This document shows positions 1 through 64,000 of a stretch of DNA of 64,000 bases, piece by piece. Where the stretch lies: NCBI GenBank assembly GCA_009995045.1, contig JAACQG010000013.1:21833-85832 (forward strand), given 5' to 3'. Position numbers and translations under genes: made by a program. Position 1 is the stretch's first letter; every line of letters starts with the position of its first letter. Origin of the DNA: Alphaproteobacteria bacterium (lineage in GTDB: Bacteria > Pseudomonadota > Alphaproteobacteria > Micavibrionales > Micavibrionaceae). The notes under the pieces are model-generated. The model saw only the letters and a list, made by a program, of their open reading frames with translations. It did no database searches and was not told where the DNA came from.

Positions 1-1184
1 CCACCATCTACACCAATGATAACGACAATGTCGAACGCCCCATCCGCATCACCGCACAAAGCGGCGCAACAACTGGCAAAGGCAATTTCCGCCATTTCAT
101 GCTCAAGGAAATATACGAACAACCCTCCGTCATCGGTGACACGCTCAACTCCTTCATCAACCCCGCAAACGGTGAGATCACGATCCCCCCCGCCGTGCTA
201 AGCGCCCTGGAAACCACGCCGCGCATCACCTTGATCGCATGCGGGACGGCGTATTATGCCTGTATGGTCGCAAAATATTGGTTTGAACAAACCGCGCGCA
301 TCCCGTGCGAAATCGACATCGCATCTGAATTCCGCTATCGCGAACCTCCCATGCCCGAAGGCGGCCTTGCGCTCTTTGTCTCCCAAAGCGGCGAAACCCT
401 CGATACGCTGCAGGCCTTGCGCTATTGCAAACAACAGGGGCAAACAATCCTCTCCATCGTCAACGCGGTGGAAAGCACAATCGAACGCGAATCCGACCTT
501 GTGCTGCACACGCTCGCTGGCCCCGAAATCGGCGTTGCATCCACCAAAGCGTTCACAACGCAGCTCACAACGCTGGCCTGCCTCGCATTATCCATCGCTC
601 TCAAAAAAGGCACAATCACCGCCGAGCAAAGCAGCGTGATCGCCGAAGAATTGCGCCACATCCCCGCACAAATCCAAACCATTTTAAACGAAGAAGAGCG
701 CAGCAAAAACGCCCTCACAATCGCTGGCGATATCTTCAAAAGCCAAGACATGCTTTATCTGGGTCGAAACCTCCTCTACCCCGTCGCCATGGAAGGCGCG
801 CTTAAACTCAAAGAAGTGTCCTATATCCACGCCGAAGGCTACGCTGCAGGGGAGCTGAAACACGGTCCCATTGCATTGATCGATGATAATATGCCCATTG
901 TCGTCCTTGCCCCGGCCAATGATCCGCTCTTTGAAAAAACCGCCAGCAACCTACAGGAAAACGTCGCTCGTGGCGCCAAAGTCTTGCTCATCTCCGATAA
1001 AAAAGGCCACGAAACCCTCAAAGATTTCGCCAAATGGACCATTGAAATCCAAGACACCCACCCCTTCGTCGCGCCCATCCTATACGCCGTTCCCATCCAA
1101 CTCATCGCCTACCACGTCGCCGTCACCAAAGGCACCGACGTAGACCAACCCAGAAACCTAGCCAAATCCGTCACGGTGGAGTAG
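1..1184 (+). CDS. glmS: Glutamine-fructose-6-phosphate aminotransferase, C-terminal part
   Basis: Makes glucosamine-6-phosphate from fructose-6-phosphate and glutamine, the first step towards UDP-GlcNAc for peptidoglycan and LPS. The gene is cut by the window edge. The open frame runs from base 3, so the N-terminal glutaminase domain lies upstream and about 393 residues are visible. Both SIS sugar-isomerase domains are present: the first holds CGTAYYA and SQSGETLDT, and the second carries GALKLKEVSYIHAEGY followed by the catalytic ELKHGP segment. The end DQPRNLAKSVTVE is the family's usual C-terminus, so the 3' end is intact. It converges on a lipoprotein gene with a 14-base overlap. Confidence 0.97.
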   Translation, partial: TIYTNDNDNVERPIRITAQSGATTGKGNFRHFMLKEIYEQPSVIGDTLNSFINPANGEITIPPAVLSALETTPRITLIACGTAYYACMVAKYWFEQTARIPCEIDIASEFRYREPPMPEGGLALFVSQSGETLDTLQALRYCKQQGQTILSIVNAVESTIERESDLVLHTLAGPEIGVASTKAFTTQLTTLACLALSIALKKGTITAEQSSVIAEELRHIPAQIQTILNEEERSKNALTIAGDIFKSQDMLYLGRNLLYPVAMEGALKLKEVSYIHAEGYAAGELKHGPIALIDDNMPIVVLAPANDPLFEKTASNLQENVARGAKVLLISDKKGHETLKDFAKWTIEIQDTHPFVAPILYAVPIQLIAYHVAVTKGTDVDQPRNLAKSVTVE

Positions 1185-1623
1185 CTGCGTCAGGCGGTGC
1201 CAAATCCGCTTCGATACGCTTTGCGGCATCGCTATACTCATAACACCCGCTGCCGCTGGTCTCGTATTGCATGGCTTCAATAATATTGTCTGCATTCACG
1301 AGCGCCTTAATCTCGCAATAATCAAGATATGTATCTCGCGTATAGCCGCCACCAAAAACAATACCAACCCCGCCAAACACCCCTCGGCTGGAATCATATC
1401 CGCCATATGTGCCAATGGGCCGCTCATAAGATTGCAGCGTTTGATGCCCCCACACAAAAACCTCACGCGCATCAATCGCAAACTGATTATCCGGTATGCC
1501 AAGATATTCAACCGCAACATCAATATGCCGCCCTTCCAAATGATCCAGACGCGCCCCAAAATTATTGCTCGTGCATGCCGCAACAGACATTGTTACAAAA
1601 GCCAAAAACAATAAACGCGCCAT
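1171..1623 (-). CDS. Putative lipoprotein, about 150 aa
   Basis: No family recognised. The N-terminus is a lipoprotein signal: Met-Ala-Arg, a hydrophobic stretch, then a VAAC lipobox, so the mature protein should be lipid-anchored at Cys. The middle is Gly/Tyr-rich and the rest has no recognisable domain. ATG at 1623 is preferred because GAGAGG sits about seven bases upstream. An in-frame ATG at 1629 would leave almost no spacing. The 3' end overlaps the end of glmS on the opposite strand by 14 bases. Confidence 0.75.
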   Translation of the reverse strand: MARLLFLAFVTMSVAACTSNNFGARLDHLEGRHIDVAVEYLGIPDNQFAIDAREVFVWGHQTLQSYERPIGTYGGYDSSRGVFGGVGIVFGGGYTRDTYLDYCEIKALVNADNIIEAMQYETSGSGCYEYSDAAKRIEADLAPPDAATPP

Positions 1624-1726
1624 GGGCATGCCTCTCTAAAAGAAATGAATAATTTTAATATAATCACAAACCGCGCAAAAACAAACGGGCTTTCCAAATG
1701 CATTTCTGCGCGCTAGATTAATTGCC

Positions 1727-2410
1727 ATGAAACAAACACTAACCCCACTCTTCTGGCTATGGGTGCCGCTTTTTATTGTCATCGCACAAATCTTCATCGA
1801 GGTTTTTGTGCCCACGCAATACCTGCCTGCGCTGCACTCTGAAAACGGGCCGCATGAGACGCTACAATTCATCTTCGCGCTCATCGGTTTGATCGTTTCA
1901 TTCAGATGCCTGTACCTTTTAAAGCCCTCTGAGCAGCCATTTCTAACGGCGTGGGTCATCTGTTTTTGCCTTGGATGCGCCTATATCGCTGGTGAGGAAA
2001 TCAGCTGGGGACAGCATGTGATGGAGTGGAGTACACCGGAATTTTGGAACGGCCTCAACGATCAACACGAGACAAACCTCCATATTACCTCTAGCTGGCT
2101 TGACCAAAAACCACGCCTGATATTACTCTTAGGGACGCTTGTGGGCGGCTTGATAATTCCCGCTTTGGCAAAATTCAAACCATCAGCCTTGCCCGAAAAA
2201 TTTAAAATCATCTATCCACCCGCAATATTATCGGTCACTGCTGGTCTTACCTTGATCATCAAAATCATCGACAAAGCACAAGACGCCGCAGGCACAGATA
2301 TCCTCACCCGCCCAAGCGAGCTTGAGGAGCTATTTCTATTTTATTTTGTGATGCTGTATCTGATCATCCTCAGCCGACGGATTAAGGGGCTGAATGTTCA
2401 AGCGCCATAA
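1727..2410 (+). CDS. Integral membrane protein of unknown function
   Basis: A 227-residue protein with about five or six hydrophobic segments (near residues 8-28, 48-65, 75-92, 130-150, 165-185 and 200-218). It carries GEEISWGQ followed by a segment around NDQHETNLH. I have a general impression of this pairing in uncharacterised bacterial membrane proteins, but I know no function. The conserved Glu and His residues face the loop after the third segment, which could suit an enzyme or metal site; that is inference. Its 3' end overlaps the opposite-strand neighbour by 29 bases. Confidence 0.75.
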   Translation: MKQTLTPLFWLWVPLFIVIAQIFIEVFVPTQYLPALHSENGPHETLQFIFALIGLIVSFRCLYLLKPSEQPFLTAWVICFCLGCAYIAGEEISWGQHVMEWSTPEFWNGLNDQHETNLHITSSWLDQKPRLILLLGTLVGGLIIPALAKFKPSALPEKFKIIYPPAILSVTAGLTLIIKIIDKAQDAAGTDILTRPSELEELFLFYFVMLYLIILSRRIKGLNVQAP

Positions 2411-2855
2411 CGCCAATTCCAATGCAATGATCTTCGATAAATTCACCAGTAAATTCATCACCAAATGAAATCCCATACTTGTTGGCTTGGTTGATGTTTT
2501 TAACGGCTGTATAAAACAGCTTTTTCAATTCAATTTGATCAACAATATGTGCGCGCAGCTGAGTAATTTCAGGAGCTTCGTCCTTCTTCATTTTTTTCAA
2601 CGCAGCGCAGACTTGCTTCTGTGTATAGGATCCGCCCAAATCAATCAGATCATTTTCACCATAAGCTGGCATAGGGGAATTGGTAGAATTAAACTTTGAA
2701 CCCTGTTCTGCAACACGTGATCCTGTCGCATAATCACGCTGACTATAGACATAGATCTCTGTTAGAGATGCATTCTCATCAAGCTGATTAAGAAATTTGG
2801 GGGCAATAACGGGCTGTATTGCTGGAACAATTTGTAACGCTGGTTTACTCATCAA
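2382..2855 (-). CDS. Hypothetical protein, 157 aa
   Basis: Not recognised. It has no signal peptide or membrane segment. The centre (about residues 70-115) is rich in Lys, Glu and Leu and looks helical, and the C-terminal part holds FGDEFTGEFIEDHCIGIGV. Two Met codons (2855 and 2852) are possible starts. It stands alone, converging on the membrane-protein gene with a 29-base overlap and separated from prmA by about 100 bases. Confidence 0.6.
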   Translation of the reverse strand: MMSKPALQIVPAIQPVIAPKFLNQLDENASLTEIYVYSQRDYATGSRVAEQGSKFNSTNSPMPAYGENDLIDLGGSYTQKQVCAALKKMKKDEAPEITQLRAHIVDQIELKKLFYTAVKNINQANKYGISFGDEFTGEFIEDHCIGIGVMALEHSAP

Positions 2856-2959
2856 ATACTCATTTATTATTTTTATTGATGAAATATGAGCGTTTTAACC
2901 CGAAAGAGTCAAAAAAATAAGACGACGCAGCGCACAAAAAATACGCACAATAATGCGGC

Positions 2960-3862
2960 TTAACGCGATAAAATAAACGTTGTCCAGCCACCAATATTGA
3001 TCGTTCTAATCACCGATAGCCCATGCGCTTTATAGGCCGCTTCCACGCTATCGGCTTGCTCGTCTAATATGCCCGACAATATAACGCGTCCGCCGTCATC
3101 AACAACCGCCTCAAGATCACCAGCCATATCCTTAAGCGGCCCTGCTAGGATATTGGCAATCACAAGCTCATAGGGCTTGCGCTGCTGCACAATCTCCGCC
3201 GCAAATCCGTCACCAACGGCGGTTAAAATATTCATTTTACCATCGGGGATAGCGTTCAAAACACGATGATGCTCTGTCACGCGCACAGATTCGGCGTCAT
3301 TATCAATCGCCAGAACAGGCGTCTTCCAAAGCTTCCATGCCGCAATCGCCAAAATACCGCTGCCCGTGCCCATATCCAGAACATGCCAAGGACACAGCCC
3401 TTGCTCCTCTAGCCATACCATCGCCTCAAGGCATCCTGCCGTCGTGCCGTGCTCACCCGATCCAAACGCGGTGGCCGCGTCAATCTGTAGGCCAAATTTA
3501 TCGGCTGGCACTGCGCCATCATGATGTGATCCGTAAATGAAAAACGGCCCCACATCAAATGCAGGAAACTGTTGGTAAGAATGCGCAAGCCAGTCAATAT
3601 CGGGCGTGTCTTCAACAACAAATGCTGCATGATCCAAATCAAGATCAAGCCCTTGCGCCACCGCATCAAGACCCGCTTTCGCATTGTCCAATGATGGCGC
3701 GTCCTCACACAGCCACTCTAAAATCCAATCCGCCGTATGGTCATTGCCACCATCCGCATCCAAACGCGCCGCGCTAAAAGCAGCCGAATCAAAAAGCTCC
3801 GCAAAATGCGGAACTTCTTCATTTTTTAACGTTTTGGGTAATGTGACACGAACCGTAAACAA
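2960..3862 (-). CDS. prmA: Ribosomal protein L11 methyltransferase PrmA
   Basis: SAM-dependent enzyme that methylates lysines and the N-terminus of ribosomal protein L11. The 300-residue length is normal. The N-terminal L11-recognition part is followed by the class I methyltransferase domain, with the SAM loop DMGTGSGILAIAA and the later NILAGPL motif, and the end GGWTTFILSR is typical. The start is TTG at 3862, nine bases after the stop of the upstream FYDLN gene, with AAGGG as ribosome-binding site. The TTG start and tight coupling suggest modest translation behind the upstream gene in a two-gene operon. Confidence 0.93.
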   Translation of the reverse strand: MFTVRVTLPKTLKNEEVPHFAELFDSAAFSAARLDADGGNDHTADWILEWLCEDAPSLDNAKAGLDAVAQGLDLDLDHAAFVVEDTPDIDWLAHSYQQFPAFDVGPFFIYGSHHDGAVPADKFGLQIDAATAFGSGEHGTTAGCLEAMVWLEEQGLCPWHVLDMGTGSGILAIAAWKLWKTPVLAIDNDAESVRVTEHHRVLNAIPDGKMNILTAVGDGFAAEIVQQRKPYELVIANILAGPLKDMAGDLEAVVDDGGRVILSGILDEQADSVEAAYKAHGLSVIRTINIGGWTTFILSR

Positions 3863-3871
3863 GCGATGCCC

Positions 3872-4294
3872 TTACTCTTTTGTCGGCTTGCTTGTGATAT
3901 CAACATCGCCTTTAAGGTCTGACAAATCATCTTCTTCATCGTCATCATCTTCAACGATATCCAAATCAAGATCTGCATCTGCGATGTCATCACTATCATC
4001 ATCGTCGTTATCTTCTTCGGCGGCTGCGTCATCAAGGCTGACAACGTCAACCTCTTCAATCTCATCATCGCCATCATCATCATTAGATGTCTTTGGTGAT
4101 GCTTTTGCTTCTGCGGCTTTGCTGTCTTCAACGGCTGCGGCGGTACGGCCACGGCGCGCACGCACTTTGATTTCACCGGTAAATTCTGTGTCACATGACG
4201 GACATACGATCGGACGTTTATTCAAATCATAAAAATGCGTCCCGCATCCCGCACAAATTCTTTTTAACCCTCTTGCATCTGCAACAGCTGCCAT
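3872..4294 (-). CDS. FYDLN acid domain protein (TIGR02300 family)
   Basis: A 140-residue protein with a small zinc-ribbon-like head: CAGCGTHFYDLNKRP followed by CPSC at about residues 14-36, matching the alphaproteobacterial FYDLN_acid family. The remainder is extremely Asp/Glu-rich, about 60 residues of low-complexity acidic sequence ending KPTKE. Function unknown; the four cysteines would bind a metal. A good ribosome-binding site (GGAGAAAG) precedes ATG at 4294. It lies first in an operon with prmA. Confidence 0.9.
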   Translation of the reverse strand: MAAVADARGLKRICAGCGTHFYDLNKRPIVCPSCDTEFTGEIKVRARRGRTAAAVEDSKAAEAKASPKTSNDDDGDDEIEEVDVVSLDDAAAEEDNDDDDSDDIADADLDLDIVEDDDDEEDDLSDLKGDVDITSKPTKE

Positions 4295-4458
4295 GGTCTT
4301 TCTCCTTAAAATACATGATTAAATTCTGCAACCCCGAATTGCCTGATTTTTAGCCGACTGTCAAATGAAACCTCAATTTTACGCGCCCATTTCGCACATG
4401 CAGCGTTAATCATGTTTGAAACCCCTCGACCCGAATCCTATATAACTGTAAGATAAGA

Positions 4459-4472
4459 AAGTCTTAAGACTT
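4459..4472. promoter_or_regulatory. 14-bp perfect palindrome upstream of the thiolase gene
   Basis: AAGTCTTAAGACTT is a perfect inverted repeat about 50 bases before the thiolase start. It is a reasonable operator candidate for a dimeric repressor of the beta-oxidation genes. No matching copy was noticed in front of the acyl-CoA dehydrogenase, so the regulator is unknown. Confidence 0.4.
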
Positions 4473-4522
4473 CTCTGCGTAAAATCTAATATACAATTTT
4501 GAATGAAGGAAAAGGGTCCACC

Positions 4523-5650
4523 ATGCACAAACCAGTTGTAATCTGCGGTTTCAAACGCTCTCCAATGCATTTCGCGAATAAAGGCGAGTTGGCAAAAACC
4601 CGTCCCGATGACATGGCCGCCGAAGTCGTCAAAGCTTTGGTCGCCGAGACAGGCGTGAACGTGGATGATATCGAAGACCTGATTATGGGCTGCGCCTTCC
4701 CCGAAGCCGAACAAGGCTTCAATATCGCCAAACTGGTGGTTCAACATGCGGGCTTGCCTGATTCTGTTGGCGGCGCAACGATCAACCGTTTCTGCGGTTC
4801 GTCAATGACCGCCATTCACACCGCTGTTGGCGCAATCAACGCGGGCGCAGGCGACGTCTTTGTCTGCGCAGGTGTTGAAAGCATGTCACGCATTCCAATG
4901 GGCGGCTTCAATCCGATGCCAAACCCTGAATTATTCGAAAAACACCCCGCCGCTTATATCGGCATGGGGGAAACAGCCGAAAATTTGGCAAAGAAATACG
5001 ACATTAAACGCGACGCGCAGGAACAATTCGCCGTTGATTCCCACCACAAAGCCGCCGCCGCCGCAAAGGATGGCAAATTCGATGACGAGATTGTGCCAAT
5101 CGGTGATGTCAAAACCGACGGAACCATCCGCGGTGACTCCAGCGTCGAAAAACTCAGCACACTTAAACCCGCCTTCATCAAAGACGGAACCGTCACTGCC
5201 GCAACATCATCACCGCTCACCGACGGATCGGCTGCGGTTTTGGTTTGCTCCGAAGAATACGCCGATAAACACGGCCTTCCCAAAATCGCCCGCATCAAAT
5301 CAATCGCGGTCGCGGGCTGCGCCGCCGAAATCATGGGCATCGGCCCCGTCCCCGCCACCAAAAAAGCATTGGAGCGCGCTGGCCTCACCCTCGATGATAT
5401 CGACATCATCGAGCTAAATGAAGCCTTCGCCGCGCAAGGGCTATCTGTCCTCAAAGAGCTTGGCGCGGATATCAAAAAGGTCAATCTGGACGGCGGCGCA
5501 ATCGCGCTTGGTCATCCACTTGGAACATCCGGCGCGCGCATCACGGGTAAAGCCGCAAGCTTGCTCAAACGCGAAGGCAAAAAATACGCCCTCGCCACAA
5601 TGTGCATCGGCGGCGGCCAAGGCGTAGCCACGGTGTTGGAGGCGATTTAA
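4523..5650 (+). CDS. fadA: Acetyl-CoA C-acyltransferase (3-ketoacyl-CoA thiolase)
   Basis: Last step of fatty-acid beta-oxidation: thiolytic cleavage of 3-ketoacyl-CoA. The 375-residue length is typical. The nucleophile Cys lies in INRFCGSSM, the His in GHPLGTSGAR, and the second catalytic Cys in CIGGGQG near the C-terminus. ATG at 4523 is preferred over the in-frame ATG at 4499 because AAGGAAAAGGG precedes it and family members begin near HKPVVICG. The hydroxyacyl-CoA dehydrogenase fusion follows 114 bases downstream, completing a beta-oxidation pair. A biosynthetic acetoacetyl-CoA thiolase role is possible but fits the context less well. Confidence 0.92.
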   Translation: MHKPVVICGFKRSPMHFANKGELAKTRPDDMAAEVVKALVAETGVNVDDIEDLIMGCAFPEAEQGFNIAKLVVQHAGLPDSVGGATINRFCGSSMTAIHTAVGAINAGAGDVFVCAGVESMSRIPMGGFNPMPNPELFEKHPAAYIGMGETAENLAKKYDIKRDAQEQFAVDSHHKAAAAAKDGKFDDEIVPIGDVKTDGTIRGDSSVEKLSTLKPAFIKDGTVTAATSSPLTDGSAAVLVCSEEYADKHGLPKIARIKSIAVAGCAAEIMGIGPVPATKKALERAGLTLDDIDIIELNEAFAAQGLSVLKELGADIKKVNLDGGAIALGHPLGTSGARITGKAASLLKREGKKYALATMCIGGGQGVATVLEAI

Positions 5651-5764
5651 CTCCATCAGTGGATAAAACCATAGGACAAACGCACGAAACCTCACACAAT
5701 CAGCACTCTCCTGACGGATGTGAGTAACGGGCATAAACACTAAAGATAAAAGAGGCTTAACAAA

Positions 5765-8200
5765 ATGAGCGCAATCAAAAAAGTAGCAGTCATCGGATCA
5801 GGCGTCATGGGCAGCGGCATCGCCGCCCAGCTGACAAATGCGGGCATTCCCGTTGTCCTCCTCGACATCAAGGTTGAGGGCAAAGACCTTGCCGCCGATG
5901 CGGTGTCGAAAATGTTAAAAACCGAACCCGCCGCCTTCATGCGCAAACGCAACGCGAAAATGATCACAACCGGCACAATCGACGATAACCTCGACCTCAT
6001 CAGCGATTGTGACTGGATCATCGAAGTGGTGCTGGAAAAATTAGAAATCAAACACGCCACATACGAAAAAATCGAAAATGCGCGCAAAAAAGGCTCTATC
6101 GTCTCATCCAACACCTCGACAATCCCGCTGCATAAATTGGTCGAAGGACAGCCCGATAGCTTCGCCAAAGATTTCATGATCACCCATTTCTTCAACCCGC
6201 CGCGCTATATGCGCCTGCTTGAGCTGATTGTTGGTGAAAAAACCGATCCAAAAGCCGTGGAAACCATCCGCGAGATTTGCGATGTCAAACTCGGCAAGGG
6301 CGTGGTTCAATGTAATGACACACCCGGCTTCATCGCCAACCGCCTCGGCGTTTACTGGCTCACCGCTGGTATCAACGAAGCCATCAAACAAGGCGTTTCC
6401 ATCGAACTGGCCGATGCTGTCATGTCAAAACCCGTCGGCATTCCAAAAACAGGGGTCTTCGGCCTGATTGATCTGGTCGGTATCGACCTCATGCCAAAAC
6501 TCGCCGAAAGCTTACTCTCATCGCTACCCGAAGATGATGATTACCGCACAACATTCGTCGATTATTCATTCGTCCATCAAATGATCGACGCGGGATATAC
6601 CGGACGTAAAGGCAAAGGCGGCTTTTACCGCCTCAACCCCGATGCCCCCAAAGGTGTGAAAGAAAAACAAGCCGTTGATATCGGCGCACTAAACGACCCC
6701 GAAGGCGCTGTCCTTAACCCCTTTGAAGACAATAAAAGCTACATCGCCTCCGACAAGAAAACCGCAGGCGCAGACCCCGCCGTAAAAGCAGGGCGCAAAG
6801 GCATCCGCGCCGTTGTTGAAACCGATAGCGATGGCGGCCATTACGCATGGGCTGTCCTGCGCGACACACTCACCTACGCCGCCAATCTAGTCGGTGAGAT
6901 CGCCGACACCGTCTTCGACATCGATGAAGGCATGAAGCTCGGCTATAACTGGAAAAAAGGCCCGTTCGAAATCATTGACGAGCTAGGCCCCAAATGGTTC
7001 GCCGAAAAGCTCAAAGAAGACGGCATCACCATCCCCAAAATCCTCAGCGATCTTGGCGATAACACATTCTATAAAATCGAAGACGGCAAAATCCGCTATT
7101 TCGGCACAGACGCAAAATACCACGATGTTGTCCGCCCCGATGGTGTGTTGCTTTTACGTGATATCAAACTCTCATCCGAGCCAATCATGAAAAACGCCAG
7201 CGCATCCGTGTGGGATATTGGCGATGGCGTCTTGTGTTTCGAACACACATCCAAAATGAACACATTCGACGAGAAAATCTTCGAAATGTTGGTCAAGGCA
7301 CAAAAAACCATCGAGGGCAGCGACGACTACAAAGCGCTCGTTATCTATAACGAAGCCTCGCATTTCTCGGCGGGCGCCAATCTCGGCCTTGCTATATTTA
7401 TGATTAACATCGCCATGTACCCACAAGTCGAAGAATTCGTCGCCACGGGGCAACGCGTCTTCATGGGTCTAAAATTCTCAAACTTCCCCGTCATTTCCGC
7501 GCCAAGCGGCATGGCTGTCGGCGGTGGTTGTGAGATCCTCCTTGCCTCTGACGCCGTACAAGCCCACGCAGAAACCTATACCGGCCTCGTTGAGGTTGGT
7601 GTCGGCCTGATCCCGGGCTGGGGCGGTTGTAAAGAAATGCTCCTGCGCTTCCAAGAACGCGAGAAAGCCGCGCATGAAAAGAAAATAGAAAAATTTGGCC
7701 GTGATGCATTGTGGTTCTCACCCAAGACAACCCCCATGGGCGCAACCCGAAAAGCGTTCGAGACAATCGGCGTCGCAACCGTTGCAAAATCCGCACATGA
7801 AGCCATCGATATCGGCTTTTTCCGCGACAGTGACGGCGTAACAATGAACCGTGATCGCCTGCTCTATGATGCCAAACAACGCGCATTGACCATGGCCGAG
7901 GATTACACCCCACCGGAAAAAGTCACCGACATCCGCTTACCGGGTGCGGGCGGTAAAACCGCGCTTGATCTGGCGGTGATGGATCTGGAAAAATCAGGCA
8001 AAGCCACGCCATATGATGTGGTCGTCTCTGATCGCCTTGCCAATGTTTTGTCGGGCGGGGATAAGGATTACACCGAAACCCTCACCGAAGATGATATCCT
8101 CAAATTAGAACTGTCCGAATTCATGCACCTCCTGCACGAAGAAGGCACATTCGCGCGCATTGAACATATGCTTGAAAAAGGCAAACCACTGCGCAATTAG
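5765..8200 (+). CDS. 3-hydroxyacyl-CoA dehydrogenase / enoyl-CoA hydratase fusion (FadN-like)
   Basis: Catalyses the hydration and NAD-dependent oxidation steps of beta-oxidation. In its 811 residues the Rossmann domain comes first (GSGVMGSGIAAQLTNAG at residues 11-27), followed by the dehydrogenase C-terminal domains (GFIANRLG, GYTGRKGKGGFYRL). The crotonase-type hydratase fold comes last, with ASHFSAGANL and the oxyanion-hole segment GGGCEILLASDA. This order is the reverse of E. coli FadB and matches the FadN type. AAGAGG lies shortly before ATG. It works with the thiolase immediately upstream. Confidence 0.93.
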   Translation: MSAIKKVAVIGSGVMGSGIAAQLTNAGIPVVLLDIKVEGKDLAADAVSKMLKTEPAAFMRKRNAKMITTGTIDDNLDLISDCDWIIEVVLEKLEIKHATYEKIENARKKGSIVSSNTSTIPLHKLVEGQPDSFAKDFMITHFFNPPRYMRLLELIVGEKTDPKAVETIREICDVKLGKGVVQCNDTPGFIANRLGVYWLTAGINEAIKQGVSIELADAVMSKPVGIPKTGVFGLIDLVGIDLMPKLAESLLSSLPEDDDYRTTFVDYSFVHQMIDAGYTGRKGKGGFYRLNPDAPKGVKEKQAVDIGALNDPEGAVLNPFEDNKSYIASDKKTAGADPAVKAGRKGIRAVVETDSDGGHYAWAVLRDTLTYAANLVGEIADTVFDIDEGMKLGYNWKKGPFEIIDELGPKWFAEKLKEDGITIPKILSDLGDNTFYKIEDGKIRYFGTDAKYHDVVRPDGVLLLRDIKLSSEPIMKNASASVWDIGDGVLCFEHTSKMNTFDEKIFEMLVKAQKTIEGSDDYKALVIYNEASHFSAGANLGLAIFMINIAMYPQVEEFVATGQRVFMGLKFSNFPVISAPSGMAVGGGCEILLASDAVQAHAETYTGLVEVGVGLIPGWGGCKEMLLRFQEREKAAHEKKIEKFGRDALWFSPKTTPMGATRKAFETIGVATVAKSAHEAIDIGFFRDSDGVTMNRDRLLYDAKQRALTMAEDYTPPEKVTDIRLPGAGGKTALDLAVMDLEKSGKATPYDVVVSDRLANVLSGGDKDYTETLTEDDILKLELSEFMHLLHEEGTFARIEHMLEKGKPLRN

Positions 8201-8225
8201 GAATCATAAGAACGTCGCAATTATA

Positions 8226-8254
8226 TTGACATAATAAATATTCCATGTGATAAA
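8226..8254 (+). promoter_or_regulatory. Sigma-70-type promoter, probably giving a leaderless mRNA
   Basis: TTGACA at 8226-8231, a 17-base spacer and GATAAA at 8249-8254. Only five bases separate the -10 box from the ATG at 8260, and there is no Shine-Dalgarno sequence, so transcription should start at or next to the start codon. Confidence 0.5.
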
Positions 8255-8259
8255 CGCGC

Positions 8260-8862
8260 ATGGAATATTTCGATGCAAATCATATCCCTGATGGGTTTCT
8301 GCGGGCGCGTTTCAAAACGGCAAGCGCAGAAGAAACACTAGCCGTCATGAGGGCCTTCAACCCAGTCGTTCAGGCGTTATTAAAAAACGCTAGCCCGCAG
8401 GAAAAATTACGCATCGGCTTCATGGGTGAATATGGAACAGGCAAATCCCATTGCGCATCCCAATTGCTGGAGCAATCAATACAATCTTCATTTTCAAGAG
8501 AGTTTTTACCCGAAAAAGTGTCTAAACATTTTATTGATACGACAGACAACTGGCATTCGCATTATGATGCCTATGCCATTGAAATGGCGAAAGCTCGCAG
8601 CGACTATCATGAACTGGTTGCCAATGATATGGCGTCGCACACAGATCATGCACAAAGCGCAATAGCGCATTACGTTGAATGGCCAGAATGCGATACGAAC
8701 TTAAATTTCAACGCAATATGGGCATTATCAACGCAGACACAGTTTATGGATCGAGAAAATGCATCAGATAGAGACATCGCTCTCTACGTCACCGATGAAA
8801 TCATGGCCCTACCCGAAACCCAAAAATTCCTACAAGACACCCAACATTTGCGTATCGCCTAA
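8260..8862 (+). CDS. Small P-loop ATPase, TsaE-like (paralogue A)
   Basis: A 200-residue protein resembling the tRNA t6A ATPase TsaE. The N-terminus has the TsaE-style ASAEET helix (21-26), then Walker A GEYGTGKS (56-63). HYDAY (101-105) stands where TsaE has its His-Asp-x-Tyr motif, and VEWPE (139-143) matches the TsaE IEWPE box. It is longer than TsaE (about 150 aa) and diverges between the motifs, so it may be a repurposed paralogue rather than the housekeeping enzyme. Two similar genes follow (8920 and 10648). No ribosome-binding site is visible. Confidence 0.6.
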   Translation: MEYFDANHIPDGFLRARFKTASAEETLAVMRAFNPVVQALLKNASPQEKLRIGFMGEYGTGKSHCASQLLEQSIQSSFSREFLPEKVSKHFIDTTDNWHSHYDAYAIEMAKARSDYHELVANDMASHTDHAQSAIAHYVEWPECDTNLNFNAIWALSTQTQFMDRENASDRDIALYVTDEIMALPETQKFLQDTQHLRIA

Positions 8863-8919
8863 ATAAACGCTTAAATTTAAACCTTGAGCATTTACATATT
8901 TTTGGTGTAGGTATGCCAG

Positions 8920-9486
8920 ATGCGCTTAAGTATTAAATTTAATATATCGTCAGATTTACAATTCGATGCAATGTCCGTAGCCATTGGTCAAATTCTCAAA
9001 TCCCTTGCTGATAAGGCGGGCACGATAACACCCTATAAGGATCAATTGATATATGATCCTCTACAAATCGGTTTAACAGGACAGCCCAAAACGGGCAAAA
9101 GCGCACTCATTACAAATGCTGTGAAAGCTGGCTTTGCAGATACACAGTTTGATAAAAAAGAAAAAACTGTTAAGTCACATGATCAAACAAGAGATATAAA
9201 GGTCTGGAAACGCTGGATCGCCGATAGTTTTGAAATTAGAATGCAGGATCAAAGAGCAATCAGCGCATTGCCCTACATCGCAAATGAATTGCCAAATTTT
9301 GACCGGCGAGGAATTCGCATTTTTGAACATGTATATGACGAACTAAAACCGCTATGCGAACTTCTTATGCATCTTGAAAACGCAGATAATGGCGCAAAAT
9401 ACCTGCATTTAAAAGCAAAAGAAAACACAGACATAAAAACAGCGTTAGAAACAATCATTCCAACAATCCAAGATTTAAGAGTATAA
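8920..9486 (+). CDS. Small P-loop ATPase, TsaE-like (paralogue B)
   Basis: A 188-residue protein with Walker A GQPKTGKS at residues 54-61 and a later IRIFEHVYDEL segment. In position and pattern this segment corresponds to the VEWPE box of its upstream neighbour. The His-Asp motif of TsaE is not clear here, so this is the most diverged of the three. It contains no membrane segment and no recognisable second domain. No good ribosome-binding site lies before ATG 8920. Codons are more AT-rich than in the metabolic genes around it. A generic P-loop NTPase of unknown role is the safe reading. Confidence 0.5.
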   Translation: MRLSIKFNISSDLQFDAMSVAIGQILKSLADKAGTITPYKDQLIYDPLQIGLTGQPKTGKSALITNAVKAGFADTQFDKKEKTVKSHDQTRDIKVWKRWIADSFEIRMQDQRAISALPYIANELPNFDRRGIRIFEHVYDELKPLCELLMHLENADNGAKYLHLKAKENTDIKTALETIIPTIQDLRV

Positions 9487-9523
9487 GCTTGATGCTGTTT
9501 AAATATTTATGATCAAATAACAC

Positions 9524-9967
9524 ATGATTTACGCCTTCTATCCCATTTTCGCCGCCATGCTCTACGGTTTTGCTTTTGCCTTCACCGAACGCGCATTAAA
9601 GCTCACCAATATCAGCACTTATATGGCACTCAGCGCGAGCGCAGGGATGTTGGTTATGGTCGCCCTCATCAAACTCAAGGGCGAGGCACTGTCTTTCACA
9701 TTTTTAGAATCCAAATCCACCGCTGCAATCGTTCTCGCCGCTGCTATCGCCCCTTCACTCGGGTGGATTTTCACCATGTTCGCGATCAAAACAACCTCCG
9801 CAACTTACGCATCTTTTACTGAAATTTCGTACCCGCTCTTTACGCTGATATTCCTATTCGCCTTTTTCGGTCTCCGCACAATTGATTGGACCATTCTGCT
9901 TGGCGGCGCGTTGATTATGACCGGTTCATTCATAATGGTTTACGGCCAGACAAAAATAAAAGGATAA
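9524..9967 (+). CDS. Small EamA-type (DMT superfamily) membrane protein
   Basis: A 147-residue hydrophobic protein with about five predicted helices (near 5-22, 34-52, 68-86, 92-115 and 120-140). The closing GGALIMTGSFIMVYGQTK resembles the end of an EamA domain. It is half the length of classic two-domain EamA exporters, so it should act as a dimer if it transports anything. The substrate is unknown. It ends three bases before the ceramidase-like gene, so the two are probably co-transcribed. Confidence 0.65.
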   Translation: MIYAFYPIFAAMLYGFAFAFTERALKLTNISTYMALSASAGMLVMVALIKLKGEALSFTFLESKSTAAIVLAAAIAPSLGWIFTMFAIKTTSATYASFTEISYPLFTLIFLFAFFGLRTIDWTILLGGALIMTGSFIMVYGQTKIKG

Positions 9968-9970
9968 GCC

Positions 9971-10609
9971 ATGAATAACCCAATCGATATCTATTGCGAA
10001 CGCCTCAGCGCTGGCCTATGGGCGGAACCACTGAACGCGATCACAAATCTAGCGTTCATCATCGCGGGATATTACGCGCTAAAACTCGCCCGCAAGCAAA
10101 GCGCGCTCAACTGGCGCAGCATCGCACTCATTGCGCTGATCTTCGCCATGGGCATCGGTTCGACGCTCTTTCACACTTTCGCAAATCTATGGTCAATGTT
10201 TGTCGATGTCCTGCCGATCCTCGCCTTTCAAATTGTATTCATTAGCGTCTATGCGCAACGTGTCATAAAGCTGCACTGCAAATGGAACATACCATTGCTC
10301 GGGCTATTTTTTGTCATGATGTACGCCTCCATGCAGCTCCCGCGACAATGGCTCAACGGCAGCCTCGAATATGCGCCCGCTCTAATCTTCGTCACCGCCT
10401 TGGGTGTCTATCATGTAAAAAACGCGACATCAGAAAAATGGGGGCTATTGGCGGCGGCGGGCGTCTTTGTGATCTCAATGACACTACGCTCAATCGATTC
10501 CGCAATCTGCAGCGCATTCCCCTATGGCACGCATTTCGCTTGGCACATCCTAAACGCCTGCGTCCTATATCTTTCGGCAAGGGCGTATATTTTGAATGCC
10601 CTAAAATAA
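9971..10609 (+). CDS. Ceramidase-like (CREST superfamily) membrane protein
   Basis: A 212-residue integral membrane protein with about seven helices. It carries the CREST/alkaline ceramidase metal-site pattern: YCER and EPLNAITNLAF near the N-terminus, GSTLFHTFANLWSMFVDVLP (Ser, His and Asp ligands) around residues 60-80, and HFAWHILN near residue 190 (two His ligands). Family members hydrolyse amide bonds of ceramides; the bacterial substrate is not known. It sits three bases behind the EamA-type gene, which may be functionally linked. The start ATG 9971 has AAAAGGATAAGCC just upstream, overlapping the end of the previous gene. Confidence 0.75.
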   Translation: MNNPIDIYCERLSAGLWAEPLNAITNLAFIIAGYYALKLARKQSALNWRSIALIALIFAMGIGSTLFHTFANLWSMFVDVLPILAFQIVFISVYAQRVIKLHCKWNIPLLGLFFVMMYASMQLPRQWLNGSLEYAPALIFVTALGVYHVKNATSEKWGLLAAAGVFVISMTLRSIDSAICSAFPYGTHFAWHILNACVLYLSARAYILNALK

Positions 10610-10612
10610 TAG

Positions 10613-10641
10613 TTTACATAATTTAATAAGTCGTATATATA
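10613..10641 (+). promoter_or_regulatory. Sigma-70-type promoter, probably giving a leaderless mRNA
   Basis: TTTACA at 10613-10618, a 17-base spacer and TATATA at 10636-10641. The ATG at 10648 is six bases beyond and lacks a Shine-Dalgarno sequence. The layout is the same as in front of the paralogue at 8260. Confidence 0.5.
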
Positions 10642-10647
10642 AGCACT

Positions 10648-11238
10648 ATGCGATTTGATATTACAAAACCATTTGGGGATGCTGTTTGCTATCTATCTAC
10701 TTATATCGACCACGGCAATCACACAAAACTAGACAAGCTCGGCACAGGGGCGGCATTGGCATCTATTCTGCCTCCTTTAGCTTTAAACAATCCTAATAAT
10801 GTAATCCGCATTGGCATCGCGGGGCCTGTCGCAATTGGCAAAAGTACTTTTGCACGCGCATTTAGAATGGCACATGCGGACTCAAGGTGTGTCGCGGGAA
10901 CAAGATTGCAAAGTCATTATGAAAGTACAGCTGGCGGATTATTACTGCATTATGATGCGCGCAAAATAGAAAATGCTAGAAAGCCTAATTATCCCGAGCA
11001 ATTGGAGCCTATAGATAAAGAGTTGTTAATGGGCAAAAAAGAACGTACGCGCGGCGGCTTTGAACTTGTTGAACACCCAGCAGAAGATACCGATAAATTT
11101 TATAATGCGCTGGTAAGTTTTCAATACCAAAGCGATTCACTAAGACTTGCAAAGATTTGTGTGCCAATCGCCGCCGCAAAATCGACGTCCTTCATGAGGT
11201 TTATGCAAGACGCAGAGCTAGAATTTTCACCGATGTAA
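10648..11238 (+). CDS. Small P-loop ATPase, TsaE-like (paralogue C)
   Basis: A 196-residue protein with Walker A GPVAIGKS at residues 59-66, LLLHYDARKIE in the place of the TsaE His-Asp motif, and GFELVEHPAED in the place of the IEWPE box. HYDARKIE parallels HYDAYAIE in the protein encoded at 8260, which supports common ancestry. About 50 residues precede the P-loop and about 50 follow the last motif, so it is longer than TsaE. Function unknown: a true t6A ATPase seems unlikely because the Trp of the IEWPE box and the Walker A context are changed. Confidence 0.55.
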   Translation: MRFDITKPFGDAVCYLSTYIDHGNHTKLDKLGTGAALASILPPLALNNPNNVIRIGIAGPVAIGKSTFARAFRMAHADSRCVAGTRLQSHYESTAGGLLLHYDARKIENARKPNYPEQLEPIDKELLMGKKERTRGGFELVEHPAEDTDKFYNALVSFQYQSDSLRLAKICVPIAAAKSTSFMRFMQDAELEFSPM

Positions 11239-11301
11239 CTATCGTATAAAATCCAATCTATTATTTACCACTCCTTAAGATACGTTGCGTATTGTAAGGC
11301 T

Positions 11302-11610
11302 ATGTTTTGGAATAAAGATAAAAAATCCCAAAAGGGAAACAAAACAACGGACAAACGCGCGAAGGCGGGTTGTGTGGGGAGTAACAAGAACGGCGGTCAT
11401 GGCTTGCAAGGGGATGCACTACGTGCACAAGCCATGGCCAATGTTCGGTCCGCAAGGGCGCATATCGGTGAAGAAACACTGGACCGTATCGCCGCAGCAA
11501 TGACCAAAAAACAGCAATCCGCAACCGAAATCGCCAAACGTCAAATCCAAGGCGCAGACGTCGATAAAGTTTTAGATGAGCTAAAATGGATGCTCGACAG
11601 CAAAAACTAG
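11302..11610 (+). CDS. Conserved hypothetical protein, 102 aa
   Basis: The N-terminal third is Lys-rich and probably disordered. The rest is helical, with ALRAQAMANVRSARAHIGEE followed by an amphipathic stretch ending in DELKWMLD. I have a general impression of similar sequence in other alphaproteobacteria but know no function. The charged, basic N-terminus and the absence of a membrane segment suggest a soluble protein that may touch nucleic acid; that is inference. It converges on the receiver-domain gene with six bases between the stop codons. Confidence 0.65.
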   Translation: MFWNKDKKSQKGNKTTDKRAKAGCVGSNKNGGHGLQGDALRAQAMANVRSARAHIGEETLDRIAAAMTKKQQSATEIAKRQIQGADVDKVLDELKWMLDSKN

Positions 11611-11616
11611 CGCGCC

Positions 11617-12048
11617 TTAATCACCACCATATCGAAAAAACGCAAAAAAACCTTTCTTGCTCTTCGAGGCTTGATATTGCTCAACAGATTTATTCAGGCA
11701 ATTCAACAGATCGTGATGTTCGAATGGCTTTGTAAACACACCATTGATATCCATCTCACGCGCCTTATCAAGCAACCTTAAATCCCCATCTCTGAAATAG
11801 TCACCGCCCGATATGGCAATAATCGGTAAATTTTCATGCACCTCGCGTATGCTATCAATAACACCTAATCCGTTCATATCCGCTAAATGTAAATCGGTTA
11901 TGACTGCGAGATAATTATTCTCTTTGACTTTCTCAATGCCATCCTTGCCATCAAACACAACATCGACTGCGTAATTATGCCGCTCTAATAAAATCGTAAG
12001 CATGTTATGCATATGCACGTCATCTTCGATTAATAATATTCTACGCAT
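11617..12048 (-). CDS. Single-domain response regulator (CheY-like)
   Basis: A stand-alone receiver domain of about 143 residues. It begins MRRILLIEDD with the acidic pair for Mg2+, has the phospho-acceptor Asp in ITDLHLADMNG, a Ser in AISGGDY, and the conserved Lys in FTKPF. A short basic tail follows (QASKSKKGF). No output domain is present, so it should act by protein contact. No histidine kinase lies in the window. ATG at 12048 is preferred; an in-frame TTG at 12057 would add three residues. Confidence 0.9.
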   Translation of the reverse strand: MRRILLIEDDVHMHNMLTILLERHNYAVDVVFDGKDGIEKVKENNYLAVITDLHLADMNGLGVIDSIREVHENLPIIAISGGDYFRDGDLRLLDKAREMDINGVFTKPFEHHDLLNCLNKSVEQYQASKSKKGFFAFFRYGGD

Positions 12049-12164
12049 TTTGGGCAAATTCCATCATTTTAAAACAACGCAAATATTATACGATCATAGG
12101 TAGAAAGCCGTAAATTTGTTTTTGATTACATACGATTGTAGCCAGTAGAAAGAAAATTTTAGGG

Positions 12165-12179
12165 GGTTAAATTTTAACC
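12165..12179. promoter_or_regulatory. 15-bp palindrome upstream of the acyl-CoA dehydrogenase gene
   Basis: GGTTAAATTTTAACC has perfect seven-base arms around a central T and is followed by a T-run and TATATTAT, a possible -10 region. It lies 40 bases before the start codon, so it could be an operator for a fatty-acid-responsive repressor. The flanking T-run also allows weak terminator activity. Confidence 0.35.
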
Positions 12180-12218
12180 TTTTTGCGCTATATTATAAGA
12201 AGAGATAAAGGAGATTCC

Positions 12219-14009
12219 ATGCCCGTATATTCGCCCCCATCCGAGAACATTAAATTCATCCTGCACGACGTATTGAACGCATCATCGCTCAGCGAATTGC
12301 CAGGCTATGAAGATGTCTCCCAAGAGCTGATTGATCAAATCATCGAAGAGGGCGGAAAGATTTGCGAAAACGTGCTCTTCCCCATCAACCAATCGGGCGA
12401 CCAAGAGGGTTGCACCTATGAAAACGGTGTCGTGCGCACCCCCAAAGGCTTCAAAGAAGCATACCAAACCTTCTCCGAGGGCGGCTGGTGCGGCCTGTCA
12501 TCTGATCCCGAATATGGCGGCATGGGGATGCCCGTACTTCTTAACACCGTCATGCAGGAAATGATCTGCTCCGCCAATATGTCATTTGGCATGTATCCGG
12601 GCCTCTCCCAAGGCTGTTACGAGGCGCTGCATCATTTCGGCACAGATGAGCAAAAAGCATTATATCTACCAAAATTAATCGAAGGCACATGGTCAGGTAC
12701 AATGTGCCTCACTGAACCCCATTGCGGAACCGATCTCGGTCTGATCAAGACAAAAGCCGACCCGCAAGACGATGGCTCCTATAAGGTGACCGGGACTAAG
12801 ATTTTCATCTCGGCGGGCGAACATGACCTTACCGATAATATTGTCCATCTCGTCCTCGCCAAATAACCCAACGCCCCTGAAGGCGCAAAGGGCATATCCC
12901 TCTTTGTCGTACCCAAATTCCTGCCCGACGATAACGGCGAAGCCGGCCCGCGCAACGGCGTGATGTGCGGTTCTATCGAACATAAAATGGGCATCCACGC
13001 CAATTCAACCTGCGTGATGAATTTCGACGACGCACAAGGATGGCTCGTCGGCGAACCACATAAAGGCTTGCGTGCCATGTTCATCATGATGAACGCCGCC
13101 CGCCTCGGCGTGGGCATGCAGGGGCTCGGCATCTGCGAAGTCGCCTATCAAAACGGCCTTGCCTATGCAAAAGATCGCCTGCAAATGCGCAGCCTCACGG
13201 GCACAAAAGCCCCCGAAAAACCCGCCGACCCCATCATCGTCCATCCTGATGTCCGCCGCATGCTTTTAAAATCAAAAGCGGTCACCGAAGCGGGCAGGGC
13301 GCTATCATATTGGACAGGCATGAACCTCGACATCGCCAATAAACACGCCGATGAGGGCAAACGTCAAGAAGCCGATGACCTCGTCGCGCTCCTCACACCA
13401 ATCGTAAAAGCCTATCTTACCGATATGGGCACCGAAATCGGCAACGAATGTATGCAGGTCTATGGTGGCCATGGCTACATCGCCGAATGGGGCATGGAAC
13501 AATATGTCCGCGATGCGCGCATCGCCCAAATTTATGAAGGCACAAACGGCATCCAGGCTCTCGACCTTGTCGGGCGTAAAATGGGCAAAAGCTTCGGCAG
13601 ATTATTACGCCGCTTCTTCCATCCCGTACAAAAATTCATCAGCGAAAACCAAGCCGACGAATCCATGCAGGAATTCATCTTTCCGCTCGCCAAATCCTTC
13701 GCCAAACTCCAACAAGCCACCGCAATGATCGCGCAAAAAGGCATGAAAAACCCGGATGAAGCAGGCGCAGCCAGCTCCGATTACCTGCGCCAATTCGCCC
13801 TCGTCGCCCTTGCATATATGTGGTGTTTGATGGTCAAGGCTGCCCAAGCCAAGTTGGAGGCAAAAGAAGGCGATCAGGAATTTTATGAGTCCAAAATCAT
13901 AACCGCCCGCTTCTTCATGCAACGCATGCTCCCCGAAGCCGATGGTAGATTTAAGATGGTCATGGCCGGTGCAGATACGCTCATGGAATTAGACGCGAGC
14001 GGGTTTTAG
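12219..14009 (+). pseudogene. Acyl-CoA dehydrogenase interrupted by one in-frame stop codon
   Basis: First step of beta-oxidation, FAD-dependent. The reading frame is continuous from ATG 12219 to 14009 except for a TAA at 12864-12866, and the full length of about 596 residues matches the long acyl-CoA dehydrogenase family. Before the stop are the N-terminal domain and the MCLTEPHCGTDLGL flavin segment. After it the frame resumes with PNAPEGAKGISLFVVPKF, then GMQGLGICEVAYQ, MQVYGGHGYIAEWGMEQYVRD and IYEGTNGIQALDLVGRK. I expect Leu at the stop position from the family pattern LAK-L-P, so one T-to-A change (TTA to TAA) explains it. It is either a recent nonsense mutation or a sequencing error. 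Confidence 0.85.
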
Positions 14010-14034
14010 GTAAACACATCAACGAGGGGCAAAT

Positions 14035-14835
14035 ATGTCACAAGACACTGCATTGAATTTGCAAAATGCGAGAGCGAGCTTTTTCGACAAACTTCAACAA
14101 TACAACGCCCTTCTCGAACAAGAAGGCGTAGACCCCGAAGATCTTGCCAAAACGCGCCTTGATCTCATCAAAAGCGCCAAACAAGAGATCGAAGCCAAAA
14201 GCTCCGCAGAAGCCATTCGCTGGTATGGCTATTGTCTCGTCACATCCGATAACGGTTTTCCGATTGATATAGACAAAGGCATCAGCCTGTTAAACGAAGC
14301 CGTAATGATGCGCAGCCTTCAGGCAAATAGTGATCTCGGCGATATCTATTCCGGCGAAGACATCATCGTGCCCGAAGATAAAATCAATTTCGAAAAAGCG
14401 ATCAAACATTATAAACAGGCCGATAACGGCTATTCCAATTACCGCTTGGGAATGATCTATTCTGAACATGAGACATATAAAGATATCCGAAAAGCAATGG
14501 ATTGCGTTGATCGATCTGTAGAGCATTTCGGCGATCCGATGGGCAAGATCATGCTCGGCGCGTGGAAATATTACGGTGAATTGATGCCGCGAAACTTTGA
14601 GGAAGCCGCTGAACTTTTCAACAATGTATACGAAAATGACCGCACCCCTGATGGCCAATACGCCAGCTGGGCGAGTGTGTCGGCTTTATTCTTTCTCGGC
14701 GTCATGACCTATCATGGCGAGGGTATGCAACAAGACGAAGAGCAAGGCTATAAGATGATAGATGAGGCCGCGGCCTATAATGACGCCAATGCGATCCAAT
14801 GGCTACAAGGATATCACGAATTTCACGGCCAATAA
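14035..14835 (+). CDS. Sel1-like repeat protein
   Basis: A 266-residue soluble protein built of helical repeats. An N-terminal coiled region (about 1-60) is followed by Sel1/TPR-like units such as AIKHYKQADNGYSNYRLGMIY, AAELFNNVYEND and FFLGVMTYHGEGMQQDEEQGY. Sel1 repeats serve as protein-interaction scaffolds. There is no signal peptide, so it should be cytoplasmic. It begins 25 bases after the acyl-CoA dehydrogenase frame, with GAGGGGC before the ATG, and may be co-transcribed with it. The partner is unknown. Confidence 0.75.
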   Translation: MSQDTALNLQNARASFFDKLQQYNALLEQEGVDPEDLAKTRLDLIKSAKQEIEAKSSAEAIRWYGYCLVTSDNGFPIDIDKGISLLNEAVMMRSLQANSDLGDIYSGEDIIVPEDKINFEKAIKHYKQADNGYSNYRLGMIYSEHETYKDIRKAMDCVDRSVEHFGDPMGKIMLGAWKYYGELMPRNFEEAAELFNNVYENDRTPDGQYASWASVSALFFLGVMTYHGEGMQQDEEQGYKMIDEAAAYNDANAIQWLQGYHEFHGQ

Positions 14836-14849
14836 TGAATTTGATGTGA

Positions 14850-16427
14850 TTACTGCGCCACATCCGCGCGCGCCTTATCAAGCTCCGCTTTGGCCGCATT
14901 TAATTCCTGCTCCAGCTTCGAAAGACGCGCCAGTTGCTCTTGGCTGGTCACTTCGGGGTCAAACAGCATTGTCTCAAGCTCTTTTTTCTCCATCGCCCAT
15001 TGCGCGCGTTCTTTTTGCAATTGCTGACCAAGCTTTTTCATCTGACGCTCGGCCTCGTTAAAACGCATGGTTGCCCGCTCAAGATTCCAATTCTCGCTCT
15101 CAACGGTCATAACCTCTTGCTGGCTTTCTTTCAGCGAAATTTTAAGCTCATCATTCAACGCTTCATTCTCCGCCCGCGCCTTTTCAAGCGCTGTCTCAAG
15201 CGCCGTAATCTTGGCCAGTGCCTTGGTATCCGCCGTTTCAATCTTCGCGGTGGTAAAATCTGCATTGCCCTTGGATTGCGTCTTATTCACCTTCACCCGC
15301 GGCATGTCAATGGAACGCTCAGGCTGCGACAAAAAGCTTTCCGCCGCGAGCATATCTGATTTTGGCATAGTAGGGGCAGGGGTGGGATTAGGCGTGCGCT
15401 CGACCGCCGCTTCCTCTGGGGCTTTATTGGGCGCTGCGTTTGGCGCAACAACGGCTACTTCTTCAACATCAACCACTTGCTCAACCGGCGGGTCCATCAC
15501 AACCACAATCGGCTCCGGTGAAACTTCGCGCACCGCATTAACAATCACAGGCTCCGGCGTAAACGGCTCATCCTCAAATGCTGTTCCTGCTTCTGGCACA
15601 ACGCTCATGCTTTGTGGCTCAATCGGTTCCAGATCATCTGCCTTGGGCGCACGCGCTGGTGGTTTATTATTTTGCAACGACATCGCCTCAACCGCGCTGG
15701 CATTAAGCGCCGCAACCGCGTCTTCTTCTTCAACCGCTGGCTTGGCAACGCTAACATCCTTGCTCTGAACTTCTTGTTGCTCAAACGCGATCGATTCATT
15801 AACTAAAAACGCTTTTTCAGCCTCGCTCAAACTCTCTGAACTCACACTGATATCAGGATTTTTAATTGCCTCTAATGTATCATCGTCACGAATATTTTTC
15901 GCCGCAACCACGCCCGGCGCGCCGCCCGCCATGCACCGCTCAAATTTGTTAGCCGCCTCGATAAAGCGGGTTAAAAAGAAACGGAATTGATGCCCCTCAA
16001 TGGCAATGTCCAAAACACCATTATCACGTATAGCCTTAAACAGCTCTTTTTGCCCCTTCATCGGCACAGAAATAATATTATCACGATGCGCAACACTGTT
16101 AATGACAGCTTCTTCATGACCTGGCACACGCAAGGAAACATCATAATGATTACCAACAACAAACGCGCTTTGGCGAATATTCAAATTCAGCTGCTGAACC
16201 CAATTGCTTGATCCGTTGATCTGAAGCAAAAACCCGTTATTAAATTCGGTCTGAATAATACATTCACCGCTATAATCGCTCACCGCTTTGATGGAGCCAA
16301 CTTGCCACGCTTTGGCCGGATAAAAATGCGAGGATTTATCAAGCTCATCTTGAGCTTTCGCGCTATGTGTCATCATCAATGCGGTACAAGCAACGCCAAC
16401 CGCGAGTATCCGTTTAAAATGAGTCAT
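14850..16427 (-). CDS. Secreted protein with novel N-terminal domain and C-terminal coiled coil
   Basis: A 525-residue protein with a signal peptide ending around HSAKAQ. Residues of about 25-160 form a globular region with two Cys (GECIIQTEF and KFERCMAGG) that I do not recognise. Residues of about 170-390 are Pro/Glu/Val-rich, probably disordered and long enough to span the periplasm. The last 140 residues are a heptad-rich coiled coil (ALETALEKARAENEALNDEL and following). ATG 16427 is preferred over an upstream TTG at 16439 because GGATAAAG precedes it. A cell-envelope structural or adaptor role is inferred from the layout only. Confidence 0.7.
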   Translation of the reverse strand: MTHFKRILAVGVACTALMMTHSAKAQDELDKSSHFYPAKAWQVGSIKAVSDYSGECIIQTEFNNGFLLQINGSSNWVQQLNLNIRQSAFVVGNHYDVSLRVPGHEEAVINSVAHRDNIISVPMKGQKELFKAIRDNGVLDIAIEGHQFRFFLTRFIEAANKFERCMAGGAPGVVAAKNIRDDDTLEAIKNPDISVSSESLSEAEKAFLVNESIAFEQQEVQSKDVSVAKPAVEEEDAVAALNASAVEAMSLQNNKPPARAPKADDLEPIEPQSMSVVPEAGTAFEDEPFTPEPVIVNAVREVSPEPIVVVMDPPVEQVVDVEEVAVVAPNAAPNKAPEEAAVERTPNPTPAPTMPKSDMLAAESFLSQPERSIDMPRVKVNKTQSKGNADFTTAKIETADTKALAKITALETALEKARAENEALNDELKISLKESQQEVMTVESENWNLERATMRFNEAERQMKKLGQQLQKERAQWAMEKKELETMLFDPEVTSQEQLARLSKLEQELNAAKAELDKARADVAQ

Positions 16428-16626
16428 GTCTTTATCCAATTCGAACTGTAAAATTTATAAAAGTTAAGCTGTAAAAAGTTTAGCATCAGCCTCACCGTCC
16501 TACAATCCACTTTTCTATTGCCCTTTTCAAGTCACACCCGATATATCAACGATATATGTGGTGACTCAATCAAAATCTTCCTCTACCCTAAGGGAAGAAA
16601 CAATCAATAAACGAGGATCACAAACC

Positions 16627-16929
16627 ATGTCCAGCGACGCAATCATGGCAAAAATTAAACAAAAAATGGCACTCGCATCAAGCTTGAATGCAAAGCTCAA
16701 ATTCGATTTCGGTGATGATGGCATTGTCTTCGTTGACGCCACACAAAACCCGCCAGTCATTTCCGAAGAAGATGCAGAAGCCGACACGACATTGGTCACA
16801 TCAATCGACACATTCAAGGCAATCTTAGAAGGAACCCAAGACCCAAATATCGCCTTCATGATGGGCAAGCTTAAGGTCAAAGGATCAATGGGCATAGCCA
16901 TGAAGCTTAACGGCATCCTCGAAGATTAA
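16627..16929 (+). CDS. SCP2 sterol-binding domain protein
   Basis: A 100-residue single-domain SCP2 fold protein, which binds lipids or acyl-CoA in a hydrophobic tunnel. The central pattern ADTTLVTSIDTFKAILEGTQ followed by AFMMGKLKVKGSMGIAMKL is characteristic. ATG 16627 follows AACGAGGATCACAAACC; an upstream GTG at 16558 is in frame but would add a non-homologous, Ser/Thr-rich extension. The thioesterase gene follows five bases downstream, so the two make a small lipid-handling operon. Confidence 0.88.
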   Translation: MSSDAIMAKIKQKMALASSLNAKLKFDFGDDGIVFVDATQNPPVISEEDAEADTTLVTSIDTFKAILEGTQDPNIAFMMGKLKVKGSMGIAMKLNGILED

Positions 16930-16934
16930 ATTCC

Positions 16935-17489
16935 ATGAATCTCTATATCCGCCTCGTCCTTGTGCTCATCAAATCTCTATGGCGCAAGAGATTGGCCTTG
17001 CTGGAAACATCAATCACCCATTTCCACGTTCTGCCCAATGACCTTGATTTGAACATGCACATGAATAACGGGCGGTATTTAACCGTGATGGATTTGGGGC
17101 GCATTGATTTGATGATGCGCTGTGGCCTCCTCCAAAAAGCGTTAAAACATAAATACGCCCCTGTCCTTGGCTCCGTCAAAATGCGCTACCGCCTGCCTCT
17201 CTTACCTTTTCAACCATACGAACTGCAAACCCGCATTGTCTGTTGGGATGAAAAATGGGCGTATATGGAACAGCGTTTCATCATAACATCAGGCACCAAA
17301 AAAGGCGCCATCGCCGCCATCGCCATCATAAAAGCCGGCATGTATGACCCCAAAGCCAAGGAAACAGTTAAGCCAGATGCGCTGATGAGCTTGCTGGAAT
17401 TGGGGCAGGTTGCATCCCCCGACATGCCCGATTATTTCAAAGATTGGGTAAAGGCCGAAAGCGCCCTCCAAGCCGTCACCGCCCAATAA
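16935..17489 (+). CDS. Hotdog-fold acyl-CoA thioesterase
   Basis: A 184-residue protein of the 4HBT/THEM6-like thioesterase group. The signature is DLDLNMHMNNGRYLTVMDLGR near residues 35-55, where the Asp and Asn-Gly region lines the active site. The first 15 residues are hydrophobic (IRLVLVLIKSLW) and may tether the enzyme to the membrane. It should hydrolyse acyl-CoA or a related thioester, with chain length unknown. It directly follows the SCP2 gene and ends at a strong bidirectional terminator. Confidence 0.82.
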   Translation: MNLYIRLVLVLIKSLWRKRLALLETSITHFHVLPNDLDLNMHMNNGRYLTVMDLGRIDLMMRCGLLQKALKHKYAPVLGSVKMRYRLPLLPFQPYELQTRIVCWDEKWAYMEQRFIITSGTKKGAIAAIAIIKAGMYDPKAKETVKPDALMSLLELGQVASPDMPDYFKDWVKAESALQAVTAQ

Positions 17490-17490
17490 A

Positions 17491-17524
17491 AAAAGCCGCC
17501 CTCCGAAGGAAAGCGGCTTTTCAA
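17491..17524. terminator. Bidirectional rho-independent terminator
   Basis: AAAAGCCGC and GCGGCTTTT flank a short loop. The A-run before and the T-run after serve both the thioesterase gene on the plus strand and fadL on the minus strand. Confidence 0.85.
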
Positions 17525-17542
17525 AATTTCAAAATCTATTGC

Positions 17543-18847
17543 TTAGAATTTATACGTCAAACCAAGTGAGACAATACCAACATTACCTTCTGTCTTGGCC
17601 TTAACATTAGTAGAGCTAATGCCTGCATTGCGCGTCACATCAATTGTGCCGTCTTCAATCCAGATATAAGTCGCCGCCATATCGACATCGATATTGTCAT
17701 TCAGGCTATATGTCGCACCACCTGATAACCATGTGCGGTCACCATCGGGTGTACGTGATGTACGGTATTCGTTGGTTGTTGGTGTTTCGTCAAACTGCAT
17801 ACCACCGCGGAATGCCCATTTGTCAGAATAATCATATTCCGCACCAACCGCAAAAGCCCAAGTCGACTGATAGTTTTGCACTGTTGTCGAAACTGCTTGT
17901 CCTGGCGTACGGGTAAAGCCGGCCGCCGTATTGATGTTTTCATTTGTGATCGCAGTAATATCTTGGAAGTTATTCCAACCAAACCATGTCGCTTGTCCCA
18001 TAAGGGTCAATTTATCGTTCAAATCATGAGAAATACCAAGCGTTGCAATATCAGGCAAATCAAGATCCGCTGTGCCCGCAACATCGAAATCATTCAGCGT
18101 TGTGCCTTCAGATTTCACACGCCCTTCAAGCTCATGACTAATCGCGGAGTGATACGATAAACCGATTGTTGTAGTTTTAAGCGGCTTGATCTGCGCACCC
18201 AAAGTATAACCAAAAGACCAATCATCACCTTCAAGTGTTGAAGTACCCTCGGTCAAACCACCACCAGTGACACCAGTCGCACTTTTAAGCTCAGCATCAG
18301 AATGTTGAATATTAATCCCACCAGCGATCGAAATCATGTCATTGATCTTAAACGCAAGGCTTGGCTGAACATCAATCACGGCCAATTCTGTTTTTGTTGA
18401 ATCGAAACGTCCGAACCATCCGTCACCGTAATCATTGGCAAGGCCGAAAGGCGCGGTAATACCAATACCCGCCCATAATTGATCATTGATCTGATGTGTA
18501 ACAAAACCGTTAGGAACAGGAGTAGGGCTGTATGGGTTGCCGCCATCGCCTGTATTTGCTGCAGAAACGCCGGTTGAGCCATTATCCGTCAAGCTTGATG
18601 AAGGAATTAATAAATGTGTACTCAACTGTGTTTGCGTGCCGGATAATTTCGTCATACCCGCCGGGTTGAAATAAACCGTACTTGGATCATGTAAATTTGT
18701 CGCTGACCCGGAAAACGCAGATCCCAAACCAGTAACCGATTGTTCTTGAATATAAAAACCTGCAGCATTTGCAGCCATAGGTGAAAGCGCAGTCCCCAAA
18801 GCGCATAAGGATAAAAGGGATAGAAGTTTTTTAGATTGAACTGACAT
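17543..18847 (-). CDS. fadL: FadL/OmpP1-type outer-membrane fatty-acid transporter
   Basis: A 434-residue outer-membrane beta-barrel for uptake of long-chain fatty acids or other hydrophobics. A signal peptide ends at ANAAGFYIQEQSV, and the mature N-terminus forms the hatch (GLGSAFSGSA, then YFNPAGMTKL), which is typical of the family. The C-terminus ends in an aromatic beta strand (SLGLTYKF). GGAG lies six bases before ATG 18847, so the in-frame GTG at 18859 is unlikely. It fits with the beta-oxidation genes in the first 14 kb. Confidence 0.93.
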   Translation of the reverse strand: MSVQSKKLLSLLSLCALGTALSPMAANAAGFYIQEQSVTGLGSAFSGSATNLHDPSTVYFNPAGMTKLSGTQTQLSTHLLIPSSSLTDNGSTGVSAANTGDGGNPYSPTPVPNGFVTHQINDQLWAGIGITAPFGLANDYGDGWFGRFDSTKTELAVIDVQPSLAFKINDMISIAGGINIQHSDAELKSATGVTGGGLTEGTSTLEGDDWSFGYTLGAQIKPLKTTTIGLSYHSAISHELEGRVKSEGTTLNDFDVAGTADLDLPDIATLGISHDLNDKLTLMGQATWFGWNNFQDITAITNENINTAAGFTRTPGQAVSTTVQNYQSTWAFAVGAEYDYSDKWAFRGGMQFDETPTTNEYRTSRTPDGDRTWLSGGATYSLNDNIDVDMAATYIWIEDGTIDVTRNAGISSTNVKAKTEGNVGIVSLGLTYKF

Positions 18848-19028
18848 AGGATTCTCCACACGAAAATTGCTAGAAAGGTGACTTATTTGTAAGGATATAC
18901 TAACCGAAAAGACAATGCCCGTCTAAAACCAAACGTTGTGCACAGCAGCACAATGCACCCATGTGTGACATATTTGCTACACGTCTTATATGTGTCGTGT
19001 CATTTGGTTAGGCTATGAGGTCAGCAAA

Positions 19029-19143
19029 GCAAACCGTAGGTTTTTTTGCCACTAGGACGCAGTCCGTAAAAAGCGCAAACCGTAGGTTTTTTTGCCACTA
19101 GGACGCAGTCCGTAAAAAGCGCAAACCGCAGGTTTGTTTGTTA
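19029..19143 (+). repeat. Tandem 46-bp repeat of paired mini-hairpins
   Basis: Two identical 46-base units (19031-19076 and 19077-19122) and a degenerate third start. Each unit has a small hairpin AAACCGTAGGTTT, then ACTA, a second hairpin GGACGCAGTCC, then GTAAAA. Related pieces occur at 19220-19260, 28325 and 60846. The remainder of 18848-19240 contains no gene that I can support. Confidence 0.85.
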
Positions 19144-19219
19144 AGTAGAGCAAGGCCCTTATGTATAAAAAACAGTGATTTTAAATTTCACGAATTTAAA
19201 ATTGTACCGAGCAAGCGCG

Positions 19220-19260
19220 AGGCGCACGGAGTGCGTAAAATCAGGACGCAGTCCGTAAAA
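19220..19260 (+). repeat. Further copies of the GTAAAA mini-hairpin
   Basis: GCACGGAGTGC followed by GTAAAA, then GGACGCAGTCC followed by GTAAAA. Stem and loop sizes match the 46-base units nearby. The second copy overlaps the last codons of the SCO1 gene on the other strand and so encodes its C-terminal LRTAS. Confidence 0.75.
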
Positions 19261-19909
19261 CAACATCATCATAAATATAATCCGCATCATCATCCATCCG
19301 ATAAAGACCAAGCAAATTACCCTCTGGCCCCATCAAATAAAGATAACTGGAATGATCCATCGTGTAATCTTCCGCTGGATTATCACTATCGGGATCTTCA
19401 ACTTTGCGCGCAAAGATCCGATACGCCTTGGTCACAAAATCAATCTGCGGCTGCGTCCCCGTAAGACCGATAATCTTTGGATGAAACAAACTCACATAAT
19501 CCTTCATGACTGGAACCGTGTCGCGCGTTGGATCAATCGTGATAAACAGCGGCTGAAACTGCGCCGCAATCTCCGGCTTGTTCTTTTCAAGCGCTTTCAT
19601 CACGCGGCTGACTTTCTGAAGCTCCGTCGGGCAAATCGCGGGGCAAAACGTAAAGCCGAAATAAATCAGCTTATATTGATCCGCGTAAGTCTCCTGCGTC
19701 ACCGCCTCACCAAGATGATTGGTCAACGAAAACGGCCCGCCAATCTCTAATCCCGCAATCGGCGAAGCCCCCTTGCTCGCCGAATCCTGTCCACGCACAT
19801 GCGCGGTCTGAAATCGAACCTGATAATACGCCACACCCGCACCAATGATGAGAGCAACAATAGAAAGAATAAAGATCCGCAAAATGCGATTTTTTGTTTG
19901 TGTGTTCAT
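19241..19909 (-). CDS. SCO1/SenC family copper chaperone
   Basis: Membrane-anchored thioredoxin-fold protein that delivers copper to the CuA site of cytochrome c oxidase. In its 222 residues an N-terminal membrane anchor (about 9-28) is followed by the SCO domain, with the copper-binding CxxxC in FCPAICP, the ITIDPTRDT strand, and the distal His ligand in MDHSSYLYL. ATG 19909 is chosen over an in-frame TTG at 19915. The last residues are encoded by a copy of the local repeat element, so the C-terminus may be variable between strains. Confidence 0.92.
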   Translation of the reverse strand: MNTQTKNRILRIFILSIVALIIGAGVAYYQVRFQTAHVRGQDSASKGASPIAGLEIGGPFSLTNHLGEAVTQETYADQYKLIYFGFTFCPAICPTELQKVSRVMKALEKNKPEIAAQFQPLFITIDPTRDTVPVMKDYVSLFHPKIIGLTGTQPQIDFVTKAYRIFARKVEDPDSDNPAEDYTMDHSSYLYLMGPEGNLLGLYRMDDDADYIYDDVVLRTAS

Positions 19910-20014
19910 ATTCAATATATAGATAACCTCACCCCGCTTGGCAACGAGATTGGGAAATTAAAACGTCACACCTTGACAAATTCTCCCACTATGCAAATGT
20001 CAAATCTTACTAGA

Positions 20015-20092
20015 AACCTTCGGGGTGTTTGAGAAATCTCAAACTGAGAAATACCCGCACAACTTGAACCGATTAGAATCGGCGTAAGGAAA
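20015..20092 (+). ncRNA. TPP riboswitch (THI element)
   Basis: The conserved THI-box elements occur in order: CGGGGTG at 20021, the variable P3 hairpin TTTGAGAAATCTCAAA, CTGAGA, ATACCCG, CTTGAACC, and ATTAGAATCGGCGTAAGGA. CCTT (20017-20020) and AAGG (20086-20089) form P1. It lies directly before the ribosome-binding site (AAGGA at 20091) of the tautomerase gene, so thiamine pyrophosphate binding should block translation of the tautomerase-thiC operon. Confidence 0.93.
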
Positions 20093-20101
20093 GGACATAC
20101 T

Positions 20102-22278
<2,177 letters not shown>

Positions 22279-22884
22279 ATGATTGAGCTAGTTAATAAAG
22301 TATTGAACTCAGATACCTTGGGGAATTTTGTTACAAATCCTCAGTTCATTGCTTTTTTAATCGCAATATCATTAGAATTTTTTAGAAGAATAATAATGCC
22401 AAAGGCTCGAATAATTTGGGGCGTAGGTCACGGTTTTAATTTTCTTATACCCCAAAGACCTGATACTGAGCGTGCACAAGCTATTCCGAATTTGCCTGTA
22501 AATACGCGTAGTATGTATGTAAAAAATAATGGTAGGGCAGTAGCTAAAAATGTAGAGTTTTATTTTAACTACAAGCCTGAGCATTATGAGTTATGGCCTG
22601 TAATAGAATACAATGTGGTGAATACGCCAAATGGAAGGTTTATTATTAAAATTCCCTTTATTGGAAAAAAGGAATTTTTTAGAATTGAATTAATTCATTC
22701 AAATAGCAATCCTCCTGAGGTAATGAACGTAAGAGCAGAAAGTGGTGTGTGTCATGAGGTAAACATGGCGCCAATCCAAGTTTTTTCTAGTTTTGTAAAC
22801 TTTCTTATTCTTTTGACCATGTTCTTAGGTATTGTTCAGATAATATCTATTTTTGTATCTTTAATACAGGCATTTGTAATTTAA
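22279..22884 (+). CDS. Membrane-anchored hypothetical protein, AT-rich
   Basis: A 201-residue protein starting on the base after the thiC stop. It has an N-terminal membrane helix (about 22-38) and a strongly hydrophobic C-terminus (about 165-200) around a soluble middle of roughly 120 residues with no known motif. Base and codon use are clearly more AT-rich than in thiC, suggesting recent acquisition. It has no Shine-Dalgarno of its own unless the GAGG in the thiC tail serves. Function unknown. Confidence 0.65.
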   Translation: MIELVNKVLNSDTLGNFVTNPQFIAFLIAISLEFFRRIIMPKARIIWGVGHGFNFLIPQRPDTERAQAIPNLPVNTRSMYVKNNGRAVAKNVEFYFNYKPEHYELWPVIEYNVVNTPNGRFIIKIPFIGKKEFFRIELIHSNSNPPEVMNVRAESGVCHEVNMAPIQVFSSFVNFLILLTMFLGIVQIISIFVSLIQAFVI

Positions 22885-22914
22885 ATAAAAAGTTCGAGAG
22901 CCTTTTAAAATTTA

Positions 22915-23529
22915 ATGTCATATAAAAATGTACCAAGTAATTTAAACGCTCACATCGCCCTGCCCAATATCACGCTTGATTGGCATAAAACGCCAACAAT
23001 GAAAGCGCTTTTTGAGAGTAAGCAGAATGATAAAGAGGTTGATCTCGAACACCTAAAAACCCGTGGCGTTTATATCTCTGTTTATTCGGTGGATGCGTTT
23101 TCCCGTCCCGGATATTACGCGGGCACCACTGGCAATATTTACAACCGAACTTTGCATCACGCCCGCAATATAATGGCGGGCAATTCCTTTATCCCGCATG
23201 AGAAAAACGCGCGTTTCGATGTCGCCGAATATAAACGCAACGACAACATCTCCGACTTTGCCAACGACGCTATGTTTGAGCGCTTAAAAAAGGTCATGTT
23301 CAGCAGCTATATTTTCTATGCCCTGTGCGACGATATGCAAATTTGTAATGGTATTGAGCGCGCATTGATCAAACATATTAAAGATGGTGAGAGCGATAAC
23401 GGATATTTCTCGGGCAATCGCGGTTTTCGCGGCTGCCGAAACTGCCCGCATGAACTGTTAATCACCAATGAGGGACATAACGAAATTATTGATTTACTCG
23501 GCGCTAAACTTGCATTCTCCCCTCCATAA
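22915..23529 (+). CDS. GIY-YIG nuclease-like protein
   Basis: A 204-residue protein with a GIY-YIG-like core: RGVYISVY, then GYYAGTTGNIYNR with the conserved Arg and the following His, the candidate metal-binding Glu in CNGIERALIKHI, and a late Asn in SGNRGF. Four Cys in the C-terminal third (GCRNCP and earlier) may be structural. Such domains occur in mobile and restriction nucleases as well as repair enzymes; which applies here is unknown. It follows the AT-rich membrane protein and may have arrived with it. Confidence 0.65.
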   Translation: MSYKNVPSNLNAHIALPNITLDWHKTPTMKALFESKQNDKEVDLEHLKTRGVYISVYSVDAFSRPGYYAGTTGNIYNRTLHHARNIMAGNSFIPHEKNARFDVAEYKRNDNISDFANDAMFERLKKVMFSSYIFYALCDDMQICNGIERALIKHIKDGESDNGYFSGNRGFRGCRNCPHELLITNEGHNEIIDLLGAKLAFSPP

Positions 23530-23543
23530 GCCCACACAAAAAA

Positions 23544-23568
23544 ACGGGCAGCCCTTAAAGCCGCCCGT
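23544..23568 (-). terminator. Rho-independent terminator of the PLDc_N-type gene
   Basis: ACGGGC and GCCCGT arms extended by GGC/GCT pairs, followed on the minus strand by seven T. It also separates the converging GIY-YIG gene. Confidence 0.8.
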
Positions 23569-23596
23569 CCTTAAATTCATGTATGTATAATACCCG

Positions 23597-23773
23597 TTAA
23601 ACGCCTTTTTTCGCGCCGATCAGGAACCAAAGCGCCATACCGATAACCGGCAAGGCCAGAACGACCACAATCCACACGACTTTCATCAATGTATCAAGCC
23701 CGCTTTTTAGAATGCCGAGTATCGCAATGATGTCGAGCACGAGGACAATCAGTCCCAATAGTCCATATTCCAT
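23597..23773 (-). CDS. Small PLDc_N-type membrane protein, 58 aa
   Basis: A 58-residue protein with two membrane helices: GLLGLIVLVLDIIAILG near the N-terminus, then VVWIVVVLALPVIGMALWF, ending IGAKKGV. This is the PLDc_N (phospholipase D N-terminal) pattern without any phospholipase domain. Proteins of this size are common single-domain members with no firm function. AAAGGAGA precedes the ATG by seven bases. An EcfG-type promoter lies 37 bases upstream, so it is probably a general stress-response gene. Confidence 0.85.
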   Translation of the reverse strand: MEYGLLGLIVLVLDIIAILGILKSGLDTLMKVVWIVVVLALPVIGMALWFLIGAKKGV

Positions 23774-23809
23774 TTAAAAATCTCCTTTGTAAGTATTCTC
23801 AAAAGACCC

Positions 23810-23835
23810 AACGGCTCATGGCCTCCATTGGTTCC
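23810..23835 (-). promoter_or_regulatory. EcfG (general stress sigma) promoter for the PLDc_N gene
   Basis: Minus strand: GGAAC (23835-23831), a 17-base spacer, and CGTT (23813-23810). This matches the alphaproteobacterial EcfG consensus. Its distance to the start codon leaves room for the visible Shine-Dalgarno sequence. Confidence 0.75.
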
Positions 23836-24011
23836 ATGCCCCCGCCAAGCGCCCAAGAATAAACACCCACGCCCCTTGACCAATTCCAAAATAAACAGGA
23901 TAATAATCCTATCATCAAAAACAGCGGCAAGCACCGCCCAAACCGAAGGAGAACCACCCACCCGCAAAACCGATATTCCCGATCATTTCAACACATGACT
24001 GAAATACATAT

Positions 24012-24036
24012 GGAACCAAGCGCGCCATCCATCGTT
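24012..24036 (+). promoter_or_regulatory. EcfG promoter for the 70-residue membrane protein
   Basis: GGAAC (24012-24016), a 16-base spacer, and CGTT (24033-24036). The ATG at 24045 lies only eight bases further, so the transcript would be leaderless or nearly so. The element is divergent to the one at 23810-23835. Nothing else is seen in 23836-24011. Confidence 0.7.
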
Positions 24037-24044
24037 GGCGCAGC

Positions 24045-24257
24045 ATGAATATTGCAACAAAGCTAAAAATCGGATCCCTCGGCCTATTCACCTCAATCGT
24101 CCTCCTTTTGTGGTTTTTCGGCGGAATTTTGGGCGCAATCACGGGGATTATCAAAGGAGAAGCCCTCTTCGCCGTCGCAAGCCTGATTATTCCGGCATTC
24201 GGCGCACTCTACACCGCCATCAGCGCAATTGGCGCGTTACTGGGCCTCATCTTTTAA
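24045..24257 (+). CDS. Small membrane protein, 70 aa
   Basis: A 70-residue protein with two hydrophobic helices (about 10-36 and 40-69) separated by a short GIIKGEA turn, and a basic N-terminus. No family recognised. It has no Shine-Dalgarno sequence, and the EcfG promoter places the transcription start at about the start codon, so a leaderless message is likely. Small stress-induced membrane proteins next to mechanosensitive channels suggest an envelope-stress role; this is inference from position. Confidence 0.7.
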   Translation: MNIATKLKIGSLGLFTSIVLLLWFFGGILGAITGIIKGEALFAVASLIIPAFGALYTAISAIGALLGLIF

Positions 24258-24369
24258 TACGATCACAACACGCCCGTACCCACCCCGTAAAACCCGTCAA
24301 ACGAACCGAAGAAACAGCAATATAGTCCATCATTTCAACATCTTAAAACCCATAAAATAACAAAAATGT

Positions 24370-24395
24370 GGAACCGAACGCACCGCCCATGCATT
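24370..24395 (+). promoter_or_regulatory. EcfG-like promoter for the first MscS gene
   Basis: GGAAC (24370-24374), a 17-base spacer and CATT (24392-24395). The -10 differs from CGTT by one base, so it is weaker evidence than the two elements upstream. ATG follows at 24423. Confidence 0.5.
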
Positions 24396-24422
24396 AGCCC
24401 TGTAAAATAACGGGAAAATACC

Positions 24423-25361
24423 ATGGAAAAATTGCTGAATATCGAACTGCTCACCCCCCTTTATGATCAAATCACGTCAATGGCGGTGGGCTTTATCAAA
24501 ATCCTTCCCATGCTCGGCATCGGTATTTTTGTCCTCGCCATCACATGGGCCATCAGCAAGGCCGTCTCGAAAATTCTTCGAAAATCCCTCTCCCACACCA
24601 AAATGCGTCCCTCGCTAAAAAGCTTGTTCGCAACCCTCGCAAAGGTCGCCGTGTGGACATTCGGTATCATGATCACCGCAACCGTGGTCTTCCCCTCCCT
24701 CACCCCCGCCAAAATGCTCGCAACACTAGGCCTAGGGTCAGTCGCAATTGGTTTTGCGTTTAAGGATGTGTTTGAAAACTTCCTTGCGGGAATTCTCATC
24801 ATGCTGCGCGATCCTATGCGTATCGGCGATTACATCGAATGCGAAGGAGTGGAAGGACGCGTTGAGCATATCTCGATCCGCGAAACATATATTCGCGAAA
24901 CCGATGACGAGCTTGTCCTCGTACCCAATAGTTACCTGTTCAAAAACCCGCTCACCGTGGTCACTGATAAAGCTTTGCGTCGCTTCGAAATCACCGCTGG
25001 CGTCGGCTATGGCGAAGATGTCGACAAATGCCGCGAGATTATCCAAAACGCGGTCGAAGGCGCAGAGTTCATCGAAAAAGACAAACCCGTACAGGTCTTC
25101 GCCAAGGAATTCGGCGACTCCTCCATCAACTACACCGTGCGCTGGTGGTCACAATCCGCGCCAGTCAACAAGCACAAAAGCCGCGACAAAGTGATCTCCG
25201 CGATCAAACGCGCGTTAGATGAGGCAGGCGTAGAAATCCCATTCCCATACCGCACAATGACCTTCAGCGAACCCCTCATCATCAAACAAGACAATGACAG
25301 GGGCAAAGACAGCCAAAACAGCCAAGATAAGGGCGAAAAGCAAGCTGGCGCGAAAAAATAA
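24423..25361 (+). CDS. MscS-type mechanosensitive channel
   Basis: A 312-residue small-conductance mechanosensitive channel, releasing solutes on hypo-osmotic shock. Three membrane helices: near 18-42, 70-95, and the pore helix around 100-130 (LGLGSVAIGFAFKDVFENFLAGILI), where Gly and Ala packing is typical. Then comes the cytoplasmic beta domain (RIGDYIECEGVEGRVEHISIRET, LVPNSYLFKNPLTV) and the alpha/beta cage. The last 35 residues are charged and Lys/Gln-rich. A second MscS gene follows 38 bases downstream, and the upstream EcfG-like promoter suggests stress induction. Confidence 0.93.
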   Translation: MEKLLNIELLTPLYDQITSMAVGFIKILPMLGIGIFVLAITWAISKAVSKILRKSLSHTKMRPSLKSLFATLAKVAVWTFGIMITATVVFPSLTPAKMLATLGLGSVAIGFAFKDVFENFLAGILIMLRDPMRIGDYIECEGVEGRVEHISIRETYIRETDDELVLVPNSYLFKNPLTVVTDKALRRFEITAGVGYGEDVDKCREIIQNAVEGAEFIEKDKPVQVFAKEFGDSSINYTVRWWSQSAPVNKHKSRDKVISAIKRALDEAGVEIPFPYRTMTFSEPLIIKQDNDRGKDSQNSQDKGEKQAGAKK

Positions 25362-25399
25362 TATCCCTTTAAACCCGCATATGGTGTAAAAATAAAAGC

Positions 25400-26464
25400 A
25401 TGGCTGAAAATACAAATCCGCAAATCCTGACCGATCCTATCGACTTTAAAGATGGCTTCGCTCTGGCGTATAATACGGTCGAAAACTGGGCTACGGGTTT
25501 TTACGCGATGCTTCCAAACCTCGTGGTTGGCGTAACCTTTCTCTGCATTTTTGCGATATTGTCATACGCAATCGCGCATCTCATCCGTAAATATTTTGAA
25601 CGTAAAAATCGCATCGACCTCGGAAATATCTTAGGCGATCTCGGCTTTTGGGGATTTATCATCATCGGTTCGCTGATATCGCTGACCATCATTATGCCCT
25701 CGCTCAAACCATCCGATCTTCTCGCAAGCCTGGGGATTGGTTCAATCGCGGCGGGTTTCGCGTTTAAGGAAATCCTGCAAAACTGGCTCGCTGGATTATT
25801 GATCCTGCTGCGCATGCCATTTCGCCGCGGTGACCAAATTCAGGTATTGGAAGCCGAAGGAACCGTCATGCGCATCGAACCGCGCGCAACCATCATCCGC
25901 ACATATGACGGGCGTGACATCGTCGTACCAAACACCATGATTTTCAACAACATGGTGCTCGTCCATACCTCGCAACCGCAACGCCGCGTGGAAATGGATC
26001 TCACTGTCGGCTATGATTACGAGGTTCGCCACATCACCCAAATCATCCAAATGGCGCTGATCAATATTGAGGAAATCCTCGATGATCCATTGCCACAAGT
26101 CATGTGCTGGGAATTGGGCTCAACGTCACTGGGCATCAAATTACGCTGGTGGATCGATTCCGAACGCTCCGAAGAAGTCATCTCACGCGCGCGCGCAGTA
26201 CAGGCAATCAAAGAAGCCTTCGAAGCCAACGACATCGACCCAACAGATCCGCAGCTCATCTATTACCAAAGCGCCAATAAACTCCCTATGGATGACGATA
26301 AAAAGCCTCAATCCGCCGCCAGCAGGCGCGACAAAGCCAACAGCAGTGAAATCATAGTCTCACCGCTACCACCGCCAAATTTTGAAGCCTCCAGCGCCGA
26401 CCCGGAATCCGAAACACCAAAAATCGATGAAAAATCCAAAACCATGCTAAGCGATGATCAATAA
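25400..26464 (+). CDS. Second MscS-type mechanosensitive channel
   Basis: A 354-residue paralogue of the channel just upstream. It shares the three-helix core, the pore segment LGIGSIAAGFAFKEILQNWLAGLLILLR and the beta-domain motif RRGDQIQVLEAEGTVMRIEPRATIIRTYDG, followed by VPNTMIFNN. The C-terminal 60 residues are Ser/Pro/Asp-rich and probably disordered. The two genes are only partly similar, so they are an old duplication or separate acquisitions. They probably give channels of different threshold. Confidence 0.93.
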   Translation: MAENTNPQILTDPIDFKDGFALAYNTVENWATGFYAMLPNLVVGVTFLCIFAILSYAIAHLIRKYFERKNRIDLGNILGDLGFWGFIIIGSLISLTIIMPSLKPSDLLASLGIGSIAAGFAFKEILQNWLAGLLILLRMPFRRGDQIQVLEAEGTVMRIEPRATIIRTYDGRDIVVPNTMIFNNMVLVHTSQPQRRVEMDLTVGYDYEVRHITQIIQMALINIEEILDDPLPQVMCWELGSTSLGIKLRWWIDSERSEEVISRARAVQAIKEAFEANDIDPTDPQLIYYQSANKLPMDDDKKPQSAASRRDKANSSEIIVSPLPPPNFEASSADPESETPKIDEKSKTMLSDDQ

Positions 26465-26509
26465 GCGAAAAACATTGTGCGTGCGCCATTAAACCTATAC
26501 AAAATCCAC

Positions 26510-26776
26510 ATGAGCGAAACACAAAGCCAAAACGAACAGATCGACGCCCTCATCCTCACCGCCGCAAGCGATGAGTTTGTCAAAATCGCTGTGATCATAT
26601 CAAAAGTCTATGACGCAATGCCCGAAGCAGGGATCACGCCGCATATCGATTCCGGCAAAGACATCGCCGAGCGTCTTTACATCCTCGTCGATAATGGCCG
26701 TTTAGAGGTCAAAGGCAATATGCGCCGCTGGCGGGATTCCGAAATCAAACTGATCCATCTGAAAAAACCCGCATAA
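26510..26776 (+). CDS. Conserved hypothetical protein, 88 aa
   Basis: A short soluble protein. The core EFVKIAVIISKVYDAMP is followed by RLYILVDNGRLEVKGNMRRWRDSEIKL. The sequence LVDNGRLEVKGNMRRWRDSEI resembles the end of a small helical, winged-helix-like domain seen in uncharacterised proteobacterial proteins; I cannot assign a function. ATG 26510 is preferred to an upstream GTG at 26477. It ends five bases before the convergent membrane-protein gene. Confidence 0.65.
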   Translation: MSETQSQNEQIDALILTAASDEFVKIAVIISKVYDAMPEAGITPHIDSGKDIAERLYILVDNGRLEVKGNMRRWRDSEIKLIHLKKPA

Positions 26777-26781
26777 CGATC

Positions 26782-27411
26782 CTAATCCTGCATGCGCGCC
26801 GCGCCTGCATCGGGTTTTTGGAATATATGATGTTCCACCATATGCATCCCCAAATCCGCGAACGTCTTAAGCACCATGAAAATTAGCATCCCAAACCCGC
26901 TGAGGCTGCCGAAAATAATCGTCAGATGCATGGGAATAATCCGCATATACGGATAGAACATCAGCGTGCCTAAATTCGGTTTTTTCTGCTTAAAATCACG
27001 CCCCATATTATGCGTCAGGGAAAATGAGTGGCTCAACACGAACGCGGATAAACACACAATCATCAACGCCGCAGTTGTATCATTAATCGCAGCCAGCGGC
27101 ATTTCCGCCCATAAAAACACCGCGTAGCCAGCATGAAACATCCCATAATGAATGGCAAAGAATATGGCGGTCGACCGCTTACCTGCCTCGGTTGCGGGAA
27201 CGGGAGATCCGTTAGACGTCAGCCCTTCTGTCGAGAATTCTCTCAGGGACATCATGCGAATAAAATTGGTCACACCGATCACAACGCTCTGACCCCAATA
27301 AATCCACATCACCTCCCCCAGCGACCATCCATATTTCACCGCCATGACAGCGCTTAAAACATTACCAAATAATAGCGCCAATAATGATACGTCACGTTTC
27401 GCTGAATACAT
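26782..27411 (-). CDS. DUF6498-like integral membrane protein
   Basis: A 209-residue protein with about five membrane segments. YWGQSVVIGVTNFIRMM near residue 35, FFAIHYGMFHAGYAVFLWAEM near 85, and RIIPMHLTIIFG near 160 carry the conserved Trp/Gln/His pattern that I associate with DUF6498; the assignment is from memory of the pattern only. Function unknown. ATG 27411 is preceded by AAGGA; an upstream in-frame TTG at 27447 is less likely. It stands alone between converging and downstream genes. Confidence 0.7.
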   Translation of the reverse strand: MYSAKRDVSLLALLFGNVLSAVMAVKYGWSLGEVMWIYWGQSVVIGVTNFIRMMSLREFSTEGLTSNGSPVPATEAGKRSTAIFFAIHYGMFHAGYAVFLWAEMPLAAINDTTAALMIVCLSAFVLSHSFSLTHNMGRDFKQKKPNLGTLMFYPYMRIIPMHLTIIFGSLSGFGMLIFMVLKTFADLGMHMVEHHIFQKPDAGAARMQD

Positions 27412-27507
27412 ATTCAAATCCTTATGATGAAAAAAAGACGCACCCAATTGTGAGCGCGTCTTTCAAGGTAAGTAAACACAGTGGGAGTGTAAAGTGGGAA
27501 TTAAAAC

Positions 27508-28254
27508 CTATAAAACATCCAGCATTTCCGCAACCAATGGATGACGCACGATATCACCATTGCTCAGGCGGCAAACCGCGATATTGGGCAATGCTTCCAA
27601 TCGACTTGAAATATCATCAAGGCCGCTCATCCCGTCGAGCAAATCCGATTGCTTTGGGTCACCTGTCACAACCATGGTCGAATGCCAACCAAGCCGCGAG
27701 AGGATCATTTTAAGCTGACCGTAGGTACAATTTTGCGCCTCATCAATCACAACAAATGAATTATTGAGCGTACGACCACGCATAAATCCAATCGGCGCAA
27801 TCTCGATCGTGCCGTCCTCGATATATTGACGTACTTTCTTGCCGCCCATACGATCACCAAGACAGTCATACAGCGGCCTTAAATACGGCGCCATTTTCTC
27901 TGCCATATCACCAGGAAGATAACCAAGAGATTCCCCTGCTTCCATCGCCGGACGTGAGAGGATAATCCGCTCAATTTGCCCCTTATCAAGGGCTTCTGCG
28001 GCTTTTGCGATTGCGATATATGTCTTACCCGTTCCTGCCGGCCCAATCGCCATAGTGAGGGAATGCGTATCAATGGCGCTCATCAAATCGGCCTGCCCGT
28101 CGGAGCGCGGCTTTATGTTCTTTACATATTTTTGATCGCGCCGTCCGTTAATCTCGGAATCAAGCGGGTGCCAATCGGCGCCGCCTTCATGAGCCTCGAA
28201 TGAGGGATGAACAATATTATTGTCTTTACGGTTTTTACGGATTTTTTTAGCCAT
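27508..28254 (-). CDS. PhoH family protein (ATPase)
   Basis: A 248-residue PhoH-like ATPase of the short type. Walker A GPAGTGKT lies near residues 70-77, Walker B VVIDEAQN near 170, the sensor region MVVTGDPKQSDL follows, and the end carries RHPLVAEML. The N-terminus is very basic (KKIRKNRKDN). PhoH proteins are linked to RNA metabolism and phosphate-stress responses but the exact role varies. GGAACCCTTAT precedes the ATG with no strong ribosome-binding site. Confidence 0.9.
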   Translation of the reverse strand: MAKKIRKNRKDNNIVHPSFEAHEGGADWHPLDSEINGRRDQKYVKNIKPRSDGQADLMSAIDTHSLTMAIGPAGTGKTYIAIAKAAEALDKGQIERIILSRPAMEAGESLGYLPGDMAEKMAPYLRPLYDCLGDRMGGKKVRQYIEDGTIEIAPIGFMRGRTLNNSFVVIDEAQNCTYGQLKMILSRLGWHSTMVVTGDPKQSDLLDGMSGLDDISSRLEALPNIAVCRLSNGDIVRHPLVAEMLDVL

Positions 28255-28324
28255 AGATAAGGGTTCCTTACATGCTAGGGTTGGGTAAACGCAGTGATAA
28301 AACGGGAATGTATGAGGGGTGGAA

Positions 28325-28338
28325 AAGCGACGCGAAGC
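28325..28338 (+). repeat. Short piece of the mini-hairpin repeat family
   Basis: AAGCGACGCGAAGC is identical to bases 60846-60859, the left end of the complete element before rlmE. The hairpin parts are not preserved here, so it is probably a relic. Confidence 0.5.
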
Positions 28339-28375
28339 GGGAAAAGAAGGGGAGAATAAATATTAAAACGCTCCG

Positions 28376-28396
28376 TTTGGTATTTATGATACCAAA
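28376..28396. promoter_or_regulatory. 21-base inverted repeat in the phoH-ilvA divergent region
   Basis: Perfect eight-base arms TTTGGTAT and ATACCAAA around a five-base loop. It lies midway in a 320-base divergent intergenic region and could be an operator for either gene. Another TACCAAA occurs near 28497. No other gene is seen in 28255-28574. Confidence 0.4.
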
Positions 28397-28574
28397 GCCT
28401 TCGCGTCTAATATGTGAGGTATGAGAATAAATCAGATATAATCCCTCAATAAGTCATCTCACTATACCAGAATCGAGACGCAATTCCTAATTTCATACCA
28501 AATTACACACATAAATTTTTGCCTTTTACGACAATTCGTTATAACTTGGCGTCTCACTTAACGAGGGCAACCAG

Positions 28575-29786
28575 ATGACGCTGACATTCGAAGACGTAAA
28601 GACCGCATATGATGCGATCAAAGATGCAACAATCCGCACACCAACCGTCAAGGCATCGCGCATTTCCCTGCATCTGGGCATTGATCTCTACCTTAAATTA
28701 GAAAACCTGCAACACACCAACGCATTTAAGGCACGCGGCGCGCTCAATAAGCTTTTAACGCTCAGCGAAGAACAACGCAAAAAAGGCGTCATCGCATGCA
28801 GCGCGGGCAATCACGCACAAGGGCTTGCCTATCACGCAACGCGCCTTGGCATTCCCTCAACCATCGTGATGCCCGAAGGAACACCGTTCAACAAAATCCA
28901 ACGCACCGAAGATTTCGGCGCAAAAGTTGTCCTGCATGGCACAAGCTTTGATGAGAGCGTTCAATTCACTATGGACATGGCCAAGGATAATAATTTCACC
29001 TTCATCCACCCATTCGACGACGAAACCGTTGTCGCAGGGCAGGGGACAATCGCGCTGGAAATGCTAGAACAAGTGCCGGATCTTGATGCCATCGTTGTGC
29101 CAATCGGCGGCGGCGGGTTGATTGCGGGCATGGCTTTGGCGGCAAAAAGCATAAATCCTGACATCGAAGTCATCGGCGCCCAGGCCGAAAAATTCGACGC
29201 CATGAAAGCAAAATTCGAAAAGAGCGAGACCCATTTCGGCGGCTCGACATTGGCCGAAGGCATCGCCGTACGCGAACCATCCGATAACAACCTCGCCATC
29301 ATCAATCAATATGTCGACCGCATCGATAGCGCAACCGAAGCCGAAATTGAAGACGCGGTATTTGACCTGCTGTCCTCCGAAAAACTGGTTGTTGAAGGCG
29401 CACCTGGCGCTGGCCTTGCGGTGATCAAAAACAATTTGAAAAAGTTTAAAGGAAAGAAAGTCGGCCTTGTTATCTGCGGCGGTAATATTGATTCGCGCTT
29501 GCTCTCCACGCTCATCTTGCGCGGCCTTGTCCGTGATGGCCGCATCACGCGCCTGACATTCGAAATCGACGACACCCCCGGGCAGCTTGCCGATATCTCC
29601 CGCATCATCGGCGAGAGCGGCGCAAACGTGGTCGAGGTCATCCACCAACGCATGATGCAAAGCGTCTCTCTCAAACAAGCCGAGCTTGAAGTGGTCGTGG
29701 AAGCCCGGGACAAACAGCATGTCAAACATCTGGTCAAAACCCTGCGCGCCCAAGGCTTTAAAGTCCGCACCGATAACGAAGTTTAA
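28575..29786 (+). CDS. ilvA: Threonine ammonia-lyase
   Basis: PLP enzyme converting threonine to 2-oxobutyrate, first step of isoleucine synthesis. The 403 residues are the medium form: catalytic domain with the PLP lysine in NAFKARGALNKL, CSAGNHAQGLAYH, and the Gly-rich phosphate-binding loop PIGGGGLIAG, followed by a single C-terminal ACT domain (about residues 330-403; FEIDDTPGQLADISRIIGE). ACGAGGGC precedes ATG. It overlaps the convergent MATE gene by four bases at the stop codons. A catabolic TdcB-like role is also possible. Confidence 0.93.
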   Translation: MTLTFEDVKTAYDAIKDATIRTPTVKASRISLHLGIDLYLKLENLQHTNAFKARGALNKLLTLSEEQRKKGVIACSAGNHAQGLAYHATRLGIPSTIVMPEGTPFNKIQRTEDFGAKVVLHGTSFDESVQFTMDMAKDNNFTFIHPFDDETVVAGQGTIALEMLEQVPDLDAIVVPIGGGGLIAGMALAAKSINPDIEVIGAQAEKFDAMKAKFEKSETHFGGSTLAEGIAVREPSDNNLAIINQYVDRIDSATEAEIEDAVFDLLSSEKLVVEGAPGAGLAVIKNNLKKFKGKKVGLVICGGNIDSRLLSTLILRGLVRDGRITRLTFEIDDTPGQLADISRIIGESGANVVEVIHQRMMQSVSLKQAELEVVVEARDKQHVKHLVKTLRAQGFKVRTDNEV

Positions 29787-31180
29787 CTGTGCTGCGGCTC
29801 TAAGCGTGCCAACCGCCAAAATGCGAATATAGCAACACCAACCGCCGCGAGGGCGTTTGACACGGCAATAGCGATAAAGACTGCTTCAATATCACTAAAC
29901 ATCACACTGGCAAGCCAGCTGAGCGGAATATAAAACGCCGCCGTGCGTAAAAGATACGTGCTAAGCCCCGTCAGGGGGCGTCCAATCGCATTAAAACAGC
30001 CCGCCGCAACCATCGTAATCCCATACCCAGACAGGCTGATCGGCACCAAAATAAGGTAACGGCTGATCTTGTTTTGCACCGCTGGCTCATCAACAAAAAT
30101 GGCGGAGATAAAATCGGCTGTGAAATATAAAAGCAATGCCATCAACAATGACCACGCCACACAAAAGCCAAAGCTTTGCGCCAGCGCAGTTTTCACGCGC
30201 GCCTTATCGCCCGCCCCCCAATTTTGTCCCGCCATCGGCCCAATCGCCGCCGACAGTGCAAACATGGGAATGCAGATCATGGATTCAATGCGTGTCGCCG
30301 GTCCAAACGCCGCAACAGCCTCGTTTCCGAATGTGGCAATGATCGCAGTCACGACGGCCACACCAATCGGATTAACCGCATTGCCTATCGCCGCGGGAAT
30401 GGCAATTTTGACGATATCAACGCAGGATGTAATAAAGTCTTGAAGCGGTGGAAGCACAAGCGAGATCATTTTCTCCCGATAGATCAAAAGCCACAGCGCC
30501 ATCGCAAAAGACACCATCCGCGCAATCATCGTCCCAATCGCCGCGCCCTCAACATCCATGGCGGGCACAACCCAAAACCCAAAGACAAAAGCAGGCGTGA
30601 TAACGATATTGATAATCGCCGATATCGTCATCACCATACTCGGCCAAAATGAATCTCCTGCCGCGCGGATTAATGCATTGGCAACCATCGGAATAATCAT
30701 AAACGGCATGGATATATACCAAATGCGCATATAGCGCACGATAATGTCCAAAACCTCTCCCGACGCGCCAAGCGCCGAAAACAAAGGGCGAATGGTGAAA
30801 TATCCGATCACAGAGATGAGCATCACAATGAATATCGCAAGCACAATGCTGTCTGTGGATCGCCGGCATGTTTTTGCCTCATCACGAACCCCGATAGAGC
30901 GCGAGACAACCGACCCCGCCCCCGCGCTTAAGCCAATCGCAAGGCTTGAGATGGTCAGCGATACGGGGAATGTGAATGACAGCGCCGCCAGCGGATTCGT
31001 CCCTAGCTGCCCAACATAATAGGTATCAGCAAGCGAGATCGACATAATCGCAAAAATCCCGATCACCATCGGCAAGCCGAGGCGCACAAGATTGATAAAC
31101 ACCGACCCCGATGTAAGGTCACGTTTATCGCGGTTATCACTCTTTTGTTGCGCAGCGGGTTGTTTAGAAGTTTCAGGCAT
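29783..31180 (-). CDS. MATE family efflux transporter
   Basis: A 465-residue multidrug and toxic compound extrusion protein with about twelve membrane helices in two six-helix halves. The first half shows GLPMVIGIFAIMSISLADTYYVGQLG, GLSAGAGSVVSRSIG and ALIRAAGDSFWPSMVM, typical of NorM/DinF-type members. The second half has AIGPMAGQNWGAGD. It exchanges Na+ or H+ for cationic drugs or metabolites; the substrate cannot be read from sequence. ATG 31180 is preferred to the adjacent TTG. Its stop overlaps the stop of ilvA. Confidence 0.92.
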   Translation of the reverse strand: MPETSKQPAAQQKSDNRDKRDLTSGSVFINLVRLGLPMVIGIFAIMSISLADTYYVGQLGTNPLAALSFTFPVSLTISSLAIGLSAGAGSVVSRSIGVRDEAKTCRRSTDSIVLAIFIVMLISVIGYFTIRPLFSALGASGEVLDIIVRYMRIWYISMPFMIIPMVANALIRAAGDSFWPSMVMTISAIINIVITPAFVFGFWVVPAMDVEGAAIGTMIARMVSFAMALWLLIYREKMISLVLPPLQDFITSCVDIVKIAIPAAIGNAVNPIGVAVVTAIIATFGNEAVAAFGPATRIESMICIPMFALSAAIGPMAGQNWGAGDKARVKTALAQSFGFCVAWSLLMALLLYFTADFISAIFVDEPAVQNKISRYLILVPISLSGYGITMVAAGCFNAIGRPLTGLSTYLLRTAAFYIPLSWLASVMFSDIEAVFIAIAVSNALAAVGVAIFAFWRLARLEPQHS

Positions 31181-31215
31181 CAAGGTAATTTAGGGCGATC
31201 AAAATTTTAGGCAAT

Positions 31216-31248
31216 AAAAAACTGCTGGCATGATGCTCAGCAGTTTTT
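31216..31248 (-). terminator. Rho-independent terminator of the iron-uptake operon
   Basis: AAAAACTGCTG and CAGCAGTTTTT arms followed by a T-run on the minus strand, 22 bases after the FTR1 stop. Confidence 0.85.
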
Positions 31249-31269
31249 AAAAAATGGATATGAATTAAT

Positions 31270-32118
31270 TTATTCTGCAGCCACGGCGCCGGAAAGAGAT
31301 TTTGCATTTGGCTTTTGTGATCTTCCAACACATTTATATGAAAGGCCAACAACCAGCAAAACAGCGAGACAGAACACAAGCTCCATCCCCGAAGGTTTAG
31401 GCGTATATCCCACCAAAACCTTCAGTGTTCCACCAAAAAATCCATGTCCGGAAATAATCGCGGATGTATCCCAAACTTGGCGCGTGAGCGACGGCAAGAT
31501 ATCAGCGGCGATAAGGAAATTCGCCCCTTGCGCCGCCATGCCTGCCGCCAAGATAATCAGCATCCAGCTTGTCACGGTAAAGATATGTCTCTGTGAGGCT
31601 TTGAGCAATCCAAGATATAACATTGCGCCAACGCAAACGCCGCCAATCATGCCGATCAAACCACCGAGCGCAACCTGCGTAAGGCTATACGCGCCTGATG
31701 CGCTCATACCATAGGTAAAGAGCGCAATTTCGGCGCCTTCACGCAGCGTTGACAACGCGACAACACCCACTAAAACATAAGCAGATTTCTGACCCGAGAT
31801 AACATCCGCGCCAACCGCTTTAATATTCTGCGCCAGCTCTCGCCCATGGGTTTTCATCCAAATCACCGTCCAGCTAATGAAAATCACCGCAATAAACATG
31901 ATCACAGCATTAAAAATTTCCTGCCCCATGCCTTCAATCGCAGATGAAATGCTCTGTGTGAAAAAGGCAATAATCGCTGACCCTAAAACACCAAGTCCAA
32001 GCCCCGCCAGCACAAGATGAACACGTCCCGGTAATCCGCGGGTCGCGGCCATCACGATGCCAATAACAAGCGCGACTTCGATAATCTCTCTAAAAACAAT
32101 GGTGGCTGTCGGAAACAT
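31270..32118 (-). CDS. FTR1/EfeU family iron permease
   Basis: A 282-residue membrane permease for iron. It has seven helices and two REXXE iron motifs, REIIE (residues 10-14) in the first helix and LREGAE in the fourth, which are essential in the family. The C-terminal 20 residues are Ser/Ala-rich. The gene begins seven bases after a cupredoxin-domain protein, and the pair sits behind a Fur box, so both are probably induced by iron starvation. EfeO and EfeB partners are not in the window. Confidence 0.93.
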   Translation of the reverse strand: MFPTATIVFREIIEVALVIGIVMAATRGLPGRVHLVLAGLGLGVLGSAIIAFFTQSISSAIEGMGQEIFNAVIMFIAVIFISWTVIWMKTHGRELAQNIKAVGADVISGQKSAYVLVGVVALSTLREGAEIALFTYGMSASGAYSLTQVALGGLIGMIGGVCVGAMLYLGLLKASQRHIFTVTSWMLIILAAGMAAQGANFLIAADILPSLTRQVWDTSAIISGHGFFGGTLKVLVGYTPKPSGMELVFCLAVLLVVGLSYKCVGRSQKPNAKSLSGAVAAE

Positions 32119-32125
32119 ATTTCAA

Positions 32126-32485
32126 CTACTCTGCTGTGATAGTACCGTTGGCTGTATCGCTATTAAATTCACCAACGAAATCATACGTGCCTGCCTCAAG
32201 CGCTTTAAGCTGAATGATCGCTTTTGAACGACCTGCAATCACTTTTTCACGGCGAAGATCATCGCTCTCGAATTCTTCAGGTGTTGCATCGTCATTATAA
32301 ACAACCAATGTAATCTCTTCACCCGCAGGGACGATAAGCGCATCAGGCGTAAAGACATGATCTTTAATGTGAAGCTCATACGTGTTTTCTTCTGGCGCTG
32401 TCGGCGTCGTATCTTCAGCATGGGTATAAGATGAAAACCCAATGGAAAGGGCGCAGGCAAGAAGAAGGAGTGATGTTTTTTTCAT
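32126..32485 (-). CDS. Periplasmic cupredoxin-domain protein (iron-uptake partner)
   Basis: A 119-residue secreted protein: signal peptide MKKTSLLLLACALSIGF through HAED, then a single cupredoxin-like domain (YELHIKDHVFTPDALIVPAG, EAGTYDFVGEF). Such domains form the N-terminal part of EfeO and occur alone beside FTR1 permeases. They probably bind iron or copper in the periplasm and hand it to the permease. The usual His-Cys-His-Met copper set is not complete here, so the metal is uncertain. ATG 32485 is preceded by AAGG. Confidence 0.85.
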   Translation of the reverse strand: MKKTSLLLLACALSIGFSSYTHAEDTTPTAPEENTYELHIKDHVFTPDALIVPAGEEITLVVYNDDATPEEFESDDLRREKVIAGRSKAIIQLKALEAGTYDFVGEFNSDTANGTITAE

Positions 32486-32509
32486 GATATAAACCTTATT
32501 TTGTATTGT

Positions 32510-32528
32510 AATGAGAACTATTCTCATT
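32510..32528 (-). promoter_or_regulatory. Fur box of the cupredoxin-FTR1 operon
   Basis: AATGAGAACTATTCTCATT has perfect eight-base arms around a three-base centre and matches the Fur operator pattern. It lies 25 bases before the cupredoxin start, in the expected promoter position. Confidence 0.8.
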
Positions 32529-32585
32529 GCAGCCATATAAATCCTCTGCGCATCAATAATCAAGATATTATTTGTTTAAAAAGAA

Positions 32586-32618
32586 AAAAGCCGCCAAACG
32601 CAAAATTTGACGGCTTTT
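32586..32618 (-). terminator. Rho-independent terminator of nrdB
   Basis: AAAAGCCG and CGGCTTTT arms, extended by CAAA/TTTG pairs, with a T-run on the minus strand 20 bases after the nrdB stop. Confidence 0.85.
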
Positions 32619-32639
32619 ATAAATAGGGTTTAGCGCGGA

Positions 32640-33734
32640 TTACTCAGCCGCAATCACGCCGTCTTTTTTGTCGGAATTATCACCAGACGCGTTACTCATA
32701 TTCGTCTCGTTCTTCTCATCTACGCCGTATTTACCCGCAAAGACATCACTTTCGAAAACGCCTTCCCATGTCCCTTGGGTGGACGCTTTTGAATATTCTG
32801 TCGCACGGTTTTCGAAGAAATTCGTATGTTCCGCACCATTCAACATTTCATCCATCCATGGAAGTGGATTTTCGGTGACGCCGTAAATCGGCTCAAGGTT
32901 AAGCTGCTGTAAGCGACGATCACCGATATAGCGGATATATTGCTTCACATCGACTGGCTCCATCCCTTCAATCGCGCCTTGTTCGAAACAAAGATCGATA
33001 AACGCATCTTCATGTTCAACCGTAATCTTACAACTTTCTGTGATCTCTGCCTTAAGCTCGTCATCCCAGATATCTGGATGCTCATCAACGAATGTGTTGA
33101 ACAATTTAATCATGGAGAGGCAGTGAAGCGTTTCATCACGCACTGACCATGTCACGATCTGACCCATCCCTTTCATCTTGTTAAAGCGCGGGAAGTTCAT
33201 CAAAATCGCAAAAGAAGCAAAGAGCGCAAGACCTTCGGTAAACGCGCCAAACATCGCCATTGTTTTGGCAATATCGCGTGGATTTTCCATCGATACATTT
33301 TGCATGTAATCGAATTTGTCTTTCATTTCTTTGTATTTAAGGAACGCGGAATACTCAACTTCGGGCATGCCGATTGTATCAAGAAGGTGAGAATAGGCGG
33401 CAATATGAACGGTTTCGATGTTAGAAAATGCAGAGAGCATCATTTGAACTTCAACCGGGCCGAACACTTGTGAGTAATGCTTCATGTAGCAATTATTCAC
33501 TTCAACATCTGATTGCGTAAAGAATCGGAAAATTTGAGTCATCAAATTCTTTTCAGACGGCGTCAGCGTCTTTTTCCAGTCATGCACGTCTTGCGCAAGT
33601 GGCACTTCTTCAGGGAGCCAGTGAATGCGTTGCTGCGTAAGCCACGCTTCATAGCACCATGGGTATAAAAACGGTTTATATACGTGACGCTCTTGTAATA
33701 GAGGCGATCCGGATTTTGGTGCATCGAGTGGCAT
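32640..33734 (-). CDS. nrdB: Ribonucleotide reductase beta subunit, class Ia
   Basis: Carries the diiron-tyrosyl radical cofactor of aerobic ribonucleotide reductase. In its 364 residues the metal and radical residues are visible: Glu-x-x-His and the radical Tyr seven residues after the Glu in NIETVHIAAYSHLL, plus a second Glu/His set in SVRDETLHCLSM and later EHEDAF. The C-terminal tail, which docks to NrdA, ends DKKDGVIAAE. AAGGAGAG precedes ATG. The partner nrdA lies 1.7 kb upstream on the same strand, separated by two plus-strand genes, so the subunits are not in one operon. Confidence 0.96.
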   Translation of the reverse strand: MPLDAPKSGSPLLQERHVYKPFLYPWCYEAWLTQQRIHWLPEEVPLAQDVHDWKKTLTPSEKNLMTQIFRFFTQSDVEVNNCYMKHYSQVFGPVEVQMMLSAFSNIETVHIAAYSHLLDTIGMPEVEYSAFLKYKEMKDKFDYMQNVSMENPRDIAKTMAMFGAFTEGLALFASFAILMNFPRFNKMKGMGQIVTWSVRDETLHCLSMIKLFNTFVDEHPDIWDDELKAEITESCKITVEHEDAFIDLCFEQGAIEGMEPVDVKQYIRYIGDRRLQQLNLEPIYGVTENPLPWMDEMLNGAEHTNFFENRATEYSKASTQGTWEGVFESDVFAGKYGVDEKNETNMSNASGDNSDKKDGVIAAE

Positions 33735-33886
33735 AGTTTCTCTCCTTGTTAAACTTTATTTAAAACTCAAATTACGATTCTTTATACTAGTAAGTGTAGG
33801 GTTCTAATCTCGATAACCGAGTCATTCTTGAATTTTATGTTTGAATAACGGGGATAAGTTTGGCGAAGCCACCCGAGAAAAGAAAA

Positions 33887-33934
33887 CATCCACATATTGT
33901 GTGAATAAAAATAGTAAACCACCATATATTGTGT
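33887..33934 (-). promoter_or_regulatory. Pair of NrdR boxes upstream of nrdB
   Basis: On the minus strand, ACACAATATATGGTGG (33934-33919) and ACACAATATGTGGATG (33902-33887) both fit the NrdR consensus. They begin exactly 32 bases apart, about three helical turns, as NrdR pairs do. They lie 150-200 bases before nrdB. The rest of 33735-34048 shows no gene. Confidence 0.65.
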
Positions 33935-34048
33935 TTTTCAATCCCTCTTTTAAAAAAAATCCCAATAATTTTAACAGCTTAACTTTTTCATAACTAATAT
34001 CCTGTTTAATAGAACTCTATCTTATGAAAATGAAAAGGGGAATCTACA

Positions 34049-34666
34049 ATGAAAATCAAAGGGCTATTAATGATGGGGGCGGCTTTGGTCGTCTGTGGGG
34101 CAACACATTCAGCGCAAGCAGCAGAGCGATTATCACTCAGTGAAGTGAATAATTTCGTCGCCAAGCTGACAAATGCGGTGAACAGTCCTGATCCAAATGT
34201 CGCACGCTCATTCTTACACAGAACAGTCAGCGCCAGCGCGACATATTCCAACACGCTCAATACGCCGTCCATGGATCCGAGATACGCGTATCAGGTTAAT
34301 AATGGCTACGGATTATCGCCATATTATCGTTATCCATACGCCTATAACACATATCTGAAACCAACAAGTTATAGCGCCGTGGGCAAAGCTGGGTTGATCA
34401 ATCAAATTGATCACAAGAAAGCGATGATTCCGCATTATCATCAAACAATGGATATCCTCGGCACACGTATGCCAGCCGATGCTTCATCTGCCTTGGTCGA
34501 TGTGAGTATGCGTGAATTCGGGCTTAGCTATGCCATGGCACCATATGGTGTGCAACACGGACAAAAAGTGCAGCACACCAATGCGAGATGTCAGCTGAAC
34601 GTCGGTAAGCAAGACGGACAAGTGATGCTCAAGGGTATGTCCTGTAATACAGTGCCAACGCTTTAA
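34049..34666 (+). CDS. Secreted protein, 205 aa, paralogue 1
   Basis: Signal peptide through HSAQA, then a mature domain of unknown family. It begins with the helix SEVNNFVAKLTNAV and a SFLHRTVSASATY segment, has a Tyr/Pro-rich insertion (about 80-110), then KAGLINQIDHKK, YHQTMDILGTRM, and a C-terminal pair of Cys in ARCQLNVGKQDGQVMLKGMSC. The same skeleton recurs in the next gene. It is exported, with the two Cys probably forming a disulfide. GAAAAGGGGAATCT precedes the ATG. A terminator follows, so it is transcribed alone. Confidence 0.75.
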   Translation: MKIKGLLMMGAALVVCGATHSAQAAERLSLSEVNNFVAKLTNAVNSPDPNVARSFLHRTVSASATYSNTLNTPSMDPRYAYQVNNGYGLSPYYRYPYAYNTYLKPTSYSAVGKAGLINQIDHKKAMIPHYHQTMDILGTRMPADASSALVDVSMREFGLSYAMAPYGVQHGQKVQHTNARCQLNVGKQDGQVMLKGMSCNTVPTL

Positions 34667-34685
34667 AAATTCTAACGAAACACTT

Positions 34686-34716
34686 AAAAGCCCTGCATTG
34701 CTATGCGGGGCTTTTT
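34686..34716 (+). terminator. Rho-independent terminator
   Basis: AAAAGCCC and GGGGCTTTTT arms with GCAT/ATGC pairs inside, 20 bases after the stop of the first secreted paralogue. Confidence 0.85.
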
Positions 34717-34800
34717 ACATGACTCACGTATTTTTATTGACATAATGCAAGGTAAGCGTCTATAGTCTCTCCAATTCACAAGCCGAGGGATATTAAGACG

Positions 34801-35358
34801 ATGAAACACATAACAATAAAAGCGATAACGCTAATATCAATCTTAACAATATTACCAATCTCCACGCTGAACAGCGCGAATGCCAAGCGCGATGTGATTA
34901 GCCAGCTTAAAGAAAACAACGCGCAATTTTCACAAATTTTGAACGCAAAATCTGATCCAGAAATTTTGCTGGACTTCCTGCATAACAAAATTGACGACAG
35001 CGCAGACATTACAATCAGCGTTAAAAATCCGCAAATCAACAATGCCGGTGCGATTGAGATGAAACTCACCAAAGCCGATTACATCAACAGCTACCTCTAT
35101 GGCCCGCGCCAAGTTAAAAACTACCATGCCGATATTAAGACATTGAATGCAAAAATGGACGATGAGACAAACACCCTCAACACGAAGGAAATCCTCACCG
35201 AAAGCGGTACAATGCTAAACCCGCATGACTATGCAGATCCGGGCCGCCCCTATAGCAGCATCACCGCCTGTGAGTCTCAATACAGCGTGGAAAGCGGACA
35301 GCCAACCCTCAAAAAAGCCACCTGTAAAACACAAATCGCATACGAAGAAGCGGTCTAG
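34801..35358 (+). CDS. Secreted protein, 185 aa, paralogue 2
   Basis: Signal peptide through SANA, then the same arrangement as its upstream neighbour: LNAKSDPEILLDFLHNKIDDSAD, KADYINSYLYG, NYHADIKTLNAKM, and ACESQYSVESGQPTLKKATC with paired Cys. It lacks the Tyr/Pro-rich insertion. Between paralogues the spacing of K-x-x-x-I-N, YH, L-x-x-x-M and C-x(n)-V-x-x-G-Q-x-x-L-K-x-x-x-C is conserved while much of the rest has changed. Function unknown; an envelope or extracellular role is inferred from the export signal. Confidence 0.75.
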   Translation: MKHITIKAITLISILTILPISTLNSANAKRDVISQLKENNAQFSQILNAKSDPEILLDFLHNKIDDSADITISVKNPQINNAGAIEMKLTKADYINSYLYGPRQVKNYHADIKTLNAKMDDETNTLNTKEILTESGTMLNPHDYADPGRPYSSITACESQYSVESGQPTLKKATCKTQIAYEEAV

Positions 35359-35368
35359 CCATAGAAAA

Positions 35369-35386
35369 AGGAGCCAATCGGCTCCT
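35369..35386 (-). terminator. Rho-independent terminator of nrdA
   Basis: AGGAGCC and GGCTCCT arms around AATC, followed by TTTTT on the minus strand, between the nrdA stop and the convergent secreted-protein gene. Confidence 0.7.
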
Positions 35387-35413
35387 CTCTCAAATTCTTA
35401 TCTATCGCTTAGC

Positions 35414-37240
35414 CTATTGGCAAGCTAGGCATTCTTCGTAATTGCTGCTTGCGGCTGCTTCGGCGGCGGCTTTTGATGCATCATCGGCTTGTGTACGTTT
35501 CCACGATGCGTTGCTTTCTGCGCGCTGCACTGATTTAGAGCGACAGTAATAAAGCGATTTTACGCCTTTCTTCCACGCATCCCAGTGAACCTGATGAAGC
35601 TCTGCCTTTTGAACATTCGCAGGAAGGAACACGTTCAAGCTTTGTGCCTGACACACAAATTTGGAACGATCGCCCGCATGCTCAATCAACCAACGCTGGT
35701 CAATTTCAAACGCAGTCTTGAACACGTCTTTTTCAAGATCGGAAAGGAAATCCAAATCTTGGACAGACCCTTCATTGGTGAAGATCGAAGACCAAACATC
35801 ATCTGTGTTCATGCCTTTTTCTTCCAAAAGCGCGACAAGATATTTGTTCTTAACAGGGAATGAACCGGACAATGTTTTATGCGTATACGCATTTGCCGCA
35901 TTTGGCTCAATACCCGGTGACGCGCCACCACAGATGATAGAGATCGACGCCGTTGGCGCAATCGCCGTCTTGTTCGAAAATCTTTCCATGATACCGTAAT
36001 CCGCCGCATCAGGACACGCACCGCGCTCCTCGGCAAGTTTCACAGACGCATCATCAGCTTGACGTTTGATGTGTTGGAATATCTTACGGTTCCAGACTTT
36101 AGACATCACGCCTTCCATCGGGAGCATTTTAGATTGCAAGAAACCATGGAAACCCATAACACCAAGACCAACCGAACGCTCACGCATTGCTGCGTATTTC
36201 GCACGCTTCATGGAATCGGGGGCTTTTTCGATGAAATCAGACAACACGTTATCAAGGAAACGCATCACATCTTCAACAAATGTTGGATGATCCTGCCACT
36301 CGTCATATTTCTCCAGATTGAGCGATGACAAACAACATACCGCCGTTCGATCATTCCCCAAATGGTCAACACCAGTCGGCAATGTGATCTCTGAACACAG
36401 GTTAGACATCTTAACATTCAAACCGGCCATCTTGTGATGCGCAGGAATTTGATCGTTTACATGGTCGATATAGATAATATAAGGCTCGCCAGTTTCCACA
36501 CGCGCCGTAAGAAGACGGACCCAAAGATCACGCGCGGGAATCGTGTCAACAACCGCATTATCTTTTGGTGATTTCAGCGCATAATCTTCGTTCGCTTCAA
36601 CCGCTTTCATGAACTTATTGTCCACCAAAACACCATGGTGAAGGTTGAGGGCTTTACGGTTTGGATCCCCACCTGTTGGGCGACGAATTTCAATAAATTC
36701 TTCAATTTCAGGGTGCCAGATAGGCAGATAAATCGCAGCAGACCCACGACGAAGTGACCCTTGGGAGATCGCAAGTGTAAGTGAATCCATCACACGGATG
36801 AACGGAACGATCCCTGATGTTTTACCATTACGGCCAACCTTTTCACCAATAGAGCGAACATTGCCCCAGTAAGAACCAATGCCCCCACCAAGTGACGCAA
36901 GCCATACATTCTCATTCCAAAGCTCAACAATATCACCTAAGGAGTCTTGTGTTTCGTTGAGGAAACAAGAGATTGGCAAACCGCGCGATGTACCACCATT
37001 CGATAGAACAGGCGTGGACGGCATAAACCAGAGTTTGGACATATAATCATACATGCGCTGTGCATGCTCACTATCATCCCCGTAGTAAACAGATACGCGT
37101 GCAAATAGATCTTGGTACTGTTCCTCCGGCATTAAATAACGATCCGTAAGGGTCGCCTTACCAAAGTCAGTTAAATTTTCATCGCGGGACCGATCGATTT
37201 GAACACGATTTCCCCGCTCCATTTGCGCAACGTCAAACAT
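35414..37240 (-). CDS. nrdA: Ribonucleotide reductase alpha subunit, class Ia
   Basis: Catalytic subunit reducing ribonucleoside diphosphates. The 608 residues start directly at the barrel domain: the N-terminal ATP-cone activity site of E. coli NrdA is absent. Catalytic Cys residues are visible in LPISCF, NLCSEITLP and the CCLSSLNL segment, and the C-terminal redox pair is in EECLACQ. The radical-transfer Tyr pair lies in KSLYYCRS. Lack of the cone predicts no dATP shut-off at this subunit, and NrdB has no added cone either, so overall activity may be controlled mainly by transcription (NrdR). Confidence 0.95.
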   Translation of the reverse strand: MFDVAQMERGNRVQIDRSRDENLTDFGKATLTDRYLMPEEQYQDLFARVSVYYGDDSEHAQRMYDYMSKLWFMPSTPVLSNGGTSRGLPISCFLNETQDSLGDIVELWNENVWLASLGGGIGSYWGNVRSIGEKVGRNGKTSGIVPFIRVMDSLTLAISQGSLRRGSAAIYLPIWHPEIEEFIEIRRPTGGDPNRKALNLHHGVLVDNKFMKAVEANEDYALKSPKDNAVVDTIPARDLWVRLLTARVETGEPYIIYIDHVNDQIPAHHKMAGLNVKMSNLCSEITLPTGVDHLGNDRTAVCCLSSLNLEKYDEWQDHPTFVEDVMRFLDNVLSDFIEKAPDSMKRAKYAAMRERSVGLGVMGFHGFLQSKMLPMEGVMSKVWNRKIFQHIKRQADDASVKLAEERGACPDAADYGIMERFSNKTAIAPTASISIICGGASPGIEPNAANAYTHKTLSGSFPVKNKYLVALLEEKGMNTDDVWSSIFTNEGSVQDLDFLSDLEKDVFKTAFEIDQRWLIEHAGDRSKFVCQAQSLNVFLPANVQKAELHQVHWDAWKKGVKSLYYCRSKSVQRAESNASWKRTQADDASKAAAEAAASSNYEECLACQ

Positions 37241-37401
37241 GAGCTTACTCCTATAGCTTATTTATAGACCCGAGTTTTGAATTTAACCCATACAGATCAA
37301 TTATTTTTGGGATGCCGATTATGCGTGAAACACAATCTGTAGCGTTTTGTTAAATTTAAGCTACTACATCTCGTGGTATGCCGCAATACGACTATATTCC
37401 T

Positions 37402-37417
37402 AAAATCTGCAGATTTT
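37402..37417. promoter_or_regulatory. 16-bp perfect palindrome between nrdA and pyk
   Basis: AAAATCTGCAGATTTT is its own reverse complement. It sits in the 423-base divergent region 37241-37663, which otherwise shows only AT-rich sequence and no supported gene. It is an operator candidate for nrdA or pyk. Confidence 0.35.
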
Positions 37418-37663
37418 CTTCAAAAATCTTTGTTTTTCAATTTATTATTCAACCTATCCACGACCATATCCCCATGCATTTTTCTGTCTTTTCGCCATAT
37501 TTGACATGTATAAGACACAATATTTCAAGATTCTGGCCAAGCCGTGATCCTTAATATTGGAATGTTTACGCGGTTATGAATAACAAACGCACCCTAGGCC
37601 AAAGAATCGATTCCATGCTATGATTCGTAGGTAAAGCTACTCTCTTTTGTGAGGATAAAACAC

Positions 37664-39106
37664 ATGACCAATCCCTCTGACGCCAAACGCCAAACCAAGA
37701 TTCTCGCCACGCTCGGCCCTGCATCAAACACCAAAGACAAGATTCGCGCGCTCATCGACGCAGGCGTCAACGCATTCCGTCTGAATTTCAGCCACGGCAC
37801 GCATGATGACCATAAGGCAATGCTGGAGATCATCCGCGAGCTCGAATCGGAGATGAAGCGCCCAATTGCGATTGTAGCCGATATGCAGGGGCCAAAATTA
37901 CGAATCGGCACATTCAAAAATGATTCGGTTCAAATGGAACGCGGCATGCGCATCACATTCGATTCGAACCCCGAACCCGGCGACGAATCGCGTGTCTACC
38001 TGCCGCACCCCGAAGTGATGAAAGCGCTAGAGATAGATGGCCTCTTCTTTCTTGATGACGGAAAGGTCCGCTGCCGCATCCGTGAAAAAGGAAATGACGA
38101 GCACGGCCCCTATGTAGTCGCAGAGATTCGCGCAGGGGGAAAACTCTCCAATAAAAAAGGCCTCAATGTACCGGGCGCTTATCTGGAAATTCCTGCGCTG
38201 ACGGAAAAAGACAAAACCGATCTTAAGGCCGCCCTCGACATGGGCGCGGATTGGATCGCACAAAGTTTCGTGCAAACCGCCGAAGACGTACAAGAAGCAT
38301 TAGACTTGATTGATGGCCGCGCTGCGCTGATCGTGAAGTTAGAAAAACCCGCGGCAATAGAAAATCTTGAAGACATCGTCGCCCTTGCCGATGGTGTCAT
38401 GCTCGCGCGCGGCGATCTTGGCGTAGAAATCCCGCCCGAAGATGTACCGAGCGTACAAAAACGTGTCGTGCGCTATGTACGCGCGGCGGGTAAGCCGATG
38501 GTGGTTGCGACCCAAATGCTCGAATCGATGATCACCTCTTCACGCCCCACCCGCGCCGAAGCCTCCGATGTTGCCACTGCTGTCTATGATGGCGCGGATG
38601 CTGTGATGCTCTCCGCTGAAACCGCTGCGGGAGAGCATCCGATTCGCTCCGTCGATATGATGCATAAAATCTGCGCGCGCACTGAACAAGACGATATATA
38701 CGACCAGTTTATGACCGACACCCACCCCGATACAATCGGTGACCCATCGGATTCAATCGCAACCGCCGCTGGCTATGTTGCCGAAGATATCGAAGCCACG
38801 GCAATCGTCACCTATACGATGTCCGGCTCAACCGCATACCGCATGGCGCGTCAACGCCCCGCAGTACCGATACTTTGCCTCACACCAAACATCGCCGTCG
38901 CCCGCCGTCTTGGCCTCGCTTATGGCGTACACAGTGTACATGACCCGGAAATCCAAGGTGATTTCAGCGGTCCAGTCCCCCATGCTTGCCAAATCTTACA
39001 GCAACAAAACCTCGCAAAAATAGGCGACCGCTTCGTCATGACCGCAGGCGTGCCATTCGGCGTGGCGGGAACAACGAATATTTTAAGAATTGCGGAAGTG
39101 GAGTAA
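37664..39106 (+). CDS. pyk: Pyruvate kinase
   Basis: Last step of glycolysis, PEP plus ADP to pyruvate plus ATP. Its 480 residues contain the full set: TKILATLGPAS at the start, FRLNFSHGTHDDH, the metal/substrate region GVMLARGDLGVEIPPEDVP, and MLESMITSSRPTRAEASDVA followed by DGADAVMLSAETAAGE. The C-terminal allosteric-type domain is present. ATG 37664 follows TGAGGATAAAACAC; an in-frame GTG at 37649 is less likely. The promoter region is shared divergently with nrdA. Confidence 0.96.
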   Translation: MTNPSDAKRQTKILATLGPASNTKDKIRALIDAGVNAFRLNFSHGTHDDHKAMLEIIRELESEMKRPIAIVADMQGPKLRIGTFKNDSVQMERGMRITFDSNPEPGDESRVYLPHPEVMKALEIDGLFFLDDGKVRCRIREKGNDEHGPYVVAEIRAGGKLSNKKGLNVPGAYLEIPALTEKDKTDLKAALDMGADWIAQSFVQTAEDVQEALDLIDGRAALIVKLEKPAAIENLEDIVALADGVMLARGDLGVEIPPEDVPSVQKRVVRYVRAAGKPMVVATQMLESMITSSRPTRAEASDVATAVYDGADAVMLSAETAAGEHPIRSVDMMHKICARTEQDDIYDQFMTDTHPDTIGDPSDSIATAAGYVAEDIEATAIVTYTMSGSTAYRMARQRPAVPILCLTPNIAVARRLGLAYGVHSVHDPEIQGDFSGPVPHACQILQQQNLAKIGDRFVMTAGVPFGVAGTTNILRIAEVE

Positions 39107-39111
39107 CAAAA

Positions 39112-39133
39112 AACGCGAGGCATGCCCCGCGTT
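39112..39133 (-). terminator. Rho-independent terminator of the BTLCP gene
   Basis: AACGCG and CGCGTT arms extended by GGCATGCC, with TTTTTT following on the minus strand. It also separates the convergent pyk gene. Confidence 0.75.
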
Positions 39134-39159
39134 CATATTCGACCAATATATTCTTTAAA

Positions 39160-40080
39160 TTAATCCGCGCTCGCAACAATGGTGTTGGTTGGTGCTTGAT
39201 GCAACCACCATGCTTGGCGATTGATGGAGTAAATCGGGCGGTAACGCCCCGCGCGTTCGGCGTCAACCAAAGTCTTGATCTGATTATCGAGGATATATGC
39301 GCCTTCATTCGTGTAAGCCACCAAAACCGCATGTGGAATATTCTTAACCGTGTCTTGAACAATCGCAATACGAAGACGCTCTTCCGGGAAACCCAATGAT
39401 TTAAGCGCCGCATATTTCGCAATCGCAAAATCTTCACAATCGCCGCCGCGTTTCAAAAACTCGACCGGTGTTGCCCAATAATCGCTCTGACCCCAGTTAC
39501 GCTGATCAACAATGTAACGTGTCTGATTAACAAGCTTGTTAACGCCGCGCACCATGTCTTTCATGGATTGTCCTTTAAATGTGTTCACGTCTTTTTGAAA
39601 GTCGCGCACCACATCAAGATTGGCTTGTTGCTTAAGCTGGCGATCAAACCGCGCAAACATCCCTGTCCATTTTGTAAACGCCTTAAGGTTGCGATCTTTT
39701 TTCTCGGCAGTGCCAAGCAAATTAGGGTAAGACGCAACGCGGCCAAACTCGGCGCTTGCGCTAGCCATTTGAACGCCTTTCATCGGCTCGGCATGCGCAC
39801 GCTTGCCATGAAGGCTGGTCAATGACGCCGCAAATAACAATGCTGTCGCTGCGGTGCGCAATGCATATTGACGCCCGAGAAGCATTTTAAGTTGGAATGG
39901 AGAGATTTTAGAGGTGTCTACAAGGATTTGTCCCAAAGGACGCGCCGTTTCTTTTTGTGCATGCAGTGCGTGACGCAATTCGTGTTGGTCGATGACACCT
40001 TTTTGAACCAAGATCTCGCCGAGCTTATTGCGCTCGATCGTCTTACGAATACTGCTTAAAAATCCTGTTTTCTTACTCAT
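39160..40080 (-). CDS. BTLCP transglutaminase-like cysteine protease with N-terminal MshEN-like domain
   Basis: A 306-residue three-part protein. Residues 19-42 and 48-71 are two 24-residue repeats of the MshEN form [RK]LGxxLxxxGxxxxxxLxxxLxxQ, with a five-residue gap as in c-di-GMP-binding MshEN domains. Residues 73-97 form a membrane segment. The rest is a BTLCP (LapG-type) protease with catalytic Cys215 in RGGDCEDF, His250 in IPHAVLV and Asp265 in YILDNQ. LapG proteases cleave surface adhesins under c-di-GMP control through LapD; here sensor and protease appear to be one polypeptide. The domains are seen; ligand and substrate are inferred. Confidence 0.85.
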   Translation of the reverse strand: MSKKTGFLSSIRKTIERNKLGEILVQKGVIDQHELRHALHAQKETARPLGQILVDTSKISPFQLKMLLGRQYALRTAATALLFAASLTSLHGKRAHAEPMKGVQMASASAEFGRVASYPNLLGTAEKKDRNLKAFTKWTGMFARFDRQLKQQANLDVVRDFQKDVNTFKGQSMKDMVRGVNKLVNQTRYIVDQRNWGQSDYWATPVEFLKRGGDCEDFAIAKYAALKSLGFPEERLRIAIVQDTVKNIPHAVLVAYTNEGAYILDNQIKTLVDAERAGRYRPIYSINRQAWWLHQAPTNTIVASAD

Positions 40081-40254
40081 GTTAATATTGCCCTCTTTTT
40101 TTACTCAGCAATTACGAATGCCCTATATGTCGTAAATTACCCTATTTAATATGAACCCTAGATTTATTATGCCTGAGAAAGATTGACGAATGCCTAACGA
40201 AGCGGCATATTTCCCTCAAATTGTATCTATTTATACGCAAGTGAAAAATACGCC

Positions 40255-41781
40255 ATGAGCGACCCTAAGCAGCTGAAAGAATTAGTAAATTTAATGAGTG
40301 ATGTGCCTGTGCTCGTCATTGGCGATATCATGCTCGATAAATTTATTTACGGAAATGTTGAAAGAATTTCACCCGAAAGCCCTGTTCCTGTCCTATCCGT
40401 AAAGCGCGAAGACCAGATGTTGGGCGGCGCTGGTAACACGCTTGCGAACCTTGCGGGGCTAAATGCCGCGCCACATATTATAAGCGTTATCGGCGAAGAC
40501 GCCGCCGCCGACTCCCTAAAGGCGCAGCTAAAAGCGTTAAACATTGATGATGAAAACCTCGTGATCGAACAAAACCGTCCGACAACCTTAAAGACACGCT
40601 TCCTCGCAGGGCATCAACAACTCCTGCGCAGCGACTACGAATATAAAACCCCCATCGCCGAAGCAACCAAAGCCGCTATCCTTGCCAAGGCCGCAACATT
40701 GATCCCATCGGTAAAAGCGATCATCATCTCCGATTACGGCAAGGGCATGCTATCCAAGGCGCTGATTGCGGACGTTATGAATTTGGCCAATGATGCGGGT
40801 ATACCCGTGATTGTCGATCCGAAGGGACAGGATTTTTCTATCTATAAAGGGGCAACCGCGATCACCCCCAATAAGAAAGAGCTTTCCGATGCAACAAAAG
40901 GGCGCAGCGTCGATCAGGACGCGCAAGTGGTTGCCGCTGCCAATGAATTGATCGAGACATGCGGCATTCAATCAGTCATCGCCACACGCTCAAAAGATGG
41001 CATGAGCGTCATCGAAAAAGACAAAGCACCGCTGCATCTGCGCTCTTCTGATATCGAAGTTTATGATGTATCCGGCGCAGGCGATAGCGTGATCGCAACC
41101 ATCGCCGCGTCATTGGCTGCTGGCGGCTCCCTCCAAGATGCGGCAAGGCTCGCCAATATATCAGGCTCAATTGTTGTCACAAAAGTGGGCACCGCCCCGA
41201 TTCGGGCGCGGGAGTTGATTGACGCCCTCGACAGCGATCTTGGTGATGTCCTGATCAAACATTACGCCAAATCAAAAACCCTCCTGCGACAGGCCGAATG
41301 TCTGGAATGGGATGAAGCCGCCGAGCGTATCAAGCGCTGGAAAGCGCAAGGGTTGAAAGTAGGCTTTACCAATGGCTGTTTCGATGTTTTGCATTCCGGT
41401 CATGTGCGCTACCTCGATCAGGCGCGTGAATTATGTGACCGCCTCGTCCTTGGCCTCAATTGTGATTCCTCGGTAAAAATCCTAAAAGGGCCAAGCCGCC
41501 CGATCCATGATGAGCAATCCCGCGCCGATGTGTTGGGCGCATTATCTTCGGTCGACCTTGTCGTGTTATTTGGAGCAAAAGAATCAGGCGACGACAATAC
41601 CGCGATTGAACTGCTTAAAACCATTAAGCCGGATTTCTATGTTAAGGGCGGAGATTACACCGTCGACCAAATCCCCGAGGCGCCAACCGTGATCGGTTAT
41701 GGCGGTGAAGTCAAAATCATGTCCGTCTTCGAGGGGCATTCCACTACAAACTCCGTCAAACGTATGAACGCGGCGGAATAA
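40255..41781 (+). CDS. hldE: Bifunctional heptose-7-phosphate kinase / heptose-1-phosphate adenylyltransferase
   Basis: Makes ADP-heptose for the LPS inner core. The 508 residues hold an N-terminal PfkB/ribokinase-type kinase (GGAGNTLANLAGL; catalytic DVSGAGDSVIATIAA near residue 265). The C-terminal nucleotidyltransferase has the NGCFDVLHSGHVRYL motif near residue 370 and VKGGDYTVDQIPEA. Both halves are complete, so the protein should do both steps. No other LPS-core gene is in the window. There is no clear Shine-Dalgarno; a 22-codon ORF ends on its start codon. Confidence 0.95.
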   Translation: MSDPKQLKELVNLMSDVPVLVIGDIMLDKFIYGNVERISPESPVPVLSVKREDQMLGGAGNTLANLAGLNAAPHIISVIGEDAAADSLKAQLKALNIDDENLVIEQNRPTTLKTRFLAGHQQLLRSDYEYKTPIAEATKAAILAKAATLIPSVKAIIISDYGKGMLSKALIADVMNLANDAGIPVIVDPKGQDFSIYKGATAITPNKKELSDATKGRSVDQDAQVVAAANELIETCGIQSVIATRSKDGMSVIEKDKAPLHLRSSDIEVYDVSGAGDSVIATIAASLAAGGSLQDAARLANISGSIVVTKVGTAPIRARELIDALDSDLGDVLIKHYAKSKTLLRQAECLEWDEAAERIKRWKAQGLKVGFTNGCFDVLHSGHVRYLDQARELCDRLVLGLNCDSSVKILKGPSRPIHDEQSRADVLGALSSVDLVVLFGAKESGDDNTAIELLKTIKPDFYVKGGDYTVDQIPEAPTVIGYGGEVKIMSVFEGHSTTNSVKRMNAAE

Positions 41782-41868
41782 AACGCATAATGAATAGACA
41801 ATAATCACTACATGTTGTGGCTTGTGAAAAAGATGCAACAATATGTTGACTTTGCATGATTCTTAAAT

Positions 41869-41887
41869 GAGAATGATTATCATTAAC
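41869..41887 (+). promoter_or_regulatory. Fur box upstream of a 78-residue protein
   Basis: GAGAATGATTATCATTAAC contains a perfect 13-base palindrome and matches most of the classical 19-base Fur box. TTGACT at 41846 lies 17 bases before it, so the box covers the -10 region of a plausible promoter. Confidence 0.8.
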
Positions 41888-41914
41888 GAAACCCTTTATT
41901 CTAAGGAGCTTACC

Positions 41915-42151
41915 ATGATCCTCTCTGATTTCCTCACCCTCGACACCTATTTCGACAACCAGGCATCCGCGCAATTTTTCGAAGAATGCAGCCATAAATA
42001 CGGCGTAGAGCCGATACGAAAATGCCTGAGGGCAGGGGATTTGGCGTGTCGAAAAATCCTGATGGGCCCGGATGTTGGCAAAACGCTGCTCTGGATCACG
42101 GAAAAAGGTCGACAAAAAGCCCGCGAGAGCGCAATGACAAACGCCGTATAA
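41915..42151 (+). CDS. Fur-box-controlled small protein, 78 aa
   Basis: A 78-residue soluble protein of unknown family: ILSDFLTLDTYFDNQASAQF, HKYGVEPIRKCLRAGDLACRK with two Cys, then TLLWITEKGRQKARE. ATG 41915 is chosen because AAGGAGC stands seven bases upstream; the earlier in-frame ATG at 41867 lies inside the Fur box and has no ribosome-binding site. The helical C-terminal part resembles a small winged-helix or regulatory protein, but I cannot name it. Iron-starvation induction is inferred from the box. Confidence 0.7.
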   Translation: MILSDFLTLDTYFDNQASAQFFEECSHKYGVEPIRKCLRAGDLACRKILMGPDVGKTLLWITEKGRQKARESAMTNAV

Positions 42152-42224
42152 ACAGGGCTATACCTAAAGCGAAACTCTTGCTATCATAAACATGTAATTT
42201 CGATCCCATTCAGGAAGCTTTCAC

Positions 42225-42863
42225 ATGCAAAAATTCGCTCTCATCCTTGGTCTCTCCGCCGCAACCATATCCCTCAACGCTTGTAAAACAGTCATGAACC
42301 CGACATTCATTCCATCGGGCTACGCGCATCACCACGGTGAATTCAAAGCACCACCGGCCGATGACCCATGGAGCATCGGGTATGATTACACCCGCGCAGA
42401 AAATGCAGCAGTGTTAAACCAATGGAAAGCAGTCGCCGCGGATCTAACGGATAAAATTGAAGATGTTGCCCCGCTATCAGGCGCGCCAATTTTCCTCTCA
42501 TCACCAAAACTTGATAACGCATTTACATTAAGCCTCGACCATGCATTGCGTGAAGAATTCCGCGAGCGCGGCTATCGCTTGGCCTCCATCCCTAGCGAAG
42601 ACACAATCAAGCTCCAGGTCTCTAGCTATGATCCGGAATTTACAGATGTGATGCGCAGCTATGAATTAAATGATCAGGAAGAAATCGACCGTCCCGAACC
42701 ACCCGCCGAAATCACCAAAGATTTAATATTGAAAGTCGACGGCCTTGTCGGTGACACCCCAACAACATTGGTGCAGTCATCATACGAGCTGCCGCTATAC
42801 GGCTATCAAGACGAACAGCTATATTTCCCATTGGGACAAAACATTGCTGAGGTTTGGCGCTAA
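42225..42863 (+). CDS. Putative lipoprotein, 212 aa
   Basis: Lipoprotein signal with lipobox LNAC at about residue 20. The mature part has a low-complexity start, then LDNAFTLSLDHALREEFRERGYRL, a helix-strand unit like those in FlgO/LpoB-type envelope proteins. No firm family. AGGAAGC lies before the ATG. The stop TAATG overlaps the start of the next lipoprotein gene by one base, so the two are translationally coupled and probably work together at the outer membrane. Confidence 0.75.
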   Translation: MQKFALILGLSAATISLNACKTVMNPTFIPSGYAHHHGEFKAPPADDPWSIGYDYTRAENAAVLNQWKAVAADLTDKIEDVAPLSGAPIFLSSPKLDNAFTLSLDHALREEFRERGYRLASIPSEDTIKLQVSSYDPEFTDVMRSYELNDQEEIDRPEPPAEITKDLILKVDGLVGDTPTTLVQSSYELPLYGYQDEQLYFPLGQNIAEVWR

Positions 42864-43426
42864 TGAGCAAGCCTTGGCTTCTCCTTCCGCTGTCTCTGGT
42901 CGCACTTTCAGGGTGTGAGCCTGTATTACTAGGCGCAGGGATTTTGGCCGCGGATAGAATCATCAACGAAGAAGACCCCAATTTCGCGGCGCAAAACTAC
43001 GCGGTTGCGGATTTTCTTATCCAACAAGCCGACACATTCATCAAACCCACAGATTTGATCACAGCCGAGCCATTGACAGATATTCAATCTCCCGAAATAT
43101 CGACCACAATTGCAAAATTAATCCCTGAACAAATCGGTATCCGCCTGTCCCAACTGGGCTATCGTATGGATCTATCACAGGTCACAACAAGCAATGATAC
43201 ATCATATCTTCGCCCCGCCTCCGTTAAGGGTGAAAAGCCAAGCTTCATCATTACAGGAACATATTTGCGTAGAAACAGACGCGATGTAGACATCAAAACA
43301 CGCATCATTGATTTGGAAAATAACCGCATTGTCGCCGTGTTTGATTATTCAATATCAATGAGCCGCGGCGTGCGCGAGTTATCCACGCCGAAGCCAAAAA
43401 TCATCCGCACGACAAAGACGCAATAA
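42863..43426 (+). CDS. FlgO-like lipoprotein
   Basis: A 187-residue lipoprotein (lipobox LSGC at about residue 17). The body follows the FlgO pattern: NYAVADFLIQQADTF, a strand, then a helix ending QIGIRLSQLGYRM, then FIITGTYLRRNRRDVDIKTRIIDLENNRIVAVFDY. In vibrios FlgO is an outer-membrane lipoprotein that supports flagellar function. No flagellar genes are nearby, so its role here is uncertain. It is coupled by TAATG overlap to the preceding lipoprotein gene. Confidence 0.72.
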   Translation: MSKPWLLLPLSLVALSGCEPVLLGAGILAADRIINEEDPNFAAQNYAVADFLIQQADTFIKPTDLITAEPLTDIQSPEISTTIAKLIPEQIGIRLSQLGYRMDLSQVTTSNDTSYLRPASVKGEKPSFIITGTYLRRNRRDVDIKTRIIDLENNRIVAVFDYSISMSRGVRELSTPKPKIIRTTKTQ

Positions 43427-43461
43427 TAAAAGACACAGTAATATTAGCGTATAAATTGTGA

Positions 43462-44274
43462 TTATCGTGTCATCAAAACGTGATAAAAATGATACTCATC
43501 AGATGTACCATTCGCACCATTTGTATCGACCGCGCATTTAACACAGCCCTGCGGCGCGGGACGAGGGGCCGAAGTATTCGGATCATGTTCAAAGCTGGTC
43601 GCGCTCTCATCCATCGTGTTGATCGTGCTATAAAACTGACGCGCATCATCAAAACGTGCAATCGCACCCGCATTCACGCATGATCCACCATTGGTGGCTG
43701 AGGCGCTGCTCGTGCCATCATCATCCATGGTGCCATTTTGCCCATTAAGCGCATTGACCTTGTCGCAAAAAGCCTTCGTTACATGTGGCAACACTGCAAC
43801 CAATTCCGCACGATCACTGCGCCCCATGCCGGGCACATGCGTGCTGGCGTAAAATTCCCACGGACTTCCGTCATTCACGCCTTTTGGTGGCTCACGATAA
43901 TTTGCGCCGCCCCCCTCACGATCAAAAACCTGATCACGTTTATCGCTATCAGCCGCAAAATCGCCATAATCCGCATGTGCATCATAATGCGCAAAGCGAA
44001 TATCGCTCTCGCTGAAACCTTGTTGCATAATAAAAGCAACTGCGCGTTCCAATTCGGAGGCATAGCGCTGCACTTCACTGGCGCGTAAAACCAAAGCCTC
44101 GCCATCAATATTGCTGCCATCTGGGCGGTTCGAACGTGTCACCGCCGCGGTCAACAACCCAATCAATGCAATCGCAAGCAAAATCATGAATAGGACATTC
44201 CCGCGCTCGCCATGGCGCGGGTTATGATGATCGAAAGTGCGTTGAGTGGGAAGATGAGGTGCGGGCATACGCAT
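43462..44274 (-). CDS. Pseudopilin-like membrane-anchored protein (paralogue 1)
   Basis: A 270-residue protein with a basic N-terminus, then RHGERGNVLFMILLAIALIGLL at about residues 20-41, a pilin-like hydrophobic helix, and a large Gly/Asp/Asn-rich external part with several Cys. The end EYHFYHVLMTR closely matches the end of the protein encoded at 50383-51159, as does the GERG-x-x-LF start. The type IV prepilin Gly/Glu cleavage pattern is only loosely met. It begins on the last base of the carboxypeptidase gene, so the two are co-transcribed. Confidence 0.72.
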   Translation of the reverse strand: MRMPAPHLPTQRTFDHHNPRHGERGNVLFMILLAIALIGLLTAAVTRSNRPDGSNIDGEALVLRASEVQRYASELERAVAFIMQQGFSESDIRFAHYDAHADYGDFAADSDKRDQVFDREGGGANYREPPKGVNDGSPWEFYASTHVPGMGRSDRAELVAVLPHVTKAFCDKVNALNGQNGTMDDDGTSSASATNGGSCVNAGAIARFDDARQFYSTINTMDESATSFEHDPNTSAPRPAPQGCVKCAVDTNGANGTSDEYHFYHVLMTR

Positions 44275-45737
44275 TACTGATTATTCGGCGCGATTGGCAT
44301 GCAGTCTGAAAAATACTGGCACGCGGCTAAGGCTTGTGTGCGTGTCATCCCCGCAAGGCGACCGCGGAACAACCAACCATCTTGCGTCTTAAGCGGCGCA
44401 ACGATGGTGTGTACATTGTTGTAAGATGCGCGCGGCAGTTTTTGTACTGATTTATTCAATAATTCATCCGTCGCTGCCCTGCTGCTAAACGCACCAATTT
44501 GAACAGACCACGCATTATTGGCCGTTTGTCCCTGCTGATGACGTGCAGAAAGCGCAGGGTTTAATTGTTGGGCGCTAACCGAAGGCTGAACAGAGGCATA
44601 GCGAACCCCCGCTTGTTGCTGTTGTTGGGCGGCGCGAATTTCCGCCTGTTTTGCAGCAAGCGCTGCTATCTGTTTTTGCTGACCGGTATGTGCGGCCATT
44701 GCAATCATACCGGTTTCGACGCGGCGAATCTTATCAAGGTCATAATCACCTTCACCAATCAAACGCCCCATCTCCGCAATCTGCGGATTTGATGCAGATA
44801 TATATTCTGCCTCATGTCCCCCGCGCGCATTGAACGCAAGTAAAGCAACGGGTTTTCTTGGGGGCAACGGAACTTTAGATTCCGCAATGCGTAAATGCTG
44901 CATCTTTGCAAATGCGTCATCGAGCAATGTCTCCATATGTGCATTGCGTGTATTACCGCTGCGACCGCCAAAAACAACACCAATGATACGCTGGTTGTTT
45001 CGCACTGCCGATGCCACGAGGTTAAATCCAGACGCACGCACATAGCCCGTCTTCATGCCATCCATACCTTTATAGCTACCAAGCAATTTATTGTGGTTTC
45101 TATATGTCTGCCCGCCATAGCGAACGCTGGTTTGATTGTAGAATTTGTAATATTGCGGATATTTGTTAATCACATATTGCGCCAATAACGCCATGTCGCG
45201 CGCCGTTGTAACCTGTTTAGGATCGTGCAAACCTGATGCGTTACGAAATGTTGTGCTCTTCATGCCGATATGACGGGCTTTACGAGTCATGATCTCGGCA
45301 AAGCTTGATTCGGTACGCCCCAAATGCTCGGCCATCGCAACCGCGATATCATTGGCTGATTTTGTCACAAGTATATTGATCGCATCTTTGGCCTTAATGC
45401 TCGATCCGGGTTTTAAGCCAAGCTTGCTCGGCACCATGCTTGCGGCATGGCTGGAAATACGAATGCGTGTATTGTAATTCATCTTCCCTTGTTCAAGGGC
45501 TTCAAACGCCATCAGCAACGTCATAATCTTCGTCAGGGAAGCAGGATGTAATTTTTTATCCGCATAGCGCTCGTGCAAGATCATGCCAGTATCGGCGTCC
45601 ATCACAAGCGACGCGTATTTATCATTCGCATGCGCAGAGGAGGAAAAGCCAACATTACCGAGACATACAAGGGTCAGGAAAAGCCCCCATCCTATAATAG
45701 AAAATAAAGCTTTATCCTTGAAATGTCCCTGAACCAT
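44274..45737 (-). CDS. D-alanyl-D-alanine carboxypeptidase (S11 family) with SPOR domain
   Basis: Trims the terminal D-Ala from peptidoglycan pentapeptides in the periplasm. The 487 residues contain a signal/anchor segment (about 11-37), then the S11 domain with all three motifs: SLTK (SxxK), SAND (SxN) and KTGYV (KTG). The linker is Gln-rich low complexity (about 360-400). The last 75 residues form a SPOR domain (WSVQIGAFSSRAATDELL), which binds denuded glycan at the septum. It is therefore a division-site DD-carboxypeptidase of the DacF/PBP6 type. Confidence 0.93.
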   Translation of the reverse strand: MVQGHFKDKALFSIIGWGLFLTLVCLGNVGFSSSAHANDKYASLVMDADTGMILHERYADKKLHPASLTKIMTLLMAFEALEQGKMNYNTRIRISSHAASMVPSKLGLKPGSSIKAKDAINILVTKSANDIAVAMAEHLGRTESSFAEIMTRKARHIGMKSTTFRNASGLHDPKQVTTARDMALLAQYVINKYPQYYKFYNQTSVRYGGQTYRNHNKLLGSYKGMDGMKTGYVRASGFNLVASAVRNNQRIIGVVFGGRSGNTRNAHMETLLDDAFAKMQHLRIAESKVPLPPRKPVALLAFNARGGHEAEYISASNPQIAEMGRLIGEGDYDLDKIRRVETGMIAMAAHTGQQKQIAALAAKQAEIRAAQQQQQAGVRYASVQPSVSAQQLNPALSARHQQGQTANNAWSVQIGAFSSRAATDELLNKSVQKLPRASYNNVHTIVAPLKTQDGWLFRGRLAGMTRTQALAACQYFSDCMPIAPNNQ

Positions 45738-45890
45738 AGCGGCCTTTTTGCTCTTTTAATAATAATTTGAGGAATGATGGTAACTAAGGATTTTAGAAAC
45801 ATCAAAATTATAAATCTATAATACGCTATAAATGTATAGGATTCTTTAAAATTTGTCTACACATCCAATAAAACCCCCAAAAAAGCAACT

Positions 45891-45909
45891 TTTTGTGCGC
45901 CGCACAAAA
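45891..45909. promoter_or_regulatory. 19-bp palindrome upstream of the phasin gene
   Basis: TTTTGTGC and GCACAAAA flank GCC. Related TGTGCGGTGCAA occurs at 45951 and TTGCGTTGCATTA near 46034, so the 350-base region 45738-46087 may hold several sites for one regulator, possibly a PhaR-like phasin repressor. No gene is seen in this region. Confidence 0.4.
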
Positions 45910-46087
45910 TTTATCCTTGACGGATGAGGGGGGGCGATGTAAATTAAAATTGTGCGGTGCAATATATTATATGTTGTGAAACAATAAAACTGCACTGTTT
46001 TCAAACGTGGTGGATGTCGTGTACACTCAAATTGTTGCGTTGCATTACATTTCCCAAGAAAACGAATAAAGTAAGGATTTAGAGCCA

Positions 46088-47008
46088 ATGGCCGAAGCAA
46101 ATAAAGTAGTACAATTGAAATCAGGCAGCCAAGACGCTGCGCCTAAAAAAGCTGACGCGCAAAAAGCTGAAAAGCCAGCCGCGAAAAAGCCAGCTGAGAA
46201 AAAAGGGCCCGCCAAAGCGAAAGCTAAACCCGCTGTGAAAAAAACGACGGTTAAGAAAAAAGCAGCCGCTAAAAAATCCGCCCCTAAAAAGGCCATTGCG
46301 AAAAAGTCAGCACCCAAATCTACAGCGTCTAAATCTGTAGCAAAAGCAGCCCCCGCAGACAAAAAAGTTGCCGACGCAAAAGCGGAAGCTCAAACAATTA
46401 CAAAAAAGACAAGCGCTGATAGAAAAGCGACAAAGAAACCGATTGCTAAAAAGAAAACCGTGAAAAAAGCAGCCCCGAAAAAGGCCGCGACACAAACGGT
46501 AAAAAAAGCAATCAAGAAGGCCGTTAAGAAGCCGACCGTGGCATCATTCACAAAGCCACAAACAAACTTTAAAACACCAAATCCATTTAACACAAAACAA
46601 CTGGAGGCTATCATGACCCAACCAAATTTTGACAAAGCACAAAAGCAATTTGATCAATTCACAAAAGAAGCTGCAAATCTTAACCGCGAAGGCATTGATG
46701 CATTCGTTAAATCCGGCACAATCTTCGCCAAGGGTTTCGAAAACATCATGAAAGAAACAATGAGCTTCGCGCAAAGCTCCGCTGAAAAGCAAATGAAGCT
46801 TGCGAAAGATGCGATGACCTGTAAAACAATCAACGAATTTTCAGATGCGCAAAACAAACTTGCGAAAACATCATTCGATGATTTCATGTCTGGCACAACA
46901 AAGATCACTGAACTTGGCGTAAAAGTTTTGACTGACTCAATCGAGCCAATCAGCGAACAAGTTCAAAAATCAGTACAAAAAGCAACAGACGCAGTTGCGG
47001 CTGAATAA
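46088..47008 (+). CDS. Phasin with Lys/Ala-rich, histone-like N-terminal extension
   Basis: Polyhydroxyalkanoate granule surface protein. The C-terminal 131 residues (from 176) are a phasin-type helix bundle (FDKAQKQFDQFTKEAANLN, KGFENIMKETMSFAQSS, SFDDFMSGTTKITELGVKVL). The first 170 residues consist of Lys, Ala and Pro repeats like those of PhaF and histone H1, likely to bind DNA and tether granules to the nucleoid. In Pseudomonas PhaF the tail is C-terminal; here it is N-terminal. A strong internal ribosome-binding site and ATG at 46613 could also give the short phasin alone. Confidence 0.85.
   Translation: MAEANKVVQLKSGSQDAAPKKADAQKAEKPAAKKPAEKKGPAKAKAKPAVKKTTVKKKAAAKKSAPKKAIAKKSAPKSTASKSVAKAAPADKKVADAKAEAQTITKKTSADRKATKKPIAKKKTVKKAAPKKAATQTVKKAIKKAVKKPTVASFTKPQTNFKTPNPFNTKQLEAIMTQPNFDKAQKQFDQFTKEAANLNREGIDAFVKSGTIFAKGFENIMKETMSFAQSSAEKQMKLAKDAMTCKTINEFSDAQNKLAKTSFDDFMSGTTKITELGVKVLTDSIEPISEQVQKSVQKATDAVAAE
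46603..46615 (+). promoter_or_regulatory. Internal ribosome-binding site and start codon within the phasin gene
   Basis: GGAGG at 46603-46607, five bases, then ATG at 46613 in frame with the phasin. Translation here would give a 131-residue phasin without the basic extension. This is a better site than that of the long form. Confidence 0.6.
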
Positions 47009-47057
47009 TAATAAAAGCTGAACAGGGACACTTAGAATTACAGTCCCCCATATATTA

Positions 47058-47087
47058 AAACCCTGGCCGTCAAAAGCCGGGGTTTTT
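47058..47087 (+). terminator. Rho-independent terminator of the phasin gene
   Basis: AAACCCTGGC and GCCGGGGTTTTT arms, followed by CTTGC, about 50 bases after the stop. Confidence 0.85.
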
Positions 47088-47187
47088 CTTGCTCAAAAAC
47101 ACTCTAAAAATAGGCGTCAAAAACTATTCAAACAATCCTTGATTTGATATCATTGTATTATCGGATAATTTTATTATATTAAAACCT

Positions 47188-47577
47188 ATGAACACATATA
47201 ACGACATAATACGCATGGACGAAGATGACGGCATCCAACACGGCGCGCCGCATGAGCCGGGCGAGGGCGAACAACAACCCGGCGACGATGCTGGCCTACT
47301 TCTTGAAGCACGTCCAAAAACCAAAAAACCATCCATGTATAAAGTCCTTTTGCTGAACGATGATTACACCCCGATGGAATTTGTCGTGCATGTGGTGGAA
47401 AAATTCTTCGCCAAAAACCGCGCAGAAGCGACCGACATCATGATGAGCGTGCACCGCCGCGGCGTCGGCATCTGCGGCGTCTTTACCTTTGAGATCGCCG
47501 AAACCAAAGTCGCCCAAGTCATGGACTTCGCCCGCGCCAACGAACAACCCCTCCAATGCACGATGGAGAAGGAATGA
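47188..47577 (+). CDS. clpS: ClpS adaptor
   Basis: Adaptor that delivers N-degron substrates (Leu, Phe, Trp, Tyr N-termini) to ClpAP. The 129 residues have a longer, Glu/Gly-rich N-terminal tail (about 1-45) than usual. The ClpS core follows: [24 protein letters not shown] with the substrate-pocket Asn-Asp-Asp and Met, and [20 protein letters not shown] with the ClpA-contact His. It heads the cluster clpS-DUF4265-clpA, and the aat gene that makes some N-degrons lies in the same window. Confidence 0.95.
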
Positions 47578-48047
47578 CACAAAATTCAGCAGACCAAGCT
47601 GAACACGTAAAGGTCGAGTTTCGTGTGCCAAATGAAGATGGCGGCGTTGATGTGGAAACCATGTGGGCGCAGCCACGCGGCGATGATCTCTATATGCTCG
47701 ACAACACACCATTTTACGCATATGGCATTTCAAACGAGGATATATTCCGCGCAAGCCATGAGCCAAACATGGAATTCCCTGTCTTTCACTCTATATATAA
47801 AAAATCAGGCAACCGAACATTACGCATTATGTTCACGCAAGACGAAGCAAAGGGATCAACATCGCAATCAACACTCGATTATTTAAACGAAATGGGATGC
47901 GCCTATGAGGGGGCAGATGCGTCATTTTATGCAATTACCATCCCCGCAGACACTGATTTATTTGAAATTGCGACCTTTTTAACGGACAATGAAATTATGT
48001 GGGAACATTCCGACCCCAAATACGACGATATTTACCCAAAAGGCTAA
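47574..48047 (+). CDS. DUF4265-like protein between clpS and clpA
   Basis: A 157-residue soluble protein. [21 protein letters not shown] followed by [17 protein letters not shown] matches the DUF4265 pattern, to which no function is assigned. It starts at ATG 47574, overlapping the clpS stop in ATGA with GGAGAAGGA just upstream, and ends five bases before clpA. It is therefore translationally linked to both, which suggests involvement in ClpAP action; this is inference. Confidence 0.8.
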
Positions 48048-48052
48048 AGCTT

Positions 48053-50386
48053 ATGCTCAGTAAAAACCTAGAACTCACCCTCCACCGCGCCCTTGGCGTT
48101 GCTCAGGAATATAATCACGAATACGCAACGCTGGAACATTTGCTCTTCGCCCTGATCGAAGACCAAGATGCGATGGCCGTTTTGCGTTCCTGCGGCATTG
48201 ATATGGAGACGCTCAAGGATCAACTTGCAACCTATATCAATAATGAGCTGAATTATCTCACCTCCACCGAAGCTGATGAAGCCAAGCCAACCACGGCTTT
48301 CCAACGCGTCCTGCAACGCGCCGCCATCCATGTCCAAAGCTCTGGCCGCGAAGAAGTCACAGGCGCAAATGTCCTTGTCGCCCTATTCAGCGAACGTGAA
48401 AGTCACGCGGTTTACTTCCTGCAAGAACAAGACATGACACGTTTCGACGCGGTGAATTACATCAGCCACGGCATCGCCAAAGTGCCATCACAAACCGACG
48501 GTACAAAAGCACCCCGCGGTGTGGATGAAGACGATGTCAAAGAAATCAAATCAGGCGCCGAAGCGCTGGACGCATACTGCGTAAACCTCAATGAAAAAGC
48601 CGCTGACGGCAAAATCGACCCGCTCATTGGTCGCGATAAAGAACTTGAGCGCGCCATTCAGGTGCTATGCCGCCGCTCCAAAAACAACCCGCTTTTTGTA
48701 GGTGATCCGGGCGTTGGTAAAACCGCAATCGCCGAAGGATTAGCGCTTCGCATTATCAACGAAGAAGTGCCGGAAGTTCTGTTCGATGCGACCATCTTCT
48801 CGCTTGATATGGGAAGCCTGCTCGCGGGCACGCGCTATCGCGGTGATTTCGAAGAGCGCATCAAAGCCGTGCTTAAGGAGCTAGAAAATATCGACGGCGC
48901 AGTGCTATTCATTGATGAAATTCATACCGTGATCGGCGCAGGCGCAACCTCTGGCGGCGCAATGGATGCGTCAAACCTCCTCAAACCCGCGCTTTCAAAT
49001 GGCTCGCTCAAATGCATGGGCTCAACCACATATAAAGAATACCGCAACCATTTCGAAAAAGACCGCGCGCTGGTGCGCCGCTTCCAAAAAATCGACGTCT
49101 ACGAACCTTCCATAGAAGATGCCATCGCAATCCTAAAAGGCCTGCGTCCGCATTATCAGGAATATCACGGCGTCGAATACACGGATGCCGCTCTCACCGC
49201 CGCCGTCAAGCTTTCCGATAAATATATGGGTGAGCGAAAATTACCCGATAAAGCCATCGACATCATCGACGAAGTGGGAGCGGCGCAAATGCTGGTCCCC
49301 GCCGATAAACGCAAAAAAATCATCACCGAAGAAGACATCGAAGGTGTCGTCGCCATGATCGCCCGCATCCCCGCTGCAAGCATGACCAAAGACGACAAAG
49401 CCGCGCTTAAAAATCTGGAGCGTGACCTCAAAACAATGGTTTATGATCAGGATATCGCCATCGATACGCTCTGCGATTCCATTAAACTGGCGCGTGCAGG
49501 CCTGCGTGATGCGGAAAAACCAATCGGCTCTTACCTGTTTTCTGGCCCCACGGGCGTTGGTAAAACCGAAGTCGCCAAACAACTCGCCAAGACTATGGGC
49601 ATTGAGCTTATTCGCTTTGATATGTCCGAATATATGGAGCGCCACTCCGTCTCACGCCTGATCGGGACACCGCCGGGTTATGTCGGTTTCGAACAAGGCG
49701 GCCTGATGACCGATAAAATCGACCAACATCCGCATTGTGTGCTGTTGCTTGATGAAATTGAAAAAGCCCATCCCGATTTGTATAACATCCTCCTGCAAGT
49801 CATGGATTACGGCAAGCTCACTGATAATAACGGCAAGAGCATTGATTTTCGCAATGTCATCCTCATCATGACCACCAATGCGGGCGCATCCGATATGGCC
49901 AAAACCCCTATTGGCTTTGGTCGATCCGTGGGGGATGGACAAGATAGCTACGCCGATAATGACGCCATCACAAAAACCTTCGCACCTGAATTTAGAAACC
50001 GCCTCGACGCGATAGTCCCATTCCAGAATCTATCCTTAAAAACCGTCGAACAAGTCGTAGAGAAATTCGTCGCCCAACTCGAAGGGCAATTGGCCGATAA
50101 AAACGTTCAGATCGAGCTATCCAATAAAGCACGCAAATACCTCGCCAAAGAAGGCTATGATCCATCCATGGGCGCACGCCCGCTTGGCCGCGTGATACAG
50201 GAAAAACTAAAACGTCCGCTGGCGGAAGAAATCTTGTTTGGAAAATTGGAAAATGGCGGCTTGGTAACCATCGATTTAGATAAAGATGGCGCGCTTGAAT
50301 TTAAATTCGAAACACCCACCGCGCCCACACATGAGCCAGAAAACGTTGAAGAAGGCAAAGACGAACCAAAACAAGCCGACGCCTAA
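48053..50386 (+). CDS. clpA: ATP-dependent Clp protease ATPase subunit ClpA
   Basis: Hexameric unfoldase that feeds substrates to ClpP. The 777 residues contain an N-terminal Clp_N domain ([18 protein letters not shown]), AAA1 with Walker A GDPGVGKT and [14 protein letters not shown], and AAA2 with GPTGVGKT and [11 protein letters not shown]. The typical ClpP-docking loop region and the C-terminal D2-small domain ([21 protein letters not shown]) are present. ATG 48053 is chosen over an upstream in-frame codon at 47999 lying in the preceding gene. The stop overlaps the convergent pseudopilin gene. Confidence 0.96.
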
Positions 50387-51159
50387 CGCGCGATCAAAAC
50401 TTGATAATAGTGAAAACTATTCGTTGGCGGGGATTGCGAACCTTCGAAACACCCTGACATTTTTCCAAACAGAGAGTTGCTACCATCTCCGCCGCCAGAT
50501 GTTGAGTCATTGGAAATTGAGTTGGCTTCCGCGTAACTGCCAGTAAAATAAGTGCTAATACTCCATGTGGCATAATCTTCTTTAGGGATATTATTGTTTG
50601 GTGTTAAAACACCGCTATTTTTTGCCAACTCTTTGCAAATTTCTTCTTTAACAAAGGGAATAAACAAAATAAGTGATTCATCGCTCGTTCCATTTGTGTT
50701 GCACGCAGCATCTGTAGCACTACCAACACCCAATATGCATATATTTCCAGTTATAAAAATTTTATCATAATATGTTGCTGAACTATGATTAGAATCTAAC
50801 CACTTAGGATCCAGGGAAATGTAATGAGAGCCAGCGCCTTTTTTAGAAAACACGTTGCATTGCTCATCACTTGGACTGTTAGGGTTTGCATATGTAGCAA
50901 GTATGTTGTTTTCAAAGCTAATCTCTGTGTCTTTGCAACCATTTGAAATGCGTAACATTTGAACCGCTTGCCGAATGCTTCGTCCATAATCAGAGATTTC
51001 ACCCGCATATAACTTGGCTCGCTCTTCGCCGATAATATCTGTGTTTCCCCCGCGCATCATGTCCGACACCACATAACCAAGCGCCGCAAACAAGGCAACA
51101 CCAATCAAAATAAAGAACAAAGCTGATCCGCGTTCACCGCGACGATAAATATGTTTCAT
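50383..51159 (-). CDS. Pseudopilin-like membrane-anchored protein (paralogue 2)
   Basis: A 258-residue protein with the same ends as the one encoded at 43462-44274: an N-terminal RRGERGSALFFILIGVALFAAL helix and a C-terminal [11 protein letters not shown]. The middle is Asn/Ser/Gly-rich with about six Cys and no similarity strong enough to see by eye. It is likely membrane-tethered with an exported domain. ATG 51159 is preferred to a GTG at 51174. The stop overlaps the clpA stop by four bases. Function unknown. Confidence 0.72.
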   Translation of the reverse strand: MKHIYRRGERGSALFFILIGVALFAALGYVVSDMMRGGNTDIIGEERAKLYAGEISDYGRSIRQAVQMLRISNGCKDTEISFENNILATYANPNSPSDEQCNVFSKKGAGSHYISLDPKWLDSNHSSATYYDKIFITGNICILGVGSATDAACNTNGTSDESLILFIPFVKEEICKELAKNSGVLTPNNNIPKEDYATWSISTYFTGSYAEANSISNDSTSGGGDGSNSLFGKMSGCFEGSQSPPTNSFHYYQVLIAR

Positions 51160-51208
51160 ATGATGATTATACACTGCATTTTAACGCATTTCATGGTTTA
51201 ATAAGACC

Positions 51209-52054
51209 ATGACAAATAATAATGCAATCACCGTATTAATTGCCGAAGACAACGACGTCAGCCGTGAAATGATGGCGGGTATCCTTGAAACAAAAGGCTA
51301 CACCATTATTCACGCAAGAGATGGCGGCAGCGCGATTGAAAAAATCCATGAACACAAAATCGATGTTGCATTGGTTGATATCAATATGGCGCCAAAGGGC
51401 GGCTTTGAATTCGTCAAACATCTTGTCGTAAAAGACATCAAACTGCCCGTCGCGGTTGTCACCGGCATCGACACAAGCGATGTCCTCATGGAGGCAAACG
51501 CCCTCGGCGTGCTGCAGGTCATCCATAAACCCATTACCCCCGAACGTCTGATCCAAAGCGTGCAACGCATGGCAAAAAGCATCGGCCTTAACCCCGAACC
51601 AATGGGCGTGAAATCCGTTAGCACACTGTTTTCTCATGAAGAGCTGATGCAAAAAGCCATTGAGATCGCAGAGAAAAACGTACAATTAGGGCGCGGCGGC
51701 CCATATGGCGCCATACTTGCGGATGCAAAAGGCAAAATACTCGGCCAAGGTGCAAATGGTATCAAATCACGCATCGACCCCATGGCACATGCAGAGGTCA
51801 TGGCCATACGCCAAGCCGCAGAACGCCTGGGCGCTACTGAGCTGAAGGACTGCACAATATATTGCTCAAGCCAGCCAACAAAAATCGGCCAAGCGTTAAT
51901 CGAATCTGTTGGAATTGGAAAAATCTATTACGGTCTATCGAATGAAGACGTGGCCGCCATACGCGGCACAGCAAAAACCAGCGCCCCCATTTGCGAACAA
52001 ATCTGCAAAGATGAAGCGTTGGCAATGTTTAAGGCCGCAAAACGACCTGAATAA
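51209..52054 (+). CDS. CheY-type receiver fused to a zinc-less guanine-deaminase-like domain
   Basis: A 281-residue fusion. Residues 6-122 are a receiver domain with acidic pair Glu13/Asp14, phospho-acceptor Asp57, Thr85 and Lys107. Residues of about 142-281 follow the guanine/cytidine deaminase pattern: GGPYGAILAD, then DPMAHAEVMAIRQAAERLGA (His194 and catalytic Glu196) and LKDCTIY. Where the family has a PCxxC zinc motif there is P223-T224-K225-I226-G227, so both zinc Cys are lost. The deaminase half should therefore be catalytically dead or changed and may act as a phosphorylation-controlled binding domain. Partner unknown. Confidence 0.88.
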   Translation: MTNNNAITVLIAEDNDVSREMMAGILETKGYTIIHARDGGSAIEKIHEHKIDVALVDINMAPKGGFEFVKHLVVKDIKLPVAVVTGIDTSDVLMEANALGVLQVIHKPITPERLIQSVQRMAKSIGLNPEPMGVKSVSTLFSHEELMQKAIEIAEKNVQLGRGGPYGAILADAKGKILGQGANGIKSRIDPMAHAEVMAIRQAAERLGATELKDCTIYCSSQPTKIGQALIESVGIGKIYYGLSNEDVAAIRGTAKTSAPICEQICKDEALAMFKAAKRPE

Positions 52055-52067
52055 AAAGACTTAAACC

Positions 52068-52529
52068 TCAAGCAAGCTCAAAGATCGCATCAATCTCAAC
52101 GGCAACGCCGCGCGGCAAATCTGCGGCGCTGACCGCGAAACGTGCGTGACGTCCCGCGTCACCCATCACTTCAACGAACAGATTGGATGCGCCATTAATC
52201 ACTTCTGGTTGATCCTTAAAATCAACAACAGCGCGAACAAATCCACCCAATTTAACCAAACGTTTAATCTTGCTCCAATCACCATCAACCGCGGCATTGG
52301 CCTGCGCTAAGATATTCAGCGCGCATGCTTTGGCGGCCTCTGCGCCTTGCTCAACGCTCAAATCTGCGCCAACACGACCCTGATGCATCGCTTCACCATT
52401 TAAAAATGGAATCTGCCCAGATATAAAAATCTGCTTCCCGCTGATTACATATGGCACGTAATTCGCCGCTGGTGCTGCCGCGCTTGGTAATTCCAAACCT
52501 AAAGATTCTAATTTCTCTGTAATGCTCAT
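52068..52529 (-). CDS. RidA family protein
   Basis: A 153-residue member of the YjgF/YER057c/UK114 family. RidA deaminates reactive enamine/imine intermediates made by PLP enzymes such as threonine ammonia-lyase, which is also encoded in this window. The pattern includes FISGQIPFLNGE, NILAQANAAVDGDW and the closing SAADLPRGVAVEIDAIFEL. The canonical Arg-containing RxxV segment is replaced by HARFAV near residue 132, so it may belong to a non-RidA branch of the family. AGGAAAG precedes ATG 52529. Confidence 0.88.
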   Translation of the reverse strand: MSITEKLESLGLELPSAAAPAANYVPYVISGKQIFISGQIPFLNGEAMHQGRVGADLSVEQGAEAAKACALNILAQANAAVDGDWSKIKRLVKLGGFVRAVVDFKDQPEVINGASNLFVEVMGDAGRHARFAVSAADLPRGVAVEIDAIFELA

Positions 52530-52614
52530 AAAGTCTTTCCTCTCTTGCAATAAGTGGCTAATATGCCATACTTTCTCGCGATAACAATAAGAGATTACAA
52601 GACCGGATAAACTT

Positions 52615-53004
52615 ATGAGCCTGCTCAAATTTTTAGGTGTGATGTCACCCGCACATATTAACTTTTTCAACGCCATAAAACGCGGCGAGAAAGTCGGAAC
52701 AGACGTACTCGGCAACGTGTACTACAGCGGAAAACCCCGCAAAGGGTATAAACGCGATCGCCGCTGGGTGATGTTTGACGGCAAACCCGAAGCCACACGC
52801 GTGCCACCCGAATGGCATGGATGGCTGCATCACCAAACAGATGTCGTACCATCAGGTGAAAATAGCTTCCGCCGTCCATGGCAGATCCCACACCAAGAAA
52901 ACATGACCGGCACAACACAGGCATACCGCCCACCGGGTCACGTCCTCGAAGGGGGCAATCGCGATAAAGCGACCGGCGATTACGAAGCCTGGAAACCAGA
53001 ATAA
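52615..53004 (+). CDS. NDUFA12-type complex I accessory subunit
   Basis: A 129-residue supernumerary subunit of NADH:ubiquinone oxidoreductase, shared by alphaproteobacteria and mitochondria. Typical are GTDVLGNVYY, RRWVMFDGKPEATRVPPEWHGWLH, the PW and YRPPGH segments and YEAWKPE at the end. No other complex I gene is nearby. It begins an operon with mlaD and the DUF2155 gene; in my memory this order is common in alphaproteobacteria. Confidence 0.95.
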   Translation: MSLLKFLGVMSPAHINFFNAIKRGEKVGTDVLGNVYYSGKPRKGYKRDRRWVMFDGKPEATRVPPEWHGWLHHQTDVVPSGENSFRRPWQIPHQENMTGTTQAYRPPGHVLEGGNRDKATGDYEAWKPE

Positions 53005-53040
53005 ACATACGCATGATTTAAGAATAACAAGGAACAACAC

Positions 53041-53499
53041 ATGAACCGCAATATCGTAGAAACCATTCTTGGAGCAGTCGTCATTATCGTCGCTGGTATC
53101 TTTCTCGCTTTTTCCATGCGTGCGGGCGATGTTGGCGCGTCAAATGGCGGCTATGTCGTCACGGCTGATTTCTCTGGCATTGGTGGCCTCTCAGTGGGCG
53201 ATGAAGTCCAAATCAGCGGTGTCAAAGTTGGAACAGTCTCTAAAGTCGCCCTTGATGAGGAAAGCTTTCTTGCCCGCGTAAGTATATTGGTCAATTCCGA
53301 CCTCAAACTACCAACCGATACAGCAGCCTTGATTAGCTCGGAAAGCCTTTTGGGCGGAAAATACCTCGCTCTCGAACCTGGCGCAGATGAAGAAATGATC
53401 ACTCCAGGCGGACGCATTCAATACACTCAAGCCCCACAAAATTTAGAACAGCTATTAGGTCAATTTATCTTTAGCATGCAAGAAGATGACAAAAAATAA
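53041..53499 (+). CDS. mlaD: MlaD, substrate-binding MCE protein of the outer-membrane lipid transport system
   Basis: A 152-residue inner-membrane-anchored MCE protein that shuttles phospholipids between membranes with MlaFEB. It has an N-terminal anchor (about 6-28), then the MCE domain VTADFSGIGGLSVGDEVQISGVKVGTVSKV, and LLGGKYLALEPG near the hexamer pore. The other mla genes are absent from the window. It overlaps the DUF2155 gene by 14 bases. Confidence 0.93.
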   Translation: MNRNIVETILGAVVIIVAGIFLAFSMRAGDVGASNGGYVVTADFSGIGGLSVGDEVQISGVKVGTVSKVALDEESFLARVSILVNSDLKLPTDTAALISSESLLGGKYLALEPGADEEMITPGGRIQYTQAPQNLEQLLGQFIFSMQEDDKK

Positions 53500-53980
53500 G
53501 ATCCGCGCTTCACTCCTCGTCATGGCCATGCTGCTGATCGCGGCACCGGCAAACGCGCGTGCGACAATTGACACGACTATCGCAAAGCTACAATCCATTG
53601 ATAAAGTCACCGCACGGACACTGACATTCGAAGTCAATGTCGGCGCAACCGTAAAATTCGGCTCCCTCTACATCAAACTACAAGCGTGCCGCAAAGCGCC
53701 TGATATTGAAGAACCAGAAAGCGCCGCCTTCATGCAAATCTGGGAAGTGAGCGACGAGGACACCGAAAAAGAAAAAGCCAATTGGGTCTATAGCGGATGG
53801 ATGTTTGCATCATCCCCCGGTCTGTCGGCCATGGATCATCCGATCTATGATGTCTGGGTTTTGGAGTGTAAAGACAAAGAGCCCGACGCCCCCGCAATCT
53901 CAATCGAAGGTGAAGCCTTGGAAGGTGAAGGCATCGTGGATGACAAAGAAGCACCTGGCCAGCCCGATATCGAGCAATAG
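53486..53980 (+). CDS. DUF2155 periplasmic protein
   Basis: A 164-residue exported protein: signal peptide through ANARA, then the DUF2155 core. LQSIDKVTARTLTFEVNVGATVKFGSLYIKLQACRK is followed by AFMQIWEV, WVYSGWMFASSPGLSAMDHPIYDVWVLEC. Two Cys (ACRK and LECK) probably pair. Function is unknown, but the family travels with NDUFA12 and mlaD. The tail is Glu/Asp-rich. Its stop codon abuts that of the convergent aat gene without a gap. Confidence 0.92.
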   Translation: MTKNKIRASLLVMAMLLIAAPANARATIDTTIAKLQSIDKVTARTLTFEVNVGATVKFGSLYIKLQACRKAPDIEEPESAAFMQIWEVSDEDTEKEKANWVYSGWMFASSPGLSAMDHPIYDVWVLECKDKEPDAPAISIEGEALEGEGIVDDKEAPGQPDIEQ

Positions 53981-54667
53981 CTAACCTTGGCTTTTACGCA
54001 TCTCAAAATATGCGCGCACCAAATCACCCTCATCAATATCATCATCACTTAAACAAAAATCCACGCGATGCGAGAGCGCTTCCGTCAGTTGCATAAGATA
54101 TTGCTCATGTGTCACTTCATAGACACCAAATTGCTCCAAATGCTCATTCACAAATTGCGTATCCAGTAACACAAATCCGCCCTTCCATAGGCGCGCAACC
54201 AAATGTGCAAGAGTAATCTTGCTGGCATCTGTGGCGCGGCTGAACATGCTTTCACCAAAAAACGCCCCGCCCATCGCCAAACCATATAGGCCGCCAACAA
54301 GCTCGCCCTCATCATTCCACGCCTCAACACTATGCGCGTGCCCCATTTTATGAAGTTTGATAAACACATCACGAATGGAATCATTAATCCATGTCTCTGG
54401 CCGTGTCGGCGTATTCTCCCCGCACATCGCCACAACCCCGCTAAAATCAGCGTTAATTTTAATTCTATACGGCTCGTTGCGTATTGTTTTAATCAGTCGT
54501 CGTGGGAAATGAATATCTGTAATCGACAACTGCCCACGATCTTCAGGGCACACCCAATGCACGTACGGGCTCTCCGCGCTATATGCCATGGGAAATAATC
54601 CTTGGCTGTACGCATCTAAAATCAATTCAGGTGTTAAAACATGCTGCATAAATCCATTATGCAACAT
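53981..54667 (-). CDS. aat: Leucyl/phenylalanyl-tRNA-protein transferase
   Basis: Adds Leu or Phe to N-terminal Lys or Arg, creating N-degrons recognised by ClpS. The 228 residues contain the family motifs: LILDAYSQGLFPMAYS, the WVCPEDRGQL segment, HFPRRLIKTIRN, ETWINDSIRDVFIKLHKMGHAHSVEAWNDEGELVGGLYGLAMGGAFFGESMF and LLDTQFVNEHLEQFG. Either ATG 54667 or 54649 could be the start. It ends the long minus-strand operon after accC. ClpS and ClpA, the downstream steps, are encoded about 6 kb away. Confidence 0.95.
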   Translation of the reverse strand: MLHNGFMQHVLTPELILDAYSQGLFPMAYSAESPYVHWVCPEDRGQLSITDIHFPRRLIKTIRNEPYRIKINADFSGVVAMCGENTPTRPETWINDSIRDVFIKLHKMGHAHSVEAWNDEGELVGGLYGLAMGGAFFGESMFSRATDASKITLAHLVARLWKGGFVLLDTQFVNEHLEQFGVYEVTHEQYLMQLTEALSHRVDFCLSDDDIDEGDLVRAYFEMRKSQG

Positions 54668-54706
54668 ATTTAAAAAGAAGGGAAATAAAGGAAATCGCGG
54701 ATATCT

Positions 54707-56044
54707 CTAACGCTTCTTAAGCGCTTCTTCCAGCCATTTGATCGTGTATTCACCCGATACAAATTCCGGCTGTTCCAATATCCATTGATGCAATGGCAAC
54801 GTGGTTTTAACGCCAACAATCACCGTCTCACGAATGGCGCGTTGCAACCTGCGAATACATTCATCGCGGTCACGGCCATGTACAATCAATTTACCGATCA
54901 TCGAATCATAATACGGTGGAATAGAATACCCCTGATAGATCGCGCTATCAAAACGTACGCCAAGCCCGCCGGGGGAATGGAATTGTGTGATCTTACCTGG
55001 CGACGGAATAAACGTATCGGGATCTTCCGCATTAATACGAATTTCAATGGAATGCCCACGTGAGCGCAAAGAATCCTTAAACGTCAATTCTTCACCCGCC
55101 GCAACTTTGATCTGCTCTGCGATCAAATCAAGGCCTGTAATCATTTCCGTGACCGGATGCTCAACCTGAATGCGTGTGTTCATTTCCATGAAATAAAATT
55201 TGCCATGCTCGTAAAGAAACTCAATCGTTCCCGCACCGCGATATCCCATATCACGAATAGTCTTAGCCGATAATTCACCAATCTCGTCACGCAATGCTTG
55301 CGTAATAACAGGCGAGGGGGCTTCCTCCACTAATTTCTGGTGACGCCGCTGCACGGAACAATCGCGCTCTCCCAGATGGATGGCATTACCATGCGTGTCA
55401 CCGAAAACTTGTATCTCGATATGTTTCGGGTTTTTGAGGAATTTTTCGATATAAACCGTATCATCACCAAAATTCGCCAAAGCCTCACTGCGCGCACGGT
55501 CAAAGCTTTCACCAAACTCATCCGCGCTTTCAACAACCTGCATCCCTTTACCGCCACCACCAGAAGCCGCTTTGATAATAACAGGAAAACCCATATCAGA
55601 TGCAATTTGAAGGCCGTCTTTGGCATTATCCACGCCGCCCTCAGATCCCGGAACAACAGGAAGACCAAGCGCCATAACGGTTTGTTTGGCGCGCACCTTA
55701 TCGCCCATCTGTTCGATATGTTCGGGCGTTGGGCCAATAAAAGCAAATCCATGCTCTTCAACCATCCGCGCAAATTGCGCATTCTCCGATAAGAAACCAT
55801 AACCGGGATGAATAGCATCTGCATTGGTCAAAGCCGCGGCGCTCAAAATCGCAGGAATATTCAAATAGCTCTCACGCCCTGGAGGCGGCCCAATACATAC
55901 ACTCTCATCAGCCAAACGCACGGCCATGGAATTTGCATCGGCGGTTGAATGCACCGCAACGCTCTGAACGCCCATCTCACGACAGGCACGAATAATGCGA
56001 AGGGCAATCTCACCGCGATTGGCAATCAGAACTTTTTTAAACAT
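54707..56044 (-). CDS. accC: Acetyl-CoA carboxylase, biotin carboxylase subunit
   Basis: ATP-dependent carboxylation of the biotin on AccB, first half of malonyl-CoA synthesis. At 445 residues it is complete: [20 protein letters not shown] at the start, the ATP-grasp Gly-rich loop [11 protein letters not shown], the active segment [22 protein letters not shown], and the closing biotin carboxylase C-terminal domain. It follows accB by five bases in the same operon. Confidence 0.97.
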
Positions 56045-56049
56045 AAGAT

Positions 56050-56508
56050 TTACTCAATCACCATCAAGACATCGCCATATTCAACCGGCTCACCATTACC
56101 AACCAAAATCTGGGTGACTGTGCCACCTTTATCGGCTTTGATTGGGTTCATAACTTTCATCGCCTCGATGATCATCAATGTATCGCCCGCTTTAACGCTC
56201 GCGCCCTTGCTCACAAATGCTGGCGCATCAGGATCAGATTGCATATAAGCCGTGCCCACCATCGGTGATGTCACGGCGCCTGGATGGCTTTTCGCTGTCG
56301 TTGCGGGCGCGTCTGTATTGCCCTGATGGGGAACAGTCGGATCGGACTGAATATTCCCACCAACTGGCGCCGCTATCATTGTGCCGCCACCTTTGCTCAC
56401 ACGAATGGCTTGGTCACCATCGGCAACTTCAATTTCAGTCAGACCAGTTTCATCGAGCAAACCTGCTAGCTCTTTAATCGCTTTTGAGTCAATTTTCATA
56501 TTTAGCAT
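56050..56508 (-). CDS. accB: Acetyl-CoA carboxylase, biotin carboxyl carrier protein
   Basis: Biotin-carrying subunit that moves carboxyl groups from AccC to the transferase. The 152 residues have an N-terminal helix ([21 protein letters not shown]), a flexible Pro/Thr/Ala-rich linker (about 45-75) and the biotinyl domain with the modified Lys in [13 protein letters not shown] 56508 or 56499 are both possible, the latter giving the familiar MKIDSK start. It lies between aroQ and accC. Confidence 0.96.
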
Positions 56509-56535
56509 TACTTTGTTATTAAACGAGTCTTCTGA

Positions 56536-56964
56536 TTACAAGACTTCAGCAAGCTTTTCAAGAGCTAGCACATAACCTTGTGCACCTTGTCCCGCAATAA
56601 CATGCGCTGCGACGGGCCCAATGAAGGATTTATGGCGGAATTCTTCACGTTTCTTAGGATCTGAAATATGCACTTCAATGATCGGCACATCCAATAATTT
56701 CAACGCGTCATGGATCGCAACCGATGTATGCGTGTACGCAGCGGCATTAATGACAACGCCATCAAACGCCCCGCGCGCCTCTTGTATCCATGTCACAAGC
56801 TCACCCTCATGATTGGATTGACGAAAATCAACGCGCCAATCATGATCAAGCGCCCATTGCGCGCACATCCCTTTAATATCGTCCAAAGTCTGGTCGCCAT
56901 AAATTTCCGGCTCACGCAGACCCAGCATATTTAAATTCGGCCCATTGAGAATAAGGATATTCAT
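56536..56964 (-). CDS. aroQ: Type II 3-dehydroquinate dehydratase
   Basis: Third step of the shikimate pathway. The 142 residues are typical: ILNGPNLNMLGLREPEIYG with the active-site Tyr and neighbouring residues, DFRQSNHEGELVTWIQEA with the Asn/His pair, VINAAAYTHTSVAIHDAL, and the substrate loop VEVHIS-type segment (IIEVHISDPKKREEFRHKSF). It directly precedes accB in the operon, a conserved alphaproteobacterial pairing. Confidence 0.97.
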   Translation of the reverse strand: MNILILNGPNLNMLGLREPEIYGDQTLDDIKGMCAQWALDHDWRVDFRQSNHEGELVTWIQEARGAFDGVVINAAAYTHTSVAIHDALKLLDVPIIEVHISDPKKREEFRHKSFIGPVAAHVIAGQGAQGYVLALEKLAEVL

Positions 56965-56987
56965 ATTAAATCTCGTTTTCTAAAATC

Positions 56988-57536
56988 TTAATGGCTGCCA
57001 TGCTCATTATGGTCTTCATGCTTGTGATGAGCGCTATGATCCATTTTTGGCGCATCTTCAGCGTCCGCATCGTCAGGGATATCACCGGGGGCGCGCACCA
57101 AAACCGGCACTTCAATATTCGCGCCGCTTTCATCATATAGGCGCACACTAAAAACACTGCCTTGTTTAAGCGGTGCTTTTAGATCGAAAAGCATAATATG
57201 TTCCGCCCTCGGCCCGAGCTTAAATGTGCTATTCGCATCGATCGTATAAGATTCAACCTGACGCATCTTCATCACACCATCTTCCATCAGATGCGTATGC
57301 AATTCGGTACGCTCGGCCGCATCACTGTCCGCGTGTGTGACTGTTATCTTTTTATTGGTGATATTCTCAATCGCGCCGCCGATAACACCGTTTTTCTGTG
57401 ATGCTGCCGTCGCAAAGGAATAAAGGCCGCTGCCTTCAATACCAAGCGCCATTGATGATGGGCTAAAATCCTCGGCCATTGCAGAACCGGTAATCAATAC
57501 AGCCAAAGCCGCCGCGGTCATTAAAATGCGTTTCAT
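56988..57536 (-). CDS. PCu(A)C-type periplasmic copper chaperone
   Basis: A 182-residue exported protein: signal peptide through SAMAE, then the PCu(A)C domain with the copper pattern ELHTHLMEDGVMKM and, about 20 residues on, RAEHIML, matching H(M)x10Mx21HxM. The C-terminal 25 residues are His-rich (several HH and HE pairs) and may hold extra copper. Such proteins load CuA of cytochrome oxidase together with SCO1, encoded at 19.2-19.9 kb. It begins one base after the DsbA-like gene ends. Confidence 0.92.
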   Translation of the reverse strand: MKRILMTAAALAVLITGSAMAEDFSPSSMALGIEGSGLYSFATAASQKNGVIGGAIENITNKKITVTHADSDAAERTELHTHLMEDGVMKMRQVESYTIDANSTFKLGPRAEHIMLFDLKAPLKQGSVFSVRLYDESGANIEVPVLVRAPGDIPDDADAEDAPKMDHSAHHKHEDHNEHGSH

Positions 57537-57537
57537 A

Positions 57538-58140
57538 TTATTGCTCTCTTGCTTCGTTAAATAGGTTTAAAAAATCATTCACGCTTAATTTACCGCGAGG
57601 CGTAAAAATTATATCTCCGTTTAGCGCATATGTCGGGACATATTTAAATCTATACTTATCGTAAAGATCGACATTATCTTGCACATGCTCAAGCGCCTCT
57701 TCACTGTAGAAATCCTCTTTAAACTGAATGGGATCAATACCAACTTTTAGCGCGAGATCCTGAAGCACTTGATCATCGATCACACGATAATTCTCAATCA
57801 TCTCTTCATGCATTGCTCGAAATGCACCTTGTTTTTGCGCTGCATATGTGGGGATCGCCGAATTAAACCCCTGTGTTTCTAATAGCGCGACAGGACGCAG
57901 CAGATATTTTACATTGCCGTCTTCTTCAACTGCGCGCTGCGCAACGGAGCTTAAATCACGGCAAAGATCACAAGAATAATCAAAGAAAGCAACAAGCGTC
58001 ACGTCACCTTCTGGATTGCCAAGCGTGTATTGTATATCCACGTTATCAAGCGATCGTTCTAAAAGTGTAAACCTGATCGATTCAAACGCGAAATACGCAC
58101 ACGCCAAAACGATCAGGGCTATAAATATACGATAAGCCAT
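57538..58140 (-). CDS. Membrane-anchored DsbA-like thiol oxidoreductase
   Basis: A 200-residue protein with an N-terminal membrane anchor (about 5-24) and a thioredoxin-fold domain carrying the active-site SCDLC (CxxC) in AFFDYSCDLCRDL. The cis-Pro region is YVPTYALNG. It follows another DsbA-like gene and precedes the copper chaperone, so it may keep the chaperone's or oxidase's thiols in the right redox state; this is inference. It is smaller than its upstream paralogue and has a different CxxC dipeptide. Confidence 0.9.
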   Translation of the reverse strand: MAYRIFIALIVLACAYFAFESIRFTLLERSLDNVDIQYTLGNPEGDVTLVAFFDYSCDLCRDLSSVAQRAVEEDGNVKYLLRPVALLETQGFNSAIPTYAAQKQGAFRAMHEEMIENYRVIDDQVLQDLALKVGIDPIQFKEDFYSEEALEHVQDNVDLYDKYRFKYVPTYALNGDIIFTPRGKLSVNDFLNLFNEAREQ

Positions 58141-58170
58141 AGGGTAGGTTTTACCTTAATCTATTGCTAT

Positions 58171-58941
58171 TTACTGCTGTTCACGGGCTTCTTTAATCGC
58201 TTGCACCATGCCATCTTCGCCGATATAGCCAGGATATAGAGTCTCTTCAACGATAAATGCAGGCGTACCATTGATGCCGATCGTACGCGCAAGCTCAACA
58301 TCCGCGTCAATTTCTGCTTGGACTTCATCGGATGATGCATCTTTTTTCATTTTTTCTACATCAAGTCCCAAATCTTTCGCAATTTTGGCAAGTTGTTTTT
58401 CTTCTTTCTGGCCTTTAAATTCCATCAACGCCGTATGGTATTCAAAATACTTATCCTGTCTTTTTGCTGCCAACGCCCATTGCGCCGCAGTGCCAGATGT
58501 TGGCCCAAGGATTGGCATTTCCTTAAAGACAAATCGAACTTTTTTGTCGCTCGCGGCGATGGCCTGTACATCTGGCAATGCGCGTTTGCAATATCCGCAA
58601 TTATAATCGAAGAACTCAACAATCGTAACATCCGCATCATCGGGACCGATTGACGGTGAATCTTTAGATGTAAGCTTTGCGATGTTATCTTTAATAGCAG
58701 ACGCAGCTTGCTCTTCCTGAAGTTTTGCTTCGTTGGCGCGATGCGCGTCAATGGATTTGTAAATAACGCTTGGATTATCAAGCAAATATTGCTCAATCAT
58801 GCTGTTGATTTCGGATTTTTGTGCATCGCTAAATGCGCTGTCTTGCGCATATGATGGCGATGCGCTACCAAGCGCTATAAGACCTGCTGTCCCCGCAATC
58901 GCAGTTGTTAAAATTAGTTTTTTCGTGAAAGTGTTCAGCAT
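58171..58941 (-). CDS. Periplasmic DsbA/Com1-like thiol oxidoreductase
   Basis: A 256-residue exported protein: signal peptide through SYAQD, an N-terminal helical extension of about 80 residues (as in Com1/DsbA-family proteins, used for dimer formation), then the thioredoxin fold with FFDYNCGYCKRALPD (CGYC) and the cis-Pro segment GTPAFIVEE. Disulfide formation or isomerisation in the periplasm is expected. It is the second gene of the long minus-strand operon after the M48 protease. Confidence 0.92.
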   Translation of the reverse strand: MLNTFTKKLILTTAIAGTAGLIALGSASPSYAQDSAFSDAQKSEINSMIEQYLLDNPSVIYKSIDAHRANEAKLQEEQAASAIKDNIAKLTSKDSPSIGPDDADVTIVEFFDYNCGYCKRALPDVQAIAASDKKVRFVFKEMPILGPTSGTAAQWALAAKRQDKYFEYHTALMEFKGQKEEKQLAKIAKDLGLDVEKMKKDASSDEVQAEIDADVELARTIGINGTPAFIVEETLYPGYIGEDGMVQAIKEAREQQ

Positions 58942-58982
58942 AAGTAATCTCCTTTAAGGCAGCTGGTTGAAATAAATATGGG

Positions 58983-60362
58983 TTAATTCGATACTGGTTT
59001 CAATGTTTTAATATAATCGAGTAAATCTCGCGCTTTTAACCATGTTGCACTCTGTGGCTTCTCGCTCGCCAGCACGGCCTCGGCAAGTTGCGAGGCGTAG
59101 GGCAGGCGGCGTTGCAGTACCGCTTCCTCGGCCAAGTGAATTTTTGCTAAATTCTCATGACCCAATCGGCCATGCGCGGTTGCTAACAGGCGATGTACGC
59201 GTCCTGATCTGCGTTCGCGTTTTGCCGCGCGTTGTAATTGTTCAATCGCCTCGTTCAAATTTGCGTCATCGCTGCCGCTCTCAATCAACGCATGAGCATA
59301 CGCAATGCGGAACAAAGCTTCTTCAGGTTTCAACTCAATCGCTTTACGATACGGAGCTAACCCCTCGTCAATGCGCGAAAAATCAACCAGCATCTGCCCC
59401 TTCAATTCATAAAAATATGGGTTATCCGGTTCAGTTGCGATCAATGCGTCAATGCGGCCTAATGCGTCTTCAATTTTATTTTGTCGATAGGCCGCAATTG
59501 CGCGGGCATATTGCGCGGGAATGGAGGTATCACGATCATCATATTCCCATGCAACGCGACCGGGTGAGATAAATCCGATCAGCTTCGCCCGCATCCGCGC
59601 ATGCTGATCCTGCCACGCATCGGGAAATTGCGTGTCGATATATGGCGATTTCGACGCACGGTTATTGACCGCCTCAATCCGGTCACGGGTCAATGGGTGG
59701 GTGCGCACATATTCTGATTGGCGCGATGTTGGTAATAATTCCTGATCCTGTAATTTCCCTAAAAAGCTGCCAAGCCCCGATGGGTTATATTTGGCATCTT
59801 CAAAAAATGTAAGCGCGGCCTGATCCGCTGATGATTCATTCAAACGGCTATGCGCCAAATAATTACGCGCCGCAACACCTTGTGACCCCGCAATAATCGT
59901 GCTCGCTGCGCCGCCATTGCCGCTTAATACGGCTGCGCCAATACCAATAACTGCGCCCAATATGCTCTCATATGATGCGCGCTCAAACGCATCACGGGAT
60001 GAGATCAAATGACTACCAGAGATATGCCCCAATTCATGGGCAAACACGCCCATCAATTCGCCCGGCCCATCGGTTTTTTCAATCAATCCGGTATAGAAAA
60101 AGATATTCGCCCCGCCCGCAACGAAGGCGTTAAGCTCATTTGATTGCACTAAGATAATATTCACCCCGCCCGGTGATATCTGCGCCGCCTTCAAAAGGGG
60201 CGCGCTCCATTCTTCGAAATAGCTTTCAATTTCGCTGTCTCGGATGATGCTGGAGGAATCGCGGCTTTGCGCGTTAAGGGGCGCATAAGGTGTGATGAAA
60301 GTCGCAAAAGCCATAAGCCCCGCGGTCACCAGACCCAATCTCTTGCGCATCATTGTTTTCAT
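58983..60362 (-). CDS. M48 family periplasmic metalloprotease with TPR domain (BepA-like)
   Basis: A 459-residue protein like E. coli BepA/YfgC, which helps assembly and quality control of outer-membrane proteins. Signal peptide through LNAQ, then the M48 domain with the zinc site HELGHISGSH and the third ligand near NESSADQAAL. The C-terminal half (about 290-459) consists of TPR-like helices. It is probably the first gene of the eight-gene operon running to aat, all on one strand with small gaps. Confidence 0.92.
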   Translation of the reverse strand: MKTMMRKRLGLVTAGLMAFATFITPYAPLNAQSRDSSSIIRDSEIESYFEEWSAPLLKAAQISPGGVNIILVQSNELNAFVAGGANIFFYTGLIEKTDGPGELMGVFAHELGHISGSHLISSRDAFERASYESILGAVIGIGAAVLSGNGGAASTIIAGSQGVAARNYLAHSRLNESSADQAALTFFEDAKYNPSGLGSFLGKLQDQELLPTSRQSEYVRTHPLTRDRIEAVNNRASKSPYIDTQFPDAWQDQHARMRAKLIGFISPGRVAWEYDDRDTSIPAQYARAIAAYRQNKIEDALGRIDALIATEPDNPYFYELKGQMLVDFSRIDEGLAPYRKAIELKPEEALFRIAYAHALIESGSDDANLNEAIEQLQRAAKRERRSGRVHRLLATAHGRLGHENLAKIHLAEEAVLQRRLPYASQLAEAVLASEKPQSATWLKARDLLDYIKTLKPVSN

Positions 60363-60462
60363 GCTTAAATATCCATTCGTCTAAAACCAGCATAGCGTTA
60401 CATGGTAAATAAATATAGAATCTAATGCGAAACAATAAAGCTTAAGCACGGTTTTCGAAGAT

Positions 60463-60810
60463 ATGATGGATCACATTATAAATTACATTGATTTTATATG
60501 GCTGCCAATTGGCCTATACATTGTCCATAAAGAACAGCGCATTGTGGCGGCGGCTTTCTTTATATCCTGTTTCATCATGATGCGCCTGCAAATCGAAATG
60601 CTTCATTCGATGGGCTATCCCACGGGCATCTTGCCGCTCTTAAAATTTCCCGTCGAAACAACGGCCATGGTTGTGTATATGGTATTTTACGTGGCGTATT
60701 TGGCGCTCGCGTATTGGTCGCCGCGTACCAACCGCCACATCTTCCTCGCCGCCAGCATCTCAATCTTTTTCGCCGCAATGATCGCCGCACAAGTGATAAT
60801 GCTGTTATAA
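60463..60810 (+). CDS. Small membrane protein, 115 aa
   Basis: A 115-residue protein with four hydrophobic helices (about 8-22, 27-42, 62-84 and 92-113). Not recognised. It has few charged residues, mainly a KEQR turn between the first helices. Two adjacent ATGs (60463 and 60466) are possible starts, with AAGAT before them. It lies divergent to the M48 protease gene, with a repeat element between it and rlmE. Confidence 0.65.
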   Translation: MMDHIINYIDFIWLPIGLYIVHKEQRIVAAAFFISCFIMMRLQIEMLHSMGYPTGILPLLKFPVETTAMVVYMVFYVAYLALAYWSPRTNRHIFLAASISIFFAAMIAAQVIMLL

Positions 60811-60845
60811 TAAGGTTTATATGTGTTAGAAACGCACATATTTAT

Positions 60846-60902
60846 AAGCGACGCGAAGCAAACCGAAGGTTTGTTCGCTACTAGGCTGGAGGCCGTAAAA
60901 TG
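60846..60902 (+). repeat. Complete mini-hairpin repeat element overlapping the rlmE start
   Basis: It begins AAGCGACGCGAAGC, continues with the hairpin CAAACCGAAGGTTTG inside GCGAA/TTCGC arms, then CTACTA, the second hairpin GGCTGGAGGCC, and GTAAAATG. The second hairpin contains GGAGG, the ribosome-binding site of rlmE, and the element ends in its ATG. Confidence 0.75.
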
Positions 60903-61562
60903 AGCCGTAACAAAGCAAAACAAAAAGTTAAAAGTGCAAAAGGCCGCAAAAGCGGCTCAACCCGTTGGCTTAACCGCCAGCTAAACGATCCCTATATCCA
61001 AAAAGCGGAAAAAGACGGCATGCGTGGCCGCGCCGCTTATAAGCTGATCGAGCTTAATGAAAAATTAGACTTCCTTAAAAAAGGCCAAGTCATCGTCGAT
61101 CTCGGGGCTGCCCCAGGCGGATGGTGCCAAGTCGCCACGCAGGCAGGCGTAAAAGTCATCGCCATCGACCTTTTAGAGATCGATGAAATGCCCGATGTTG
61201 ATTTCATCCAAATGGATTTCATGGATAATGACGCACCCGAAATTCTCAATAAAATGGTCCAAAAATATAATGCTGACGGGCTTGTTGACGCTGTTATCTC
61301 CGATATGGCGCCCAACACAACAGGGCATAAACAAACCGACCATTTGCGCATTATGGCCGTGGTTGAGGCTGCATATTACTTTGCCATCGAAACCCTAAAA
61401 CCCGACGGCATCTTCATCGCCAAAGTTTTCCAAGGCGGCGCGCAAAATACGCTGGTTGCCGAAGTCAAAAAAAGCTTCAAAACCGTCAAGCACATTAAAC
61501 CCCCCGCCAGTCGTAAAGAATCCTCCGAGACATACATGATCGCGATCGGGTTTAAAGGCTAA
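60900..61562 (+). CDS. rlmE: 23S rRNA 2'-O-uridine methyltransferase RlmE
   Basis: SAM-dependent methylation of U2552 in 23S rRNA, a late step of large-subunit assembly. The 220 residues have a basic N-terminus, then the FtsJ/RrmJ core with the K-D-K-E tetrad: Lys in RAAYKLIE, Asp in VISDMAPN, Lys in FIAKVFQGG and Glu in SSETYMIA. The SAM loop is VDLGAAPGGWCQVA. Its ribosome-binding site lies inside the repeat element just upstream. Confidence 0.96.
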   Translation: MSRNKAKQKVKSAKGRKSGSTRWLNRQLNDPYIQKAEKDGMRGRAAYKLIELNEKLDFLKKGQVIVDLGAAPGGWCQVATQAGVKVIAIDLLEIDEMPDVDFIQMDFMDNDAPEILNKMVQKYNADGLVDAVISDMAPNTTGHKQTDHLRIMAVVEAAYYFAIETLKPDGIFIAKVFQGGAQNTLVAEVKKSFKTVKHIKPPASRKESSETYMIAIGFKG

Positions 61563-61604
61563 AGCGTTTAAAACCCCTTTACATTGCGCAAAATTCCGCT
61601 ATAA

Positions 61605-63130
<1,526 letters not shown>

Positions 63131-63131
<1 letters not shown>

Positions 63132-63853
63132 TGACTCTTCTGCTAAGCGCCGCAATCATCGCCTTTGCCTTTTTCATTCAATTTTTGATGGGCTTTGGCG
63201 GCGGTATGATATCGATCCCGATGTTAAGCCTTTTCATGCCTATCGCGGATGCGGTGAGCTTTGTCATGCTGTTTCAATTCCTTACTGGCGTGGCCATTTT
63301 TACCATGTACAAAGATGTGGATTGGAAAAAAATCCTGATGCTCATTCCGTCCTCAATGATCGGAATTCTCATCGGCATATTTTCGCTTAAATATATCAAT
63401 GATGATTATGTGCGTATCTTCCTTGCGGCATTTATTTTCATCTACCTCATAAAATCGCAGCTGGGCAAAGATTATATCGGCGCAGTGGTTAAGGTTTTGG
63501 GTGTCCATGGCTCTGGATTGATCGGCGGCCTTATTAGCGGCCTTGTGGGTATGGGCGCGCCGTTTTATGTCGTGTTCTTTAAGGAAAGCGGATGTGAAGG
63601 AAAAACCTTTCGCGCCAATATGATCGTGATATTATTTTTGACATATTTAATGCGCGTGCCCATTTCTGTCGGCATCGGCTTCATTGATATGGCGTTGTTC
63701 AAAAACTTTATGCTGGTTTTGCCCGCTTTTGTGATTGCCGCCTTTGCGGGACAAAAGCTCCATGTGAAAGTGCCTGAACATCTTTTTCAAACTGTAACGG
63801 ATTTATTGTTATTCGTATCGGCGCTATCGCTACTCGTAAAGGCGCTGACCTAA
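63131..63853 (+). CDS. TSUP (TauE/SafE) family permease
   Basis: A 240-residue membrane protein with about seven or eight helices. The N-terminal FLMGFGGGMISIPML and the mid-protein GLISGLVGMGAPFYVVFF are the paired Gly-rich motifs of the TauE/SafE family, which exports sulfite, sulfoacetate or other small anions. The substrate cannot be assigned. Its ATG overlaps the guaB stop (TAATG), so it is translationally coupled to guaB. Its stop overlaps that of a small minus-strand ORF by four bases. Confidence 0.88.
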
Positions 63854-63984
63854 GCGCTTTTCTTTTGTAAAACAACAGGTTTAAGCAACACAGGAGATTT
63901 TAAAAGTGAAATAGTTTCGACGGGAATCCCCGGCGCATTCGCCGCTTCATGTGTCCATAATTTTAAAAATTCTGATTGATTCAT
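63850..63984 (-). CDS. Possible small protein, 44 aa
   Basis: An open frame of 44 codons starting at ATG 63984 with AGGG about seven bases upstream and ending on a TAG that overlaps the TSUP stop by four bases, the same tail-to-tail pattern seen elsewhere in this window. The sequence NQSEFLKLWTHEAANAPG continues with a hydrophobic/Lys-rich end. No homologue recognised. Because it is short and near the window edge it may be a chance frame. Confidence 0.4.
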   Translation of the reverse strand: MNQSEFLKLWTHEAANAPGIPVETISLLKSPVLLKPVVLQKKSA

Positions 63985-64000
63985 AATATTACCCTAACAA

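Follow-up and report, generated by a model that had tools for sequence, protein, structure and literature searches.

Introduction

Among the closest known systems to the protein analysed here are two with a dead enzyme domain. In RssB of Escherichia coli, a receiver is joined to a domain of the PPM/PP2C phosphatase-type fold that lacks the active-site residues, and the protein acts as an adaptor of ClpXP (PMC7226468). ADAT3/Tad3 is a pseudo-deaminase subunit that has kept its zinc and lost the Glu (PMC8216470).

We describe a protein encoded in the window, the whole stretch of 64,000 nucleotides that was analysed, from a Micavibrio-like bacterium; in this protein a receiver precedes a guanine-deaminase-like domain devoid of its zinc cysteines. 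The protein resembles RssB in joining a receiver to a dead enzyme domain and in a link to a Clp unfoldase, here given by gene position only; unlike RssB, it has a different output fold, and the RssB profile matches its receiver only. Similarly to ADAT3/Tad3, the predicted output domain is a catalytically dead but retained member of the same deaminase superfamily, and it is the converse case, its zinc cysteines being lost and its Glu kept.

In the open-licence literature, judged mostly by title and the start of the abstract, we found no description of a receiver–deaminase fusion; the word deaminase is absent from the main text of an archaeal census (PMC5847659), and a search of the open-licence literature for pseudo-deaminases returned nothing. 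A receiver with a pseudoenzyme output is known from RssB, and for the deaminase fold in that role, as predicted here from sequence, we found no precedent in the open-licence literature.

Results

A complete receiver joined to a deaminase fold without zinc cysteines

According to the ORF list and Pfam, the open reading frame at 51209..52054 (+) encodes a receiver plus pseudo-guanine-deaminase response regulator of 281 amino acids. Pfam recognises Response_reg (PF00072) at residues 9-118 (51233..51562, +; E 7.3e-22) and dCMP_cyt_deam_1 at residues 143-242 (E 4.2e-17), both above the curated cut-offs. The receiver had been called complete in an earlier note on this DNA, and the column counts agree, with all five phosphorylation residues present: the acidic pair E13 and D14, the predicted phosphorylation site D57 (codon 51377..51379, +; Asp in 39 of 43 aligned family members), T85 and K107. 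The PF00072 match together with the acidic pair, Asp, Thr/Ser and Lys places the protein among the response regulators.

The guanine-deaminase-like domain spans residues 143-250 (51635..51958, +). The HAE motif is kept (His194, Ala195, Glu196; 51788..51796, +), embedded in D190-P191-x-A-H194-A-E196, while the stretch that replaces PCxxC reads P223-T224-K225-I226-G227 (51875..51889, +). Bacillus subtilis guanine deaminase (1wkq) matches with E 1.5e-17, and its PCPMC aligns with PTKIG of the window protein. The loss of both zinc cysteines beside a retained HAE, first noted from the letters alone, is therefore confirmed in the window as well as in this alignment. The C-terminal tail (51959..52051, +) is a homologue of the GuaD tail that, by alignment and last-residue counts, ends without the terminal Tyr. 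In contrast to the B. subtilis enzyme (PDB 1wkq/1tiy), the window protein thus has neither PCxxC nor the terminal Tyr and is fused to a receiver; it carries the fold and the family profile of the guanine deaminase/CDA superfamily but not the zinc triad (His plus PCxxC). Structure models were built on 8-9 sequences.

We note that two neighbouring classes do not accommodate the protein. A CpdR-type, receiver-only identity conflicts with the second conserved domain and with the NCBIfam CpdR profile, which scores 50.1 bits against a cut-off of 180. RssB gives the best NCBIfam match (60.5 bits; cut-off 329), which is confined to the receiver (residues 8-113); the protein is therefore no RssB member, and its output half matches deaminases rather than the PP2C fold. 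No kinase was recognised by eye in the list of ORFs from 44-60 kb of the window.

The zinc-less fusion is a conserved state of a clade

A profile search with the deaminase half gave a fusion-level match in 44 of the 105 genomes of the window's family (f1), with E-values from 3.3e-54 to 3.2e-77 in 43 of them and of 1.3e-39 in the divergent genome G119. The receiver lies on the same frame as the pseudo-deaminase in 43 of the 44; the remaining frame, in G102, is cut by the contig end. The earlier note had proposed examining close relatives for PCxxC, and the motif is missing in all 44: neither position holds a zinc cysteine in any of the 43 aligned members or in G102, which reads HAE and PTMMG, and a complete zinc triad occurs in 0/43 aligned members. 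The catalytic Glu196 is kept in every member (43/43 aligned, and G102), His194 in 42/43, with Phe in its place in G119. The Pro-Thr pair of the PTKIG segment is invariant, Thr224 being present in 43/43 aligned members.

Four pairs with dS < 0.8, three of which stem from one trio, give dN/dS values of 0.000, 0.014, 0.028 and 0.039 for the deaminase half and of 0.008 to 0.056 for the receiver. The table comprises 42 of 903 pairs (dS 0.05-1.5), and the pairs outside these four lie at 0.095-0.452, near saturation. On the substitution pattern of these few close pairs, the fusion is under strong purifying selection. In the careful tree, from which 19 of 89 rows were dropped as near-copies or long branches (including L082, L092, L148 and L155) and whose bootstrap had not settled, the pseudo-deaminase clade, represented by 36 of its 44 rows, is separated from the rest by a branch supported at 100/100. 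The cysteine loss in 44 members, this support and the low dN/dS in close pairs together argue that the pseudo-deaminase fusion is a clade-wide state and, as read from the sequences, a protein conserved in a form that has no zinc site. Since the domain is conserved across relatives despite lacking its zinc cysteines, the fusion probably acts in signalling rather than in catalysis. As a separate candidate, a pseudogene or an assembly error is ruled out by the low dN/dS and the clade-wide conservation.

Outside the order, 385 genomes of the class and 398 of the phylum, both even draws from larger groups and searched for the pseudo-fusion, yielded no match better than E 6.7e-37, which is the level of intact GuaD. 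Nine weaker matches from the family and order were read beyond the fusions, and all nine have HAE or HGE together with PCxxC.

Relatives with an intact zinc site

The order-level search covered 143 genomes. Nine genomes of family f3, which belongs to the same order, carry a Pfam-recognised receiver fused to GuaD with HAE and PCPMC complete (L028, L031, L105, L106, L107, L111, L112, L115, L117). These fusions share the domain order and the clpA locus with the window protein. However, their zinc triad is intact and the acidic pair of their receiver is broken, in 9/9 cases, the second acidic residue being Pro, Asn or Ala. About 80% of pseudo-receivers are non-acidic at this second position, according to PMC12632262.

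Five f5 proteins have a deaminase domain behind a receiver-like stretch. Pfam recognises a receiver in none of these N-terminal halves (0/5), which match the f1 and f3 receiver profile weakly (E 3e-11 to 1e-6); the zinc triad is intact in four of the five. In the fifth, L129 (G046:C63, 2258-3058, -), the motifs read KAV in place of HAE and PEPMS in place of PCPMC, with the YWAR segment kept. This protein is probably a second pseudo-deaminase. The careful tree places it with the intact fusions of f3 (97/83), and this grouping, together with the kept YWAR segment, suggests that its zinc site was lost separately from that of the window family.

HAE and CxPCxxC are both retained in 28/28 GuaD-like deaminases that stand alone in the order and class, and none of these 28 frames contains a receiver. 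The earlier note had held that relatives with intact zinc ligands would speak against a pseudo-deaminase. Among the 44 family members with the pseudo-deaminase none has them (0/44), whereas the f3 fusions, four of the five f5 proteins and the stand-alone GuaDs do possess them. We read these intact fusions, together with the clpA-linked stand-alone GuaDs, as indicating that the dead domain, judged by its sequence relatives, derives from a genuine guanine deaminase.

A complete receiver and a complete zinc triad do not occur together

Across 57 aligned fusions, not one has both the receiver site and the zinc triad complete. A complete receiver alone is found in 36, the zinc triad alone in 13 and neither in 8; this split follows a few clades, and the counts are not independent, reflecting a few events and not 57. 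The full-length alignment omitted G102 (cut by its contig end) and kept 145 residues before each deaminase domain, by which L133 lost its start. The f5 gaps at positions 13-14 are partly an artefact of this limit. When the f5 starts were placed by eye, no placement made both residues of the pair acidic, and the residue at position 85 depended on the alignment.

The order would thus show both halves of a trade, a live enzyme with a dead receiver or a live receiver with a dead enzyme. Because the two sites are never complete together, and because intact, dead and deaminase-less versions exist, these relatives amount to a natural experiment in which the step from a regulated enzyme to a signalling pseudoenzyme is directly testable.

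In the window's family itself, 7 of 43 members are without a complete receiver site (L024, L084, L025, L026, L086, L087, L088), and four of these have lost Asp57 itself. Consequently, as judged from these residues, phosphorylation control cannot be universal among members. The earlier proposal of a phosphorylation-controlled pseudo-deaminase is therefore borne out as regards a clade-conserved domain linked to a receiver, but not as a rule for every member.

All seven members with a broken receiver still keep the deaminase half, which bears on an alternative in which that half is a relic: the receiver would do the work by itself, in the manner of a CpdR-like single-domain regulator. The rest of the protein would then be an inert dimerisation handle in the course of being lost. 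The fusion is absent from 61 of the 105 family genomes. In eight of these that were examined, clpA was found in seven, with a single-domain receiver beside it in two (G060, G089) and none within the flank in five. In all, four genomes have a single-domain receiver next to clpA at the place that the fusion takes in relatives, namely G042 (f2) and G032, G060 and G089 (f1), with these receivers at L170 350-745 (-), L175 2148-2624 (+), L030 1498-1887 (-) and L029 1492-1881 (-). The receiver of G089 nests inside the pseudo-fusion receivers at 95/90, in a receiver tree that holds 22 of the 43 fusion receivers and carries a long-branch warning among the f5 rows. These observations are what a relic would leave behind. 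However, in close pairs the deaminase half and the receiver have similarly low dN/dS, 22 of 173 columns show no variation across 19 diverse members, and the deaminase half outlasts the receiver site in the seven members above; we consider the relic reading doubtful.

Order of events

The trees of the deaminase domains give no supported order for the deep branching. Approximately the same holds for the AU tests on the quick tree, which reject none of five groupings (pseudo-fusions with f3; all fusions; f5 with L129; f3 with f5; pseudo-fusions with L129). These tests therefore do not discriminate, and a single zinc loss for the pseudo clade and L129 stays compatible with them.

The simplest history, for which trees of such short domains are no proof, would be that a clpA-linked guanine deaminase gained a receiver, presumably early in this order, after which either the enzyme or the receiver decayed, depending on the line, and some lines lost the deaminase half altogether. 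In the f3 and f5 lines, the enzyme site would have been kept while the receiver decayed. In the window family, most members would have retained a competent receiver, and the deaminase, having lost its zinc, would have become a folded binding surface.

Proposed function and the old substrate pocket

We favour, with moderate confidence, the reading that the window protein acts as a response regulator. Its output domain would be a guanine deaminase that has lost both zinc and catalysis, probably serving as a phosphorylation-gated binding module. Phosphorylation of Asp57 would probably alter dimerisation or expose a binding surface to a partner, either another protein or a purine ligand occupying the former substrate pocket.

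The second kind of partner leads to a more particular alternative, in line with the nucleobase sensor suggested in the earlier note. Here the kept HAE, Asn and Pro-Phe pocket would bind guanine or a guanine nucleotide without zinc, gated by the receiver. In fact, a good part of the pocket persists despite the loss of the zinc site: H194, E196, D190 and P191 are kept, Asn183 is found in 37/43 aligned family members, and Glu196 stays even in G119, which has lost the His. However, these core residues may be retained for structural reasons, and two other positions have changed. The Trp of the YWAR segment is missing in 43/43 family members and present in 9/9 intact f3 fusions, and the C-terminal Tyr is found in 2/43 family members (missing in 41) against 9/9 of those fusions; both are residues that we take to have a role in guanine binding. 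The retained core thus speaks for the suggested sensor and these two losses against it, leaving nucleobase sensing unproven, and we regard a purine-ligand sensor as unlikely.

A zinc site rebuilt from H194 with C219 and C266 or H267, which would leave the protein a metalloenzyme, is highly improbable: the window protein does have four cysteines (C215, C219, C262, C266), but none of the candidate positions beside H194 is universal (C215 40/43, C219 37/43, C266 11/43, H267 23/43), L015 has H194 alone among the six Cys/His positions checked, in L021, L023 and L090 a single Cys accompanies H194, and G119 is without H194. Counted across members, no conserved set of other Cys/His emerges.

The locus and its link to clpA

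In the window, the genes follow one another as clpS (47188..47577, +; named from sequence, with a matching gene in related loci), a further ORF, clpA (47999..50386, +; named from sequence, its listed GTG start being mechanical), a gene for a pilin-like protein without Pfam match (50383..51174, -), the fusion, and a ridA-like gene (52068..52526, -; named from sequence). The conserved neighbours are clpA on one side of the fusion and ridA on the other. Since the pilin-like gene lies on the opposite strand between clpA and the fusion, the two do not share an operon in the window.

Among the 44 family genomes with the fusion, clpA is present in the fetched stretch of at least 23, ridA of at least 28 and either one of at least 33, most fetched stretches being only 1 to 1.5 kb; the pilin-like gene was matched in 32 of the 44. 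In L160, clpA lies about 4.5 kb from the fusion. Directly before the fusion, clpA is found in 9/9 f3 fusions, and it takes the same position before 5/5 high-scoring stand-alone GuaDs of another f3 genus. No clpA was seen near the f5 proteins in the stretches fetched. At class level, one of 17 GuaD loci read (G288, family f21) has clpA, GuaD and ridA together. Families f1, f2 and f3 thus share a link of the locus to clpA, which the earlier note did not mention; the adjacency may also reflect slow decay of gene order.

This gene position, together with the RssB precedent, is the basis of our most specific guess at a partner, the ClpA-ClpP protease or its substrates; a role of the fusion as a ClpA adaptor, with the Clp machinery as candidate partner, would be reasoned by analogy. 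Taken furthest, the guess becomes a new class of Clp adaptor, gated by phosphorylation and made from a guanine-deaminase fold without zinc, in which the former substrate pocket would still sense purine levels. We think this full combination quite unlikely. If it were true, ClpAP proteolysis would be coupled through one protein both to purine status and to a signal from a kinase.

Some further features of these loci deserve mention. A stand-alone guanine deaminase directly follows clpA in several alphaproteobacteria (L051, L103, L113, L119, L121, L155). Two adjacent clpA-like genes, one of them more divergent, occur close to the fusion locus or to its clpA in L160 (13844-18001), L163 (3-2800) and L173. 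According to Pfam, an AIM24 gene lies downstream of the f3 fusion in L046 and of the f5 proteins in L156 and L157. Finally, the window encodes two pilin-like proteins, the one next to the fusion (50383-51174, -) and another at 43462-44274 (-), and by eye both have one N-terminal membrane segment and similar ends.
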